A stretch of DNA of 64,000 nucleotides, from NCBI RefSeq assembly GCF_009936275.1, contig NZ_AP019797.1, positions 3,083,890-3,147,889 on the forward strand. The letters run 5' to 3'. How positions within the stretch are numbered: the stretch's first letter is position 1; each line of letters begins with the position of its first letter. The notes below the pieces were generated by a model that worked only from the letters and a program-made list of their open reading frames with translations, was not told the DNA's origin and did no database searches. The stretch is from Rhodothermus marinus. Its GTDB lineage: Bacteria; Bacteroidota; Rhodothermia; Rhodothermales; Rhodothermaceae. Below are positions 1-64,000 of this stretch, piece by piece. A program made the translations under genes and the position numbers.

Positions 1-403
1 CGTGCTGGCCGCGCATCAGGTCCATCATGGCCTCGTCGAGCGGCGTAGGCGGATGGCGGCTGTCGATCAGGTGCACCACGAGCGCCAGCGTGGGCCGCTC
101 CTGCAGGTAGCGGGTGATGAGCCGTCCCCACAGCCGACGCTCCTGTTGCGAGGTGCGTGCATAGCCGTAGCCGGGCAGGTCCACGAAGTAGAGCTGCTCG
201 TTGACCCGGTAGAAATTGAGCTGGCGCGTCTTGCCGGGCGTGCTGCTGGTGCGGGCGAGTCCGGGCGCCCGAAGCAGCGCGTTCAGCAGCGAGCTTTTGC
301 CGACGTTGGAGCGTCCGGCAAACGCCACTTCGGGCAGCCCGTCGTCGGGCAGCTCCTCCCACCGCGTCACGCTCCGGAAGAAACGTGCCGCCGGCTTTTT
401 CAT
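1..403 (-). CDS. engB: Ribosome biogenesis GTPase EngB/YsxC (partial, 3' end outside the window)
   Basis: This small GTPase of the EngB/YihA/YsxC family helps assemble the large ribosomal subunit in the cytoplasm. The 134 residues present show the G1 P-loop GRSNVGKS at residues 30-37, the STPGKT switch region near residue 53 and the G3 motif DLPGYGYA near residue 75. The G4 TKxDK motif lies beyond the window edge. The ATG at 401-403 begins a Lys-rich N-terminus that is normal for the family. It lies downstream of sucD on the same strand with a 13-base gap, so the two are probably co-transcribed. Confidence 0.93.
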   Translation of the reverse strand, partial: MKKPAARFFRSVTRWEELPDDGLPEVAFAGRSNVGKSSLLNALLRAPGLARTSSTPGKTRQLNFYRVNEQLYFVDLPGYGYARTSQQERRLWGRLITRYLQERPTLALVVHLIDSRHPPTPLDEAMMDLMRGQH

Positions 404-416
404 GCGGGTTCGGGTT

Positions 417-1295
417 TCAGGCCAGTGCGCCCAGGTGTTCGCGTACGGTCTCGCCGATGAGCGCCGGGTTGCGAATGACCACGGCACCGGCTGCCTCCAG
501 CGCCTTGAACTTCTCCTCGGCCGTGCCCTTGCCGCCCGCGATGATGGCTCCGGCGTGGCCCATGCGGCGTCCCGGCGGGGCCGTCGCGCCGGCAATGAAC
601 GCGAAGACAGGTTTGGTCATGTGCTCCTTGATGAAGGCGGCCGCCTCTTCTTCGGCCGTACCGCCGATTTCACCGATGAGCACGACCGCTTCCGTCTCCG
701 GATCGTCCTGGAACAGCCGGAGCACGTCCGTAAAGCGCAACCCGATGATCGGATCGCCGCCAATGCCCACGGCCGTGCTCTGGCCCAGTCCCAGCCGCGT
801 GAGCTGATCGACCGCCTCGTAGGTGAGCGTGCCGGAGCGCGACACGACGCCGATCGTCCCTTCTTTGAAAATCATGCCCGGCATGATGCCCACCTTGGCC
901 TGTCCGGGCGTGATCACACCGGGGCAGTTCGGGCCGATCAGCTTGACCCCTTTCTGTTTCACGTAGTGATAAACCGGAATCATGTCGCGCACCGGAATCC
1001 CCTCGGTGATGCAGACGATCACCTCGATCCCGGCGTCGGCCGCCTCCAGAATGGCGTCGGCCGCAAAGGCGGGCGGCACGAAGATAATCGACGTGTTGGC
1101 TCCCTCTTTCTCGACCGCCTCGACCACCGTGTTGAAGACGGGACGATCCAGGTGCTTCTGACCGCCTTTGCCCGGCGTAACGCCGGCCACCACGTTCGTC
1201 CCGTACTCGATCATCTGCTGCGTGTGGAAGGTGCCCTCTTTCCCGGTGATGCCCTGCACCACCAGACGCGTGTTGCGATCGACCAGAATGCTCAT
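417..1295 (-). CDS. sucD: Succinyl-CoA synthetase (ADP-forming) alpha subunit
   Basis: The alpha subunit of the TCA-cycle enzyme that converts succinyl-CoA, ADP and phosphate to succinate, CoA and ATP. Its 292 residues match the family's usual length. Visible motifs are the CoA-binding GITGKEG near residue 15, the GPNCPG loop at 121-126 and the phosphohistidine segment GHAGAII with the active His at residue 247. The beta subunit gene (sucC) is not in this window. It lies between gatA and engB on the same strand; the 63-base gap after gatA shows no clear terminator. Confidence 0.96.
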
Positions 1296-1358
1296 GGGTC
1301 CTGTTCCGGCTTGTGAAAACGGGTTGGTTTCTGAAAGATAGAAAGCAGGTGCGCGTTT

Positions 1359-2834
1359 TCAGGCGGTGCCGCTCACTTCCATCAGGGCGCGGCCTACCCG
1401 GAGCAGCGTGGCCTCGTCGAAGTGGCGGCCCAGGAGCTGCGCCCCCACCGGAAAGCCGCTCGAATGCGTGCCCACCGGCACGACCAGTCCCGGAATGCCG
1501 GCCAGGTTGGCCGTCACCGTGTAAACGTCGCTCAAGTACATTTCAAGCGGGTCCGAAAGCTTGCTGCCCAGCGGAAAGGGCGGCGTGGGCGAGGCCGGCG
1601 TGAGCAGCACGTCCACCTGCTCGAAGGCGCGGTCGAAGTCCTGGCGGATCAGTCGCCGCACGCGCTGGGCCTTGGCGTAGTAGGCTTCGTAGTAGCCGGC
1701 CGAGAGCACGTAGGTGCCCAGCATGATGCGGCGCTTGACCTCGGTGCCGAAGCCCTCGCTCCGCGAGCGCACGTAGAGCCGGTAGATCACCGAGTCGTCG
1801 CTGTCGCTTTCGGCCAGCTCGCGCCGGATCTGCTGCACGTCGGCCCGGTAGCCGTAGCGGATACCGTCGTAGCGGGCCAGGTTGCTCGACGCCTCGGCCG
1901 TGGCCAGGATGTAGTAGGTGGCAATGCCGTACTCCGTATGGGGCAGCGACACTTCCTGCACCACGGCACCGACCGCTTCGAGCTGCGCCGCCCGCTCTTC
2001 GAGCACCTGTCGGAATTCCGGATCCAGTCCTTCGGCGAAGTATTCGCGGGGCAACCCGATGCGAAGCCCTTTGATGGGCTGGTCGAGCGCCTCCAGGTAG
2101 TCCGGCACTTCGACCGGCGCGCTCGTCGAGTCCCAGCGGTCCACCCCGGCGATCACCTGCAGAATCCGGGCGGCGTCTTCGACCGTGTGCGTCATGGGGC
2201 CGATCGTGTCGAACGACGAGGCGTAGGCCACCAGCCCGTAGCGACTCACACGTCCGTAGGTGGGCTTCAGCCCCACGATGCCACAGAAGGCGGCCGGCTG
2301 GCGGATGGAGCCGCCCGTGTCGCTTCCGAGCGCGGCCTGACACATCCGGGCCGCCACGGCCACCGCCGAGCCGCCCGAAGAGCCACCGGGCACGTAGTCG
2401 GGATTGATCGGATTGCGGGCCGGACCAAAGTACGAGGTCTCGTTCGACGAGCCCATGGCGAACTCGTCACAGTTCGTCTTGCCGATGAAGATGGCCCCGG
2501 CCTCCCGCAACCGTGTGATGACCGTCGCGTCGTAGAGCGAGACGAAGTTTTCGAGCATGCGCGAGCCGCACGTGACGCGCCGGTCTTTGATGCAGATCAC
2601 GTCCTTGACGGCCAGCACCAGGCCGCCCAGCGGCGGCAGCGGCTCGCCCCGGGCCAGACGTTCGTCCAGCGCCCGCGCCTGTGCCAGCGCGCCTTCGGGA
2701 TCGACCGAGATGAACGCGTTCAGGCGTGGGTTGTCGGCTTCGATCCGTTCCAAAAAAGACGAGACCAGCGCTTCACAACTGGTCTCGCCCCGTTCCAGCG
2801 CCCCTCGGGCGTCGGCGTAGGTCAGGTACTCCAT
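1359..2834 (-). CDS. gatA: Aspartyl/glutamyl-tRNA amidotransferase subunit A
   Basis: The glutaminase subunit of GatCAB, which converts misacylated Glu-tRNA(Gln) (or Asp-tRNA(Asn)) to the amidated form using ammonia from glutamine. The 491 residues carry the full amidase-signature triad by alignment with known GatA: Lys77 (AVKDV), Ser152 in the GGSSGGS loop and nucleophile Ser176 in TGGSIRQP. The start at 2834 gives the expected N-terminus. GatB and GatC are not in the window. tatA ends 16 bases upstream, so tatA-gatA look co-transcribed. Confidence 0.96.
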   Translation of the reverse strand: MEYLTYADARGALERGETSCEALVSSFLERIEADNPRLNAFISVDPEGALAQARALDERLARGEPLPPLGGLVLAVKDVICIKDRRVTCGSRMLENFVSLYDATVITRLREAGAIFIGKTNCDEFAMGSSNETSYFGPARNPINPDYVPGGSSGGSAVAVAARMCQAALGSDTGGSIRQPAAFCGIVGLKPTYGRVSRYGLVAYASSFDTIGPMTHTVEDAARILQVIAGVDRWDSTSAPVEVPDYLEALDQPIKGLRIGLPREYFAEGLDPEFRQVLEERAAQLEAVGAVVQEVSLPHTEYGIATYYILATAEASSNLARYDGIRYGYRADVQQIRRELAESDSDDSVIYRLYVRSRSEGFGTEVKRRIMLGTYVLSAGYYEAYYAKAQRVRRLIRQDFDRAFEQVDVLLTPASPTPPFPLGSKLSDPLEMYLSDVYTVTANLAGIPGLVVPVGTHSSGFPVGAQLLGRHFDEATLLRVGRALMEVSGTA

Positions 2835-2850
2835 GATGGCTTTCGGCCTG

Positions 2851-3135
2851 TCAGCTCTGGGTGGGTTCCGACGGCTGCGACGAACCGGCCGCCGGCTGCT
2901 GCGTCGGCGTCGCCGTGGTCCGCGCGGTCGGCGTTCCCTGCTGCGGCGCCCGGATCTGCGGCGTTTCGTCTACATCGACGGAAATCTCGCGGGAAATCTC
3001 CCGCGTGGCTTCCTTGAACTCCCGGATGCCCCGGCCCAGGCCCCGCGCAATTTCGGGAATGCGCTTGGCGCCAAAGACCAGCAGCACCACCAGAAAGATC
3101 AGCAGTAACTCGGGCGCTCCGATGTTCCCAAACAT
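2851..3135 (-). CDS. tatA: Sec-independent translocase subunit TatA/TatE
   Basis: A pore-forming subunit of the twin-arginine translocase, which exports folded proteins across the inner membrane. The 94 residues have the standard layout: a short N-terminus, one membrane helix at about residues 8-22 ([19 protein letters not shown]), the hinge FGAKRIPE and an amphipathic helix ([14 protein letters not shown]). The tail after residue 60 is rich in Thr, Gln and Pro and looks disordered. tatC is not in the window. Confidence 0.93.
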
Positions 3136-3223
3136 GGCTTCACCTCAGACGGCATAGGGTGACACATGACACACGGCGGCATGCAGCCGGCCGGGGTAAA
3201 ATTAAGTGATGCGCGGCCTTTCG

Positions 3224-3240
3224 TGCGGGAAAATCCCGCA
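3224..3240. other. Short inverted repeat in the tatA-add intergenic region
   Basis: A perfect 7-bp stem (TGCGGGA / TCCCGCA) with a 3-base loop lies in the 209-base divergent gap between tatA (minus) and add (plus). Neither side has a T-run, so it is not an intrinsic terminator. It could be an operator or a leader hairpin for add; no function can be assigned. Nothing else was recognised in this gap. Confidence 0.4.
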
Positions 3241-3344
3241 AAAGCTGCATGCGTGCCTGATGCGAAACGACGGCCTGAAAGCGGTGTTCCATCGGGCGAA
3301 ACCCCGGCCAGGACCGGTCGTTTCTCTTCTGTAAAAAGCCCGTC

Positions 3345-4424
3345 ATGGAAGTTTCGACCACGCTTTCGCGCGATGCGATCCGGGCCTGGCCCAAGGCCGA
3401 GCTGCACTGTCACCTGGATGGATCGCTGCGGCTGACGACGCTGCTGGAGCTGGCCCGTCGGCAGGGAAAAGTCGGCCTGTTGCCGGCCGACAGCGTCGAA
3501 GGACTTGAAGACGTGCTGCGCCAGGTGGACACGTCCGACTCGCTGGAAGCCTATCTGGCCTGGTTCCGCTACACGGTACCGGTCATGCAGACGCGCGAAG
3601 CGCTGCGTCGCATCGCCTACGAACTGGCCGAAGACGCCGCTCGCGAAAACGTTCGCTACCTGGAGGTGCGCTATGCCCCGGTGCTGCACGTTGAAGAAGG
3701 GCTGACGCTGGAGCAGGTCAACGACGCCGTGCTCGACGGCCTGCGGGCGGCCGAACGCGACTTCGGCATCCGCACGGGACTGATTCTCTGCGGCCTGCGC
3801 CATGCGTCCGAAGCGCTCTCGCTGCGCACGGCCGAACTGGCCGTAGCCTACCGCAAGCGGGGCGTCGTGGCCTTCGACCTGGCCGGTGGCGAGGCCGGCC
3901 ATCCGCCCAAGCACCACCTGCACGCCTTCTACCTGGCCCGCAATCACCTGCTGAACCTGACCGTACACGCGGGTGAATCCTGGGGGCCCGACTCCATCCA
4001 CCAGGCGCTGTTCTACTGTGGCGCCCATCGCATCGGCCACGGCGTGACGCTCTACCAGGACCCGGACCTGCTCCAGTACGTCGTCGACCACCAGATTCCG
4101 CTGGAGGTCTGCCCCACCAGCAACGTCCAGACCAAGGCCGTGGCCGACTACGCCGCGCATCCGCTGCGGCTCTACGTCGAACGCGCCGTGCCGGTCACGA
4201 TCAACACGGACAACCGGCTGTTCAGCCGCACCTCGATGACCGACGAACTCTGGCGCGTGCATCACTACTGCGGGTTGAGCGTGTCCCGGCTCCGGGAGGT
4301 GGTGCTCAACGGCTTTCGTCACGCGTTTCTGCACTGGGAGGAGAAACAGGAACTGCTGCGCGACGTGGAAGCGGAGCTCGACCGGCTGCTGGCCGGTTTC
4401 TCGCAACCGTCCCCTGCGTCCTGA
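3345..4424 (+). CDS. add: Adenosine deaminase
   Basis: A cytoplasmic zinc hydrolase that deaminates adenosine (and deoxyadenosine) to inosine in purine salvage. The 359 residues show the zinc ligands His21 and His23 in HCHLDGSL, His208 and catalytic Glu211 in HAGES, His232 in HRIGHG and Asp289 in TINTDN. The length is typical. The related aminodeoxyfutalosine deaminase cannot be fully excluded from sequence alone. aroA follows after 5 bases, so the two probably form an operon. Confidence 0.9.
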   Translation: MEVSTTLSRDAIRAWPKAELHCHLDGSLRLTTLLELARRQGKVGLLPADSVEGLEDVLRQVDTSDSLEAYLAWFRYTVPVMQTREALRRIAYELAEDAARENVRYLEVRYAPVLHVEEGLTLEQVNDAVLDGLRAAERDFGIRTGLILCGLRHASEALSLRTAELAVAYRKRGVVAFDLAGGEAGHPPKHHLHAFYLARNHLLNLTVHAGESWGPDSIHQALFYCGAHRIGHGVTLYQDPDLLQYVVDHQIPLEVCPTSNVQTKAVADYAAHPLRLYVERAVPVTINTDNRLFSRTSMTDELWRVHHYCGLSVSRLREVVLNGFRHAFLHWEEKQELLRDVEAELDRLLAGFSQPSPAS

Positions 4425-4429
4425 AATCG

Positions 4430-5734
4430 ATGTTGTCCATGACTCGCCGCGTCTCGCAAGCCCGGAGTCTGCTGGGTGTCGTCGAGCTGCCCCCGGACAA
4501 ATCCATCGCCCACCGGGCGGCCCTGCTGGCCGCGCTGGCCGACGGCACCTCGCGCCTGGTGAACTACTCGCCCGCCGCCGATCCGCAATCGACGCTTTCG
4601 TGCCTGCGTCAGCTCGGCGTACCCATCTACGAAGACGAACACGGCATCCTCGTCGTCGAAGGCCGCGGCCTGGAGGGCCTGCAGGCGCCGGACCGACCGC
4701 TCGACTGCGGCAACTCGGGCACCACCATGCGTCTACTGGCCGGCATCCTGGCCGGACAACCCTTCGACAGTACGCTGGTGGGCGACGCCTCGCTCAGTCG
4801 CCGTCCCATGGAACGCATCGCTGCCCCACTGCGCCAGATGGGCGCCGACCTGACGCTCACCGACGGCCATGCGCCCATCCACATCCGGGGTGGTCGTACA
4901 CTGCGGGGCATCACCTACCGGCTGCCTGTGCCGTCGGCTCAGGTCAAGTCGTGCGTGTTGCTGGCCGGACTGTTTGCCGAGGGCGAGACGACCGTCATCG
5001 AGCCGATCCCTTCCCGTGACCACACCGAGCGCATGCTGGGCCTGAGCGTGGTGGAACTAAGCGGCGAGCGTTACCTGACCGTCCGGGGTGGCATGCGCAT
5101 CCCGGCCCGCACCTGGACGATCCCGCGCGACTTCTCGGCCGCTGCTTTCTTTCTGGTGGCCGGCACGATCGTGCCCGACAGCGAGATTCGCCTGCCCGGC
5201 GTGGGCCTCAACCCGTCGCGCGCGGCGTTGCTCGACGTGCTGCGGGCCATGGGCGCCGACATCACCGTCGAAAACGAGCGGAGCTACGGCGGCGAGCCCA
5301 TTGCCGACCTGGTCGTGCGAAGCAGCACGCTGCACGGCGTGCAGGTGGGCGGCGCCATCATCCCGAACCTGATCGACGAGATCCCCGTGCTGGCCGTGGC
5401 GGCCGCCTGCGCCATCGGCCGCACCGAGATCCGGGACGCCGCCGAGCTGCGCGTCAAGGAAACCGACCGCATCGCGGCCATGGCCGAAAACCTGCAGGCG
5501 CTGGGTGCCCGCGTCGAGGTGTTCGATGACGGCCTGGCCGTCGAAGGGGGCCATCGGCTCCGGGGGACGACCGTTCGGAGCTTCGACGATCACCGCATCG
5601 CCATGGCGATGGGCGTGGCCGGACTGGTGGCCGAAGGCGAGACGATCATCGAAGGCGCCGAATGCGCCCGCATCTCGTTCCCCGGCTTCTGGGAGGTGCT
5701 CGACCGCCTGGCCGGCCGTCCGGTTGCGGTGTGA
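4430..5734 (+). CDS. aroA: 3-phosphoshikimate 1-carboxyvinyltransferase (EPSP synthase)
   Basis: Catalyses the sixth step of the shikimate pathway, joining phosphoenolpyruvate to shikimate-3-phosphate. The 434 residues carry PPDKSIAHRA near the N-terminus, the CGNSGTTMRLL loop, LSRRPMERI, the catalytic Asp in DEIPVLAVAA, KETDRI and the FDDHRIAMA signature near the C-terminus. Two in-frame Met codons (4430 and 4439) are both possible starts. It follows add by 5 bases. Confidence 0.96.
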   Translation: MLSMTRRVSQARSLLGVVELPPDKSIAHRAALLAALADGTSRLVNYSPAADPQSTLSCLRQLGVPIYEDEHGILVVEGRGLEGLQAPDRPLDCGNSGTTMRLLAGILAGQPFDSTLVGDASLSRRPMERIAAPLRQMGADLTLTDGHAPIHIRGGRTLRGITYRLPVPSAQVKSCVLLAGLFAEGETTVIEPIPSRDHTERMLGLSVVELSGERYLTVRGGMRIPARTWTIPRDFSAAAFFLVAGTIVPDSEIRLPGVGLNPSRAALLDVLRAMGADITVENERSYGGEPIADLVVRSSTLHGVQVGGAIIPNLIDEIPVLAVAAACAIGRTEIRDAAELRVKETDRIAAMAENLQALGARVEVFDDGLAVEGGHRLRGTTVRSFDDHRIAMAMGVAGLVAEGETIIEGAECARISFPGFWEVLDRLAGRPVAV

Positions 5735-5820
5735 CCATAAGGTCGGCCTCTTCCTCAGAAACCTGACCGCTTTGTGGAGGTAGGCGCGAATGTCGCGGTA
5801 ACCATACCCCGCTTTTTCAT

Positions 5821-6063
5821 ATGAAGCGCATCACGCTGGAACTGAAAGACCCGGAGTTGATCCGGTGGGTACAGGAATACACCGGAGCCCCATCGCTCTC
5901 CGAGGCCATTTTTCAGGCGTTACATGAATTGCGGTGTCGGTTGGACCGCCAGCGTCAGGAATTGCTCAATCGGACATACGGATTGTGGGAAGCAGAAGAC
6001 CAGCAGCTGGAAGAAGCACTGCGTGAACTGAAAGCCGGCTGGAATGCATGGCGGATGCCCTGA
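5821..6063 (+). CDS. Putative VapB-type antitoxin
   Basis: An 80-residue protein directly upstream of a PIN-domain toxin, overlapping it by 16 bases. The N-terminus (MKRITLELKDPELIRWVQ) resembles short beta-strand plus helix DNA-binding antitoxins, and the second half is a charged helix (residues 35-75) suited to wrapping a toxin. I do not recognise a precise family; the antitoxin role is inferred from size and the overlap. An 86-base gap after aroA should hold its promoter. Confidence 0.65.
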   Translation: MKRITLELKDPELIRWVQEYTGAPSLSEAIFQALHELRCRLDRQRQELLNRTYGLWEAEDQQLEEALRELKAGWNAWRMP

Positions 6064-6434
6064 GTGACACTTCGGCCCTGATCGCCCATTTCCGCCGACG
6101 CCTCCATCTGGGCAACACGCTCTCCAACTACCGCCACCTGTACGTCAGCGCAATCACCGTCTACGAACTGGAATATGGCGCCCGGCGTATCGGGCGCCTT
6201 TCTGACTGGGAAGTGTTTCTGGAGCTTTTTCCTCTACGCGTGTTATCGCTCGGGCTGGAAGAAGCACGACGGGCGGCGGCCCTTCAGGCAGCGCCGGCTG
6301 CGCAAAATCGACACATTGGAGAACGGGATGTCCTGATCGCTGCTACAGCGCTGGTACACGGGCTGGATCTCGTCACGCTGAACGCCGACGAATTTCAGCG
6401 CGTCCCTGAGCTGCGCGTAGTCGTCCCGACCTGA
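6048..6434 (+). CDS. vapC: PIN-domain ribonuclease toxin, VapC family
   Basis: VapC toxins are Mg-dependent endoribonucleases that cut tRNA or rRNA when freed from antitoxin. The 128 residues show the PIN acidic set: Asp7 in SDTSALI, Glu40/Glu42 in YELEYGAR, Asp94 in ERDVLIAATA and Asn112/Asp114 in TLNADEF, so it looks active. The start codon lies inside the antitoxin gene, implying coupled translation. Its 3' end overlaps the convergent alkyltransferase gene by 40 bases. Confidence 0.88.
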   Translation: MADALSDTSALIAHFRRRLHLGNTLSNYRHLYVSAITVYELEYGARRIGRLSDWEVFLELFPLRVLSLGLEEARRAAALQAAPAAQNRHIGERDVLIAATALVHGLDLVTLNADEFQRVPELRVVVPT

Positions 6435-6808
6435 GCGGCTCTTCCGTGGTCTTCCTCCTCCCCGGGGATCCACAGGTGGCGGGAAAGGTCGACGCGGCCG
6501 TCTTCGGTGAACGTGACGCCCTCGCTGCGCAGGCGCTCTTCCATGACGAAGGGTCCCTCGAAGTGCATGCGGCCGGTCAGCTCCCCCCGCCGGTTGACGA
6601 CGCGGTGGCAGGGCAGGTCCGATCCGGCCGCCGCGTTCAGCGCCCAGCCGACCGTCCGTGCGGCGCTGCGCGCGCCCAGATAGGCGGCGATATGCCCGTA
6701 CGTGGTGACCCGCCCCGGCGGAATACGCGCGACCACCTCCCAGACCCTCGCAAAGAAATCGCCCTGATCTGTGCGTTTCGTCGTACGTGCGTTGCGTTGG
6801 CATTTCAT
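6395..6808 (-). CDS. O6-alkylguanine-DNA alkyltransferase domain protein (MGMT family)
   Basis: A 137-residue protein made only of the DNA-binding/active-site domain of the Ogt/MGMT family, which removes alkyl groups from guanine O6. Residues 17-60 match the helix-turn-helix region (FARVWEVVARIPPGRVTTYG). The acceptor motif is intact: PCHRV with Cys67, so it is not an alkyltransferase-like (ATL) protein in which this Cys is lost. The N-terminal domain of full-length enzymes is absent. The start at 6808 is set by the ATGA overlap with the upstream gene's stop. The last ~25 residues overlap vapC and may not be conserved. Confidence 0.85.
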   Translation of the reverse strand: MKCQRNARTTKRTDQGDFFARVWEVVARIPPGRVTTYGHIAAYLGARSAARTVGWALNAAAGSDLPCHRVVNRRGELTGRMHFEGPFVMEERLRSEGVTFTEDGRVDLSRHLWIPGEEEDHGRAAQVGTTTRSSGTR

Positions 6809-8952
6809 GAGCGGACCACTTCGAAGCGAATGCTGCGCGACACCTCCTGACCCGAAACCAGATCCCGTACCCGTACCACCACCTCCAGCTCCTTCGCCCG
6901 CTCCCACGCCCGCAAATCCAACACCACGTACTCCCGCGCCGTCCGACTCGTCCCCTCGTATACCGTGCTCGAACGCGTCTGCACCTCCCGGTCCCGACGC
7001 AACAACCCACCGTCTTCCCGACGCCGCACCTCGTAGGCCACCTCGTAGCGCGTGCGGTCGTCCGGCCTGAAGGTCAGGTGATAGACCTCAAAATAAAGCG
7101 CCAGCGGAACATCCGGGCTCAGGCGCGTGAACGGATAGGGCCGGCCCGGCAGCGTATCGCTCGCGGAAGGATCATACCATAGTGGCAACAGATCGCTCAT
7201 TTCCAGCACGGCCGGATCCGCCCGCAACGCCTGCAGCGAATCGAAGCGCGCCACACTGGTTTTCAGGTGCTCCCCGGCCTGCCATTTGCCTTCCCGCTGC
7301 GCCAGCGTGTACTGATCCCACTGCAAAGCGATATGATAGACGCCGGTATCGGCCGGAACGGTCACAGAGCGCGCCGGGATTACCGGCCCCTGTTCAGAAA
7401 GACGCGAAGGAATTTGATAAAGCTGGGAAGTGCGATATGCGACACGGTAATCTGTTCGCTGTCGGACGACCTGTAAATCGATCAGAAAATCCGCCGGCTT
7501 CGTTGAGGCTGCCAGATCCTGCAAAAGCGCTCCGACGGGTGCAGCCCAGTAGATCAGATTTTCGGTACGGCCGTCTGTTCTCAGAAAGCGGGCCACACGC
7601 GCGACTACAGGCAGGCGCGGCTTCTGATCAAGCCAGCGGCTCTGCTGGCGTGGAATTCGCACGGCCATTTCTGCCCGATTCAGCGCGTCTTCCCGTTCCG
7701 TTTCGGCCAGCAGGCTTCGAAGGAAAACGTCCGGGGTTCCCTCTGTCGTGAACGGTGTGCCTTCCTGCTGAACCAGCGCACTGTTGTCGCTGCGTTTGTC
7801 CTGCGTGTAGAGCTCACCCCCGATGTTCCGCTCCAGTTGAATCCGGATTTCCTCGAGCTGCCCCAGATAGTTGTCCACGCGAATGTACCGATCACTGAAG
7901 TCCAGATGATAGGGCGCCAGCTGCCGGTAGACGGCACGGAGCACCTCCAGCAGCACGTCGATCTTGGCACCGCCGCGCCCGGTGTCTCCGTCCAGCCCGA
8001 CGCGCAGGTGCGGTGGAATCAGGTCCAGCACGCTACCCTGACGGTACAGGTTACCGTCGTAGACGAAAAGAAAGTAATAGGGGCCACCGGGCACGAAGCG
8101 ATCGTAGAGCCACAGTTCGCCCGGGGCAAAGTCCGACTCGCTGACGATGAGCGCATTGCCGGAGGACCGCCGCAACCGCCGGAGAGCCTGTTGCAACTCG
8201 CGCGAATAGAAATCCAGCTTTTTAATGCGCGAGGGCGGGCCCAGCCGCACATATACGATCCCGCGTTCATCCAGGCCCGACTCGGTACGGTCCGAGGCGT
8301 AATGCTGCTCGGCGTAGGCAACGCGCTGCAGGTGTTCGACAATGCGTTCGTTCAGCGGCGTAGCCGGAAGCGGATCCTGCTGCGCCCACCACTGCATCAG
8401 ACGAGCACCGGCGTCCGGAAGGAATCGCCGGTCACGTGTCCAGATCCGCTGTTGCAGGACGTCGGGTAAGAGAAAAATCATGCGAGCCACGTGGCGTCGT
8501 AATCGCTGCAGTTCGTCCGGAAGCATGGGCGTACCCGCAATCCGGAGCAGCAGCTGATAGAAAAAGGCGGCCTCGGTAAAGCGTTCACTGCGGCTCTGCT
8601 GAAAGACCGCCGCTACGTATGCATCGGCCGCCTGCACATCGACCGCGCCCAGCGTCAGAGCACTACGCACGCCCTGTTGCCAGGTATTCAGCGCCTCTTC
8701 GATAGCCCCCTGAGCCTGATAGGCCGCTCCCAGCCAGTAGGCCACCGATCCTTCGATCGGCCGAATCTGAAAAACCGGTTGCTCCTCAAAAAGGGGCTGT
8801 AGCGTCGCAGCGGCTACTTCGTAGCGCCCCGCCTGGTAGGCCTGAAAAGCCCGCACCAGCTGAAGCGAATCTTCCGACTGCCCCTTTACCCTGCCGACGG
8901 TCAGGGATAATACGACCAGTACACCCGCAAATTGCCAGCGCCCCATTTCCAT
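6805..8952 (-). CDS. GWxTD-like domain secreted protein
   Basis: A 715-residue exported protein of unknown function. It begins with a signal peptide (residues 1 to about 24, cleaved near VKG-Q) followed by helical TPR-like repeats (about 25-190). A segment at about 185-260 matches the layout of the GWxTD domain seen in Bacteroidetes-type proteins (DPLPATPLNER, then LDERGIVYVRLGPPSRI), though the name motif itself reads GLDERG here. The C-terminal half is beta-rich. A second Met at 8946 is an alternative start. It is translationally coupled to the alkyltransferase gene. Confidence 0.7.
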   Translation of the reverse strand: MEMGRWQFAGVLVVLSLTVGRVKGQSEDSLQLVRAFQAYQAGRYEVAAATLQPLFEEQPVFQIRPIEGSVAYWLGAAYQAQGAIEEALNTWQQGVRSALTLGAVDVQAADAYVAAVFQQSRSERFTEAAFFYQLLLRIAGTPMLPDELQRLRRHVARMIFLLPDVLQQRIWTRDRRFLPDAGARLMQWWAQQDPLPATPLNERIVEHLQRVAYAEQHYASDRTESGLDERGIVYVRLGPPSRIKKLDFYSRELQQALRRLRRSSGNALIVSESDFAPGELWLYDRFVPGGPYYFLFVYDGNLYRQGSVLDLIPPHLRVGLDGDTGRGGAKIDVLLEVLRAVYRQLAPYHLDFSDRYIRVDNYLGQLEEIRIQLERNIGGELYTQDKRSDNSALVQQEGTPFTTEGTPDVFLRSLLAETEREDALNRAEMAVRIPRQQSRWLDQKPRLPVVARVARFLRTDGRTENLIYWAAPVGALLQDLAASTKPADFLIDLQVVRQRTDYRVAYRTSQLYQIPSRLSEQGPVIPARSVTVPADTGVYHIALQWDQYTLAQREGKWQAGEHLKTSVARFDSLQALRADPAVLEMSDLLPLWYDPSASDTLPGRPYPFTRLSPDVPLALYFEVYHLTFRPDDRTRYEVAYEVRRREDGGLLRRDREVQTRSSTVYEGTSRTAREYVVLDLRAWERAKELEVVVRVRDLVSGQEVSRSIRFEVVRS

Positions 8953-8980
8953 CTCATCGCTGTGCTGCTTTTAGACGGCG

Positions 8981-9012
8981 AAAGGGGCTCCGGCGTTTCC
9001 CGAAGCCCCTTT
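8981..9012 (-). terminator. Terminator-like hairpin after susD
   Basis: A 9-bp perfect stem (AAAGGGGCT / AGCCCCTTT) with a 14-base loop sits between the susD stop and the start of the GWxTD-like gene. It likely ends or weakens susCD transcription, although the T-run is short on the minus strand. Confidence 0.6.
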
Positions 9013-9034
9013 CTTCCGCCTGTTATCGCAAGGC

Positions 9035-10468
9035 TTACTGCAGGCTCAGTCCCGGATAGTCGCCCGCATTCACCGTTGTGGGTTCAAAGACGCCCGGTGG
9101 CGGATTGGGTGCATTTTCGTTGGCATTTAATTCATCCAGACCATACAGAAACCGTTGCGGGAAACGGTTGCCTGCTCGAATCGGGATGCCAATGAAGTTA
9201 TCCGTCCGGCGCGCATCGTTGAACGCCTCGATGTTGCCGATCAGCGAGAGGTACTTCTCCTCAAGAATCTCCCGCAACAGCGCCCGATTCGGCGACTCAC
9301 CCTGTGGATTGGCGATGCCACCGGCCTCAAAATCGGAGGCTGCATAGGGCTGGTAGGCACCCGGCCCGAACTTCTGATCCAGCGCAGCGCGCGCGTTGTT
9401 CAGCGCCGCCAGCGCCGTATTAAAGTCGCCGTTGGCCAGCAAGGCCGCCTCTGCAATGATCAGCTGATTTTCCACATAGGTGACAATCGGAAAGTCGGCA
9501 TCAATGGCAAAAGCTCCGCCATTGGCTGTATTCAACACATAATCGCCGTTTTCACCAGCGTAGTAGAAGGCAAAGCGGGCCGATTCGTCGGTCTTCGCAT
9601 TCCCCCGATAGATGCTACTGGCCGGATCCAGCAGCGACGGAGCAAAGGCGTTGTTCGCCGTCATGTAGCCCGAACGCTCCACCTCGACAAACAAATAGAA
9701 GGGATTGGCATCGTTGTAAAGCGAGCTACCATGGGGAGCGATCAGGTCACCGCTACCGTCCGGCGCATCGATGCCCATCTGGGCATGCTGGAGGGCCTGG
9801 GCGTAATTGCCGGTATGCAGGTAGTAACGCGCCCGCAACGTATGGGCGACTTTGATCCACTTATCCGCATCCGCGCCGAAAAAGATGTCGCGACTTCCCG
9901 GGCTGATTCCGGCACCCGACTGCAGATCCGCGATGGCTTCGCCCAGCATCTGTTGAATTGCCTCATATACCTGAGGCTGCGGGTCGAAAGCCGGGTTAGG
10001 ATACTGCTCGGGCTGGGCCGCCTGGCTGAACGGAATGTCGCCGAACAGGGCGGTCAGCGTACCGGATGCCAGCGCCTCGGTAATCGTGGCAACCCCTCTC
10101 AACAGACGGTTGTTCGTCTCCGTGGCCTCGGCCCGAATCAACCGCGTCTGGCCGATGATATCCTGGTAGGCCAGATTCCACATGTTCGTGAAATCGTCGG
10201 CCGAGACACGGTACTCATTGTAGGCCAGAAACTGACGGTCCGAACCGGTGAACTGATGCGTCCATACACCGGAAATTCGAGCCAGGTGACCATCCTGGAG
10301 CAGAATGCTTCCAACCTGGGCACCCGTCAGAATCTGTTCCGGTGGTGCTTCTGTGGCAAGATTCGGGGCCTTATCAAACTTCTCATCATTCACCAGGGCG
10401 TCGCAGCCGGCCCAGAAGAGGGCGGCCAGCACCACCAGCGTCGTCCATCTATGCAGGCGTCCAGTCAT
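9035..10468 (-). CDS. SusD/RagB-family outer-membrane lipoprotein
   Basis: The surface substrate-binding partner of the SusC-type transporter encoded directly upstream. It starts with a lipoprotein signal; the lipobox ends at Cys22 (LFWAGC). The 477 residues contain SusD-typical helical TPR segments (WIKVAHTLRARYYLHTGNY near residue 210; a C-terminal YVENQLIIAEAALLANGD region) and the C-terminal EEKYLSLIGNIEAFNDARRT helix. No glycan enzymes lie nearby, so the substrate may be a peptide or another oligomer; it cannot be deduced. Confidence 0.92.
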   Translation of the reverse strand: MTGRLHRWTTLVVLAALFWAGCDALVNDEKFDKAPNLATEAPPEQILTGAQVGSILLQDGHLARISGVWTHQFTGSDRQFLAYNEYRVSADDFTNMWNLAYQDIIGQTRLIRAEATETNNRLLRGVATITEALASGTLTALFGDIPFSQAAQPEQYPNPAFDPQPQVYEAIQQMLGEAIADLQSGAGISPGSRDIFFGADADKWIKVAHTLRARYYLHTGNYAQALQHAQMGIDAPDGSGDLIAPHGSSLYNDANPFYLFVEVERSGYMTANNAFAPSLLDPASSIYRGNAKTDESARFAFYYAGENGDYVLNTANGGAFAIDADFPIVTYVENQLIIAEAALLANGDFNTALAALNNARAALDQKFGPGAYQPYAASDFEAGGIANPQGESPNRALLREILEEKYLSLIGNIEAFNDARRTDNFIGIPIRAGNRFPQRFLYGLDELNANENAPNPPPGVFEPTTVNAGDYPGLSLQ

Positions 10469-10512
10469 GGCTGTATGACTCGGTTTCGTGAAACAGATTG
10501 CGGTAGTTGGAT

Positions 10513-10545
10513 GGCCGGGTCCGGAAGTTGCCTCCGGACCCGGCC
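10513..10545 (-). promoter_or_regulatory. Strong hairpin between susC and susD
   Basis: A perfect 13-bp GC-rich stem (GGCCGGGTCCGGA / TCCGGACCCGGCC) with a 7-base loop lies in the 88-base gap between the susC stop and susD start. There is no T-run, so it is probably not a classic terminator. It could stabilise one mRNA segment or set the SusC to SusD ratio; that role is inferred. Confidence 0.6.
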
Positions 10546-10556
10546 TGTCACGCGCA

Positions 10557-13500
10557 TCAGTAGTTAAAGCGCACCGTAAACCGGTAGGAACGGGTGTTTG
10601 GGTTGTTGAAGTAGTCCAGCCCCTGCCCGTTCGACGGCCCGGTCAGGTTGGTTTCCGGGTCAATGCCCTTGTAGTCCGTAATCAGCAGCAGGTTACGACC
10701 CGTGATGGAGAAATCAATGGACGACAGCCCCAGCCGCCGCACGGTCTCGCCCCGCCAGTTGTAGCTGAGCGTCACTTCCCGGAGACGGATGTAGCTGCCA
10801 TCTTCGATGAACTGCTCCGTGGGGCCCGTAAAGCCACTACCCGGACCGGACCAGAAATAGGTTTCATCAATGAGCACAGGTCCAGCTCCAAAGTCGTGAA
10901 TATAGCCCCGTACGGTGTAGGTCCCATCCTCGTTACGGTAGGTAACAGGCCACAGGCCAGCAGCTACCATCTGCTCCGCTGTCAATCCAAGGTAATTTCT
11001 AATAGTTGAGGCCTCTTCTGCGGAAAGGGTAGTCGTCCAGTCCTGATCCCCATGCGTTCCAAAGAAGTAGAGGGCGCCCCGCGTACCATTCCATACATCA
11101 CCGCCCATCCGGAAGTCCCACAGGATATCCAGCGACAGATTCTTGTAACGGAATCGGTTGCCGATACCAGCGTTCCAGTCCGGGTTCGGATCACCGATCA
11201 CCCCGGAGGTGGAAGCCATAACCGGGAAACCGTTGGGATCGAGGATGCGACCATCCGGTGCTACCGAGTAACCATCCGCTTTTTCGGCATCCGTCAACGG
11301 TTCGAATGATTCCCGGCGCCAGCGGTCGCCGTAGAGCACACCAAACGGCTCCCCTTCAACCAGACTGGACGTGGCCCCGATGAAGCCGGCCAGACTCACT
11401 TCCTGCACACCGGCCAGGCTGACCACCGTGTTCTCGTTCTTCCACCAGTTGATGTAGGTATTCCAGCCAAAGTCACGGGTATTGATCCAGTTGGCATCCA
11501 GCGAGAGTTCCACGCCCCAGTTTTCGGTCTCCGCCGCATTCTGTGTCTGGGTCAGAAAGCCCGTGCTGGGCGGCACATCCACATTGAAGATCAGATCCGT
11601 GGAGCGGTTGAAGTAGTAGGTCGCGCTCAACGAGTAACGGTCGTTAAAGAAGCGCAGATCGGCTCCCACCTCAAACTCCCGGGTACGTTCAGGCTTGATC
11701 GTGGGAGAGGCAGCACGCGCGCTCCGCTGGAAGCCCCCACCGTAAGCAGCCGCATCCAGCGTGGTACCCGTCCATCCGTCGAAGAAGTCGGCATTCACAA
11801 AGTACGTGAAAGCCAGGTACGGATCCGGTTCACGCCCGACCTCGGCATAGGAAGCCCGCAGCTTACCAAAGCTCAGCACCGGGTTGGGCCCCAGCAGATC
11901 CGAGAACTGCCAGGCCACCTGCACCGACGGATAGAAGAAGGACGACTTGGCTTCCGGGCCGAAGGTCGAGGCATAGTCCAATCGCCCTGTCAGCTTGATA
12001 AAGAGCTGGTCATAGAGCGCCAGGTCTACCTCACCAAACGTGCCGAACGTACGCCGCACAGTCTGTTCTGTATAAGCACTGGTGTTCTGCGTTTCAGCAT
12101 TTTCCAGACTGCGGAGATCTATCGGATTTACAAACGTATTCAGTGCACCTGAGAGCTGATCATTTTCGCGATGGTTGAAGTTGGCTCCGGCTGTCACATT
12201 CAGCCGGATATCCGGATTGATCTGGCGCGCAGCCCGCGCAATCAGGTCCACATTGACCGAATAGTACCCCAGGTTGGCCTCCGACAGACTACCGCTGGGA
12301 TTCGAGGCGTTGTAAATCGGGAAGAATGTATAGCGACGGTCTGTGTAATGATCAACCCCCACACGGGCCGTCAGATTCAACCAGTCCAGCGCATCATAGG
12401 AGGCGTTTACATCACCGATAATGCGGTTGACCAGCGTCGCGTCGCGGTTGCGATTCATCGTAAAGAACGGATTATCATAACGCGGATTGACGCTGGCGCC
12501 AAGTGGGTTTCGGAAGGAACGATGGCGATTGGGGATAAACGCACCGTCCAGGCCTTGCGGATAGTAGTCTACCTGATAATCCGTATTGTCGAAGTCCGGC
12601 GGTGTACGCAGCGCGCCCAGCAACAGGCCGCTAATGTTCGATCCCTGCTGAATGCGGTCGGAGTTCACTCGAATGTAGTTCGCGCTGCCTCCCACCGTCA
12701 GCCGCTCGCTGAGCGACCGCTCCGCGCTCAGCCGGATCGAGGTGCGCTGGTAGTTGCTGTTTTCCTTGATGACTCCGTCCTGATAGACATTGCCGATGCT
12801 CAGATAATAGCGGCCGTTTTCATCGCCCCCGCTAATACTCAGCGCATTCTCAAAGGTTAACCCTGTCTTAAAGATCTCACGGCTATGATCATACACCTCT
12901 TTCGACCGTTTACCGCCATGCGGATTATCCGGGGTTCCCACAGGAATATCATAGTACACTCGACCAGTTTGCTTACCGACAGCAGCTGCTGTTCCTGCAC
13001 GCTCATCTTCACCTCCAGGACGATCCGCTATACGATCTCCCCAAGATAATTGCCGTCCAACCGCAGCTCCTAACAAAGTGCCTCGGAACTGCCCCAACAC
13101 ACCCTGACCATAAGCGGTCTGTAGTGGCACTGTCCGGTTCACCTCATCAAAAGCGACCGAGGACTGGTAGGAAACGTTCATGCGCCCCAGATAATTACCA
13201 CGCTTCGTCGTGATGACGATTACGCCGTTCTGGGCGCGCGAACCATATAGGGCCGCCGCCGCAGCGCCTTTCAGCACCTCGACCGAGGCGATGTCAGCCG
13301 GATTCAGGTCGTTCAGACGCGACTGCTGCTGCACACCGGCCGTACCCTCACCCTGCGTATTGTTGTCCACCGGCACTCCGTCGATCACGATCAGCGGCTG
13401 GTTGTCGCCCTGGATCGTCTTGGGCCCACGAATCACGATTCGGGCCCCGGCTCCCGGGTCGCCACCGAAGGCCGTCACGTTCAGCCCCGCCGCCTTGGCC

Positions 13501-13970
13501 GACAACGCCTTCAACACCGAAATCTCACCAGATTCAACCAGTTGCTCGCCTTCTACCGCCGACGTGGCCGTTCCCAGCTCATCACGATTGATACGGAAGC
13601 CAAGCGCCGTTACGGCCACGCCTTCCAGCTCAATCGCACTGGGCTGCAGGCGGGCAATCACTTCCGTAGTCGCCCCAGCACGCACTGCAACTTCCTGCGT
13701 GAAGGGTTCGTACCCTACAAATGTCGCGCGCAGTGTGTAGGTACCCGGCGGCACGTTCTGAATGGTGTACCGTCCATCCACGTCAGAAGCGGATCCGGTA
13801 ACCAGCGTGCCGTCCTGCAACAGCACCACGCTGGCGCCCGGAAGCGGCTCCCCTGTGCTGGCATCCAGTACGCGTCCGCGTACCGTGCCGGTCTGCGCCA
13901 GTGCATCGCCGACTGGCCCCATCCAAAACAGGGCCAGCAGCAATCCCGAAAGGAGTAGACCTCTACGCAT
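10557..13970 (-). CDS. SusC/RagA-family TonB-dependent outer-membrane transporter
   Basis: A 1137-residue outer-membrane channel that imports a ligand captured by SusD, powered by TonB. In order: signal peptide (about 1-26, ending ALA-Q), carboxypeptidase-regulatory-like/CarboxypepD domain (about 28-115, TVRGRVLDASTGEPLPGASV), plug domain (about 120-235, including IVIRGPKTIQG and PLIVIDGVPVDN) and a 22-strand-type barrel ending in aromatic RFTVRFNY. A clean AGGAGG ribosome site precedes the ATG at 13970. It pairs with the adjacent SusD gene. Confidence 0.95.
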   Translation of the reverse strand: MRRGLLLSGLLLALFWMGPVGDALAQTGTVRGRVLDASTGEPLPGASVVLLQDGTLVTGSASDVDGRYTIQNVPPGTYTLRATFVGYEPFTQEVAVRAGATTEVIARLQPSAIELEGVAVTALGFRINRDELGTATSAVEGEQLVESGEISVLKALSAKAAGLNVTAFGGDPGAGARIVIRGPKTIQGDNQPLIVIDGVPVDNNTQGEGTAGVQQQSRLNDLNPADIASVEVLKGAAAAALYGSRAQNGVIVITTKRGNYLGRMNVSYQSSVAFDEVNRTVPLQTAYGQGVLGQFRGTLLGAAVGRQLSWGDRIADRPGGEDERAGTAAAVGKQTGRVYYDIPVGTPDNPHGGKRSKEVYDHSREIFKTGLTFENALSISGGDENGRYYLSIGNVYQDGVIKENSNYQRTSIRLSAERSLSERLTVGGSANYIRVNSDRIQQGSNISGLLLGALRTPPDFDNTDYQVDYYPQGLDGAFIPNRHRSFRNPLGASVNPRYDNPFFTMNRNRDATLVNRIIGDVNASYDALDWLNLTARVGVDHYTDRRYTFFPIYNASNPSGSLSEANLGYYSVNVDLIARAARQINPDIRLNVTAGANFNHRENDQLSGALNTFVNPIDLRSLENAETQNTSAYTEQTVRRTFGTFGEVDLALYDQLFIKLTGRLDYASTFGPEAKSSFFYPSVQVAWQFSDLLGPNPVLSFGKLRASYAEVGREPDPYLAFTYFVNADFFDGWTGTTLDAAAYGGGFQRSARAASPTIKPERTREFEVGADLRFFNDRYSLSATYYFNRSTDLIFNVDVPPSTGFLTQTQNAAETENWGVELSLDANWINTRDFGWNTYINWWKNENTVVSLAGVQEVSLAGFIGATSSLVEGEPFGVLYGDRWRRESFEPLTDAEKADGYSVAPDGRILDPNGFPVMASTSGVIGDPNPDWNAGIGNRFRYKNLSLDILWDFRMGGDVWNGTRGALYFFGTHGDQDWTTTLSAEEASTIRNYLGLTAEQMVAAGLWPVTYRNEDGTYTVRGYIHDFGAGPVLIDETYFWSGPGSGFTGPTEQFIEDGSYIRLREVTLSYNWRGETVRRLGLSSIDFSITGRNLLLITDYKGIDPETNLTGPSNGQGLDYFNNPNTRSYRFTVRFNY

Positions 13971-14017
13971 GGATGACCTCCTGGGTTGTTTTTGAGGATT
14001 GTGTTGCTGTCGGGTCG

Positions 14018-14037
14018 GCCATTTCCTTTGAAATGGC
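14018..14037 (-). promoter_or_regulatory. Hairpin in the susC leader
   Basis: An 8-bp perfect inverted repeat (GCCATTTC / GAAATGGC) with a 4-base loop lies 48-67 bases upstream of the susC start. It has no T-run. It may be an operator or mRNA leader structure; the role is not known. Confidence 0.4.
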
Positions 14038-14054
14038 GTTATGGTAAAAAACTT

Positions 14055-14513
14055 TCATTCCTGCGTCATATAGGGCTGCAGGCGTTGTTTCACCTGTGCC
14101 GCGATTGCTCGATAGCGATCAAGCGCCGCCGCCGTGAGCGCTCGTTGCTGCCATTGTCCATCCATCAGCACCTGCTCCTCACCGCGCATCTGCGCCGTAT
14201 AGTAACCCCGCCCTCGCTGCCCCAGGATCACGATGATTCTGTCACGCAGCTGCGTTATTCCTTCCTCCTGCAGCGCATAGGGCGCGTCTTCCAATCGCCA
14301 CTCGGTCTCCAACATCCGGGACGAGACGCTGTGCACCTGATAGCCATGACTGTTCAGCACTACCAGAATATTTTCAATCAATATACTCTGGCTGGGCGCG
14401 CGTCCCAGTTCCGCCGTGTAAATCCCGGCGGCCCGTTGGCTGGTGGCACAGCCCCAAGCGGCTATACAGACCATTCCAGCCAGTACAACAATCAACAGAC
14501 GTTTCCTTCGCAT
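14055..14513 (-). CDS. Small hypothetical lipoprotein
   Basis: A 152-residue protein with a basic N-terminus, a hydrophobic stretch and a lipobox ending at Cys22 (AAWGC), so it is predicted to be lipid-anchored. The rest is a mixed alpha/beta domain that I do not recognise. It lies 84 bases upstream of susC on the same strand, so it may be part of the same uptake unit. The 231-base divergent gap to murB holds AT-rich promoter-like DNA but no other feature I can name. Confidence 0.75.
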   Translation of the reverse strand: MRRKRLLIVVLAGMVCIAAWGCATSQRAAGIYTAELGRAPSQSILIENILVVLNSHGYQVHSVSSRMLETEWRLEDAPYALQEEGITQLRDRIIVILGQRGRGYYTAQMRGEEQVLMDGQWQQRALTAAALDRYRAIAAQVKQRLQPYMTQE

Positions 14514-14744
14514 TTAGCGCCCCATGCCCTATTCGACAGTGCAAAATATCCTCACTGAGAACTCGCCCTGCAAAAGAACTCGGGCGAACGGTTAAAATCG
14601 CACACTCAACCGTTCAAGCGCCCCGGTTATCCGCAACACGATCAAAAGCGCTTCCGAATTTAGATCACCTTCATCTTTCTGTCAAGAGAGCTTTGTGAAC
14701 CTCTCCAATCTTACAGGGTACAGGTCTGGGCTTTTGACAAACCT

Positions 14745-15764
14745 GTGCCGCTTGTGCTCCATTCCGAGGTTTTCTCATTCCTTTGTGCGCGCCTGGGGCC
14801 GGAGCGCGTGCAGCGCGACGTGCCGCTGGCACCGTACACGACGTTCAAAATCGGCGGGCCGGCGGATCTGTTTTTCGAGGCGCGTACGCGCGACGAGCTG
14901 GCCGAAGCCGTGCTGGCCGCCCGCGAACTGGGCATCCCCTACTTCGTGCTCGGCCTGGGCGCCAACATCCTGGTGGGCGACCGGGGCTTCCGGGGACTGG
15001 TCATCCGCAACGCGGCCCGCGCCTACCGCCTGCTGCCCGGACACCGCCTCTGGGCCGAAAGCGGGGCTATCGTCTATCCCGACCTGATCGAAGTGGCCGT
15101 AGGCGCGGGCCTGTCTGGCCTGGAGCACTACGTGGGCATTCCCTCCACGGTGGGCGGGGCCCTCTGGCAGAACCTCCATTTTCTCTCCCCGCCGCCCGAG
15201 CGCGAACGCACCGTCTTCATCGAAGAGGTGCTGGCCGAGGCCGAAATCCTTACGGCCGAGGGCGAACGCCGCACGGTCGGTCCCGACTATTTCCGCTTCG
15301 GCTACGACTACTCGATTCTGCACGAACGCGACGACATCGTGCTGGCCGCCACGTTTCAACTGGCACCGGGCGACCCGGTCCGCATGCGCGAAATCATGGC
15401 GGCGAACCTCGCCTGGCGACGCGAACGCCACCCGCCGCTGGAGACCGAACCCAGCGCCGGCTCCATCTTCAAAAAGATCGACGGCATCGGCGCCGGCCGC
15501 CTCATCGACCAGTGCGGCCTGAAGGGCACGCGCATCGGCGACGCCGAGGTCTCTCCGAAGCACGCCAACATTATCGTCAATCGCGGCCGCGCCACCGCCG
15601 CCCAGGTGCGTGCGCTCATCGCCTACGTGCAGCAGGTGGTCGAAGCCCGCACGGGCTACCGCCTGGAGCCGGAGATTCGCTTTGTGGGCGAGTTCGAGCC
15701 GCTTTCCGAAAACGAACTACAACCCGTTCCCGGCCATGTCGCAACCCGCCATCCAGACCGTTGA
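14745..15764 (+). CDS. murB: UDP-N-acetylenolpyruvoylglucosamine reductase
   Basis: A FAD enzyme that reduces UDP-GlcNAc-enolpyruvate to UDP-MurNAc in peptidoglycan synthesis. The 339 residues show the FAD-binding segment (TTFKIGGPADLFF; GLGANILVGDRGFRG), the GIPSTVGGALWQN loop, the catalytic Ser in SAGSIFKKI and the C-terminal Glu in EPEIRFVG. The start at 14745 is GTG; another GTG follows at 14754, so the exact start is uncertain. The stop overlaps the next gene by 29 bases. Confidence 0.94.
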   Translation: MPLVLHSEVFSFLCARLGPERVQRDVPLAPYTTFKIGGPADLFFEARTRDELAEAVLAARELGIPYFVLGLGANILVGDRGFRGLVIRNAARAYRLLPGHRLWAESGAIVYPDLIEVAVGAGLSGLEHYVGIPSTVGGALWQNLHFLSPPPERERTVFIEEVLAEAEILTAEGERRTVGPDYFRFGYDYSILHERDDIVLAATFQLAPGDPVRMREIMAANLAWRRERHPPLETEPSAGSIFKKIDGIGAGRLIDQCGLKGTRIGDAEVSPKHANIIVNRGRATAAQVRALIAYVQQVVEARTGYRLEPEIRFVGEFEPLSENELQPVPGHVATRHPDR

Positions 15765-16539
15765 GCTGGCCTACCGGAGCTACGGCACCGATGGACCACC
15801 CCTGCTGATTCTGCACGGCCTGCTGGGCAGCAGCGGCAACTGGCACACGCTGGCCAGCAAGGCCTTTGCGCCGCACTTCCGCGTCTTCACGCTGGACCTG
15901 CGCGGGCACGGCCGCTCTCCGCACGCCCATCCCATCGACTATCCCACGATGGCCGCCGACGTGCTGGCCTTCATGGACGCGCACGAGATCGATCGGGCGC
16001 ACGTGCTGGGCCATTCGATGGGCGGCAAGGTGGCCATGGAACTGGCGCTCACGGCTCCGGAGCGCGTCGATCGGCTCGTGGTGGTGGACATCGCGCCGCG
16101 GGCCTACGAGCCCCGCCATCGGGTGATCCTCGATGCCCTCCAGGCCATCGATCCTGCCCGCTACGACAGTCGCCGGGCCATCGACGAAGCGCTGGCCGCC
16201 CACGTGCCCGAGGCGCCGATCCGTCAGTTTCTGCTGAAAAACCTCCAGTACGATCCGGACACGCGGCGCTACACCTGGCAGATGGACCTGGAAGGGCTGA
16301 TTCGCTACTACGACCGCATCAACGAGGCCATCGCCGACGGCCGCCGGTTCACCGGACCGGTGCTCTTCGTAAAAGGCGAACGCTCCGACTACATCACGGA
16401 CGCCGACCTACCTGCCATCCGCCGGCTCTTTCCTGCAGCCCGCCTTGTCACGATCCCGGGCGCCGGCCACTGGGTGCACGCCGACGCGCCCGAAGCCTTC
16501 GCCCGTGAGGTACTGGCGTTTCTGACGGAAAAGGACTGA
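15736..16539 (+). CDS. Alpha/beta-hydrolase fold esterase
   Basis: A 267-residue alpha/beta hydrolase resembling the YbfF-type esterases. The nucleophile elbow is GHSMGG with Ser94, the oxyanion loop is HGLLGSSGNW (27-36) and the catalytic His is His245 in GAGHWVHAD. Asp in VVDIAPR or KGERSDY could complete the triad. The ATG at 15736 lies inside murB and gives the expected short N-terminus. The substrate cannot be deduced. Confidence 0.85.
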   Translation: MSQPAIQTVELAYRSYGTDGPPLLILHGLLGSSGNWHTLASKAFAPHFRVFTLDLRGHGRSPHAHPIDYPTMAADVLAFMDAHEIDRAHVLGHSMGGKVAMELALTAPERVDRLVVVDIAPRAYEPRHRVILDALQAIDPARYDSRRAIDEALAAHVPEAPIRQFLLKNLQYDPDTRRYTWQMDLEGLIRYYDRINEAIADGRRFTGPVLFVKGERSDYITDADLPAIRRLFPAARLVTIPGAGHWVHADAPEAFAREVLAFLTEKD

Positions 16540-17092
16540 TACGGGGGCGCCGATCGAGGCGTTCGGGGAACCCCAAAGGTCCGACCCTGCGGGGTAGGAA
16601 CGTTGTCGTTTGTCCGGTAGGGTACACTCTGCGGTGCGCCCCTACCAGATCTTTGACGTTTCCCCTATCCCGTAGGGGCGGACCACTGTGTCCGCCCCAT
16701 CGTACTGGATTATGTCCGGTGCGCCATCATGCACCGGTAAATCATCGATCCCATATTCGTGGCTTACTAGAAGTCATCCGAAAAATAAGTCCAGGGAATT
16801 CGCAATTTCGACCTTACATAGCGTTCCGCTGAGCTTTGAAGCACAACCCACGTGCTTGTAGTCAGGCACGGAGCGAAGCGGAGTGCCGTCCCGGGTAACG
16901 CCACTACGGCTAGCGCCTTCGTGGCTTACTACAAACACGTGCTTCTGAGATGCAGCGCAAAGAGCCAGCTTACCGGATCTCCCCTTGTTTTCCGGATAAG
17001 TTCTACAAACGCATCTGTACTCGCGGCCAGGCACGAAGCACAGCGGGGTGCCACGGACACGTTGTCCTGAAAGGCTGCTGCAAAACAAAAAA
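16540..17092. repeat. Repeat-rich non-coding region
   Basis: This gap of more than 500 bases contains no credible gene. It holds two perfect hairpins: GGGGCGGAC/GTCCGCCCC at 16675-16698 and CCGGTGC/GCACCGG at 16716-16737. It also holds copies of a dispersed motif: TTCGTGGCTTACTA at 16756-16769 and again at 16918-16931, the latter extending to GTGGCTTACTACAAAC (16921-16936), which recurs exactly at 27386-27401. Two related cassettes (CAGGCACG at about 16864 and 17030) repeat a second module. The pattern suggests short interspersed elements and not protein coding. Confidence 0.6.
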
Positions 17093-17110
17093 AGGCGCTC
17101 AATGGCGCCT
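17093..17110 (-). terminator. Intrinsic terminator after the DnaJ-family gene
   Basis: Read on the minus strand, GGCGCC-ATTG-AGCGCC is followed by seven T residues, starting just 8 bases after the stop codon of the co-chaperone gene. Confidence 0.8.
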
Positions 17111-17116
17111 CGGTGA

Positions 17117-18067
17117 TTACGACCGGATCAGACCGGCCTTTTCGGCCGCCTCGCGCAGGATGCGTTGCTGCTCAGCCGAAAGGTTGCGCGGGATTTCCAG
17201 TTGCACTTCGACGTAGAGGTCGCCCGTATGCGTGTCGGTCTCCACGCCGTGGCCGCGGATGCGCAACCGCTCGCCCGGTTGCGTGCCCGGCGGGATCCGC
17301 ACCTTGATCCGACGACCGTAGGCATCCACGATCTCGCGCGTGGTGCCCAGCATCGCCTCCAGCGGGTTGATCGTGATCGTCGTGTAGAGGTCGTCGCCCT
17401 CCCGCCGGAAGCGCGGATGCGGCTCGACCTCAAAGATGATGTACACATTGCCCTGCGGCACGCCGGCGATCGTCGGACCGCCGTCCTTCAGGCGAATCTT
17501 GAAGCCGGAGCGGACGCCCTTCGGGACGTTGATCCGGACCTTCTGGCCGTCGGGCAAGGTGATGTCGGTCTTGCCGCCCCGGAGCGCCTGCTCGAACGGA
17601 AGCCGCACGCGCACCTCCACGTCGCGCGGACGACGTGCCCGCGCAAACGGGTCGTGCCGCGTGCCGGTCCGCCCGAAGCCACCGAAGAAGCGGCTGAAGA
17701 GATCGCCCAGGCTGCCGAAGCCGAACTCTTCGTCCAGCAGGTCTTCGAGGTTGCCGCTCGTTTCGAAATGGACGTACGTTCCCTCTGGCGTCCGGTAGAA
17801 CCGGCTGCCGTTGCCCGGACCGAACCCACCGAAGGCGCCGAACGGATTCTTGCGCATCATGTCGTATTGCCGGCGCTTCTCGGGATCCGAGAGCACGCTG
17901 TAGGCCTCCTGGATCTCCTTGAAGCGCTCCTCGGCGTTCGGCTTGTCCGGGTTACGGTCCGGATGCCACTCGCGAGCCAGCTTCCGGTACGCCTTCTTGA
18001 TTTCCTCCTCGGTGGCGTTTTCCGGAACGCCCAGAATCTCGTAGTAATCCTTAATCGCCTGTGCCAT
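17117..18067 (-). CDS. DnaJ/CbpA-type Hsp40 co-chaperone
   Basis: A J-domain protein that stimulates the ATPase of DnaK and delivers unfolded clients. The J domain covers residues 5-70 with HPD at 35-37. A Gly/Phe-rich linker follows (about 75-145), then two C-terminal substrate-binding domains (about 150-310). The Cys-rich zinc finger of true DnaJ is missing, so this is the CbpA/DjlA-like class II type. The ATG at 18067 has an upstream GGAG-like site. No dnaK or grpE is near. Confidence 0.92.
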
Positions 18068-18201
18068 AGCTCCTTACCTCCGCTCGCAACCCCGTCCTGT
18101 CGAAATTTCAGCCACAGCGCCCGGCAACGGTCAACCGCGCGCCCGAAGCGGCCTGCTGCACAGATCGTGCCCGTCGGCCTGTATGCAAAAATGGCGCACC
18201 C

Positions 18202-18864
18202 TCAACGCCGGCGGGCCAGTCCGAGTCCATCGGCAAGGGGGAGCAGCGCATAATCGACGCGGAGATCCCGGCAGAGTTTCTCGTTGAGCCGTCGGATGGC
18301 CTCGACGGACGGCTCCCGGTTGGACGGATCCGCCACACGCCCGCCCATAAGCAGGTTGTCCAGCAGGATCAAGCCGCCGGGCCGCACCAGTTGCAGCGCG
18401 CGCTCGTAGTAGGCATCGTACGATGCTTTATCGGCATCGATAAAGGCCAGATCAAACGTGCCGGCGGCCCCTTCGTCCAGCAGCGCTTCGAGCGTGTCGA
18501 GCGCCGGCCCCAGCCGGAGTTCGATCCGATCGGCCACGCCGGCCGCCTCCCAGTAGCGCCGGGCCACGGCCGTGTATTCCGCGCTCACGTCACAGGTCAC
18601 GAGCCGGCCGTCCGGCGGGAGGGCCAGCGCCATCCAGAGCGCGCTGTAGCCGGTAAAGGTGCCGATCTCCAGCACCCGCCGCGCTCCGATCAACCGCACC
18701 AGCAGCGCCATGAACTGCCCCTGCTCGGGCGCGATCTGCATTTCGGCCCGGGGATGGCGGGCCGTTTCGGCCCGAAGGCGCCGGAGCACCTCGGGCTCAC
18801 GCAGGGAGACCTCCAGCAGGTATTCGTACAGCGCATCGTTGAGCGGAAGCGTCCGACACGACAT
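18202..18864 (-). CDS. SAM-dependent O-methyltransferase (caffeoyl-CoA/catechol family)
   Basis: A 220-residue class I methyltransferase of the O-methyltransferase family 3. SAM-binding motif I is [12 protein letters not shown] (residues 64-75), the metal-binding segment is FIDADK and a second is LLDNLLMGG, as in cation-dependent catechol-type enzymes. The Met at 18864 is chosen because residues before it do not align with the family. The natural substrate is unknown. A TnpB element lies immediately upstream and may have displaced its promoter. Confidence 0.88.
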
Positions 18865-18927
18865 CGACGTTTCAGTTGGTTGCGGAACGTCTGTCAAGAT
18901 ACATCCGGAATCGCCTGCTTTTGTCAA

Positions 18928-20088
18928 CTACCCACGACTGAAGTCGTGGGCTTGTAGCTGCCCTCTGTCCCATTTCGATATCTGACTATGCAGAACCGTC
19001 AGGACATTTGCGGGCGCTACTTCGGGGTGGTTGACGGCACCCCCGAGCGCAATGTTAATTGCGCCAACCACATCGGCGTTGGCTTCCAGCCCGCACAGGC
19101 GACAGACAAACTTGCTCTGGCTCTTGCGGTTGGCTCTCTCCACGTGCCCGCAGACCGGGCATCGCTGAGAGGTGTAGCGGGGATCAATCAGCTCGAAGGG
19201 CACCCCGGCAAGGGCGCACTTGTACGCGATTTTAATGCGCAAATCATAGAACGCCCAGCGGTGGATTCTTCTGCGCTGCGATTTTCGAACGCGCACACTT
19301 TTACGAATGCCGCTGAGGTCTTCGAGCCGGACACCCTTACCCTCGGCGATAGCCCGGTCTACGATACGGCGACTGATGGTGTGGTTGATCGACTCCTGGA
19401 AGCGCCGCTCCCTTCCCGAGAGCCGTTTCAGCACGCGCTTTGCGCCCCTCGTGCCTTTTCGCTGGAGGGAGCGGCGGGTTCTTTCATACCGAGCACGGAC
19501 CCGCTCTATCTGGTCGCCGCTGAACACCGTGCCGTCATCCAGCGTGGCAATGTTGACGATTCCAAGGTCGACGCCAATCCACCCGTGCTCATCTTCAGGT
19601 GGGGGCGTCTCTACGTTAATGTGGATACCGATGTAGTAGTCTCCTTGCCGCGTCTTCCAGACCACGGCGCTTGTTGGCTTTCTACTGCTGAGAAGCCGCT
19701 TCTGATAAGCTCCAACTGCAATCGGAACGCGAATCCGTCCCTGTACTGTGGAGAGGCTGACCGTCCAGTCGGCTTCTCGGAAGGAGAAGATGCGGGCGTC
19801 GTAGTCGATGCTTGTCGGGCGTACTGTACTGCACTGGCGCTTCTTGACTTTGAGAATGCCTGCTGCTCGGGCAATGGCACGGACGGCAAGGTTGGCTGTA
19901 AGACCATGCCTTGCTCTGAGGTCGCTGTAGCAGACGCGGTGGATGCGAATGTTCGACGCGGTATTCAGTCTTCGACCGACGGCGATTGCATCGTTGCACG
20001 CGGCGGCAAACGCTCGCATGGTGGTGTCAAGTGCCTCTCGCTGCTCCTTAGAGAGGACCAGCTTGCATTTGACCGTGAGCGTCTGCAT
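18928..20088 (-). CDS. tnpB: TnpB RNA-guided nuclease of an IS605-group element
   Basis: A 386-residue TnpB, the family of RNA-guided DNA nucleases ancestral to Cas12. The RuvC triad is complete: Asp174 in GVDLG, Glu256 in LEDLSG and Asp339 in NADVVGA. A zinc ribbon uses Cys310, Cys313, Cys329 and Cys332. The N-terminal half (1-160) matches the wedge/REC region. The Met at 20088 is preferred over 20190 because it gives the standard MQTLTVKCKL start. The last codons overlap the right-end hairpin, as expected when the guide RNA arises from the 3' end. Confidence 0.9.
   Translation of the reverse strand: MQTLTVKCKLVLSKEQREALDTTMRAFAAACNDAIAVGRRLNTASNIRIHRVCYSDLRARHGLTANLAVRAIARAAGILKVKKRQCSTVRPTSIDYDARIFSFREADWTVSLSTVQGRIRVPIAVGAYQKRLLSSRKPTSAVVWKTRQGDYYIGIHINVETPPPEDEHGWIGVDLGIVNIATLDDGTVFSGDQIERVRARYERTRRSLQRKGTRGAKRVLKRLSGRERRFQESINHTISRRIVDRAIAEGKGVRLEDLSGIRKSVRVRKSQRRRIHRWAFYDLRIKIAYKCALAGVPFELIDPRYTSQRCPVCGHVERANRKSQSKFVCRLCGLEANADVVGAINIALGGAVNHPEVAPANVLTVLHSQISKWDRGQLQAHDFSRG
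18933..18952 (-). repeat. Right-end hairpin of the TnpB element
   Basis: A perfect 8-bp stem with a TGAA loop overlapping the last tnpB codons. In IS605-group elements this end supplies the scaffold of the guide RNA, and the flank just beyond it becomes the guide. Confidence 0.75.
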
Positions 20089-20210
20089 GGCGGCAAACGT
20101 TTGTGGGAAGGTATTATGCGCCGGTGTCAACAGTATGTCATGGGTGTGGGGCAATTTATCCCGTGTTGTGGGTTTCCCCGCCTGAATCATCGCAATGATT
20201 TGATTCCGAA

Positions 20211-20248
20211 GGCGGCTCCTCCCACGGCTTCAGCCGTGGGTTTCCGCC
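20211..20248 (-). repeat. Left-end hairpin of the TnpB element
   Basis: A perfect 8-bp stem CCCACGGC/GCCGTGGG with a TTCA loop, extended by GGCGG/CCGCC arms at 20211-20215 and 20244-20248. A TTGAAT just outside (minus strand, 20257-20262) is a candidate target-adjacent motif. This is inferred, not proved. Confidence 0.7.
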
Positions 20249-20273
20249 GCTCTGAATTCAAAACACTACCGTC

Positions 20274-22253
20274 ATGAAACCGGGTACGCTTGTCGAATAT
20301 CTTGAGGATGACCGGCCGCAATTCGCGCTGGTGCTGGAGTCGCGCGACGGCTCGGTGCAGGCGCTGACGCCCACCGGACGCCGCATCCGGCTGCCGGTTC
20401 GCCGCATTGCTATTCGCCACGAACGCACCGCCACGGCCGAAGCGCTGGCCGAGGTGGTACAGGCGCTGGAAGCTCAGATCGACGCGCTGCAGGCGGAGAT
20501 CGACCTGGCCCTGCTCTGGGAGACCGCCCGCGAAGAAGGCGAGGCGTTCGACCTGGAAGCCCTGGCCCGGCTCTACTTCGGCGAGGCCGGGTCGCTGGAA
20601 CAGGCGGCGCTGCTGCGGGCGCTCTTAAGCGATACCCTGTACTTCGGCCGCCGGGGCCTGACCTTCGTTCCGCGCACGCCCGAGCAGGTGGAAGCCCTGC
20701 AGACGGCGGAGCGCTGCCGCCGGGAACGTGAGGCCGAACGCCGGGCGCTGCGCGCACAGCTCGAACAACTGCTCGACGCCGAGGCCGACGAGCTGTCCGA
20801 GGCGCCGGCCGCGCTGCTGGGCGCGCTCGAAGCCTACCTGCGTCAGAAGCAGCGCTCCGAAACCACCGAGGTGCTGGCCGAAGTGGCCCGTGACCGGGGC
20901 ATGACCACCCGCGAGGCCGCCCTGGAGATCCTGCTGCGTGCGGGTCGCATCGATGCCTCCATCGATACGTTCGCGCTGCTGGCCGGCATCGAACCGACCT
21001 TCCCGCCCGAAGTGCTGGCCGCCGCCGAAGCGCTCGTGCCCTTCGAACCGGCCGGCGAGCGCACCGACTTTACGCACCTGCCCGCCTTCCACATCGACGA
21101 CGCTTCCACGCGCGAGATCGACGATGCCTTCACCGTCGAACCACTGGCCGAGGGCGGCTGGCGCATCGGGATTCATCTGGCCGACGTGCCCCATTTCGTC
21201 GCGCCGGACGACGTGCTCGACCAGGAAGCCCGGCGCCGGGGCCTGACCCGCTACCTGCCCACCGGCTCCATTCCCATGCTGCCCGAGCGCCTGAGCCACG
21301 ACCTGGCCAGCCTTCGTCCCGACGCAATCCGCCCCACGCTGAGCGTGGTGGTGACCGTGGACGCCTCGGAGCAGATCCGGGACGTGCAGCTCGTGCGTGG
21401 ACAGATCCGCGTGGCGCATGGGTTCACCTACGAAACGGCCGATGCGGTGCTGTCCGGTGAAACGCCGCACGAGCTGGCCGAGGCGCTGCAGGTGCTGGCC
21501 CGCCTGAGCCAGACGCTGACCGAAGCCCGGCTGGCGCGCGGCGCGCTGCTGATCCGGCGACCCGAGCTCAAAGTGCAGGTGGACGGCGACACGATCACGC
21601 TCAAGGTGATCGATCCCGACACACCCGCCCGACGCATGGTCAGCGAATGGATGATCCTGGCCAATGCCGAGGCGGCCCGGTGGGCGGCCGAAAACGAGCT
21701 GCCCATGATCTACCGCGTGCAGGATCCGCCCGACGATCCCGAGTTGCAGGGACGCAAGCTGGACTACGACCCCGTGCTGCTGGCCAGCCGGTTGCGCGGG
21801 CTGCGCCGCACACGCTTTTCCACGCACCCCCAGCCTCATGCCGGACTCGGTCTGGAGGCCTACGTGCAGATCACCTCGCCGATCCGGCGCTATGCCGACC
21901 TGGCCCTGCAGCGTCAGATCGTGGCTGCGCTGGCCGACGCGCCGCTCCCGTACGACACCACCCGGCTGTTCGAAGTGCTGGCCACCGCCGAGGCGGCCGA
22001 ACGCGAGGCCCGGGCGCTGGAACAGCAGGCCACCCGCTACTGGGCGCTGGTCTGGCTCGAACGCCACGCGGAGCAGACCTTCGAGGCGATCGTCGTGGCC
22101 CGTCGCCCGGCCGGCTATCTTGTCGAGCTGCAGCCCTACGGCCTGCGCGGCCTGCTGGCCACGGCCGATGCGCTGACGCCCGGCGACCGTGTCGCCGTAC
22201 GTCCCGAAGCGATCGATCCCCGCCGCGGCCGCCTCCGCCTGCAACGGGCCTGA
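20274..22253 (+). CDS. RNase II/RNB-domain exoribonuclease
   Basis: A 659-residue protein of the RNase II/RNase R superfamily, which degrades RNA 3' to 5'. The N-terminal 250 residues are helical and unlike the cold-shock domains of RNase R. The RNB catalytic core runs from about 262 to 590 and contains the acidic cluster IDDASTREIDDAF with its catalytic Asp residues, and the ITSPIRRYADLALQRQI motif. The last ~55 residues look like a short S1-type beta barrel. The start lies 24 bases from the mobile element's edge. The shorter form resembles bacterial and plant RNB proteins of uncertain role. Confidence 0.88.
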   Translation: MKPGTLVEYLEDDRPQFALVLESRDGSVQALTPTGRRIRLPVRRIAIRHERTATAEALAEVVQALEAQIDALQAEIDLALLWETAREEGEAFDLEALARLYFGEAGSLEQAALLRALLSDTLYFGRRGLTFVPRTPEQVEALQTAERCRREREAERRALRAQLEQLLDAEADELSEAPAALLGALEAYLRQKQRSETTEVLAEVARDRGMTTREAALEILLRAGRIDASIDTFALLAGIEPTFPPEVLAAAEALVPFEPAGERTDFTHLPAFHIDDASTREIDDAFTVEPLAEGGWRIGIHLADVPHFVAPDDVLDQEARRRGLTRYLPTGSIPMLPERLSHDLASLRPDAIRPTLSVVVTVDASEQIRDVQLVRGQIRVAHGFTYETADAVLSGETPHELAEALQVLARLSQTLTEARLARGALLIRRPELKVQVDGDTITLKVIDPDTPARRMVSEWMILANAEAARWAAENELPMIYRVQDPPDDPELQGRKLDYDPVLLASRLRGLRRTRFSTHPQPHAGLGLEAYVQITSPIRRYADLALQRQIVAALADAPLPYDTTRLFEVLATAEAAEREARALEQQATRYWALVWLERHAEQTFEAIVVARRPAGYLVELQPYGLRGLLATADALTPGDRVAVRPEAIDPRRGRLRLQRA

Positions 22254-22260
22254 TTTTCGT

Positions 22261-22479
22261 TCAGGCGCTGCGCTTCCACAGCCACCATCCCAGCCCGGCC
22301 TCCAGAGCAGCGCCAAGGCGAAGGAGCCATTCGGGCCAGCGGAGCAGACCGTCCAGCACCGGCCGGTACCAGGCGGGCATCCACCGACGCTGCCAGCGCA
22401 AAAAACCGGGGCCCCAGACGACGGTAATCAGCCCGTCGGCCAGCAGCAACACCGCAACAAGTCGGCGCACCATCGACAT
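22261..22479 (-). CDS. Small hypothetical membrane protein
   Basis: A 72-residue ORF with two hydrophobic segments (about 5-24 and 50-68) separated by a Trp/Arg-rich loop. Codon positions show the high third-base GC of its neighbours and its stop falls 7 bases from the convergent RNase gene, which supports it as real. I do not recognise a family. Confidence 0.5.
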   Translation of the reverse strand: MSMVRRLVAVLLLADGLITVVWGPGFLRWQRRWMPAWYRPVLDGLLRWPEWLLRLGAALEAGLGWWLWKRSA

Positions 22480-22497
22480 GGCTCAAACCCATCGCGT

Positions 22498-22848
22498 TCA
22501 CTCCCGGGCGAATCGTACGCCTGCTTCGCTGACCACGACAAATTGATCGGTCAGTCGTTCCCCGTAACGCTGGAGCAAACGTTGCAGTACTGCAATCTTT
22601 GTTACCGATCGCTCATCTTCCAATCTCAGAAGCACAACGCCTCGATGGGGATGTCGCTCGCGATAAATCTTTTCCCCAAAGTGCTTATCGTTCGTAATCA
22701 ATATCCAGTTCTCGGCAAATGCTTTCTGAAGAAGCGTCTCATCATCCACCCCGCGCGCCTCGTCATACACAGAAAATCCCTCATATCCCTGCGCACGCAA
22801 CCACTTCGCTACAGCAGGACCGGTACATTCATCCACCATGAAGCGCAT
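22498..22848 (-). CDS. DUF5615 PIN-like toxin
   Basis: A 116-residue protein of the DUF5615/PIN-like family. The pattern fits: an N-terminal Asp-Glu (MRFMVDE), VDDETLLQKAFAENWILITNDKHFGE in the middle and a LR..D segment, giving a conserved acidic core. It starts directly after the stop of a DUF433 gene with no gap, the usual toxin-antitoxin arrangement. Nuclease activity is inferred from the fold. Confidence 0.85.
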   Translation of the reverse strand: MRFMVDECTGPAVAKWLRAQGYEGFSVYDEARGVDDETLLQKAFAENWILITNDKHFGEKIYRERHPHRGVVLLRLEDERSVTKIAVLQRLLQRYGERLTDQFVVVSEAGVRFARE

Positions 22849-23097
22849 CTACTCTTCTGACGCAATCAGTGGCATAAAATCTGTCTTTTCGAGCACTCTG
22901 GTCGCAAACAAGAGACAGGCCTGAATGTCTTCGTGCGTAAGCCCGGAGTACTCCTGAAGAATTTCCTCGACCGTGGCCCCATGCGCCAGCAATTTCAGAA
23001 TATATTCCACCGGCAGCCGCGTCCCCCGAATAACCGGCTTTCCTGCCATTACTTTTGGATCGACAACAATACGCTGCAGCAATTGCGCTTCTTTCAT
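22849..23097 (-). CDS. DUF433 antitoxin
   Basis: An 82-residue DUF433 protein with the family's hallmark VDPKVMAGKPVIRGTRLPVEYIL and a following helix-turn-helix-like segment (GATVEEILQEYSGLTHEDIQACL). Such proteins bind DNA and neutralise DUF5615 partners; here the partner begins at the next base. The 213-base gap upstream (23098-23310) holds only repeat-like sequence. Confidence 0.88.
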   Translation of the reverse strand: MKEAQLLQRIVVDPKVMAGKPVIRGTRLPVEYILKLLAHGATVEEILQEYSGLTHEDIQACLLFATRVLEKTDFMPLIASEE

Positions 23098-23236
23098 GAG
23101 GCGTCACAGTTTGCATGCCCATTCTTCCCGGCGATACACCGGGCTACCGGTAGCGTTACTACAGGTTCCATGAGCCTTACCCCAAACGCGTTCGAGATGC
23201 AGATGCAGCAGCAAAGGTACGAGCGCGCTCGTGGTC

Positions 23237-23305
23237 AGGCGCAAGGCACCAACAGGGACGCCACTTCGCTTACGCTCCGTAGCGCACTACAAGCAGGTGC
23301 GCACT
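23237..23305. repeat. Repeat-like non-coding segment
   Basis: A short non-coding stretch between the DUF433 gene and trmB that carries CAGGCGCAAGGCACC, GACGCCACTTCGCTTACG and CTACAAGCAGGTGCG. These parts echo the module seen near 16850-16950 and 27365-27415, the last one in reverse orientation. The similarity is partial and judged by eye. Confidence 0.4.
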
Positions 23306-23310
23306 TAATT

Positions 23311-24255
23311 TCAGAAAAACGCTTCGGCCAGACGCATGCCCTGCGCTTCCAGCCATTCGGTCAGGCACCGGATCGCCTCGCGCGTGCCTCGCGTCGAGAG
23401 CGGAAGGCCGAACGGAAGCACGCGCACGAGCACCTTTCCATCCTTCGGACGCGCTTCGACCAGCACTTCCTGCGTCAGGTCCTCCTCTTCAATTCGCACC
23501 AGAAACAGCAACCCGGTGCCGTCAAGCGTCCGGTAGGCTTCGAGCACGATCACGTGACCGCCTCGGAAAGCGTGGACCAGTTTCTCGAAGCGTTCCAGTT
23601 CGGGGAGCGTCCCTTCCAGCAGTGCGTGGTGCATGACGTCGTAGCGTTCGATGGACGGAGGAAACGGATCGGAAGCCTCGGCCTGCTTCGTAAAGACGGC
23701 GTGGTAAATGGGTTTCTGCTGGGCCTGCCACTTACGCGCGTACTTGGTCTGGCGCGTCTCCGGCGGCGGCTCGGTCACTTCGATCCGATACAGCCCGGTC
23801 TTTTCGGCCTCTTCCAGCGCGAAAGAAAAATACGGCGCGTCGTCGGTGGTCAGCCGAAGCGCCCCGCCGTCGGCCAGTCGGGTGGAAAGTAGCTCGAAAA
23901 ACGGCGCCTGCAACAGCCGCCGCTCCTGGTGGCGCTTTTTGGGCCAGGGATCCGGGAAGTTCACGTACACCAGCGACAGGCTGCGCTGCGGCAACACGTT
24001 ACGCACCAGAAAGCGGGCCTGGCCCAGATAGAGCCGCACGTTGGTCAGACCGGCCCGGCGCACCCGCCCGAACGCCCGCCGCATCGAGCCCGGCGAAATC
24101 TCCACGCCCAGCACGTTCCAGTCCGGGTGACGCGCCGCCCAGTCCGTCAGAAAGCCGCCGTCGCCGAAGCCGATCTCCAGCATCAGCGGCGCCTCGCGGC
24201 CGAAGAGCTGCGCGGGCGGCGTCGGGAAGGTGAACTGTCCGGTACGCAATATCAT
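23311..24255 (-). CDS. trmB: tRNA (guanine-46-N7)-methyltransferase with C-terminal extension
   Basis: A SAM-dependent enzyme that makes m7G at position 46 of the tRNA variable loop. The SAM-binding motif is LEIGFGDGGFL (26-36) and the family signature is PDPWPKKRH (101-109), followed by TDD and the RQTKYARKW substrate loop. The catalytic domain ends near residue 205. About 100 further residues form an extra alpha/beta domain not found in typical TrmB of 210-240 residues. The start ATG at 24255 gives a short N-terminus. Confidence 0.9.
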   Translation of the reverse strand: MILRTGQFTFPTPPAQLFGREAPLMLEIGFGDGGFLTDWAARHPDWNVLGVEISPGSMRRAFGRVRRAGLTNVRLYLGQARFLVRNVLPQRSLSLVYVNFPDPWPKKRHQERRLLQAPFFELLSTRLADGGALRLTTDDAPYFSFALEEAEKTGLYRIEVTEPPPETRQTKYARKWQAQQKPIYHAVFTKQAEASDPFPPSIERYDVMHHALLEGTLPELERFEKLVHAFRGGHVIVLEAYRTLDGTGLLFLVRIEEEDLTQEVLVEARPKDGKVLVRVLPFGLPLSTRGTREAIRCLTEWLEAQGMRLAEAFF

Positions 24256-24379
24256 GAGCAGGCCGTTCGTTCAAAACCCTGGCAAACCGGATCGCCTGTC
24301 CGGGGCGTACGTTATAGCCAGAAGCGGCGGGGGGTTTCCCTCATCCGCCGTTTTTTGCAGGGATTGAACCAAGCAGCGC

Positions 24380-25945
24380 ATGCACATGCCGGGAAAACCA
24401 CGCATTCTCTGGGCCGACGACGAGATCGAACTGCTTCGGCCGCACATTCTGTTTCTGGAAACGAAGGGCTATGAGGTGACCAGCGTCACGAACGGCGCCG
24501 ACGCCGTCGAGCAGGTGCGCCGCCAGCACTTCGACGTGGTGCTGCTCGACGAGCAGATGCCGGGCATGGGTGGTCTGGAGACGCTCTCCGAAATCAAGGC
24601 GATCGCGCCGGAGCTGCCCGTGGTGCTCGTCACCAAGAGCGAAGAAGAGCATCTCATGGAAGAAGCGCTGGGCCGCCAGATCAGCGACTACCTGACCAAA
24701 CCCGTCAACCCGAGCCAGATCCTGCTCACCTGCAAGCGCCTGCTCGAACAACCCCGCATCCGAAGCGAAAAAGTCTCGCAGGAATACCTGCAGGCCTTTG
24801 CCCGCATTGCGGCTGCGTTGCAGGGGCCGCTCTCGCCCGATGAATGGGTGGACCTGTACCGCCGGCTCACCCGCTTCGATCTGGAGCTGGAAGGCGACGA
24901 AGGCGCCCGCCAGATTCTGGAAGACCAGTTCCGCGAGGCCAACCGGGTCTTCGGACGTTACATCGAGGACGTATACCCCGACTGGCTGGCGTCGCAACCC
25001 GACAAAGACCGGCCCGTACTCTCGCACGAGGTGCTGCCCCGCTTCGTGCTGCCGGCACTCGACGAAGGACGGCCCGTGCTGTTTTTCGTCATCGACTGCA
25101 TGCGCTTCGACCAGTGGCTGGAGTTCGAACGACTGCTGGCGCCGCTGTTCGACCTGGAGCTGCACTTCCACTTTTCGCTGCTGCCCACAGCCACGCCGTA
25201 CGCCCGCAACGCAATCTTCAGCGGGCTGCTGCCGCGTGATCTGGCCCGGCGTTACCCGGACGCCTGGTCCGAGGCCGAAGAAGGCGAAAGCAGCCGCAAC
25301 CGCAACGAAGAGACGTTCCTGCACGACTTCTTCGAGCGGCGCCGCCTGCGCGCGCGCATCCGCTACGAAAAGCTCATCGGCGCCGCCGACGGCCGCGCCT
25401 TCGCCCGCCAGGTGAACGACTTCCTGCAGCACGACCTGAGCGCCATCGTCGTGAACTTCGTCGACATTCTGGCGCACAGCCGCTCCGACTCGGACGTGCT
25501 TAAAGAGATTGCTCCGGACGAGCGCGCTTACCGGGCACTGACGCGCACCTGGTTCGAGCATTCCTGGCTCTACCAGGCTTTTCAGGAGCTGGCCCGCCAG
25601 CGCTGCACGATCATCCTGACGACCGACCACGGCGCCATCCGCTGCCTGCACCCCACGAAAGTACTGGGCGATCGCGAAACCTCGACGGCGCTCCGGTTCA
25701 AGTTCGGCCGCAACCTGCGTGGCGACGAGCGCCACGCCATCCTCGTGCGCGACCCGCTGCCCTTCGGTCTGCCGCGAAGCAGCGTGACGACCACCTACCT
25801 GCTCGCCAAAGAAGACTACTACTTCGTCTATCCGACGAATTACCACCACTACGTGAACCTGTACCGCGACACGTTCCAGCATGGCGGCGTGTCGCTGCAG
25901 GAGATGATCGTGCCGATCGTTACCCTGCGTCCCCGGACCTTATGA
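24380..25945 (+). CDS. porX: PorX-type response regulator with PglZ phosphatase-like domain
   Basis: PorX controls the type IX secretion system in Bacteroidetes, usually with the sensor kinase PorY. The receiver domain (residues 6-125) has acidic Asp13/Asp14, phospho-acceptor Asp57 (VVLLDEQMPGMGG), Thr85 and Lys107 (LTKPV). The PglZ/alkaline-phosphatase-like domain (about 200-515) shows FFVIDCMRFDQW, PTATPYARNA, FVDILAHSRSD and TTDHG, matching zinc-binding residues. The stop overlaps tsaE by 4 bases. Met3 at 24386 is an alternative start. No other secretion genes are in the window. Confidence 0.9.
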   Translation: MHMPGKPRILWADDEIELLRPHILFLETKGYEVTSVTNGADAVEQVRRQHFDVVLLDEQMPGMGGLETLSEIKAIAPELPVVLVTKSEEEHLMEEALGRQISDYLTKPVNPSQILLTCKRLLEQPRIRSEKVSQEYLQAFARIAAALQGPLSPDEWVDLYRRLTRFDLELEGDEGARQILEDQFREANRVFGRYIEDVYPDWLASQPDKDRPVLSHEVLPRFVLPALDEGRPVLFFVIDCMRFDQWLEFERLLAPLFDLELHFHFSLLPTATPYARNAIFSGLLPRDLARRYPDAWSEAEEGESSRNRNEETFLHDFFERRRLRARIRYEKLIGAADGRAFARQVNDFLQHDLSAIVVNFVDILAHSRSDSDVLKEIAPDERAYRALTRTWFEHSWLYQAFQELARQRCTIILTTDHGAIRCLHPTKVLGDRETSTALRFKFGRNLRGDERHAILVRDPLPFGLPRSSVTTTYLLAKEDYYFVYPTNYHHYVNLYRDTFQHGGVSLQEMIVPIVTLRPRTL

Positions 25946-26421
25946 GCACCGCTGCACGGACCGATCTGTTGCCCTGCGAGACGGACAGCCCCGAGGCCAC
26001 GCATGCGCTGGGGCGGCGCCTGGCCGAACACCTCCGGCCGGGCGACGTGGTGGCGCTCTATGGCGACCTGGGCGCGGGCAAAACGCAACTGGTCAAAGGG
26101 ATCGCGGCGGGCCTGGGCATTCCCGACGTGGAGGTCAGCAGCCCCACGTTCACGCTCGTGCACGAGTACCGGGACGGACGGCTGCCGCTCTACCACTTCG
26201 ACGCCTACCGCCTGCGCAACCTGGAAGAGTTCTTCGACCTGGGCTACGAGGAATACTTTTATGGCGACGGCGTGAGCGTCGTCGAATGGGCCGATCGCGT
26301 CGAGCCGTTGCTGCCCCCGCACGCGCTGCGCCTGCGGCTCGAACACCTGGGCGGCGATCGTCGCCGCATCACCTGGCACGAGGCGCCTCCTTCGCCCGAC
26401 GGACGTCAGGCCCGGTTGTAA
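25942..26421 (+). CDS. tsaE: tRNA threonylcarbamoyladenosine biosynthesis ATPase TsaE
   Basis: The ATPase of the TsaBDE complex that forms t6A37 on ANN-decoding tRNAs. The 159 residues contain the P-loop GDLGAGKTQL (about 44-53), SSPTFTLVHEY and YHFDAYRL, and the WADRVEPLLP segment. It is translationally coupled to porX by an ATGA overlap, an arrangement seen in Bacteroidetes. Its end overlaps the convergent gene by 16 bases. Confidence 0.93.
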   Translation: MSTAARTDLLPCETDSPEATHALGRRLAEHLRPGDVVALYGDLGAGKTQLVKGIAAGLGIPDVEVSSPTFTLVHEYRDGRLPLYHFDAYRLRNLEEFFDLGYEEYFYGDGVSVVEWADRVEPLLPPHALRLRLEHLGGDRRRITWHEAPPSPDGRQARL

Positions 26422-27128
26422 ATGACCGGCATCTGCCCTTTCCAGCGGTTCCAGAGCGCCTCTTCGGTGAGCAGCCGGGCCATGAAGTGCGCCACGTTGA
26501 TCCGGCTGGTGGCTCCGGCGTCGAGCAGTGCGCTGCGCGTGGGCGACGGATGCACCTCGTAGGCCGAGACGGCCGCCTCGTCCTGAAGGGCATCCGGACG
26601 CACGGCCACCCACTCGATGAATTCGTCCCGCGGACCGATGCGCGTGCGCAAAAACTCGGCGGCCGCCACGTTGTCCGCATGTGGCGGCAACAGGCCACGC
26701 AACAGTCGCTCCAGCAGCCGGTGCAGGAAAGGCAACGGTTCGTCCAGATCGCGATTGCGGTTGCCCGCCGTGTTCATCAGCGCGAAGCGGACCGGCCGGT
26801 CCGGTCGGTGTCGCCGGACGGCCCGACAGAGTCGCCGCACCGCGTCGGTCACCAGACGTCGCGGCGGTCCGAACATCCCCCGGAAGCTCACCCGATGGCC
26901 CAGGCACGAGGCCACCGCCCCCCACCCTTCCACGTAGGCGGCCAGCTCCGCATCGCTCAACTCCGAAATGCTTCCATAGATCAGCGAAAGGTTCGGCTGC
27001 GTGTCAAGCAGCTCCGAAAGCCTGTCAGGCGTGCGCACGATGGCCCGCACCCGCTCGCCCCGCTCCAACAATTGCTGCACCAGCAACCGCCCCGTGGCGC
27101 CGGTGGCTCCCACCATCAATACCGTCAT
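26406..27128 (-). CDS. NAD(P)-binding atypical SDR protein
   Basis: A 240-residue Rossmann protein of the NmrA/atypical short-chain dehydrogenase type. The nucleotide motif is GATGATGRLL (residues 7-16), followed by VRAIVRTPDRL, with a later NTAGNRNRD stretch. It lacks the YxxxK pair of classical SDRs in an obvious place. The Met at 27128 directly precedes the first beta strand (TVLMVGATG), so it is chosen over the upstream ORF extension. The substrate is unknown. Confidence 0.8.
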   Translation of the reverse strand: MTVLMVGATGATGRLLVQQLLERGERVRAIVRTPDRLSELLDTQPNLSLIYGSISELSDAELAAYVEGWGAVASCLGHRVSFRGMFGPPRRLVTDAVRRLCRAVRRHRPDRPVRFALMNTAGNRNRDLDEPLPFLHRLLERLLRGLLPPHADNVAAAEFLRTRIGPRDEFIEWVAVRPDALQDEAAVSAYEVHPSPTRSALLDAGATSRINVAHFMARLLTEEALWNRWKGQMPVIYNRA

Positions 27129-27492
27129 GATCCCTCTGCTCCGCGCCCGCCTCGAGGGCCGACGCTCGTAAAATTGGAAAGAAAGGCCCCGGATCGACTT
27201 ATGGACCTGCATCGGAAGCTTACCCCCTACCTTCGCGCAAGTTGCCGCACATTTCGAACTTTCTCGCCCCGCGACTTTCGCCTCCCCGAAAAGCGCGCGC
27301 TTTTGTACCTTAATAGCTCAAAGCGAACCTGTGAACAGACACGAAGCGACGGGCCTTTTAGCAAACGCCACTGCGACTGCGCCTTGTGGCTTACTACAAA
27401 CGTGCTTGTAGTTCGCTAAGAAGCGTAAACGAAGGGCCCTCAGCGGTCCCCGCGGAACACGCGCGCAATCTCAAACCGAACCGAAAAGAACC
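27129..27492. other. Intergenic region with one repeat copy
   Basis: A 364-base divergent gap with no credible gene. It must hold promoters for the NAD(P)-binding gene and the M28 peptidase. At 27365-27415 it carries a copy of the dispersed motif, including the 16-base block GTGGCTTACTACAAAC (27386-27401) shared exactly with 16921-16936. The rest shows nothing I can name. Confidence 0.5.
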
Positions 27493-29148
27493 ATGACGAC
27501 ACGCCTGTTTGTCGCCTGTTTGCTGCCTGTGCTTGTGTGGACGGGTTGCCGGCGGAAAGATTCCACCGAAGCGGCCCGCCGGGCCATCACGCCGGAATTG
27601 CTGGCCGAGCACATCCAGGTGCTGGCCTCCGATGAGTTTCTGGGCCGGGCACCTGCCTCACCGGGCGAAGAAAAGACGGTCAACTATCTGATCGAGCAAT
27701 TTCAGGCGCTGGGGCTCCGTCCGGGCAACGGCGACAGCTATACCCAGGAAGTGCCGCTGGCCGAGATCACGGCCGATCCGGCCTCGGCCCGACTGGAAGT
27801 GCAGGGACGCCGGGGCCGCCTGCGCTTCCGCTACGGCGACGAGGCCATGTTCTGGACCAAACGGCTGGTGCCGGAGGTGTCGGTGACCGGAAGCGAGGTG
27901 GTCTTCGTGGGCTACGGCATCGTGGCGCCCGAGTACGACTGGAACGACTATGCGGGCGTGGACGTGCGCGGCAAGACCGTGGTGATCCTGGTGAACGACC
28001 CCGGCTACGCGACGGGCGACTCGACGCTGTTCACCGGCCGGGCCATGACCTATTACGGCCGCTGGACCTACAAATTCGAGGAAGCCGCCCGCCAGGGTGC
28101 CGCAGCCGCACTCATCATCCACGAGACCGGTCCGGCCGGCTACCCGTGGGCCGTGGTACAGGGCTCCTGGTCCGGTCCTCAGTTCACGCTGGTGAACGAA
28201 CAGCAGAACATGGACCGGTGCGCCATCGAGGGCTGGCTGACCTATGAGTCGGCCCGTCGGCTGTTCGAGCTGGCCGGCCGGGATCTGGAGCAGCTCAAGG
28301 CGGCGGCCGCCCGGCCGGGCTTCCGGGCCGTGCCGCTGGGCCTGCGCCTGTCGGCCACGCTGCGCAATACGACCCGCGAGGTGCGCTCGCGCAACGTGCT
28401 GGCGCTCCTGCCGGGCCGGGAGCGTCCCGACGAGGTGGTGATCTACACGGCCCACTGGGACCATCTGGGCGTCGATCCATCGCTGCCCGGCGACAGCATC
28501 TACAACGGCGCGCTCGACAACGCCACGGGCACGGCCGGCCTGCTGGCGCTGGCGCGGGCCTTCACGGCGCTGCCCGAGCCGCCCGCCCGTTCCGTGCTGT
28601 TCCTGGCCGTCACCGCCGAAGAGCAGGGCCTGCTGGGCTCGGCCTACTATGCCACGCACCCGGTCTTCCCGCCCGAAAAGACCGTAGCCGTGCTGAACAT
28701 GGACGGCCTGAACGTGCTGGGTCCCATGCGCGACGTGACGGTCATCGGCTACGGCATGTCGGAGCTGGACGACTACGCGGCGGCCGCCGCCGAGGCTCAG
28801 GGACGTTACCTGCGGCCCGATCCCGAACCGGAAAAAGGCTACTATTACCGCTCGGACCACTTCAGCTTTGCCCGGGTAGGCATCCCGGCGCTGTACCTGG
28901 ACGCCGGCATTGACCACGTGGAGCACGGACCGGACTGGACGCTGGCCCGCCGCGCCGAGTACGTCGAGCGGCATTACCACAAGCCCTCCGACGAGTACGA
29001 TCCGGCCTGGGACCTGCGCGGTGCGGTGGACGACCTGCGGCTGCTGTTCGACATCGGCTACCGGCTGGCCAACAGCACCGACTTCCCGAACTGGCGCGAA
29101 GGCACACCCTTCCGCGCCCTGCGCGAGCAACAACGCGCCGGAAGCTGA
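27493..29148 (+). CDS. M28-family zinc aminopeptidase lipoprotein with PA domain
   Basis: An exported peptidase of 551 residues. The lipobox ends at Cys19 (VWTGC). A protease-associated (PA) insert occupies about 130-270. The M28 catalytic domain (about 295-545) shows the zinc ligands in order: AHWDHLG, ALDNATG, AEEQGLLGS with the catalytic Glu pair, NMDGLN and the C-terminal HYHKPSD. It probably releases amino acids in the periplasm or at the outer membrane; substrate preference is unknown. Confidence 0.92.
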   Translation: MTTRLFVACLLPVLVWTGCRRKDSTEAARRAITPELLAEHIQVLASDEFLGRAPASPGEEKTVNYLIEQFQALGLRPGNGDSYTQEVPLAEITADPASARLEVQGRRGRLRFRYGDEAMFWTKRLVPEVSVTGSEVVFVGYGIVAPEYDWNDYAGVDVRGKTVVILVNDPGYATGDSTLFTGRAMTYYGRWTYKFEEAARQGAAAALIIHETGPAGYPWAVVQGSWSGPQFTLVNEQQNMDRCAIEGWLTYESARRLFELAGRDLEQLKAAAARPGFRAVPLGLRLSATLRNTTREVRSRNVLALLPGRERPDEVVIYTAHWDHLGVDPSLPGDSIYNGALDNATGTAGLLALARAFTALPEPPARSVLFLAVTAEEQGLLGSAYYATHPVFPPEKTVAVLNMDGLNVLGPMRDVTVIGYGMSELDDYAAAAAEAQGRYLRPDPEPEKGYYYRSDHFSFARVGIPALYLDAGIDHVEHGPDWTLARRAEYVERHYHKPSDEYDPAWDLRGAVDDLRLLFDIGYRLANSTDFPNWREGTPFRALREQQRAGS

Positions 29149-29151
29149 TCC

Positions 29152-30351
29152 TCAATCGAAACGCGCCTGGACGCGTTCGGCGACCAGCGCGCCGATCCGA
29201 AACGACGAGGTGGCGGCCGGCGAGGGGGCGTTGACCACGTGTACCATGCGCGGCGACTCCAGCACGAGGAAGTCATCCACCAGCCGTCCTTCGGGATCGA
29301 CGGCCTGCGCCCGCACCCCGGACGGCGCCGGGAGGAAGTCTTCCGGCGTCACCTCGGGGATGAGCCGCCGGGCCTGGCGCAAATAGTATCGCTTGCTCAG
29401 CGACTGCAGCAACTCCTGCACGCCCTTGCGCCAGTGGCGACGGGCCAGTTGCCAGAAACCCCGGTAGCCGAGCATTTCGAATAGCTCGGACGGGCGCACG
29501 TCGGTCAGCCGGTAGCCCTCGCGGGCAAAGGCCAGCACGGCGCTGGGACCGCACTCGACGCGGCCGTCGATCATGCGCGTGAAGTGCACGCCCAGAAACG
29601 GATAGGCCGGATCGGGCACCGGATAAATCAGATTGCGGCACAGATGCCGCCGCTCGGGGCGGAGTTCGTAGTACTCGCCCCGGAACGGCAAAATGCGGAC
29701 GCCGGGCTCCAGGCCGTCCATGCGGGCAATCCGATCGGCGTAGAGTCCGGCGCAACCCACGGCCACGTCGGCCCGGAAAGCACCGGCCGGCGTTTCGAGC
29801 ACCACGCCCCGGCCGTCCGGCACGATGCGCGTGACGGGCGCCCCGAGCACCACACGGTGGCCGGCCGCCTCCAGCTTTGCGCGAAGCCGCTCGGCCACCG
29901 CCCGGTAGCTGACGATGCCCGCCTCTGGCACGTGGATGGCCGCTACGCCGTGCGCGTGCGGCTCCAGCTCCCGGAGCCGCTCGGGACCGATCAGCGTGCA
30001 CGCCACGCCGTTCTGCTGCCCGCGCTCGTAAAGCGTCTGCAGGCGCGGCCGCTCGGCCTCCTCGACGGCCACGATCACCTTGCCACAGAGTTCGCAGGGA
30101 ATGCCTTCCGCCTCACAGAATCGGATCAGTTCCCACTTTCCCTCCCGACAGCAGGTGGCCTTGAGCGATCCGGGACGATAGTACAGACCGGAATGGATCA
30201 CGCCGGAGTTGCGTCCCGTCTGGTGCGCCGCCACCCGGTTTTCTTTTTCCAGCACGGTGATCGTGGCCCCCGGCATGCGCTCCATGAGCCGGTAGGCCGT
30301 GGCCAGTCCGACGATGCCGCCGCCGATGATCGCAATGGCCGGCTGCTTCAT
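29152..30351 (-). CDS. lhgO: L-2-hydroxyglutarate oxidase
   Basis: A FAD-dependent oxidoreductase that oxidises L-2-hydroxyglutarate to 2-oxoglutarate and feeds electrons to the membrane quinone pool. The dinucleotide motif is IIGGGIVGLATAYRL at the N-terminus, followed by the HQTGRNSGVIHSGLYY signature of the LhgO branch, and VVNAPSPAATSS near the C-terminus. 399 residues is typical. The start overlaps the preceding YfiT gene's stop by 4 bases (ATGA). Confidence 0.9.
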   Translation of the reverse strand: MKQPAIAIIGGGIVGLATAYRLMERMPGATITVLEKENRVAAHQTGRNSGVIHSGLYYRPGSLKATCCREGKWELIRFCEAEGIPCELCGKVIVAVEEAERPRLQTLYERGQQNGVACTLIGPERLRELEPHAHGVAAIHVPEAGIVSYRAVAERLRAKLEAAGHRVVLGAPVTRIVPDGRGVVLETPAGAFRADVAVGCAGLYADRIARMDGLEPGVRILPFRGEYYELRPERRHLCRNLIYPVPDPAYPFLGVHFTRMIDGRVECGPSAVLAFAREGYRLTDVRPSELFEMLGYRGFWQLARRHWRKGVQELLQSLSKRYYLRQARRLIPEVTPEDFLPAPSGVRAQAVDPEGRLVDDFLVLESPRMVHVVNAPSPAATSSFRIGALVAERVQARFD

Positions 30352-30893
30352 GAGCCCGTCGGTTGCGATTCGGCCTGCACCCGGACCAGCGACAGGTGGG
30401 CCACATGGTGGCGGCCGTGCCAGGCGTAGAGCGCCAGTGCCTGATCCAGCGTCAGGGGCCCGTGTTCCGGATGGCGGAACGTCCGCTGGAAGTCCTCCGG
30501 CTTCAGACTTCGAAGCAGGGCCACCCAGCGGGCGTGCAACCCTTCCAGCAGGGCGATCGAGGCCGAGACCGGCGCCGAGCGGGCGTCGGGGAGTTCGGCC
30601 CAGCGCTGCTGGTCGTAGGTTTTGATCAGCGGCGCCTCTTCGGTCAGCGCCAGCCGGAAGCGCACGTAGCCGTTCAGGTGGCTATCGGCCAGGTGGTGCA
30701 CCACCTGGCGGGCCGTCCAGCCGCCCGGCCGGTAGGAGCGATCCAGCTGCTCTTCGGTGAGCTGCGCCACGGCCTGCCGCACCTGCACGGGGAGTTCGGC
30801 CAGCTGCGCGATCAGCCCTTCCCGCTGCTCCGTGGTCAGCGGCTTTTCAGGCCATTGAAACGGCCCGATCGGATAGCGTAGCGGATCAGCCAT
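30348..30893 (-). CDS. YfiT/BstA-type DinB-fold metal-binding protein
   Basis: A 181-residue four-helix-bundle protein of the DinB superfamily, YfiT branch, which includes bacillithiol transferases. The metal triad is conserved: His67 in VVHHLADSH, His159 and His163 in WHGRHH. The N-terminal RYPIGPFQWP matches YfiT proteins closely. It is coupled to lhgO by overlapping start and stop codons. The thiol cofactor it would use in this organism is unknown. Confidence 0.88.
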   Translation of the reverse strand: MADPLRYPIGPFQWPEKPLTTEQREGLIAQLAELPVQVRQAVAQLTEEQLDRSYRPGGWTARQVVHHLADSHLNGYVRFRLALTEEAPLIKTYDQQRWAELPDARSAPVSASIALLEGLHARWVALLRSLKPEDFQRTFRHPEHGPLTLDQALALYAWHGRHHVAHLSLVRVQAESQPTGS

Positions 30894-30953
30894 GACAGGT
30901 TTTTTCAGAAGTAGCAGCAGAGAGACTCGAATTCACATATTACTCCAAGTAAT

Positions 30954-31625
30954 TCAAGACTTTAAGGCTTTTAATCTTTGAATTTCTTCTTCAATCTTTC
31001 CAATAATATCAGGGTTGTAGATTTCTTTTCGACCATCTCTTTTTATTGAGAATATGATAAAAACTTTTCCTCCGTATTTCTTCTCAAAGTCAACATGAGT
31101 CCTACTAAGCCAATCTTTCCATTTATATAACTCAGGAGTCTGCTCATAAGTGATAGGCTTGATTTGCAATCCTATATACTTATCATTAACTTTAATATAA
31201 AAGTCCACATTATACAGTCTATCCCACTCGTCAGGAGCTGGTTCAATTTTGACACTCAATCTATGCTGCAATTCTTCATAAACAGTGCGTTTTTCTGTAA
31301 TATACCCGTCATAAGTGCGATTAATTACAAGATTATAAATATATTGAACACAGTCATATTCAGTTACATCTTCGACTTCGGCGTGAATAACTTCAGTAAT
31401 TTTTACGAAAAGGATTTTACCGAGACTTTCTACATATTCTTCTGGAGACAAATTTATTCCTTTTTCTTCCAGAAATCTTTTTAGTTTGTCATAATAATAA
31501 CCTTCCCAATCTTCAATAGATTTCGGATCACATTCACGAATCCATTGAGATACAGGGCCAACCCTATCCTTTTTGTTTAGACCCCATCTATTAGTTGCTA
31601 CGTTTAATATCCATTCCTTAGCCAT
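30954..31625 (-). CDS. Type II restriction endonuclease, MjaI-like
   Basis: A 223-residue protein that resembles the MjaI restriction endonuclease family (CTAG specificity in MjaI). The N-terminus (KEWILNVATNRWGLNKKD, RVGPVSQWIREC) is the most family-like part. A possible PD-(D/E)XK core is NVDFYIKVNDKYIGLQIKPIT, with D at about 141 and the QIK segment at about 154. Base composition is strikingly AT-rich compared with the neighbours. It follows its methyltransferase by 3 bases, and both point to recent acquisition. The family call is from memory and unverified. Confidence 0.72.
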   Translation of the reverse strand: MAKEWILNVATNRWGLNKKDRVGPVSQWIRECDPKSIEDWEGYYYDKLKRFLEEKGINLSPEEYVESLGKILFVKITEVIHAEVEDVTEYDCVQYIYNLVINRTYDGYITEKRTVYEELQHRLSVKIEPAPDEWDRLYNVDFYIKVNDKYIGLQIKPITYEQTPELYKWKDWLSRTHVDFEKKYGGKVFIIFSIKRDGRKEIYNPDIIGKIEEEIQRLKALKS

Positions 31626-31628
31626 TTT

Positions 31629-32861
31629 TCACTCTCTTTCTAACTTAATAAATTTATCTTTATACTTGTAATTTTTTATTCTATCAGCTATAGCCATTTT
31701 GTTTTTTATCAAAAAGGCATTTATAAAAATTTTATTTTTAAGATAGACGTAAGCCTCAACCGTATTTCCATTTAAAGCTTTGCCATTATCAAATCTAAGA
31801 AAAATTTCTTTCCCCAAGACTCGTTCTCTTAAATATTTCAAAACTTCATCTTTCTTTACAATTTTTGTACCCAAGAATTTAACATTTAATCCTGTATCTA
31901 CTTGAATTGTTTGTTCATCAATTATACCTGTTACTTTATAAAGCCTATCATTTTTAAAATTAAACTTCTTAGGATCTATTTGAGGTTTAGCATCCTTGAT
32001 TCTCGGAAAATAATTTACTTTCTCAAATTTTTCTTCTATTTCACGTTTAACAATTTGAACATTATCAAATTGCAAAGAACTTTTGCCTAAGCCAATTTTT
32101 TCTTTCATTATACTTATAAACTTGTCGTTTATCTCGTAACCCACAGCATTCCGGCCTAAATTTAGTGCCACCTTAACGGTTGTTCCGCTTCCCAGGAACG
32201 GATCAAGTACAGTGTCATCAACAAAAGAAAACATTTTTATAAGTCGCTTGGGCAATTCATCAGGAAACATTGCTTCGTGTTCTATTTGCCTTGCCCCTCC
32301 AAAATACCAATGTCCCAAGAAATACTCTTTCCACTCTTCTTTACTAAGTTTGGATTTTTCTTTTAAAGTTTGCGCCATCTTATCACTTTTACCAGGCTTT
32401 TTAAATATGAGTATAAATTCATAATCTATTTCAATCATTCCATTTGGAGGATAGGGGTAAGATCCCATCACATTGGCTCCTCCAGTAGTATTCATTGTTG
32501 TCTTCTTTTGCCATATAATTGCACCCATATAATCAAAACCTATCTCTTCACATTGAGCTATAAATTCAGCATGTAACGGTATAATTTTATACCTTCCATA
32601 AATTATAGAACGAGCAAACTGATCTCCGATATTTACACACAATCTTCTTCCTGGTTTAAGAACTCTATAACACTCCTTCCAAACTCGATAAAGATCCTTC
32701 AGATACTCATGGAGGCTTTGCCCGTATCCTATCTGACCAGGGACTCCATAATCCTTAATATGCCAATACGGGGGAGATGTGACAATTAAGTCGATGCTTT
32801 TGTCTTCGACTTCAATCATCTTTCTACTATCGCCGACTATTATTTTAGCCCAGTTTCTCAT
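31629..32861 (-). CDS. Site-specific DNA methyltransferase with C-terminal nuclease-like (SNase-type) domain
   Basis: A 410-residue beta-class DNA methyltransferase, partner of the adjacent endonuclease. The catalytic motif is SPPYW (29-33), usual for N4-cytosine or N6-adenine enzymes, and the SAM motif is DPFLGSGTT (220-228). Residues ~305-400 are extra: VTGIIDEQTIQVDTG, LRERVLGKEIFLRF and AYVYLKNKIFINAFLIKNKMA follow the layout of a staphylococcal-nuclease (OB-fold) domain. The catalytic Arg expected before AYVYL is not seen (NTVEAYVYL), so that domain may only bind DNA. AT-rich throughout. Confidence 0.85.
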   Translation of the reverse strand: MRNWAKIIVGDSRKMIEVEDKSIDLIVTSPPYWHIKDYGVPGQIGYGQSLHEYLKDLYRVWKECYRVLKPGRRLCVNIGDQFARSIIYGRYKIIPLHAEFIAQCEEIGFDYMGAIIWQKKTTMNTTGGANVMGSYPYPPNGMIEIDYEFILIFKKPGKSDKMAQTLKEKSKLSKEEWKEYFLGHWYFGGARQIEHEAMFPDELPKRLIKMFSFVDDTVLDPFLGSGTTVKVALNLGRNAVGYEINDKFISIMKEKIGLGKSSLQFDNVQIVKREIEEKFEKVNYFPRIKDAKPQIDPKKFNFKNDRLYKVTGIIDEQTIQVDTGLNVKFLGTKIVKKDEVLKYLRERVLGKEIFLRFDNGKALNGNTVEAYVYLKNKIFINAFLIKNKMAIADRIKNYKYKDKFIKLERE

Positions 32862-32928
32862 TTCTCATCTTTTGTTTAACTTAGCCTTACTGACTCATAA
32901 TAGTTTTTTTTCTCCTTGCAATCAAGCG

Positions 32929-33504
32929 ATGCCGTCGCGCAAGACGCACCATACGGCCGTCGTCGTCATACCGCCCGAGGCGCTCTGGCCGCCCATTCAG
33001 GCCATTCGCGAGCGCCACGACCGCCAGGTGCGGCGCTGGATGCCCCACATCAACCTGCTCTACCCGTTTCGCCCGACGGAAGCCTGGCCGGAGCTGCTGG
33101 AGCCCATGGCCGAACGCGTCCGCCCGCTGCTGCCCTTCACCGTACGCCTGGCCGAGATCCGCTACTTCCGGCACCCGAGCGGCCGCTGCACGCTGTGGCT
33201 GGCACCCGAACCCGCCGAGGCGCTCGACGCGCTCCAGCAGGCGCTGCTGGCCGTGGCGCCCGAGTGCGACGACGTGCGGCGCCATCGGGGCGGCTTCACG
33301 CCGCACCTGAGCATCGGCCAGGCGCCCGACGCCGCCACCTGCGTGGCGCTGCAACGCGCGCTGCAGCAGCAGTGGGATCCGCTGACGTTCCCGGTCACCC
33401 ACGTCAGCCTGATCTGGCGCCATGCGCCGCCGGACGACGTGTTTCGGGTGGGCTGGGAGGTAGGCCTGGAAGGCGTCCGGCCCGTCAACCCGCCCGCGAC
33501 GTAG
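32929..33504 (+). CDS. 2H phosphoesterase (LigT/2'-5' RNA ligase superfamily)
   Basis: A 191-residue protein with the two histidine motifs of 2H phosphoesterases: HINLLYPF (His40) and HLSIGQ (His126), about 85 residues apart. Members cleave 2',3'-cyclic phosphates or join RNA ends. The ATG at 32929 sits at the abrupt switch from AT-rich island DNA to normal high-GC DNA; the upstream in-frame extension lies in the island and is not credible. Substrate unknown. Confidence 0.85.
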   Translation: MPSRKTHHTAVVVIPPEALWPPIQAIRERHDRQVRRWMPHINLLYPFRPTEAWPELLEPMAERVRPLLPFTVRLAEIRYFRHPSGRCTLWLAPEPAEALDALQQALLAVAPECDDVRRHRGGFTPHLSIGQAPDAATCVALQRALQQQWDPLTFPVTHVSLIWRHAPPDDVFRVGWEVGLEGVRPVNPPAT

Positions 33505-33997
33505 CGGCGCGCGGTGGCACCGGGCGCGTCCGGCGAGCCGGCGTCGGACGGTTCTCCGGAGCGGGATCAGGCGTTTCGGCAAGGCGGGGCGTTTCGAGCA
33601 GCCGTCCCCGCTCGTCAATGCGCACCCACTGGTTCGGAAGCCGGTAGAGGTAACGTCCGATGCCCCACTGGACGGCCGCCCGGCGCATGGCCGACGAAAG
33701 CCCGCCTTTAACCGGCTCGATGTCCGTGTTCTCGGCACCGTCCCACTTCGTGATCCACTCGTCGCCCACCCGGATCGAAATCCCACAGAGCACGCCGCCG
33801 CCCGGTCCGGGCCGGAATTCGTTGCGCCAGTTCTCCGGGCCGCACACTTCGTCGAGCCGGTCCATGATGGCCCGGTTCGTCACATAGGGGGCCACCAGTG
33901 CCTTGCCTGCCTGCTTCGAAATGGCGATCGGCTTCCATTCGATGTCCTCCGGCGCAAAGGGCGCCTGCAGACGCTTCAGATCGATACGGTTGTTCAT
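33485..33997 (-). CDS. Rad52/DdrA-like single-strand annealing protein
   Basis: A 170-residue protein resembling the Rad52/Rad22 annealing fold and DdrA of Deinococcus. Diagnostic parts are LQAPFAPEDIEWKP near the N-terminus, AIMDRLDEVCGPENW and the SAMRRAAVQWGIGRYLYRLPNQWV block (about 105-128). The C-terminal 35 residues are Pro/Arg-rich and probably disordered. Such proteins coat and anneal ssDNA during repair. The Met at 33997 gives the family-like start. The 3' end overlaps the convergent 2H gene by 20 bases. Confidence 0.8.
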   Translation of the reverse strand: MNNRIDLKRLQAPFAPEDIEWKPIAISKQAGKALVAPYVTNRAIMDRLDEVCGPENWRNEFRPGPGGGVLCGISIRVGDEWITKWDGAENTDIEPVKGGLSSAMRRAAVQWGIGRYLYRLPNQWVRIDERGRLLETPRLAETPDPAPENRPTPARRTRPVPPRAATSRAG

Positions 33998-34138
33998 TAT
34001 CGCTGTGCATTGTTTCCGATTGCTCCGGCAATTTCCCTCGTCGTGGTGACATCTGTCTGTCACCGGATCCAGACGCGCTGCACCGGCCCGCACGCCATGC
34101 AAAGCGGGCCATTGATTTTTTCAATCGAATCCTGAAAT

Positions 34139-34210
34139 CGCTTTCTAAAAATTAACTTCGTAAAAATCTTAACCTCAGTTATTGACAAGAAAAAATTATT
34201 TTGCTAAATA
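34139..34210 (+). promoter_or_regulatory. Promoter and upstream element of the first ammonium transporter gene
   Basis: A sigma-70-like promoter: TTGACA at 34182-34187 and TAAATA at 34205-34210, spacer 17. A 20-base AT-rich block (CGCTTTCTAAAAATTAACTT) lies at 34139-34158. The same three parts occur with identical spacing before the second transporter gene. A GGTGACA/TGTCACC palindrome lies at 34045-34064 further upstream. Confidence 0.75.
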
Positions 34211-34258
34211 TTTTGCGGATCCAGTCGAAACACCCTTAAAAAAGTAAGGAGACAGAGC

Positions 34259-35644
34259 ATGAGGACCACTCGACGCTACGCGCACGGGCTTCTGCTGACC
34301 GCTCTGGGGCTTTTGCTGGCCTCGCCGGTGCTGGCGGCCGATCCCTCGGGGAAGGCGACGCTGGAAGCCGACCCGACCGCTCCGGCGAATTTCGTCTGGG
34401 TGCTGGTAGCCGCCTTCCTGGTCTTCTTCATGCAGCCGGGCTTTGCCCTGCTGGAGGCCGGCCTGACCCGGGCCAAAAACACGGTAAACATCCTCACGAA
34501 GAACGTGCTGGACTTCTGCATGGCGGCGCTGGCCTTCTGGGCCTTCGGCTATGCGCTGATGTTCGGCGGTTCGGGCATGGCGCCGGGACTGGAGCAGGGC
34601 AACCCGTTCATCGGCTACTCGGGCTTTTTCCTGACCGGTGAAGCCTACGACGTCAGCACGATCCTGTACTGGCTGTTCCAGATGGTCTTTGCCGCCACGG
34701 CTGCCACCATCGTCTCCGGGGCCATGGCCGAGCGGACGAAGGTGACGGCCTACCTGGCCTATTCTTTCCTGGTCAGCGCCCTCATTTATCCGATCTACGG
34801 ACACTGGGTCTGGGGCAGCGGCTGGCTTGGCGAGATGGGCGCGGTGGACTTCGCCGGTTCGGGCGTGGTGCATGCCGTCGGCGGCATCCTTGCCCTGATC
34901 GGCGCCAAAAAACTGGGGCCGCGCATCGGCAAGTACGATGAGCAGGGACGTCCCCGCCCCATTCCGGGGCACAACCTGGCGCTGGCCACGCTGGGCGTCT
35001 TCATTCTTTTCTTCGGCTGGTTCGGCTTCAATGCAGGAAGCACGGTGGCGGCTACCGAACTGCGCATCTCGGTGATCGCCACCAACACAGCGCTGGCGGC
35101 TGTGGCCGGGGGTGTGGCGGCCATGTACCTGACCATGATCCGCACCGGCCACGTCGATCTGCTGGCCACGTGCAACGGCATCCTGGCCGGTCTGGTGGCC
35201 ATCACGGCCCCCTGCGCCTTCGTGGCCCCCTGGGCGGCCGTGGTCATCGGCGCGCTCGGTGGTGTGGTCATGCTCTGGGCCGTGCACTTCGTCGAGCACA
35301 AGCTGAAAATCGACGACCCCGTGGGCGCCTTCGCCGTGCACGGAGCGGCCGGTCTGTTCGGGGTGCTGGCCGTGGGCATCTTTGCCGACGGCACCTACGG
35401 CGTCAGCGGCCTGATCGTGGGCGACACGCACCAGCTACTGGTCCAGCTCATCAGCATCGTGGCGCTGGTCCTGTGGACGAGCCTCACCGGATGGCTGCTC
35501 TTCACGCTGCTGGACAAGACGATGGGCCTGCGCGTCAGCCGCGAGCACGAACTGGCCGGGCTCGACGTGACCGAGCACGGCGTCTCGGCCTACGTCTTCG
35601 AAAACGGTCTGGCCGAAAAGCCGGGCAAAATGGTCGGGGCCTGA
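34259..35644 (+). CDS. amt: Ammonium transporter (first copy)
   Basis: A 461-residue Amt/MEP-family channel that takes up ammonium. A signal peptide (about 1-26, ending VLA-A) precedes 11 membrane helices, as in many Amt proteins. The twin histidines of the pore appear in VVHAVGG and AVHGAAG. A strong ribosome site (AAGTAAGGAG) precedes the ATG. The C-terminal tail (GLDVTEHGVSAYVFENG) carries the conserved helix that binds PII in AmtB. It is the first gene of a nitrogen cluster with a small peptide, a second Amt and PII. Confidence 0.95.
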   Translation: MRTTRRYAHGLLLTALGLLLASPVLAADPSGKATLEADPTAPANFVWVLVAAFLVFFMQPGFALLEAGLTRAKNTVNILTKNVLDFCMAALAFWAFGYALMFGGSGMAPGLEQGNPFIGYSGFFLTGEAYDVSTILYWLFQMVFAATAATIVSGAMAERTKVTAYLAYSFLVSALIYPIYGHWVWGSGWLGEMGAVDFAGSGVVHAVGGILALIGAKKLGPRIGKYDEQGRPRPIPGHNLALATLGVFILFFGWFGFNAGSTVAATELRISVIATNTALAAVAGGVAAMYLTMIRTGHVDLLATCNGILAGLVAITAPCAFVAPWAAVVIGALGGVVMLWAVHFVEHKLKIDDPVGAFAVHGAAGLFGVLAVGIFADGTYGVSGLIVGDTHQLLVQLISIVALVLWTSLTGWLLFTLLDKTMGLRVSREHELAGLDVTEHGVSAYVFENGLAEKPGKMVGA

Positions 35645-35708
35645 TCATCCAGAAATCCGCAATAGATCGAACGCCAACCCGTAACCAACCCAAACAGGAG
35701 GTAGCATC

Positions 35709-35795
35709 ATGGACGTTGTGCTTGGCGCGCTATCCTTCGTGGTCATGGCCGGCATGTGGATCGTCGGTCCTCAGATCTTTCTGAAAAAGAAATAA
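35709..35795 (+). CDS. 28-residue single-span membrane peptide in the ammonium cluster
   Basis: A short ORF with an excellent ribosome site (CAGGAGGTAGCATC before ATG). It encodes a hydrophobic helix (LGALSFVVMAGMWIVG, residues about 5-20) with a Lys-rich C-terminus (FLKKK), so it should insert with the C-terminus in the cytoplasm. It lies 64 bases after the first amt gene and 45 bases before a terminator, so it belongs to the amt transcript. I recognise no family. A role as an Amt accessory subunit is inferred from position only. Confidence 0.65.
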   Translation: MDVVLGALSFVVMAGMWIVGPQIFLKKK

Positions 35796-35839
35796 CGACG
35801 GCCTGGCCGGACACCCTCCGGCACGCCCACACCGATCAC

Positions 35840-35874
35840 GGCGTCGCTGCCCACAGGCGGCGACGCCTTTTTTT
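35840..35874 (+). terminator. Intrinsic terminator after the first amt unit
   Basis: An 8-bp stem GGCGTCGC/GCGACGCC (35840-35847 and 35860-35867) is followed by seven T residues. It separates the amt-peptide transcript from the second amt promoter. Confidence 0.88.
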
Positions 35875-35894
35875 ATTAAGTCAGGTACCAGAAG

Positions 35895-35966
35895 CGCTTT
35901 CTAAAAATTAACTTATACAATTGAGTTGTTTAAGTTATTGACTTTCCAAATCAGAATTCCTAAATA
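35895..35966 (+). promoter_or_regulatory. Promoter and upstream element of the second ammonium transporter gene
   Basis: TTGACT at 35938-35943 and TAAATA at 35961-35966 with a 17-base spacer. The same 20-base block as before the first amt lies at 35895-35914. The block-to-promoter spacing is identical in both copies, although the sequence between them differs, which argues for a shared regulator site. Confidence 0.75.
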
Positions 35967-36012
35967 ATATGCCAGATCTAATTTCAACAACCTAAAAAAA
36001 TAAGGTGCGCTT

Positions 36013-37377
36013 ATGCGACTTCGATTTGCACTGCTGCCTGCGCCGCTCCTGCTGGCGCTTCCGGCCCGGGCTCAGGACGCCACCTCGGCCGTCCTCTCGG
36101 GCGGCGACACGGCCTGGATGCTGGTCTCCACGGCACTGGTCCTGCTCATGACGCCCGCGCTGGCCTTTTTCTACGGGGGCCTGGTGCGTGCCAAAAACGC
36201 GCTCAACACAATGATGATGAGCTTCATCGCGCTGGGCGTTTCGGGCGTGCTCTGGGCCCTGCTGGGCTACTCGCTGGCCTTCGGCGAAGGCTCGGCCTGG
36301 ATGGGCGATCTATCGATGGCGCTGCTGCGCGGCGTGGGTCTGGAAGCCAGCGGAAGCATTCCGCACCTGCTGTTCATGGCCTTCCAGGGCACCTTCGCCA
36401 TCATCACGGCCGCGCTGATCTCCGGCGCCATCGTCGAGCGCATGCAGTTCAAAGCGTACCTCTGGTTCATCGCGCTGTGGGGGCTGCTCGTCTATGCGCC
36501 GGTGGCGCACTGGGTCTGGGGCGGCGGCTGGCTGGCCGACCTGGGCGCGCTGGACTTTGCCGGCGGGGCCGTCGTGCACGTGAACGCGGCGGCCGCGGCC
36601 ATTGCAGCCGTGCTCTTTCTGGGTCCCCGGAAGGACTACGGCCGCCAGGCCATGCTGCCGCACAACGTGCCGTTCGTCCTGCTGGGTGCCGGCCTGCTGT
36701 GGTTCGGCTGGTTCGGCTTCAACGGCGGAAGCGCCCTGGCCGCCGGCGAAAGCGCCGCGCTGGCCTTCGTGAACACCATGCTGGCGCCGGCCGCCACACT
36801 GCTGGTGTGGACGCTGCTGGACCTCGGGCGCGAGGGCAAGGTGACGGCCGTCGGTGCAGCCACGGCCATCGTCGTGGGCCTGGTGGCCATCACGCCGGCT
36901 GCCGGCTTCATCGCTCCCTGGGCTGCGCTGCTGCTGGGCGCTATCTCGGCGCTGCCCAGCTACTTCGCCATCCTGTGGCGGCCGCGCACCCGGTTTGACG
37001 ATTCGCTGGACGTGTTCGCCGCGCACGGCCTTGGCGGCATTACCGGCGCCCTGCTGACCGGGGTCTTCGCCCAGACGAGCTGGGGCGGCACCGACGGCCT
37101 GCTGTTCGGCAATCCCGGCCAGTTCGTGGCCCAGCTCGTATCGGTACTGGCTGTGCTGCTCTACAGCGGCGTCGTCTCCTACCTCATTCTGAAGGCCCTC
37201 AGCCTGTTCATGCCGGTTCGTACCATAGCCCGCGCCGAAGCCGTCGGGCTCGACGTGGTCCTCCACGGCGAAGAGGCCTACACCGACGGCGAGGGTGCCA
37301 TCCTGCTCCTGGAGCATGAGCGGGCCAACGGAACGGTGCCGGCCCCTGCGCCCCAGCCTCATCCGGCAACTTCCTGA
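36013..37377 (+). CDS. amt: Ammonium transporter (second copy)
   Basis: A 454-residue Amt-family channel, clearly diverged from the first copy. It has a signal peptide (about 1-20, ARA-Q), 11 predicted membrane helices and the pore histidines in VVHVNAAAA and AAHGLGG. The C-terminus contains the cytoplasmic GLDVVLHGEEAY helix and a Pro-rich tail. The ribosome site AAGGTG precedes the ATG. PII follows after 20 bases, the classical amtB-glnK pairing. Confidence 0.95.
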   Translation: MRLRFALLPAPLLLALPARAQDATSAVLSGGDTAWMLVSTALVLLMTPALAFFYGGLVRAKNALNTMMMSFIALGVSGVLWALLGYSLAFGEGSAWMGDLSMALLRGVGLEASGSIPHLLFMAFQGTFAIITAALISGAIVERMQFKAYLWFIALWGLLVYAPVAHWVWGGGWLADLGALDFAGGAVVHVNAAAAAIAAVLFLGPRKDYGRQAMLPHNVPFVLLGAGLLWFGWFGFNGGSALAAGESAALAFVNTMLAPAATLLVWTLLDLGREGKVTAVGAATAIVVGLVAITPAAGFIAPWAALLLGAISALPSYFAILWRPRTRFDDSLDVFAAHGLGGITGALLTGVFAQTSWGGTDGLLFGNPGQFVAQLVSVLAVLLYSGVVSYLILKALSLFMPVRTIARAEAVGLDVVLHGEEAYTDGEGAILLLEHERANGTVPAPAPQPHPATS

Positions 37378-37397
37378 ACCCAAACCCGAAAACCGCC

Positions 37398-37757
37398 ATG
37401 AAACTGATCCGCGCCATCGTTCGCCCCGAGAAGCTCGGCGACGTGCTCAAGGCTCTCTTTCAGGCCGAGGTGCACGGCCTGACGGTCACGCACGTCAAGG
37501 GTCACGGCGGCGAGACCGACCTGGTAGAGACCTACCGGGGCACCACGGTCAAAATGGAACTGCACGACAAGGTCATGCTCGACATCGGCGTCTCGGACCA
37601 CTTCGTCGAACCCACCGTGCAGGCCATCCTCCAGTCGGCCCGCACCGGCGAAGTAGGCGACGGCAAGATCTTCGTGATCCCCGTCGAGAAAATCTACCGC
37701 ATCCGCACAGGCGAGGAAGACGAAGCGGCCGTCACGCCGGTCACCGTGACCTCCTGA
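37398..37757 (+). CDS. glnK: Nitrogen regulatory protein PII (GlnB/GlnK family)
   Basis: A trimeric sensor of 2-oxoglutarate and ATP/ADP that plugs ammonium channels. The 119 residues align without gaps to E. coli GlnB: PxKLxDV start, T-loop ETYRGTTVK (44-52), GDGKIFV and the RTGEED C-loop. Position 51, the Tyr that is uridylylated in proteobacteria, is Val here, while Tyr46 is kept and position 49 is Thr. Regulation by uridylylation is therefore unlikely. It is co-transcribed with the second amt. Confidence 0.95.
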   Translation: MKLIRAIVRPEKLGDVLKALFQAEVHGLTVTHVKGHGGETDLVETYRGTTVKMELHDKVMLDIGVSDHFVEPTVQAILQSARTGEVGDGKIFVIPVEKIYRIRTGEEDEAAVTPVTVTS

Positions 37758-37779
37758 GCGATCGAACCCACCTTCAGAA

Positions 37780-37810
37780 CCCCGCGCCCGTAAGGACGCG
37801 GGGTTTTTTG
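37780..37810 (+). terminator. Intrinsic terminator after glnK
   Basis: A 7-bp stem CCCCGCG/CGCGGGG (37780-37786, 37797-37803) with a 10-base loop is followed by six T residues. Confidence 0.88.
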
Positions 37811-37904
37811 TTGCAGAAACGGTACGTTTCCTCCGGAACTCCTTCCTGTTTTTCCGCGCTTTTTCTGGAGCAGGTATTCCTGAACCATCAGACCGGAAGC
37901 AACC

Positions 37905-38549
37905 TTGGCAACCGAAACCGTCATCCCGTCCTGGAAAGCCGTACTGGAAGGCGACCGACGCGCCTTCCGGCGGCTGGTTGAGCCCTACCTGGACGAACTG
38001 CTGCGTGCCGCCCACCGCGAACTGGAGCACTACCGGCGGCTCAAAGAGTTGCGTCCCGAAGACCTGACCGCCGAGGAACTGGTGGGCGAGACGCTGATCA
38101 CGGCCTGGCGCCAGCGGCACCGCAAGCCGAAACGACTGAGCGTCCGGGCCTGGCTGCTGGGTCTGCTCCATCGCGTGCTCCAGCGCTACCTGCAGCGCGA
38201 ACGCACCTTCCGCCGGCTCTGGGAGCTGTCGCTCGACGAGCCGGTACCGCCCGAGCCCATTTACGACGACGAGGAGTCGTTCTGGGAATGGTACCAGCCC
38301 GACGATCTGGAACGCTGGGAAGACGTGCTTCCGGATCCGAGCACGCTCGAAACGGAGCGACTCATCGTGGAAGAGGTACCACCCGAAGCGCTGGAGCCGC
38401 TGGAACCCGTCGAACGCCAGGTGTTGCTGCTGCACGACACGCACGAGGTCCCGATTCAGGAGGTGGCCATGGTCGTGCAGCGATCGGTACGCGAGACGGC
38501 CGAAATCCTGCAACGTGCCCGTCGGCGCGTGCAGGAAGCGCGCACCTGA
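37905..38549 (+). CDS. Sigma-70-family (ECF-like) RNA polymerase sigma factor
   Basis: A 214-residue alternative sigma factor. Region 2 lies at about 15-95 (FRRLVEPYLDEL, LTAEELVGETLITAWRQ, RAWLLGLLHRVLQRYLQRE) and region 4 at about 160-212 (LEPVERQVLLLHDTHEVPIQEVAMVVQRSV). A long acidic linker with Trp residues separates them. The only good in-frame start is TTG at 37905. No anti-sigma gene is adjacent; a release-factor-like gene follows after 41 bases. Confidence 0.82.
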   Translation: MATETVIPSWKAVLEGDRRAFRRLVEPYLDELLRAAHRELEHYRRLKELRPEDLTAEELVGETLITAWRQRHRKPKRLSVRAWLLGLLHRVLQRYLQRERTFRRLWELSLDEPVPPEPIYDDEESFWEWYQPDDLERWEDVLPDPSTLETERLIVEEVPPEALEPLEPVERQVLLLHDTHEVPIQEVAMVVQRSVRETAEILQRARRRVQEART

Positions 38550-38590
38550 AGTTTCTGATGTACTCGATCACCCAAACCGGAAAGAACCCT

Positions 38591-39808
38591 ATGGAAAAAT
38601 CGACGGTGCACCTGACCGAAACGCTTTCGCCTGAGCTGCGGGATCGCATTCTGGCCCGGCTCGAAGAAGAACGCACCGAGCCGGCCTATCGGCTGCTGAC
38701 GCCCTCCGCCCTCCGGCAACTGGGCACGATTCATTCGACCGGCGATCCGATTGTCAGCCTGTACCTGGAGCTGACGCCGGAGCGGCGGCTGAAAGACGCC
38801 TGGCACGTGGCCTTCAAGGATCTGGTCCGGGCCAAACTGGACACGATCGAAGACCGTCGGTTGCGCGAGCACGTGGCCGGCGAACTGGAACGCATCGAAA
38901 TGGCCCTGAAGGAAGGCCTGCCGGCCATGGGCCGGGGCGTGGCCTTCTTCGTGTGCGAATCGCTGGGCCTGTGGCGTCAGATTGCGCTGCCGATCCCGCT
39001 ACCCGATCGGCTGGAACTGGCCTCGACACCCTACACGCGTCCGCTGGTGCGCACGCGCGACGAGCACGACCGCTTCGCCGTGGCGCTGCTCTCGCGCGAG
39101 CACAGCCGCTTCTTCATCAGCCAGATCGGTTATGTCGAAGAAGTGCTGACGCTGACCGGTCCCAAGCTCCGCGGTCTGGTCACCGACTGGATCGACTGGA
39201 ACCAGCGCGACGACATCGAGCTGCAGCTCCTGCATCAGGAAGGTAAGGCGCTGGCGACCATTGCCGCGCTGGTCTTCCAGCAGTTCGAGGCCCGCTACCT
39301 GCTCTTTTCGGCGCCCGAAAAGCTCAAGCCGAGCTTCGTGGAGCATCTACCCAAGGCCATTCGGGAGCAGGTGGGCGGCGAATTCGAGGTGGACGTGCAT
39401 GCCTCGGTGCATCAGGTGGCCGAGGCCATCGAGCCCGTGCAGCGGGCCGTCGAGGCACGCGAAGAGGTGCGCACGCTCGAGCGCATTCAGGAAAGCCTGC
39501 CCGAACGCGGCGTCTGGGGCGTCGAACACGTGATCGACGCGATCAACCAGCGGCGCGTTATGACCGTGGCCGTGGACGACGCCTTCCAGGTGGCGGGCGG
39601 CTACTGCGCGCATTGCGACCTGCTCGTGCTGGACGCCTCGAAGCCCTGCCCGGCCTGCGGCAATCCCGTGGAGGCCGAATCGGACATCATCGATCGGGCG
39701 CTCGAAATGGCGCTGGCCCAGGACGCCACGATCGAGCTGGTGCGGAGCGAGGCGGCCCGCACGCTCATGGCGCAACACGCACCCATGGGCGCCCTGCTGC
39801 GCTTCTGA
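38591..39808 (+). CDS. Bacterial archaeo-eukaryotic release factor (baeRF)-like protein
   Basis: A 405-residue protein resembling bacterial homologues of eRF1/aRF1. The central part carries the eRF1-like domain (TRDEHDRFAVALLSREHSRFFISQIG), and the C-terminal third an L7Ae-like domain (GVWGVEHVIDAINQRRVMTVAVDD). A zinc ribbon follows (CAHC at about 337 and CPACG). No stop-codon decoding motif is evident. The ATG at 38591 has GGAAAG 6 bases upstream; 38560 is an alternative. A ribosome-related role is inferred. It may be co-expressed with the sigma factor. Confidence 0.7.
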   Translation: MEKSTVHLTETLSPELRDRILARLEEERTEPAYRLLTPSALRQLGTIHSTGDPIVSLYLELTPERRLKDAWHVAFKDLVRAKLDTIEDRRLREHVAGELERIEMALKEGLPAMGRGVAFFVCESLGLWRQIALPIPLPDRLELASTPYTRPLVRTRDEHDRFAVALLSREHSRFFISQIGYVEEVLTLTGPKLRGLVTDWIDWNQRDDIELQLLHQEGKALATIAALVFQQFEARYLLFSAPEKLKPSFVEHLPKAIREQVGGEFEVDVHASVHQVAEAIEPVQRAVEAREEVRTLERIQESLPERGVWGVEHVIDAINQRRVMTVAVDDAFQVAGGYCAHCDLLVLDASKPCPACGNPVEAESDIIDRALEMALAQDATIELVRSEAARTLMAQHAPMGALLRF

Positions 39809-39857
39809 GCGCTTGCGTCAAAGCGCCCGGTTGCCTAAACTCTGAAAGGCACCAGTG

Positions 39858-40664
39858 ATGCGCTATACCATGGATGGCAATCAACGCGTTGCGGGTATGC
39901 AAAAAAGCCACGGGCGATTCCACCCGTGGCTTTTTTTGTGGCTGCTGGCGGCGGCGGCCGTGCGTCCGGCCCTGGCCCAGGAGGTCGATCCGGTGGCGCT
40001 CGTGCGTGCGGCCGAGGAGGCCATCAAGGGCAAAACCAGCCACGCCGTGCTGGAAATGACCGTCGTCACGCCCGACTACCGGCGCACGCGCAGGCTCGAA
40101 GCCTGGTGGGAAGGCAACGAAAAGGCGCTCATCGTCACGCTCGAGCCGCCCCGTGAGGCGGGCAACCGCACGCTCAAGCGGGGGAACGAGCTGTGGATGT
40201 ACCTGCGCGAGACGGAAACCACCATCAAGATCCCGCCCTCCATGATGCTTCAGTCGTGGATGGGCTCCGATTTCACGTACGACGATCTGGTGCGCGAGTC
40301 GAACCCGGTGCGGGACTATCACATCCGACTACTCCGCACCGACACGCTCGAGGGCGTCCCGTGCTACGTGCTGGAACTCACTCCGAAACCTGAAGCGGCC
40401 GTCGTCTGGGGTAAACTGCTCTACTGGATCCGCCAGCCCGACCATCTGCCGGCCCGCATCGAGTACTACAGCGAGCAGGGCGCTCGGGTGCGAACCTTCA
40501 CGTTCCACGACGTACGGCGCATGGGCGGCCGCCGCCTGCCCACCCGCTGGGTGATGCACAACGAGCGTGAACCCGGCCGCTACACGGAGATTCGCCTGCT
40601 TTCGATCGAATTCGACATCCCCATTCCTGAAGAGATCTTCAGCTTTCGAGCGCTGGAGCAGTAA
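39858..40664 (+). CDS. LolA-like outer-membrane lipoprotein-sorting protein
   Basis: A 268-residue exported protein of the outer-membrane lipoprotein-sorting (DUF4292/LolA-like) type. The signal peptide (WLFLWLLAAAAVRPALA) ends near residue 41 (start at 39858) or 28 (start at 39897). The mature part is a beta-sheet lipid-binding cup (LEMTVVTPDYRRTRRLEAWWEG, MWMY, IPPSMMLQSWMGSDFTYDDL). It probably carries lipoprotein or lipid across the periplasm for the permeases and ATPase encoded next. A perfect terminator hairpin lies inside its signal-peptide codons. GAAAGG precedes the ATG at 39858. Confidence 0.8.
   Translation: MRYTMDGNQRVAGMQKSHGRFHPWLFLWLLAAAAVRPALAQEVDPVALVRAAEEAIKGKTSHAVLEMTVVTPDYRRTRRLEAWWEGNEKALIVTLEPPREAGNRTLKRGNELWMYLRETETTIKIPPSMMLQSWMGSDFTYDDLVRESNPVRDYHIRLLRTDTLEGVPCYVLELTPKPEAAVVWGKLLYWIRQPDHLPARIEYYSEQGARVRTFTFHDVRRMGGRRLPTRWVMHNEREPGRYTEIRLLSIEFDIPIPEEIFSFRALEQ
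39901..39937 (+). terminator. Intrinsic terminator inside the signal-peptide codons
   Basis: A perfect stem AAAAAAGCCACGGG / CCCGTGGCTTTTTT at 39901-39914 and 39923-39936, with an 8-base loop and one extra T. It is a textbook bidirectional terminator (A-run, GC stem, T-run). It lies within the coding region of the LolA-like gene just downstream of its start. Confidence 0.75.
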
Positions 40665-40666
40665 TC

Positions 40667-41887
40667 ATGACCGGACGGCTGGCCTGGCGCAATCTGGGAC
40701 GCAACCGCCGACGCACGCTGCTGACGGTGGCGGCCGTCTTTTTTGCCACATTTCTCATGGTGCTCATGCGCGGACTCCAGCTCGGCACCTATGACTTCTT
40801 TATCCGCCAGAGCACCCGCCTTTCGACCGGCTACCTCCAGGTGCAGCACCCCGACTATCTGGACCGCCGCTCGCTGCGCCAGAGCTTTCGGCTCACCGAC
40901 TCGCTCTTTGCCCGCATTCGGTCCACGCCGGGCGTCACCGGCGCGGCCCCCCGGCTGGAAAGCGGCGGGCTGATCAGCAACCGGGCCACCTCTTACGGCG
41001 TGCGCCTGCTGGGTATCGACCCGGCCTACGAGCCCGAAGTGACCGACTTTCCCACCCGGCTGGTCGAAGGCCGCATGCCGGAGGCTACCCGTCCGCTGGA
41101 AATCGTGGCCGGTTATCGCCTGCTCGAAAACCTGGGCGCTTCGGTGGGCGATACGCTGGTGCTGCTGGCCGAAACGTACGGGGGCTTTCTGACCAGCCGC
41201 TTCGCCGTGGTGGTGGGCGCGCTGCGCATCGGCTACGAAGTGCACGATCGCTCCCTTGTGCTCCTGCCGCTGGCGGCGCTGCAGGACCTGCTCGAAACCG
41301 GCAACCGCGTGACGGCCGTGGCGGTGGCCGTCCGGCGCAACGCCGACGTGCCCATTGTGCGCGACCGGCTCGAAGCCCGGCTCGACAGCACGCTCGTCGT
41401 GCGCACCTGGGAAGAACTGATGCCCGAGCTGCGCCAGGCCATCGAGCTGGACAACGTCAGCGGCCTGCTCTTTCTCTTCATGCTGCTGGTGCTGGTGGCC
41501 TTCGGCGTGCTGAACACGGTACTGATGAGCGTGCTGGAGCGCTCGCGCGAGTTCGGGGTGCTGCTGGCGCTGGGCATGCCCAACGAACGGCTGCTGCGCG
41601 TGGTGCTCGCCGAAGCCGTGCTGATGGTGCTGATCGGCCTGCTGCTGGGAAGCCTGGCCGGCTTTGGCGTCAACACGTACCTGATCCGCCATCCGATCAC
41701 GCTGGGCGGCGAACTGGCCCAGCTCTACGAGTACTACGGCTTTCTTCCGGTGCTGACCTCCTCGGTGGCACCCGACATTTTCCTGCGCACGGCGCTGCGC
41801 GTGCTGGTGATCGCCGGACTTGCCATCCTGTACCCGCTCTGGCACGTGCTCCGACTGGAACCGCTGAAAGGCATCCGCTACACCTGA
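40667..41887 (+). CDS. ABC transporter permease, FtsX/MacB/LolC family
   Basis: A 406-residue inner-membrane permease. One membrane helix at about 20-40 is followed by a large periplasmic (MacB-like) domain (about 45-265) and three C-terminal helices (about 270-400), the typical four-helix arrangement. It begins 2 bases after the LolA-like gene and its stop overlaps the start of a second, homologous permease by 1 base. It acts with the ATPase at 43122. Confidence 0.9.
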   Translation: MTGRLAWRNLGRNRRRTLLTVAAVFFATFLMVLMRGLQLGTYDFFIRQSTRLSTGYLQVQHPDYLDRRSLRQSFRLTDSLFARIRSTPGVTGAAPRLESGGLISNRATSYGVRLLGIDPAYEPEVTDFPTRLVEGRMPEATRPLEIVAGYRLLENLGASVGDTLVLLAETYGGFLTSRFAVVVGALRIGYEVHDRSLVLLPLAALQDLLETGNRVTAVAVAVRRNADVPIVRDRLEARLDSTLVVRTWEELMPELRQAIELDNVSGLLFLFMLLVLVAFGVLNTVLMSVLERSREFGVLLALGMPNERLLRVVLAEAVLMVLIGLLLGSLAGFGVNTYLIRHPITLGGELAQLYEYYGFLPVLTSSVAPDIFLRTALRVLVIAGLAILYPLWHVLRLEPLKGIRYT

Positions 41888-43125
41888 TGAGCTTCCGAGG
41901 CGTTACCGGACTGGCCCGCGTGGCCTGGCGCAACCTGTGGCGCAACCGGCGCCGCACGCTGATCGTGCTCAGCAGCGTGGTGGTGGGCGTGTTCGTGCTT
42001 GTGCTCTTCGACACGCTTAATCTGGGCATGGTGGAGCAGATGCTCGACAATCAGCTCCGCCTGCACATCGGACATGTTCAGATCCACCGTCAGGGCTACC
42101 ATGCCAACCCGGCCGTCGAGCACTTCTTCCGAAAGGCCGAGGCGCTCCGCCAGCAGGTGGCCGCCGAGCCCGAAGTGCGGGCGGTGGCCCCGCGCGTGCT
42201 GGTTCACGGCCTGCTCTCGAGCGCCTACAACAACGGCGGCGTGCAGCTCGTGGGCGTCGCGCCCGAGGCCGAGTCGCTTGTGACGTTCATTGCCGAGCAG
42301 CTCGTCGCGGGCCGCTACCTTGCAGCCGAGGGACCGGAGATCCTGATCGGCGAGCGCCTGGCTCGCAAGCTCGAAGTGCGCCTCGGCGACCGGGTGGTGG
42401 CCATGGCCGCCCGTCCCGACGGCCAGATCGGCTCGGAGGTGTTCCGCGTGGTGGGGCTGTTCCGCACGGTCAGTGCCGACTTCGACCGGACGATGGCTTT
42501 CATCCCGATCGACCGTGCCCGCGCCATGCTGGGGCTGCCCCCCGACGCTGCCCACGAGCTGGCCGTGCTCCTGGACGATGTGCGCCAGGCCGATGCGCTG
42601 AAGACCCGCCTGCAGGCCGCGCTGCCCGACACGCTCGAAGTGCTCACCTATCGCGACGTGGTCCCGCTGCTCGTCATGCAGCGCGACCTCTACGCCGAGA
42701 TGATGTACCTGTTCTACCTGATTATCGGCGTGGCGCTCATCTTCGGAATCATCAACGCCATGCTGATGGCCGTCATGGAGCGGCTGCCGGAATTCGGCGT
42801 GCTGCGGGCCATCGGCATGAGCGAGGGACGGCTGTTCCTGCTCGTGTCACTCGAGTCGCTGCTGATCGGCCTGCTGGGCACGGCCATCGGCTGGGCGCTG
42901 AGCCTGCCGGTTTATGCCTACCTGGCCCGACACGGGCTGGACCTGGCCGTCTTCTCCGAGGCGCTGGCTGCCTTCGGCGTCGGCTCGGTGATCTACCCGC
43001 GCCTGACGTTCCGGGTGGTCTGGAACGCCTGGCTGATCATTCCGCTGGTGGCCTGGCTGGGCGCGCTGTACCCGGCCTGGCGGGCCATCCATGTTGAACC
43101 CGTCGAAGCAATGCGCGCCGTATGA
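41887..43125 (+). CDS. ABC transporter permease, FtsX/MacB/LolE family
   Basis: A 412-residue second permease of the cassette, related to the first. It has the same layout: N-terminal helix (IVLSSVVVGVFVLVLFDTL), periplasmic domain with LVAGRYLAAEGPEILIGERLARKLEV, and three C-terminal helices (LFYLIIGVALIFGIINAMLMAV). The ATPase gene starts inside its last codons. Two distinct permeases suggest a heterodimeric LolCE-like transporter. Confidence 0.9.
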   Translation: MSFRGVTGLARVAWRNLWRNRRRTLIVLSSVVVGVFVLVLFDTLNLGMVEQMLDNQLRLHIGHVQIHRQGYHANPAVEHFFRKAEALRQQVAAEPEVRAVAPRVLVHGLLSSAYNNGGVQLVGVAPEAESLVTFIAEQLVAGRYLAAEGPEILIGERLARKLEVRLGDRVVAMAARPDGQIGSEVFRVVGLFRTVSADFDRTMAFIPIDRARAMLGLPPDAAHELAVLLDDVRQADALKTRLQAALPDTLEVLTYRDVVPLLVMQRDLYAEMMYLFYLIIGVALIFGIINAMLMAVMERLPEFGVLRAIGMSEGRLFLLVSLESLLIGLLGTAIGWALSLPVYAYLARHGLDLAVFSEALAAFGVGSVIYPRLTFRVVWNAWLIIPLVAWLGALYPAWRAIHVEPVEAMRAV

Positions 43126-43814
43126 ACCCGAACGCGATTGTCCGGGCCGAGCAGGTCACGAAGATCTACGACGAGGGTGCCGTGCCCGTCCAGGCGCTGC
43201 GCGGCGTCTCGCTCACGATCGAACCGGGCGAGTTTACGGTGATCGCCGGTCCTTCGGGCTCCGGCAAGACGACGCTGCTCAACCTGCTGGGCGCGCTCGA
43301 CGTGCCCACCGAAGGACGGGTGTCTTTCGAGGGCCAGGACCTGTCCACGCTTTCCCGACGCGAACGGGCCCGGCTCCGGCTCTACAAGATCGGGTTCGTG
43401 TTTCAGGCCTACAACCTGATCCCGGTCCTGACGGCGCTGGAGAACGTCGAGTTCGTGCTGCTCCTGCAGGGTGTACCGGAGCGGGAGCGTCGCCGCCGCG
43501 CCCTCGAAGTGCTCGAGCAGCTCGGTATCGGCGAGCTGGCTCACAAACGCCCCCACGAGATGAGCGGCGGCCAGCAGCAGCGGGTGGCCGTGGCCCGCGC
43601 CGTGGTCAGCCATCCCCGCCTGGTGCTGGCCGACGAGCCGACGGCCAACCTCGACTCGGCCACCGGCGCCCGTCTGCTCGACCTGATGGAACAGCTCAAC
43701 CGCACGCAGGGCGTGACGTTCGTCTTTTCGTCGCACGACCCCCAGGTGATCGAGCGGGGCCGCCGCCTGCTCCGGTTGCACGACGGACGGATCGAACGCG
43801 AAGAACGAAGGTGA
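43122..43814 (+). CDS. ABC transporter ATP-binding protein, LolD/MacB-like
   Basis: A 230-residue ATPase that powers the two permeases. Walker A is GPSGSGKTT (43-51), the signature is MSGGQQQRVAVARA (about 147-160), Walker B is LVLADEP and the H-loop is SSHDP. LolD-type FVFQAYNLIPVLTALENV is present. It overlaps the upstream permease by 4 bases and the downstream gene by 4 (GTGA). Confidence 0.95.
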   Translation: MNPNAIVRAEQVTKIYDEGAVPVQALRGVSLTIEPGEFTVIAGPSGSGKTTLLNLLGALDVPTEGRVSFEGQDLSTLSRRERARLRLYKIGFVFQAYNLIPVLTALENVEFVLLLQGVPERERRRRALEVLEQLGIGELAHKRPHEMSGGQQQRVAVARAVVSHPRLVLADEPTANLDSATGARLLDLMEQLNRTQGVTFVFSSHDPQVIERGRRLLRLHDGRIEREERR

Positions 43815-44935
43815 AACGCCTGCTGCTCACGCTGCTGCTCGTCGCGGCCGGTTCGGTGCAGGCCCAGCCGGCCCGCCTGCGCGGCTACGTGCTGGCGCTG
43901 CACGCCTACGAACGCTTCGACCCCGTCGGAGCACTGCTTTTCGGAGGGGCGCGCACGCTGACGCTGGATCTGGTCCGTGCCCGCCTGATGCCCGAGGCCC
44001 GCCTGCCCGGCGGCCTGCGTCTCCAGCTCGCCTACGAACTGAATCTGCTCTACCTCTGGACCCCGGGCCTGCTCGAGGGCGAAGCGCCCCCGCCGCCCCG
44101 CCAGCTCGTGGATCTGAGCGCACGGCTCTATCACGACCGCTCTACCCGAATCGCCCACGGGATCGATCGGCTTTCGCTGCGAAGGTCGTTCGACTGGGGC
44201 CGCATCGAGATGGGCCGCCAGCGCATCGCCTGGGGCGTCGGTCGCCTCTGGACGCCGGTGGATTTTTTCAATCCGCTGGCGCCTTTCGAGTTCGACCAGC
44301 TCGAAAAAAGCGGCGCCGACGCGCTCGCCGTACGCTACTATCTGGGCCTGCTCAGCGACCTGGAGCTGGTGTACAACCCGGAGCGTCGCGGCCGCTGGCA
44401 CAACGTGGCCTTCCGCTGGCGCACCCACGCAGGCACCTACGACCTGGCGCTCGTGGGCGCGATTCTGCGCCGACGGGCCACCGTGGGGCTGACGGCGGCC
44501 GGCAACCTGGGCACGGCCGGTGCCCGCGCCGAGTTGCTCTGGGAGCAGAACCACGCGATCAGCCTTGTGCTGGGCCTCGATCATCAGTTCTCGCCCCGGT
44601 GGTACGGGCTCGTCGAGTACTACCGGAACGGCCGGGGGGCGGCCCGTCCCGAAGCCTACGACTGGACGGCGCTGGCCTCCGGAGAAGCCGTACAGGTGGG
44701 CCGCGACGAGCTGGCGCTGCTCCTGCAGTACGAACTCCACCCGCTCGTGCAACTCCAGGCGCTGCACCTGCGCAATCTGAACGACCGGAGCTGCTACACC
44801 GGCCTGCAGCTCACCTGGCTGGCCACCCAGGCCGTCGATCTCGTGCTGGGCGGCTGGCTGGGCGAAGGGGATCGGCTCAGCGAGTACGGCCTGTTGCCCG
44901 ACGTGCTTTTCCTGCGCGGACGGGTGTATTTCTAA
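43811..44935 (+). CDS. Putative outer-membrane beta-barrel protein of the Lol-like cassette
   Basis: A 374-residue exported protein. Its start is GTG at 43811, overlapping the ATPase stop (GTGA). The signal peptide is MKRLLLTLLLVAAGSVQA (cleaved before QP). The mature part shows alternating hydrophobic beta strands and aromatic residues (WHNVAFRWRTHAGTYDLALVGA; VRYYLGLLSDLELVYN), and it ends with aromatic VYF, typical of porin-like barrels. Position as last gene of the cassette suggests it is the outer-membrane partner or a target; that is inferred. Confidence 0.7.
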   Translation: MKRLLLTLLLVAAGSVQAQPARLRGYVLALHAYERFDPVGALLFGGARTLTLDLVRARLMPEARLPGGLRLQLAYELNLLYLWTPGLLEGEAPPPPRQLVDLSARLYHDRSTRIAHGIDRLSLRRSFDWGRIEMGRQRIAWGVGRLWTPVDFFNPLAPFEFDQLEKSGADALAVRYYLGLLSDLELVYNPERRGRWHNVAFRWRTHAGTYDLALVGAILRRRATVGLTAAGNLGTAGARAELLWEQNHAISLVLGLDHQFSPRWYGLVEYYRNGRGAARPEAYDWTALASGEAVQVGRDELALLLQYELHPLVQLQALHLRNLNDRSCYTGLQLTWLATQAVDLVLGGWLGEGDRLSEYGLLPDVLFLRGRVYF

Positions 44936-45435
44936 TCCCGAATCCGCCCCAGCCGCATCACCAGTCCCACGTTCGGGAGGAGGTCCCATTGCAGCACGCG
45001 CCGACGGGAAAGGCCGTCGCGTCCGGGCCCTCCGGACAGCCGCTCCTTCCATCGGGGCACGCCGATCAAACCACCCTCTATAGCCCATCGCCGGCCGGGA
45101 AGCCACACCCGCACGCCGGGCTCCAGTCCGAAAGCGACCGTTGCCTCTCCATCCCAGAAGCTCGCCATGTACATCAGATGCAGGCGCCCCAGCAGATTGA
45201 CCGGTTCATCCGGGCGCGCAGTCGCGCCGGCAAATCCATCTACAATCAGCAGCAGCCACCCCGCTCCGAGCGTCCCGCGCAGGCCATCGCCCAGCGGACC
45301 TTCCGCCATCACGCCCACCCCGCCCACGGCTTTGGCCTGCACGCCCCACCAGGCGGCCGGCTGACCGTACCCCGTGCAAACGCTTCCGGCCAGCAGCAGT
45401 CCCAGCGCGACGGCAAGCGCGCGTCCCTTTACCAT
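44932..45435 (-). CDS. Hypothetical exported protein
   Basis: A 167-residue protein with a signal peptide (about 1-24, cut near YGQ). The remainder is Gly-rich with short beta strands, consistent with a small outer-membrane or periplasmic protein, but no family is recognised. It faces the Lol-like cassette convergently, sharing four bases at the stops. Confidence 0.65.
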   Translation of the reverse strand: MVKGRALAVALGLLLAGSVCTGYGQPAAWWGVQAKAVGGVGVMAEGPLGDGLRGTLGAGWLLLIVDGFAGATARPDEPVNLLGRLHLMYMASFWDGEATVAFGLEPGVRVWLPGRRWAIEGGLIGVPRWKERLSGGPGRDGLSRRRVLQWDLLPNVGLVMRLGRIRD

Positions 45436-45511
45436 GGCGCGTGAACGTTTTCACCGTTCGACACTTAAAACCCGGGGTAAAAATAAAGCGACGGCGGGAC
45501 GAGCGGCGGGT

Positions 45512-46594
45512 ATGGAAACGTACCATCCCACGAAATACTGGCACCGACTGGAAGACGGACGGGTGCAGTGCGACCTGTGCCCGCGGCACTGCCGGCTGCA
45601 GGAAGGCCAGCGGGGCTTCTGCTTCGTGCGCATGAACCGGAACGGCCAGATCGTGCTGACCACCTACGGCCGCTCCAGCGGGTTCTGCATCGATCCCATC
45701 GAAAAAAAGCCACTGAACCACTTCCTGCCGGGCACGGCCGTGCTCTCGTTCGGTACGGCGGGTTGCAACCTGGGCTGCCGGTTTTGCCAGAACTGGGACA
45801 TCAGCAAGTCGCGCGAAATGGACACGCTGGCCGATGAAGCCACGCCGGAAACCATCGCGCGCGTGGCCGAAGCGCTGGGGTGCCGGAGCGTTGCCTTCAC
45901 CTACAACGACCCGGTCATCTTCCACGAATACGCCATCGATGTGGCCCGGGCCTGCCATGCGCGGGGTATCCGGACGGTGGCCGTCACGGCCGGTTACGTC
46001 TGTCCCGAGCCGCGGGCCGAGTTCTATGCCCACATGGACGCGGCCAACGTGGACCTGAAGGCCTTTTCGGAGCGCTTCTACCGCAAGATCTGCGCGGGGG
46101 CGCTGGCCCCTGTGCTCGACACGCTCCGCTACATCTATCACGAAACCGACACCTGGCTCGAAATCACCACGCTACTCATCCCCGGCGAAAACGACAGCGA
46201 CGCCGAACTGCACGCGCTCACCGAGTGGATCGTTACGAACCTGGGACCGGACGTACCGCTGCACTTCACGGCCTTTCATCCGGACTGGAAGATGCGGGAC
46301 CATCCGCCCACGCCGCCGGAGACGCTGCGCCGCGCCCGCGCCATCGCGCTGAAAAACGGCCTCCGCTACGTGTATACGGGCAATATCCTGGACCCGGAAG
46401 GCCAGAGCACCTACTGCCACCAGTGTGGCCGATTGCTGATCGGCCGCGTGGGCTACCGGATCACCGCCTGGCATCTGGATACGCAGGGACGCTGCCCGGA
46501 ATGCCGGACGCCCTGCGCGGGCGTCTTCGAGGAACGACCCGGCACCTGGGGCCCCCGCCGCCAGCCCGTATGGCTGAAGGCGTTTGCACCCTGA
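45512..46594 (+). CDS. amrS: AmmeMemoRadiSam system radical SAM enzyme
   Basis: A 360-residue radical SAM protein. The [4Fe-4S] motif is CNLGCRFC with Cys85, Cys89 and Cys92. Extra Cys pairs at the N-terminus (CDLCPRHC) and C-terminus (CHQC, CPEC) may bind another metal or cluster. The family occurs with Memo and AMMECR1 proteins, which are absent here. The Met at 45512 is chosen because upstream in-frame codons are not protein-like. Its biological product is unknown. Confidence 0.9.
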   Translation: METYHPTKYWHRLEDGRVQCDLCPRHCRLQEGQRGFCFVRMNRNGQIVLTTYGRSSGFCIDPIEKKPLNHFLPGTAVLSFGTAGCNLGCRFCQNWDISKSREMDTLADEATPETIARVAEALGCRSVAFTYNDPVIFHEYAIDVARACHARGIRTVAVTAGYVCPEPRAEFYAHMDAANVDLKAFSERFYRKICAGALAPVLDTLRYIYHETDTWLEITTLLIPGENDSDAELHALTEWIVTNLGPDVPLHFTAFHPDWKMRDHPPTPPETLRRARAIALKNGLRYVYTGNILDPEGQSTYCHQCGRLLIGRVGYRITAWHLDTQGRCPECRTPCAGVFEERPGTWGPRRQPVWLKAFAP

Positions 46595-46631
46595 AAAAAA
46601 GCGCCCGGTCCAAAAGCTCGGAGCCGGGCGC
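46594..46631 (-). terminator. Terminator shared by amrS and nrdJ
   Basis: An 8-bp stem GCGCCCGG/CCGGGCGC (46601-46608, 46624-46631) is preceded by seven A residues. On the minus strand this is a strong terminator for nrdJ (seven T); on the plus strand it is weaker. Confidence 0.85.
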
Positions 46632-46658
46632 TTCGTCCCGCGCAAGCAAACTCCCTGA

Positions 46659-52025
<5,367 letters not shown>

Positions 52026-52412
52026 GGCTGCCTCCGGAAACCTGTACGTTCTGGTGATTGAACCATTTGCCCGGTGCCGGCGACTGCATAACGGCAATAC
52101 CGAGGGCTTTCGCTGCCGCTCACCGGCACAGATGCGGTTTTCTAATAAAGCGACCTGAGGTCCGTTAAATCAAGGACGAGTTAATCACATTTTATCCACA
52201 GAAAAGCCGAGGTTTTTAAAAATAACAGACTTTCAACCCTGTCCAGTTTTTATTTCCGTTATACATCAAGATTGTTTCAACCTCAACCTATCAATCCACA
52301 TATCCACGCTCTCTGATCTCCTGAGGCGGATAACGGAAATAAAAACCCCGGCCGACCAACCGGGGTACTTCGCCTACTGGAGGGTGAGGCAATTCGTCGT
52401 CAGCCCACCTGC
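52026..52412. promoter_or_regulatory. nrdJ upstream region with DnaA-box-like sites and an inverted repeat
   Basis: A 387-base gap, AT-rich in the middle. It contains TTATCCACA at 52192-52200, an exact match to the DnaA-box consensus, and two weaker matches (52292-52300, 52300-52308). A 17-bp perfect inverted repeat, GTTTTTATTTCCGTTAT, lies at 52246-52262 and 52330-52346. No riboswitch was recognised. The acidic protein's terminator occupies 52345-52366. Confidence 0.55.
52341..52366 (-). terminator. Terminator of the acidic protein gene
   Basis: A 7-bp stem ACCCCGG/CCGGGGT (52345-52351, 52360-52366) is followed, on the minus strand, by T-rich sequence. It lies 47 bases after the stop codon. 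Confidence 0.8.
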
Positions 52413-52676
52413 TCAAAACTCTTCCTCTTCTTCAAAATCATCAAAGTCCTCGTCGAAGTCGAAATCCTCTTCCTCTTCAAAGTCGAAGTCCTCCTCCTCT
52501 TCGAAGTCGTAATCGTCCTCAAAATCGTCGTATTCCTCTTCGTCGAAGTCTTCTTCGTAGTCCTCGAAATCCTCTTCTTCGAAGTCTTCGTCTTCAAAAT
52601 CGAAGTCTTCTTCCTCTTCAAAGGCCCAGAGGGGCTGCAGCGGCAGCCGATCCGGCGCAAAGGGTGCGGTACGCAT
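52413..52676 (-). CDS. Highly acidic Glu/Asp/Phe-repeat protein
   Basis: An 87-residue protein. After a short N-terminus (MRTAPFAPDRLPLQPLW), the remaining ~70 residues are almost only Glu, Asp, Phe and Tyr, with an aromatic residue every two to five positions. The coding DNA consists of degenerate GAA/GAC/TTC repeats, which suggests expansion by slippage. The Met at 52676 is chosen by position; a longer start is possible. Function unknown: it could be a metal- or cation-binding, disordered or nucleic-acid-mimic protein. Confidence 0.65.
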   Translation of the reverse strand: MRTAPFAPDRLPLQPLWAFEEEEDFDFEDEDFEEEDFEDYEEDFDEEEYDDFEDDYDFEEEEDFDFEEEEDFDFDEDFDDFEEEEEF

Positions 52677-52875
52677 GGTCAGGAAGCTTACCGGTTTGGT
52701 GAACAGGGATCCGACCGGAACGTCCGGCCACAGTGCAAAAATACGCAACAGACCGGTCAATGCAAGTCCTCCCGGCTCCCCAGGGCGTATGAAATTTTCC
52801 GCGTCGAACCGAACGTCCCCTGAGCGAGTACATGCTACACATGCATTGCCTGAACATAACCCTGCGAAGTGAACC

Positions 52876-53277
52876 ATGTACGACACGGACCGCAGTGCGT
52901 ACCCACACCCGGACGAGTTCAAGGTAAAGCGTCCGGAATACACGGAACTGGAAGACGGCTACTACCGGGCGACGATCGAGATCGCGCCCTTCAAGGTCGT
53001 GGGGGAAAGCCGTACCAAGGCAGGCGCCCGCCGCGTGGCCCTCTATCGCGCCGCGCTGACCTACCGCTCCTACCACCCGTCCTACCGGGTGGAAAATCCG
53101 TACCCGGATGAGTTCGTCGACCAGGAGGGCACCCGCTGGCGCCGACTGCCTCCCTCCCAGCGCGAACTCGGCGACTATGCGTTCATCGGTCCCGACGGCG
53201 AGGAAGACTACGCCACCATCGAACAGATGCTGATGTGGGACATCCGGCCGGCTTCCAGTTCGGAGGACGAAGCATGA
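52876..53277 (+). CDS. Hypothetical protein
   Basis: A 133-residue soluble protein rich in Tyr, Arg and acidic residues, with YYRATIEIAPFKVVGESRTKAGARRVALYRAALTY in the middle. No known family is recognised. It starts opposite the acidic protein gene and ends just before a strong terminator, so it is likely expressed as a single gene. Confidence 0.7.
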   Translation: MYDTDRSAYPHPDEFKVKRPEYTELEDGYYRATIEIAPFKVVGESRTKAGARRVALYRAALTYRSYHPSYRVENPYPDEFVDQEGTRWRRLPPSQRELGDYAFIGPDGEEDYATIEQMLMWDIRPASSSEDEA

Positions 53278-53295
53278 AAGCGCACGACCTCTGAA

Positions 53296-53321
53296 GGCGC
53301 TCCAACGTGAGCGCCTTTTTT
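53296..53321 (+). terminator. Intrinsic terminator after the hypothetical gene
   Basis: A 7-bp stem GGCGCTC/GAGCGCC (53296-53302, 53309-53315) is followed by six T residues, 18 bases after the stop. Confidence 0.88.
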
Positions 53322-53403
53322 GTAGCCAAAGATGCTACTACGCAAAATTACTTACAAATTTTTCTTAAATTTAGAAACAGCAATCTTTTGACATCTTCAC
53401 GCC

Positions 53404-54666
53404 ATGCAGGTGCAGACGCTGCTTACCGCCCCTTTCGATCGGCTGGCGACCCATGCCCGCGGGTTTGTCGGCTGGATGGCCGAGCTGCTGCTGGGTCCGC
53501 TGGCCTATCAGCATACGCTGCTGGCCGTCTGCCCCAATTCGGAAGCGGTTACGAGGGCCGCACTGGAGGCTGCCGGAGCCGCCAACGCACCGCTGCTTTT
53601 TGCTGCCACGCTGAACCAGGTAGATCTGGACGGTGGCTATACGGGATGGACACCGGCCACGCTGGCACAGTTTGTGGCGGACGAGCTGTCCTGCCTGAAC
53701 CTGCACATCTCCGTCGTACTCGGCCTGGACCACGGCGGCCCCTGGAAAAAGGATCTGCACGCCCGCAACCGGTTGCCCTTTGAGGAAACCTTTCAGGCTG
53801 TTCTACGCGCCATCGAGGCCTGTCTGGATGCCGGCTACGGCCTGCTGCATCTGGATCCGACCGTCGATCTGGAGCTATCGCCCGGCACGCCGGTGCCCAT
53901 CCCGCGCATTGTCGAACGCACGGTAGTGCTTTTGCGCCACGCCGAAACCTATCGACTTCGCCGCAACCTGCCGCCGGTCGCCTACGAGGTGGGCACCGAA
54001 GAAGTCGGCGGTGGCCTGCAGGCCGAAGCGCGCATGGCGGAATTTCTGGATCGGCTCTGGAGTGCACTGGACCGGGAAGGCCTGCCTCACCCGGTGTTCG
54101 TGGTGGGCGACATCGGCACCCGGCTCGACACGCGCACGTTCGACTTCGAGCGGGCGCGCCGACTGGATACGCTGGTGCGCAGCTACGGCGCCCTCATCAA
54201 AGGGCATTACACCGACGACGTGGACCGCCTCGATCTGTACCCGAAGGCGGGCATCGGCGGGGCCAACGTGGGCCCGGGCTTGGCCGCCATCGAGTTTGAG
54301 GCGCTGGAAGGCCTGGTGGACGAAGCCCGTCGCCGCGGTCTTTCGGTCACCTTTGATCAGGCCATTCGTCAGGCCGTCGTCGAAAGCGGGCGCTGGACGA
54401 AGTGGCTGCAGCCGGAAGAGAAAGGCCGACCGTTCGAGGCGCTGGACCCTGAGCGACAACGCTGGCTGGTGGCCACCGGCAGCCGCTACGTGTGGACGCA
54501 TCCGGCCGTCCTGCAGGCCCGCCGCGAACTCTACGAGGCGCTCGCCCCCTGGCTCGATGCCGACGCCTTCGTGCGCGAACGCATCAAAACACGCCTGATG
54601 GACTACTTCCGCGCCTTCAACCTGATTGAGTTCAATGAGCGCCTGAAAGCTTTCCTGCCCGAATGA
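53404..54666 (+). CDS. GatZ/KbaZ-like subunit of class II tagatose-bisphosphate aldolase
   Basis: A 420-residue protein of the D-tagatose-bisphosphate aldolase non-catalytic subunit family. Signature parts are NQVDLDGGYTGWTP (about 71-84), VVLGLDHGGPWKKD (about 103), EVGTEEVGGGLQ (about 196-207) and KAGIGGANVGPGLA (about 281-294). In related bacteria the subunit stabilises a GatY/KbaY aldolase. No GatY or other sugar gene is next to it, so the true substrate is uncertain. Confidence 0.85.
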   Translation: MQVQTLLTAPFDRLATHARGFVGWMAELLLGPLAYQHTLLAVCPNSEAVTRAALEAAGAANAPLLFAATLNQVDLDGGYTGWTPATLAQFVADELSCLNLHISVVLGLDHGGPWKKDLHARNRLPFEETFQAVLRAIEACLDAGYGLLHLDPTVDLELSPGTPVPIPRIVERTVVLLRHAETYRLRRNLPPVAYEVGTEEVGGGLQAEARMAEFLDRLWSALDREGLPHPVFVVGDIGTRLDTRTFDFERARRLDTLVRSYGALIKGHYTDDVDRLDLYPKAGIGGANVGPGLAAIEFEALEGLVDEARRRGLSVTFDQAIRQAVVESGRWTKWLQPEEKGRPFEALDPERQRWLVATGSRYVWTHPAVLQARRELYEALAPWLDADAFVRERIKTRLMDYFRAFNLIEFNERLKAFLPE

Positions 54667-54668
54667 CT

Positions 54669-56327
54669 TCAGGCCGGCTCTTCCGCCTGAGCCAGTGCTT
54701 CTTCTTTGACCCGATGCAGATAGGCGAGGGCTTCTTCCCGATCGGCCGGTAGCTCGCCTTTGAAGATCACCTCCTTGATCGCTCCCAGCGCCCGTCGTTC
54801 GGGCCCTTTGAGCGTAGCGGCCATCTCCTCGAACAGCGCCGCGCGCCGCAGCGCTTCGTCCTTGATTTCCATCATGTACTGAAAGGCCGCGTCGTGCTCG
54901 TTGGGAATGCGCCCTTCGAGAATGGCTTCTTTGATGGCCTCTTTGATGATACCCACGGCCACGCCTTCGCCGATGCCCAGCGTGCGCATGATCTCCTCGC
55001 CATCGACGGGCGGCTGAAAGTTGCGGATGCGGTCCTTTTCCTCCACTTCGGCCATGCGGACCTCCAGCCGATCGAAAGCCTCCAGATAGCGACGCACGCG
55101 CCGGGGATTCTTGGAGGTGATGTCGGCCCGCACCAGCAGCATCAGATCCTCCAGGTCATCGCCGGCCTCGAAGAGCAGTCGCCGGATGGCCGAGTCGGTC
55201 ACCTGTTCGTCGACGAGCGCGACGGGTCGGTGGTGCAGGCGGACGAGCTTCTGCACGTAGGCCATGCGCTCGTCCATAGGCAACTTGAGCCGACGGAAGA
55301 TGCGGGGGACCATCCGGGCGCCCAGGTCTTCGTGTCCGTGGAAGGTCCAGCCCGTGCCCGGCACGAAACGTTTGGTGGCCGGCTTGGCGATGTCGTGCAG
55401 CAGGGCCGCCCAGCGCAGCCACACGGCGTCGTCCTCGCAGGGGCGGTCGGCCGTCATACGGGCCACGTTATCCACCACCTGCAGCGTGTGGAAGAAGTTG
55501 TCCTTGTGGCGGTGTCCGTCGATGGTCTCGACGCCCTTGAGCGCCACCAGCTCGGGGAAGATGCGCGCCAGGATGCCGGTGGATTCCAGAATTTTGAAGC
55601 CGATGGACGGCTGCGGCGCGCACAGGATCTTCTGCAGCTCGTCGGTGATGCGCTCCTGGCTGAGAATTTCGACGCGGTGGGCCTTTTCCCGCATCGCCGC
55701 GAACGTGTCGGGCTCCACGCGGAAGTTCAGTTGTGCGGCAAAGCGGGCCGCCCGGATCATACGGAGCGGATCGTCCTCGAAGGTCTGGCGCGGATCGAGC
55801 GGCGTGCGCAGCAGCCGTTGCCGGAGATCGCGCCGCCCGTGGAACGGATCGATCAGCGTTCCCCAGCGAGAGGGCCACAGGTCGATGGCCATCGCGTTGA
55901 TGGTGAAATCGCGGCGGCGCAGGTCGTCGTCGAGGGTGCCGTCTTCGACGATGGGCTTGCGCGAGTCTTTGCGATAGCTTTCGCGACGGGCTGCCACGAA
56001 CTCCAGCACGAATACACCGCTGCGATCCGGTGTGGGGACACGGATGGCCGCCGTGCCGAAGTTTTCGTAAACGTGCACGGTGCGGCCCCCCAGAGCGCGC
56101 GCCACGAGGCGGGCCAGCCGGATGCCCGTCCCGGGTCCCACCGTCACAAAGTCGATGTCGGTGGTCGGACGGTCCAGAAACAGATCGCGCACGACGCCGC
56201 CCACGGCATAGACCGGGATTTCGTGCTGCTGTCCCAGCTCGCCGATCCGACGCAGCAGGGGCGCGTAGGGTCGCGACGCCAGGCGTTCCTGTATGCGCAG
56301 CGGTAGAGGCCGAACCGTCACCGTCAT
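54669..56327 (-). CDS. CCA tRNA nucleotidyltransferase / poly(A) polymerase with HD domain
   Basis: A 552-residue nucleotidyltransferase that adds CCA to tRNA ends or adenylates RNA. The catalytic signature is VGGVVRDLFLDRPTTDIDF with Asp57 and Asp59. RRRDFTINAMAIDL and RLLRTPLDPRQTFEDDPLRMIRAARFAAQL follow in the head and neck. An HD domain (HDIAKP near residue 278) adds a possible phosphohydrolase. Two starts are possible: 56327 and a longer one at 56353. It is the last gene of the macro-ggt-oxidoreductase run. Confidence 0.9.
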   Translation of the reverse strand: MTVTVRPLPLRIQERLASRPYAPLLRRIGELGQQHEIPVYAVGGVVRDLFLDRPTTDIDFVTVGPGTGIRLARLVARALGGRTVHVYENFGTAAIRVPTPDRSGVFVLEFVAARRESYRKDSRKPIVEDGTLDDDLRRRDFTINAMAIDLWPSRWGTLIDPFHGRRDLRQRLLRTPLDPRQTFEDDPLRMIRAARFAAQLNFRVEPDTFAAMREKAHRVEILSQERITDELQKILCAPQPSIGFKILESTGILARIFPELVALKGVETIDGHRHKDNFFHTLQVVDNVARMTADRPCEDDAVWLRWAALLHDIAKPATKRFVPGTGWTFHGHEDLGARMVPRIFRRLKLPMDERMAYVQKLVRLHHRPVALVDEQVTDSAIRRLLFEAGDDLEDLMLLVRADITSKNPRRVRRYLEAFDRLEVRMAEVEEKDRIRNFQPPVDGEEIMRTLGIGEGVAVGIIKEAIKEAILEGRIPNEHDAAFQYMMEIKDEALRRAALFEEMAATLKGPERRALGAIKEVIFKGELPADREEALAYLHRVKEEALAQAEEPA

Positions 56328-56356
56328 GATCGTGCGGGTGGTTGCGGGGGCCATAC

Positions 56357-57187
56357 TTAACGCAGCCGGCTCATCAAACGTTCGACGATCCGGAGCACCT
56401 GCAGGGTTTCCAGGAGCGAGACCGGGGCCGGCTGGCGGGCGGCCAGGGCCTGCAGAAAGGCAAGGACTTCGGCCTTCGTCAGGCGCTCGTCGGATGTGTC
56501 GAGTCGGAGCCAGCGGTGCCAACCGGTGCGCGCCAGGTACAGTTCGGGCGAGGTGTCGTCGCCGTCGCGCCACATCAGCACCTGCGCATAGGTCCCGCTG
56601 TGAAAGCGCAATCCGAAGGCCACCGCTTCGAGCCAGGTAGGACCACCCCGGACGGCCTCCCCTTCGATACGGAGCACGCTGCTGGAGCGGGCCAGCGCGC
56701 AGCACAGGTCGACGGCTTCGGCCAGTCGGGCGTGCCAGGGCACCACGCCACGCCCGCCCACCTGCTGTCGGTAAACGAGCAGGGCGGGGGGCGCGCCATC
56801 CCGCACCTCCTGCAATGCCGGATGGAAGCGCAGCGGCCGGCTGACGCCCACCTCCGCGTGGGCTTCTTCGGCCAGACGCCCCAACCGCTCCAGATCCTGA
56901 AAGGCCGGGGCCGGGGGCCAGGCCACGAAGCAGTGCACCCCTTCCCGCAGGGCGATTTCCGTCACCCGGAAGCGCTCGGCCGGTGGCGTGGCAATGAAGA
57001 CCACGTCCAGCGCCTGCATCCAGGCGGCCAGCCGGGCGTCCGGCACGTCCAGCGTGCTTTCCGCAAAGCGGGCAATATCCGAATAAAGCGCGCGCAGGGC
57101 AGCGTGCAGGCTGCGGGCTTCCCGGCCGCCGCCGATCAGCCCGATGCGAAACGCCGGTGCCGATTCAGTAGCCTGCGGCCTGTCCAT
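56357..57187 (-). CDS. Gfo/Idh/MocA-family oxidoreductase-like protein
   Basis: A 276-residue Rossmann protein of the Gfo/Idh/MocA superfamily. The nucleotide motif FRIGLIGGGREARSLHAAL is near the N-terminus; VVFIATPPAERFRVTEIALREGVHCFVAWPP follows. The usual EKP motif at the end of that segment is replaced by AWPP, so catalysis is doubtful. The ATG at 57187 overlaps ggt by 23 bases. Role unknown. Confidence 0.78.
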   Translation of the reverse strand: MDRPQATESAPAFRIGLIGGGREARSLHAALRALYSDIARFAESTLDVPDARLAAWMQALDVVFIATPPAERFRVTEIALREGVHCFVAWPPAPAFQDLERLGRLAEEAHAEVGVSRPLRFHPALQEVRDGAPPALLVYRQQVGGRGVVPWHARLAEAVDLCCALARSSSVLRIEGEAVRGGPTWLEAVAFGLRFHSGTYAQVLMWRDGDDTSPELYLARTGWHRWLRLDTSDERLTKAEVLAFLQALAARQPAPVSLLETLQVLRIVERLMSRLR

Positions 57188-58949
57188 CCTTGCGCATCTC
57201 CGAAGCTCCGTGATAGACGCCTGTTGAATCGCACAGAATGGCCTGGTAGCCGCCGAAGGCGCCGCGCGTGAACCGGACGCGATGACCGCGGCGCTCCAGC
57301 TCCTGCACGACGGCCGGATCGAAGCCGCTTTCGAGCAACAGTACGCCCGCGCCTTCGCTCGTGCCCAGTGGCGTGCGGCCGCCGATGTGCCGCCAGCGGG
57401 CCGCATCGCCCGCCTCCTGCACGTTCATGCCAAAATCGATCAGGTTCGTGAGCACCTGCACATGCCCCTGTGGCTGCATGTCGCCGCCCATCACACCGAA
57501 GCTGAGCCAGGGCTCGCCGTCTTTCATCACGAAGCCCGGAATGATCGTATGGAAAGGACGCTTGCCGGGCGCGTAGGCGTTGGGATGGCCGGGCACCAGC
57601 GCGAAGAGCGCCCCGCGATCCTGCAGCATGAAGCCCAGCCCGTCGGGCACCAGGCCGCTCCCCATGCCCGTATAGTTGCTCTGAATGAGCGAGACCTTCA
57701 TACCCGACGAGTCGGCCACGGTCAGATAAATCGTGTCGCCGTCCGGCAGCGGCTCGTCCAGGCCCGGTCCCACTTCGGCCATCACCGTATCCATGCGGAT
57801 CAGGCGGCGACGCTCGGCCGCGTATTCTTTGGAGAGCAGCTGCTCCAGCGGAACCCGATAGAAGTCTGGATCGGCGTAGAAACGGGCGCGATCCTCGAAG
57901 GCCAGCCGCTTGGCCTCGGCCATGACGTGCAGGTAGTCGGCACTGCCCCAGCCCATGGCCTTCAGGTCGAACCCTTCCAGAATGTTGAGCATCTGCAACA
58001 CGGCGATCCCCTGGCCGTTGGGCGGCAGCTCGTAGACGTCATAGCCGCGATAGTTGACCGAGACGGGCTCGACCCATTCGCTCCGGTGGGCGGCCAGGTC
58101 TTCTTTACGCAGATAGCCCCCGATGCGGCGCATGTAGGCGTCGATCGTCTCGGCGATCACGCCCCGGTAGAAGGCATCCCGGCCCTGTTCGGCCAGCAGT
58201 TCGTAGGTGCGGGCCAGATCCGGGTTGCGAAAGATTTCCCCCTCGCGAGGGGCCCGGCCGCCGGGGAAGAACGTGCGGAGCGCGTTGTCGAATTCGGGGA
58301 TCAGGTGCCGGTTTTCCTGAAACCGCTCCAGGTTCTGCGCCCAGTAGTAAGCGATCACCTGCGAGACGGGAAAGCCCTCGCGGGCGTAGCGAATGGCCGG
58401 GGCCAGCACCTCGCGCATGGGCAGGCGACCGAAGCGGGCGTGCAGCTCGAACCAGCCATCCACCGCGCCGGGCACCGTGACCGGCAACACGCCCCAGAGC
58501 GGGATCGTGGGCGGCTCGCCGGACTCCGGAGGCTGCAGGCGTCGCGCCTCGGCCACCATGGTCTCGAACGAGAGTCCCTGCGGCGAGCGGCCGCTGGCGT
58601 TCAGCCCGTAGAGCCGCCGCGTTTCCGGATCCCATACGATGGCGAACAGGTCGCCGCCGATCCCGCACCCGGTGGGCTCCATCAGTCCCAGGACGGCATT
58701 GGCGGCGATGGCCGCATCGACGGCCGAGCCGCCTTTTTTCAGAATGTCCAGGGCCACCTGCGTGGCCAGTGGCTGGCTGGTGGCGGCCATGCCGTGGCGG
58801 GCCAGCACCGGGCTCCGGGTGGCAAACGGCGCGCCGACGAGCCGGTCGCCGCCGCCGTGCCCGAACACCTGGGCCCGGCCATGCGAAAGCGGAATCCACA
58901 TGAGCAGCAGAATCAGCCAGATCGGAACGTTACCGGTGCCTTTCATCAC
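57165..58949 (-). CDS. ggt: Gamma-glutamyltransferase
   Basis: An N-terminal-nucleophile enzyme that hydrolyses or transfers the gamma-glutamyl group of glutathione-like compounds, usually in the periplasm. A signal peptide (about 1-26) precedes 568 further residues. The self-cleavage site lies at GDTIYLTVADSSG, Thr being the nucleophile. Other family parts are MEPTGCGIGGDLFAIV, PNGQGIAVLQMLNILEG and GVMGGDMQPQGHVQ. Its start overlaps the macro gene's stop by 4 bases. Confidence 0.92.
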   Translation of the reverse strand: MMKGTGNVPIWLILLLMWIPLSHGRAQVFGHGGGDRLVGAPFATRSPVLARHGMAATSQPLATQVALDILKKGGSAVDAAIAANAVLGLMEPTGCGIGGDLFAIVWDPETRRLYGLNASGRSPQGLSFETMVAEARRLQPPESGEPPTIPLWGVLPVTVPGAVDGWFELHARFGRLPMREVLAPAIRYAREGFPVSQVIAYYWAQNLERFQENRHLIPEFDNALRTFFPGGRAPREGEIFRNPDLARTYELLAEQGRDAFYRGVIAETIDAYMRRIGGYLRKEDLAAHRSEWVEPVSVNYRGYDVYELPPNGQGIAVLQMLNILEGFDLKAMGWGSADYLHVMAEAKRLAFEDRARFYADPDFYRVPLEQLLSKEYAAERRRLIRMDTVMAEVGPGLDEPLPDGDTIYLTVADSSGMKVSLIQSNYTGMGSGLVPDGLGFMLQDRGALFALVPGHPNAYAPGKRPFHTIIPGFVMKDGEPWLSFGVMGGDMQPQGHVQVLTNLIDFGMNVQEAGDAARWRHIGGRTPLGTSEGAGVLLLESGFDPAVVQELERRGHRVRFTRGAFGGYQAILCDSTGVYHGASEMRKDGQAAGY

Positions 58950-59491
58950 GACTCGGGGGTAGCTTGAAGGCGGGCCAGAACCTCTTCGTGGATCCTGCGG
59001 GCGCGTTCGTCGAAGAGCACGAACCGCACGTGGCGCACGTGCCTGAGCTTCGGCGCTTCTTCGAGTACGGTTTTCAGCGCCACTTCCGCGGCCTCTTCCA
59101 TCGGGTAGCCGAACACGCCGGTGGAAATCGCCGGAAACGCCACCGAGCGGATGCCATGTTCGTCGGCCAGCTTCAGTGCGTTGCGATAGGCTTCGGCCAG
59201 GATCTGGTCCGAGGGCACATCGCGCCCGTAAACCGGCCCCAGTACGTGAATCACGTACCGGTTGGGCAGCCGGAAGCCGGGCGTGATCACGGCCTGACCT
59301 GGACGGATCGGCGCCAGCGGCCGGCAGGCTTCGGCCAGTTCGGGTCCGGCCGCCCGGTGGATGGCACCGGCCACGCCCCCACCCGGCATGAGCTGCGCAT
59401 TGGCCGCGTTGACGATGGCTTCCATGTCGGGCTGCTTTGTGATGTCGCCCTGAACGATCTCCAGCGTAAAATCACCCTGCTGCACCCGCAT
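58946..59491 (-). CDS. Macro-domain protein (O-acetyl-ADP-ribose deacetylase type)
   Basis: A 181-residue MacroD-type protein that binds and removes ADP-ribose derivatives. Motifs are VNAANAQLMPGGGVAGAIHRAAG and the STGVFGYP loop. The ATG at 59491 directly precedes the first beta strand; the upstream ORF extension is not credible. It heads a run of four overlapping minus-strand genes. Confidence 0.93.
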   Translation of the reverse strand: MRVQQGDFTLEIVQGDITKQPDMEAIVNAANAQLMPGGGVAGAIHRAAGPELAEACRPLAPIRPGQAVITPGFRLPNRYVIHVLGPVYGRDVPSDQILAEAYRNALKLADEHGIRSVAFPAISTGVFGYPMEEAAEVALKTVLEEAPKLRHVRHVRFVLFDERARRIHEEVLARLQATPES

Positions 59492-59683
59492 GGCTGTCCC
59501 GGTTTGCGTTGAGGAAGGTGCTTTCCGGAAGATAAAACGCCCGGGGCCAACATGCAGCGCTGGTCGGGAGCTGACTTTTATGCGACTTTTTTGTTTTTTA
59601 CGCACCGGTGCAGGACGGAAGTCTTGCTTCCGGCGTACAAAGGTTCGTCTTTCCAGAAACCAGAATAAAACCTGACGATCTCT

Positions 59684-60955
59684 ATGCAGCCGACTCACAT
59701 GGTCAGGCCCCGACGGGTGGTCGTCACCGGACTGGGCGCCATCACGCCGATCGGGCTTTCGCCGCAGGAATTCTGGGACGCCATGATGCGCGGTGAAAGC
59801 GGTGCCGGGCCGATCACCCGCTTCGACGCTTCCTGCTTCGAGACGCGCTTTGCCTGCGAGCTGAAAGGATTCGACCCCCTCAACTACATGGACCGCAAGC
59901 TGGCCCGCCGACTGGATTCATACGCCCAGTACGCGCTGGCGGCCGCCCGGCAGGCGCTCAGCGATGCGGGGATCGACACGAGCACGCTCTCGGACGAAGC
60001 ACGCGAGCGCTTCGGCGTGGTCTTCGGCAGCGGCATCGGCGGGCTTCGCCTTTTCGAGGAGCAGACGGCGCTGTACCTGCGCGAGGGGCCGCGCCGGCTT
60101 TCGCCGTTCTTCGTGCCCATGATGATCTCGAACATGGCGGCCGGATTGATCGCCATCGAGCACGACCTGCGCGGTCCGAACTACTCGGTGGTGTCGGCCT
60201 GCGCCACCGGCAACCACGCGCTGATCGACGCCACAATGCTGCTGCGGCACGGCCACGCCGATGTGGTGCTCTGCGGCGGCAGCGAGGCGCCCATCACGCC
60301 GCTGGGCATCGGCGGCTTCAACGCCATGAAGGCGCTTTCCACGCGCAACGACGATCCCAAAACGGCCAGCCGCCCCTTCGACAAGAACCGGGACGGCTTC
60401 GTGGTGGGCGAAGGGGCCGGCGCCCTTGTGCTGGAAACGCTGGAGCATGCGCTGGCGCGCGGCGCCCGCATCTACGCCGAGTTGATCGGCTTCGGGATGT
60501 CGGACGACGCCTATCATTTTGCCGCGCCGGAGCCGACCGGCCGGGGTGCCCGTCAGTCGATGCTGCATGCGCTTCAGGATGCCGGCATTGCGCCGGAAGA
60601 AGTGGATTACATCAACATGCACGCGACCTCGACCCCGGTGGGCGATCCGATCGAGTCGGAGGCCATCAAGGGTGTCTTCGGCGAACATGCCTACCGGCTG
60701 AGCTGCTCGGCCACCAAGAGCATGACGGGGCATCTGCTGGGCGCGGCCGGGGCCGTCGAGGCGGTCGCGACCGTGCTGGCCATCTGGCACCAGACCGTTC
60801 CGCCCACGATCAACGTCGAGGAGCTGGATCCGGCCTGCGATCTGGACTACACGCTGCACAAGCCCCGTCAGCGTGAGATCCGCGTGGCGCTTTCCAACGG
60901 ATTCGGCTTCGGCGGCCACAACGCCACGGTAGCCTTCCGGCGCTATGAAGAATGA
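59684..60955 (+). CDS. fabF: 3-oxoacyl-[acyl-carrier-protein] synthase II
   Basis: A condensing enzyme of fatty acid elongation. The 423 residues carry the Cys-His-His triad: Cys173 in SACATGNHAL, His in NMHATSTPVGD and His in KSMTGHLLGAAG, with the Gly-rich FGSGIGG and GFGFGGHNAT. It has the expected length. The Met at 59684 and Met6 at 59699 are both possible. fmt begins inside its last codons, an unusual pairing for the pathway. Confidence 0.96.
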   Translation: MQPTHMVRPRRVVVTGLGAITPIGLSPQEFWDAMMRGESGAGPITRFDASCFETRFACELKGFDPLNYMDRKLARRLDSYAQYALAAARQALSDAGIDTSTLSDEARERFGVVFGSGIGGLRLFEEQTALYLREGPRRLSPFFVPMMISNMAAGLIAIEHDLRGPNYSVVSACATGNHALIDATMLLRHGHADVVLCGGSEAPITPLGIGGFNAMKALSTRNDDPKTASRPFDKNRDGFVVGEGAGALVLETLEHALARGARIYAELIGFGMSDDAYHFAAPEPTGRGARQSMLHALQDAGIAPEEVDYINMHATSTPVGDPIESEAIKGVFGEHAYRLSCSATKSMTGHLLGAAGAVEAVATVLAIWHQTVPPTINVEELDPACDLDYTLHKPRQREIRVALSNGFGFGGHNATVAFRRYEE

Positions 60956-61907
60956 AGAAGCGAAGCAGCGGGAGGCCACGTCTCCGCTGCGTATCGTATT
61001 CATGGGCACGCCCGAGTTCGCCGTGCCCTCGCTCGAGCGGCTGGTCGAAGCCGGTTACCGTCCGGTGGCGGTGGTGACCGGCCCCGATCGCCCGCGCGGC
61101 CGGGGTCAGCGCGTGCAGCCCACCCCCGTCAAAGAAGCGGCGTTGCGTCTGGGGCTGTCGCCCATTCTGCAACCGGAGTCCGTGCGCGACCCGGCCTTTG
61201 CGGAGGCCATCGCCGCCCTGCAGCCTGACGTCATCGTGGTGGTCGCCTTCAAGATCCTGCCGCCCGAGGTGTACTCGCAGGCGCGGCTGGGCGCCTTCAA
61301 CCTGCACGCCTCCCTGCTGCCGCGCTACCGGGGTGCCGCGCCCATTCACCGGGCCATCATGGCCGGCGAGACGGAGACCGGCGTCACCACGTTCTTTCTG
61401 CGCCCCGAGGTGGACACCGGCGAAATCATTCTGCAGAAGCGTACGCCGATCGGTCCCGAGGAGACGGCCGGCGAACTGCACGATCGGCTCATGCATCTGG
61501 GCGCCGAGGCCGTGCTCGAAACCGTCCGGCTGATCGAGCGGGGCGAGGCGCATCCCCGGCCACAGGACGACAGCCAGGCCACGCTGGCCCCCAAGCTCAC
61601 CCGCGAGGAGGCGCGCGTGCCCTGGGATCGTCCGGCCCAGGTGGTCCACAACCACATCCGGGGACTCTCGCCGCATCCCGGCGCCTGGACGATGCACGGC
61701 GACCGCCTGCTCAAGCTCTACCGCTCGCGCCTGGCTGAAGGCGAAGGGCCTCCGGGCACCGTGCTGGAAGCCGATGATCGGCTGGTGGTGGCCTGCGGCG
61801 AGGGCGCCGTGGAGCTTCTGGAATTGCAGCAGGAAGGGCGCCGCGTGCTTCCGGCCGATGCGTTCCTGCGCGGCTATCCGCTCCGCCCCGGCGATCGACT
61901 GTACTGA
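60945..61907 (+). CDS. fmt: Methionyl-tRNA formyltransferase
   Basis: Formylates initiator Met-tRNA using 10-formyltetrahydrofolate. The 320 residues show FMGTPEFAVPSLE, the catalytic NLHASLLPRYRGAAPIHRAI and VDTGEIILQ segments and a C-terminal OB-like domain. It overlaps fabF by 11 bases, so the two are translationally linked. Confidence 0.96.
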   Translation: MKNEEAKQREATSPLRIVFMGTPEFAVPSLERLVEAGYRPVAVVTGPDRPRGRGQRVQPTPVKEAALRLGLSPILQPESVRDPAFAEAIAALQPDVIVVVAFKILPPEVYSQARLGAFNLHASLLPRYRGAAPIHRAIMAGETETGVTTFFLRPEVDTGEIILQKRTPIGPEETAGELHDRLMHLGAEAVLETVRLIERGEAHPRPQDDSQATLAPKLTREEARVPWDRPAQVVHNHIRGLSPHPGAWTMHGDRLLKLYRSRLAEGEGPPGTVLEADDRLVVACGEGAVELLELQQEGRRVLPADAFLRGYPLRPGDRLY

Positions 61908-61994
61908 ACCGTTTCCGAAGGCGAACGTATCGACAAGAAAAGCGCGCGTTTCTTTTCTGCTGATAGCCCCGGGATTTGTGATCGTGACGTGTAT

Positions 61995-63212
61995 ATGGAC
62001 CTCCCCCCTGCCAACGGCACCAACAGTCACCTGCTGCGCACCTATCGGGAAGCGCTCGCCCGCCTGGAGGCCGAAGCGCCCCCTGCGCCGGAGGAGCACA
62101 GGGGGCGATGTCAGGCGCTGCTGCAGCGGCTGGGTCCGGCCGACATCGGAGCCGCACGCACGGCCTTCGTGCACGGCACGCCGGGACTGCTGGCCGCCCA
62201 TACGCATTACTTCGACGGCTTTGCCCTGCTGCTGACCGCGCCGCACGGGACGGCCGTGAGCGTACGCCCGGCCCGCGAACAGACCAGTCGCCTGCTGTTT
62301 CCTCTGGACGAGACCCCCTGGACACTCCCGCTCGACGCGTCCGTGCCGCCGGACTGGCCGCTCGAAGTGGTGCTGGCCTTTTCGGTGCTGCGCCATTGCT
62401 ATCCCGAGCAGGCCTTCGACATGGCGGTGTTCAGTTCCGTGCCGCCGTTTGCCCGCGAGATGCGGCTGGCTTCACTGGCCGTCGCCCTGACGCACGCCCT
62501 GCAGCCCACCGCCGATCGCTCGGACGCGCAACTCCGGGCCCTGGCGGACGTCATCGAGCGCTGCACGGGCTTTCCCTTCAGCGTCGCCTACCTGCTGGCC
62601 GCCTCGGTGGCCCGACCCGGTACGTTCGTGCTGATCGACGCCGCCACGCTCGAACACCTCGAACTGGAAGCGCCCCCACCGGACGTACTGCGCTGGCTGC
62701 TGCTCGACGCCGGCTGCACGCTGCTGCCGCCCCCCGACCACCACCGTCGGCAACGTGCCCTGGCTCACCAGATCGTCGAGATTCTGCAGCGCCGGGGCTT
62801 TCGCGAACTCACCTCCCTGCGCGAGCTGGCCTATCGCGACCTATCCCGCGCCCAGGCCCTGCTGCCCCGTCGGCTGCATCCGGTACTCCGCTACCTGGTC
62901 TCCGAAAACCACCGGGTGCACCATATGGTCGTGGCCATCCGGCAGCAGGACTGGCAGAAGCTGGGCTCACTATTGCTCATGTCGCACGCGGCCCTGCGGT
63001 ACGACTGGCAGGCTTCCTGCGCCGAGGCCGATCTGATCGTCGAAGTGGCCGAGGCGATGAGCCTGGAGGGCATCTTCGGCGCCAGCATGAACGGCTACGG
63101 CAACGGCGTGCTGGTAGCCGGACGTCCCTTTCAGCTGCCCGTCTATCTGGAACGCCTGCAGCAGACCTTCGAGACCCACTTTGGCCGCACGCCCGAAGCG
63201 CACCTGATCTGA
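61995..63212 (+). CDS. Degenerate galactokinase-like GHMP protein
   Basis: A 405-residue protein that follows the galactokinase layout from end to end but has lost its active motifs. The sugar motif GRVNLIGEHTDYNDG is replaced by HGTPGLLAAHTHYFDG (60-75). The ATP loop SSVPPGAGLSSSA is SSVPPFAREMRLA (147-159). The catalytic-Asp motif CGIMDQ is FSVAYL (195-200). The C-terminal GxGFGG is GYGNG. The ENHRVHHMV and SHAALRYDWQASCAEAD helices remain. It is probably not a kinase; it may bind a ligand or partner. The ATG at 61995 is preferred over GTG at 61989. Confidence 0.75.
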   Translation: MDLPPANGTNSHLLRTYREALARLEAEAPPAPEEHRGRCQALLQRLGPADIGAARTAFVHGTPGLLAAHTHYFDGFALLLTAPHGTAVSVRPAREQTSRLLFPLDETPWTLPLDASVPPDWPLEVVLAFSVLRHCYPEQAFDMAVFSSVPPFAREMRLASLAVALTHALQPTADRSDAQLRALADVIERCTGFPFSVAYLLAASVARPGTFVLIDAATLEHLELEAPPPDVLRWLLLDAGCTLLPPPDHHRRQRALAHQIVEILQRRGFRELTSLRELAYRDLSRAQALLPRRLHPVLRYLVSENHRVHHMVVAIRQQDWQKLGSLLLMSHAALRYDWQASCAEADLIVEVAEAMSLEGIFGASMNGYGNGVLVAGRPFQLPVYLERLQQTFETHFGRTPEAHLI

Positions 63213-63273
63213 CGGGAACCCCTGCGTTTGCCACGACTTCGATAGGGCGGTCCATCGAAAATCTTCTTCATCC

Positions 63274-64000
<727 letters not shown>

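Follow-up and report, generated by a model that had tools for sequence, protein, structure and literature searches.

A 28-residue membrane peptide encoded beside ammonium transporter genes of Rhodothermus and Chloroflexota, a candidate accessory subunit

Results

The amt locus of Rhodothermus marinus

The window analyzed here is a 64,000-nt stretch of the Rhodothermus marinus genome (contig NZ_AP019797.1, positions 3,083,890 to 3,147,889), which carries two ammonium transporter (amt) genes with a very short open reading frame (ORF) between them. The features of this locus are as follows:

34136-34158, + strand: 23-nt block 5' of amt1, first of two copies
34259-35644, + strand: amt1, Chloroflexota-type ammonium transporter of 461 aa and partner gene of the peptide (TIGR00836, best relative 81% identical, tree)
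35696-35701, + strand: Shine-Dalgarno sequence AGGAGG, 7 nt 5' of the ATG (GGAGG kept in genomes G002 and G004)
35709-35795, + strand: 28-aa single-span membrane peptide of the F-x6-W-x3-P family (ORF, conservation, profile)
35840-35867, + strand: rho-independent terminator, a 12-pair stem followed by T7, closing the amt1-peptide unit (hairpin kept in G002)
35892-35914, + strand: 23-nt block 5' of amt2, second copy (copies 96% identical)
36013-37377, + strand: amt2, a different Amt type (35% identical to amt1), outside the unit of the peptide
37398-37757, + strand: PII (GlnK-like) protein, 3' of amt2 (NF008111, 102 bits, under the equivalog cutoff of 202)

Amt1 belongs to TIGR00836, scoring 463.5 bits against a curated cutoff of 343.3. 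The short ORF translates as MDVVLGALSFVVMAGMWIVGPQIFLKKK (28 codons from an ATG), and both its near-ideal AGGAGG site with one hydrophobic helix and its place between the first amt gene and the terminator of that gene, as reported in an earlier note made from the sequence alone, were confirmed. It begins 64 nt past the amt1 stop, which ends at 35644, and since the strong terminator comes after it, the peptide gene is the last of the amt1 unit. This hairpin is retained in G002 despite changed bases; a sub-threshold match to Rfam BjrC68 over the terminator was the only Rfam match, and was taken as chance. The amt2 and PII genes have their own upstream region, separate from the amt1-peptide unit. 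The 23-nt block has the core CGCTTTCTAAAAATTAACTT, followed in both copies by AGTTATTGAC and CTAAATA, and is probably a shared promoter or nitrogen-regulator site of the two amt genes. Elsewhere in the window, a DNA methyltransferase-like ORF (31629-32861, - strand) lies beside a second ORF (30954-31625, - strand) in AT-rich sequence, possibly a restriction-modification pair.

A coding gene under selection

The peptide ORF is a real coding gene under selection. Its DNA is 94% identical to that of G002, with five substitutions that are all synonymous (chance ~6e-4), and the sole indel between the two is one in-frame Lys codon added just before the stop. For the same pair of genomes, amt1 is 87% identical at the DNA level, with 54 nonsynonymous vs. 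126 synonymous changed bases. Conservation of the reading frame and start codon in relatives had been named beforehand as the test of this gene, and the synonymous-only changes in G002 bear it out. In addition, when the amt1-amt2 gap was shuffled 3000 times with dinucleotides preserved, no shuffle produced an SD-preceded ORF of 20-60 aa with a comparable hydrophobic segment.

Distribution in Rhodothermus and origin of the amt1-peptide pair

A full amt1 is present in three of seven Rhodothermus genomes, and the peptide is found in the same three (3/3); the remaining four are without the peptide, one of them matching amt1 over a short fragment only. Across 99 genomes (that of the window and its relatives), the peptide was detected only in the three Rhodothermus with a full amt1 (weak matches with E 0.1-2 were not counted as homologues), and it was not found after the amt genes of other Rhodothermota. 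The expectation that the same peptide would follow amt in relatives was thus met in Rhodothermus with a full amt1 and beside homologous amt genes of Chloroflexota (see below), but failed for other Rhodothermota. No second amt match was obtained in G002, which keeps the peptide; the peptide therefore accompanies amt1 rather than amt2. The unit varies within the genus, three Rhodothermus genomes (G001, G003, G005) being without amt1 and the peptide and having only the second Amt type.

Outside the genus, the closest Amt1 relatives are from Chloroflexota, the best being 81% identical and from an Ardenticatenaceae MAG. In the Amt tree, Rhodothermus Amt1 groups with the Ardenticatenaceae MAG (support 97/86), genome G200 being the next to join. 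Since Rhodothermus Amt1 falls with Chloroflexota, the amt1-peptide pair was probably acquired from this phylum as a unit by horizontal transfer.

A peptide family beside amt genes

Among the best 80 relatives of Amt1, which we scanned for peptides adjoining amt, peptides of 26-46 aa with the same helix lie downstream of amt at 14 loci and upstream at nine others, and four further loci carry a fused form. Overall, the homologous peptides of this type 1 family measure 26-55 aa and come from Anaerolineae, Dehalococcoidia and SAR202, with some copies unlinked or in tandem. Across 36 members, F10 and P21 never vary and W17 hardly does (W/F at this position), which defines an F-x6-W-x3-P motif; family members carry this motif and are encoded either beside amt or in a genome with that Amt clade. 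The window peptide has F10, W17 and P21, and its gene adjoins amt1. Conservation along the peptide peaks at 100 degrees per residue, the period of an alpha helix (permutation p 0.045), which places F10, F14, W17 and P21 on one helix face. The C-terminal tail is basic in most type 1 members, with variable length and charge: the Lys-rich end pointed out in the earlier note is real in the window peptide, but does not define the family, as the tail varies while the F, W and P of the helix are constant. Several amt-peptide loci (e.g., L044 and L214) have no adjoining glnK, and in these two Chloroflexota loci the amt and peptide genes are followed by a convergent gene, which leaves the peptide no same-strand partner on that side other than amt.

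To relate the peptide to its transporter, a peptide-only profile (cut at E <= 1e-5) and Amt1 were each searched over the same 400 Chloroflexota genomes. Of the 28 genomes in which Amt1 was close (>=480 bits), 26 had the peptide, vs. 5 of the 372 others (Fisher p ~1e-33, uncorrected for relatedness and hence not a true probability, the genomes being related). The 480-bit cut was set after inspection of the data, and a looser cut of 440 bits gives 26/31. Both genomes with a close Amt1 and no peptide call can be described further: one (G387) has a fused form beside amt (E 1e-3), and the other (G322) is a 1-Mb assembly. In the Amt tree, a single clade of 62 rows (support 90/99) contains every peptide-bearing Amt; its members without the peptide are 20 that form a nested Planctomycete/archaeal group, plus one 1-Mb MAG. 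The label “none” requires three changes on this tree vs. 28.8 when shuffled. At 20 Chloroflexota loci with more remote Amt1-like genes (41-56% identical), searched as a negative control, neither the profile nor the motif had a match. Samples of Actinomycetota, Bacillota and Planctomycetota, phyla inside which there was no positive control, yielded no peptide except in one MAG (G522), which is labelled Actinomycetes, a label that may be wrong. At the level of genome content, these comparisons show an association of the peptide with Amt across two phyla (Chloroflexota and, through Rhodothermus, a second). Separately, in certain anammox bacteria and Planctomycetes related to them (L088, L094, L095, L100, L102), Amt is extended at its C-terminus by ~50 aa, and this added tail finishes with a conserved REKIYSDKLGRWVYA-like stretch.

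A second branch, tandem and unlinked copies

Divergent peptides with the same F, W and P (type 2) lie directly after the other Amt type, following amt2 or amt2-glnK (the latter in L046, L058, L209 and L213), sometimes two in tandem, and several genomes have peptides after both Amt types. Many type 2 tails are neutral or acidic. When a type 2 profile was run on 201 Chloroflexota genomes, all of the further matches examined outside the training set and outside the unlinked clade described below (10/10) adjoined an amt gene; profile matches obtained without using amt thus mostly adjoin amt. The two branches may share ancestry or may have converged on one Amt surface. At L204 (5642-6587), L238, L239 and L253, two or three peptide genes occur in tandem, after amt in the last three and with no amt nearby in L204.

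In one clade (~17 sampled genomes), the peptide is encoded away from amt, and the cases examined adjoin a DUF503-like gene. Seven of these genomes could be tied to an Amt1 locus, i.e., they have both peptide and Amt1, and the unlinked copies beside DUF503 could have another partner. The loci of this clade are L157-L175, L205, L206 and L210, all Chloroflexota.

Fusion to an Amt-linked domain

In six genomes (L047, L048, L062, L077, L200, L201), the gene immediately following amt encodes a protein of 366-424 aa that has the helix at its N-terminus, a fused form that occurs in Thermoflexus-like genomes. The remainder of this protein exists as a separate gene of ~300 aa right after other Chloroflexota amts (L219-L222) or after amt-glnK (L218). 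Examples of this domain, alone or helix-fused, are:

L048, 4336-5526: helix-fused form
L047, 3848-5119: helix-fused form
L200, 2108-3319, - strand: helix-fused form
L218, 1498-2451: domain alone
L220, 1585-2505: domain alone

By eye, the helix-less protein has no N-terminal signal, and it is probably cytoplasmic, which would place the C-terminus of the helix inside the cell. A model of the fused protein (mean pLDDT 78.7, six sequences) comprises a helix at residues 2-20 and a beta-rich repeated domain. The ~300-aa domain has no match in Pfam or NCBIfam, and a PDB fold search with the fused protein gave no confident match, sliding-clamp folds being rejected at TM ~0.1. The clearest hint of a helix that binds Amt, or is recruited to it, comes from this fusion.

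Discussion

Relation to known small proteins

KdpF and CydX are single-span small proteins of the same sort, encoded in the operons of their partners. PII/GlnK proteins, soluble trimers that plug the Amt pore from the cytoplasm, resemble the peptide in being Amt-linked and encoded in the amt operon, but are unrelated to a single-helix peptide. AcrZ, MgtS and MgtU are closer in design (~28-50 aa with a single membrane helix, each serving one transporter or complex), although none is listed for Amt/Rh (PMC10710835) and the peptide has no sequence similarity to curated families: no member of sets A3 and A5 matched a Pfam or NCBIfam family at E<0.01, and a search of PDB sequences gave no match. 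This 2023 review describes many small proteins acting on transporters and, for Amt, only PII proteins (PMC10710835). The small protein sP36 of Methanosarcina mazei, which is found in the cytoplasm when nitrogen is limiting and relocates to the membrane after upshift, does target an Amt (AmtB1), as proposed for the peptide, but by its description is a different protein, a 61-aa hexamer of the cytoplasm rather than 28 residues with a membrane span (PMC10714827). As our literature searches of open-licence papers also found no Amt micropeptide of this kind, we call the peptide family new: a transporter-associated micropeptide, here for Amt.

Proposed role and alternatives

Genome association and fusion together strongly suggest a peptide acting on the transporter, and we consider it reasonably probable that it is an overlooked small integral accessory subunit of a particular ammonium-transporter clade. 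The peptide would be made from the amt1 mRNA and insert as one helix, N-out/C-in, with its Lys-rich C-terminus in the cytoplasm, as suggested by the positive-inside rule and the fusion. It would then pack on Amt1 through one helix face (Gly6, Phe10, Trp17, Pro21) and, once docked, stabilize or tune the transporter; in some lineages, the same helix may anchor a cytoplasmic Amt-associated protein to it. Physical binding, topology and an effect on transport are what we infer here from comparative genomics. Counting against a subunit, many Amts work without such a peptide, including those of the 20 distant loci and the nested Planctomycete/archaeal group. More tentatively, one may speculate that a large Amt clade has a dedicated micropeptide subunit whose helix, in some lineages, tethers an unnamed ~300-aa cytoplasmic protein, giving a PII-independent or additional layer of control.

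The same fusion to a cytoplasmic Amt-linked domain would also suit a peptide that mainly regulates the contact between Amt and PII, its tail lying near the pore exit and altering the docking of PII or of the soluble Amt-associated protein; it would then be a switch and not a constitutive subunit. Several type 2 peptides do follow amt2-glnK, and the tail is basic in most type 1 members; however, this tail varies in length and charge (down to neutral or acidic in many type 2 peptides) while the conserved residues are in the membrane, and many amt-peptide loci (L044 and L214 among them) lack a PII neighbor, so that we regard this reading as unlikely. Rather less probable still is a stability or degradation adaptor akin to MgtR, MgtU and MgtS, controlling turnover of the transporter by FtsH: size and single span are similar to those of such peptides (PMC10710835) and the peptide is co-transcribed with its would-be target, but association with one Amt clade equally fits a dedicated subunit.

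Two other explanations were rejected. That the peptide serves amt2, the gene after it, as a leader peptide or regulatory uORF is very improbable: it lies upstream of amt2 in the window and between two amt genes in L046, L058, L063, L117 and L122, but here a strong terminator and a separate upstream block come before amt2, G002 keeps the peptide with no second amt match, the next gene is convergent in L044 and L214, and the amino acids are conserved, not the frame alone. Although short hydrophobic ORFs are easily found and type I toxins, too, are small with a single span, an ORF arising by chance or a type I toxin-like peptide unrelated to transport deserves next to no weight, being already contradicted by the synonymous-only change, the invariant F and P, the shuffles, the association across two phyla and the fact that the Amt clade predicts the presence of the peptide.

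Significance

A gene too short for most gene finders was validated here through comparative genomics alone, and Rhodothermus offers a cultivable thermophile in which to study its product. The cytoplasmic domain of the fused form points to a way in which ammonium transport could be linked to a new regulator. Many structures exist for Amt/Rh proteins, a textbook case among transporter families. With a conserved partner, structural work and assays on Amts from Chloroflexota and Rhodothermus would be set up differently, since a transporter expressed alone would lack its subunit.
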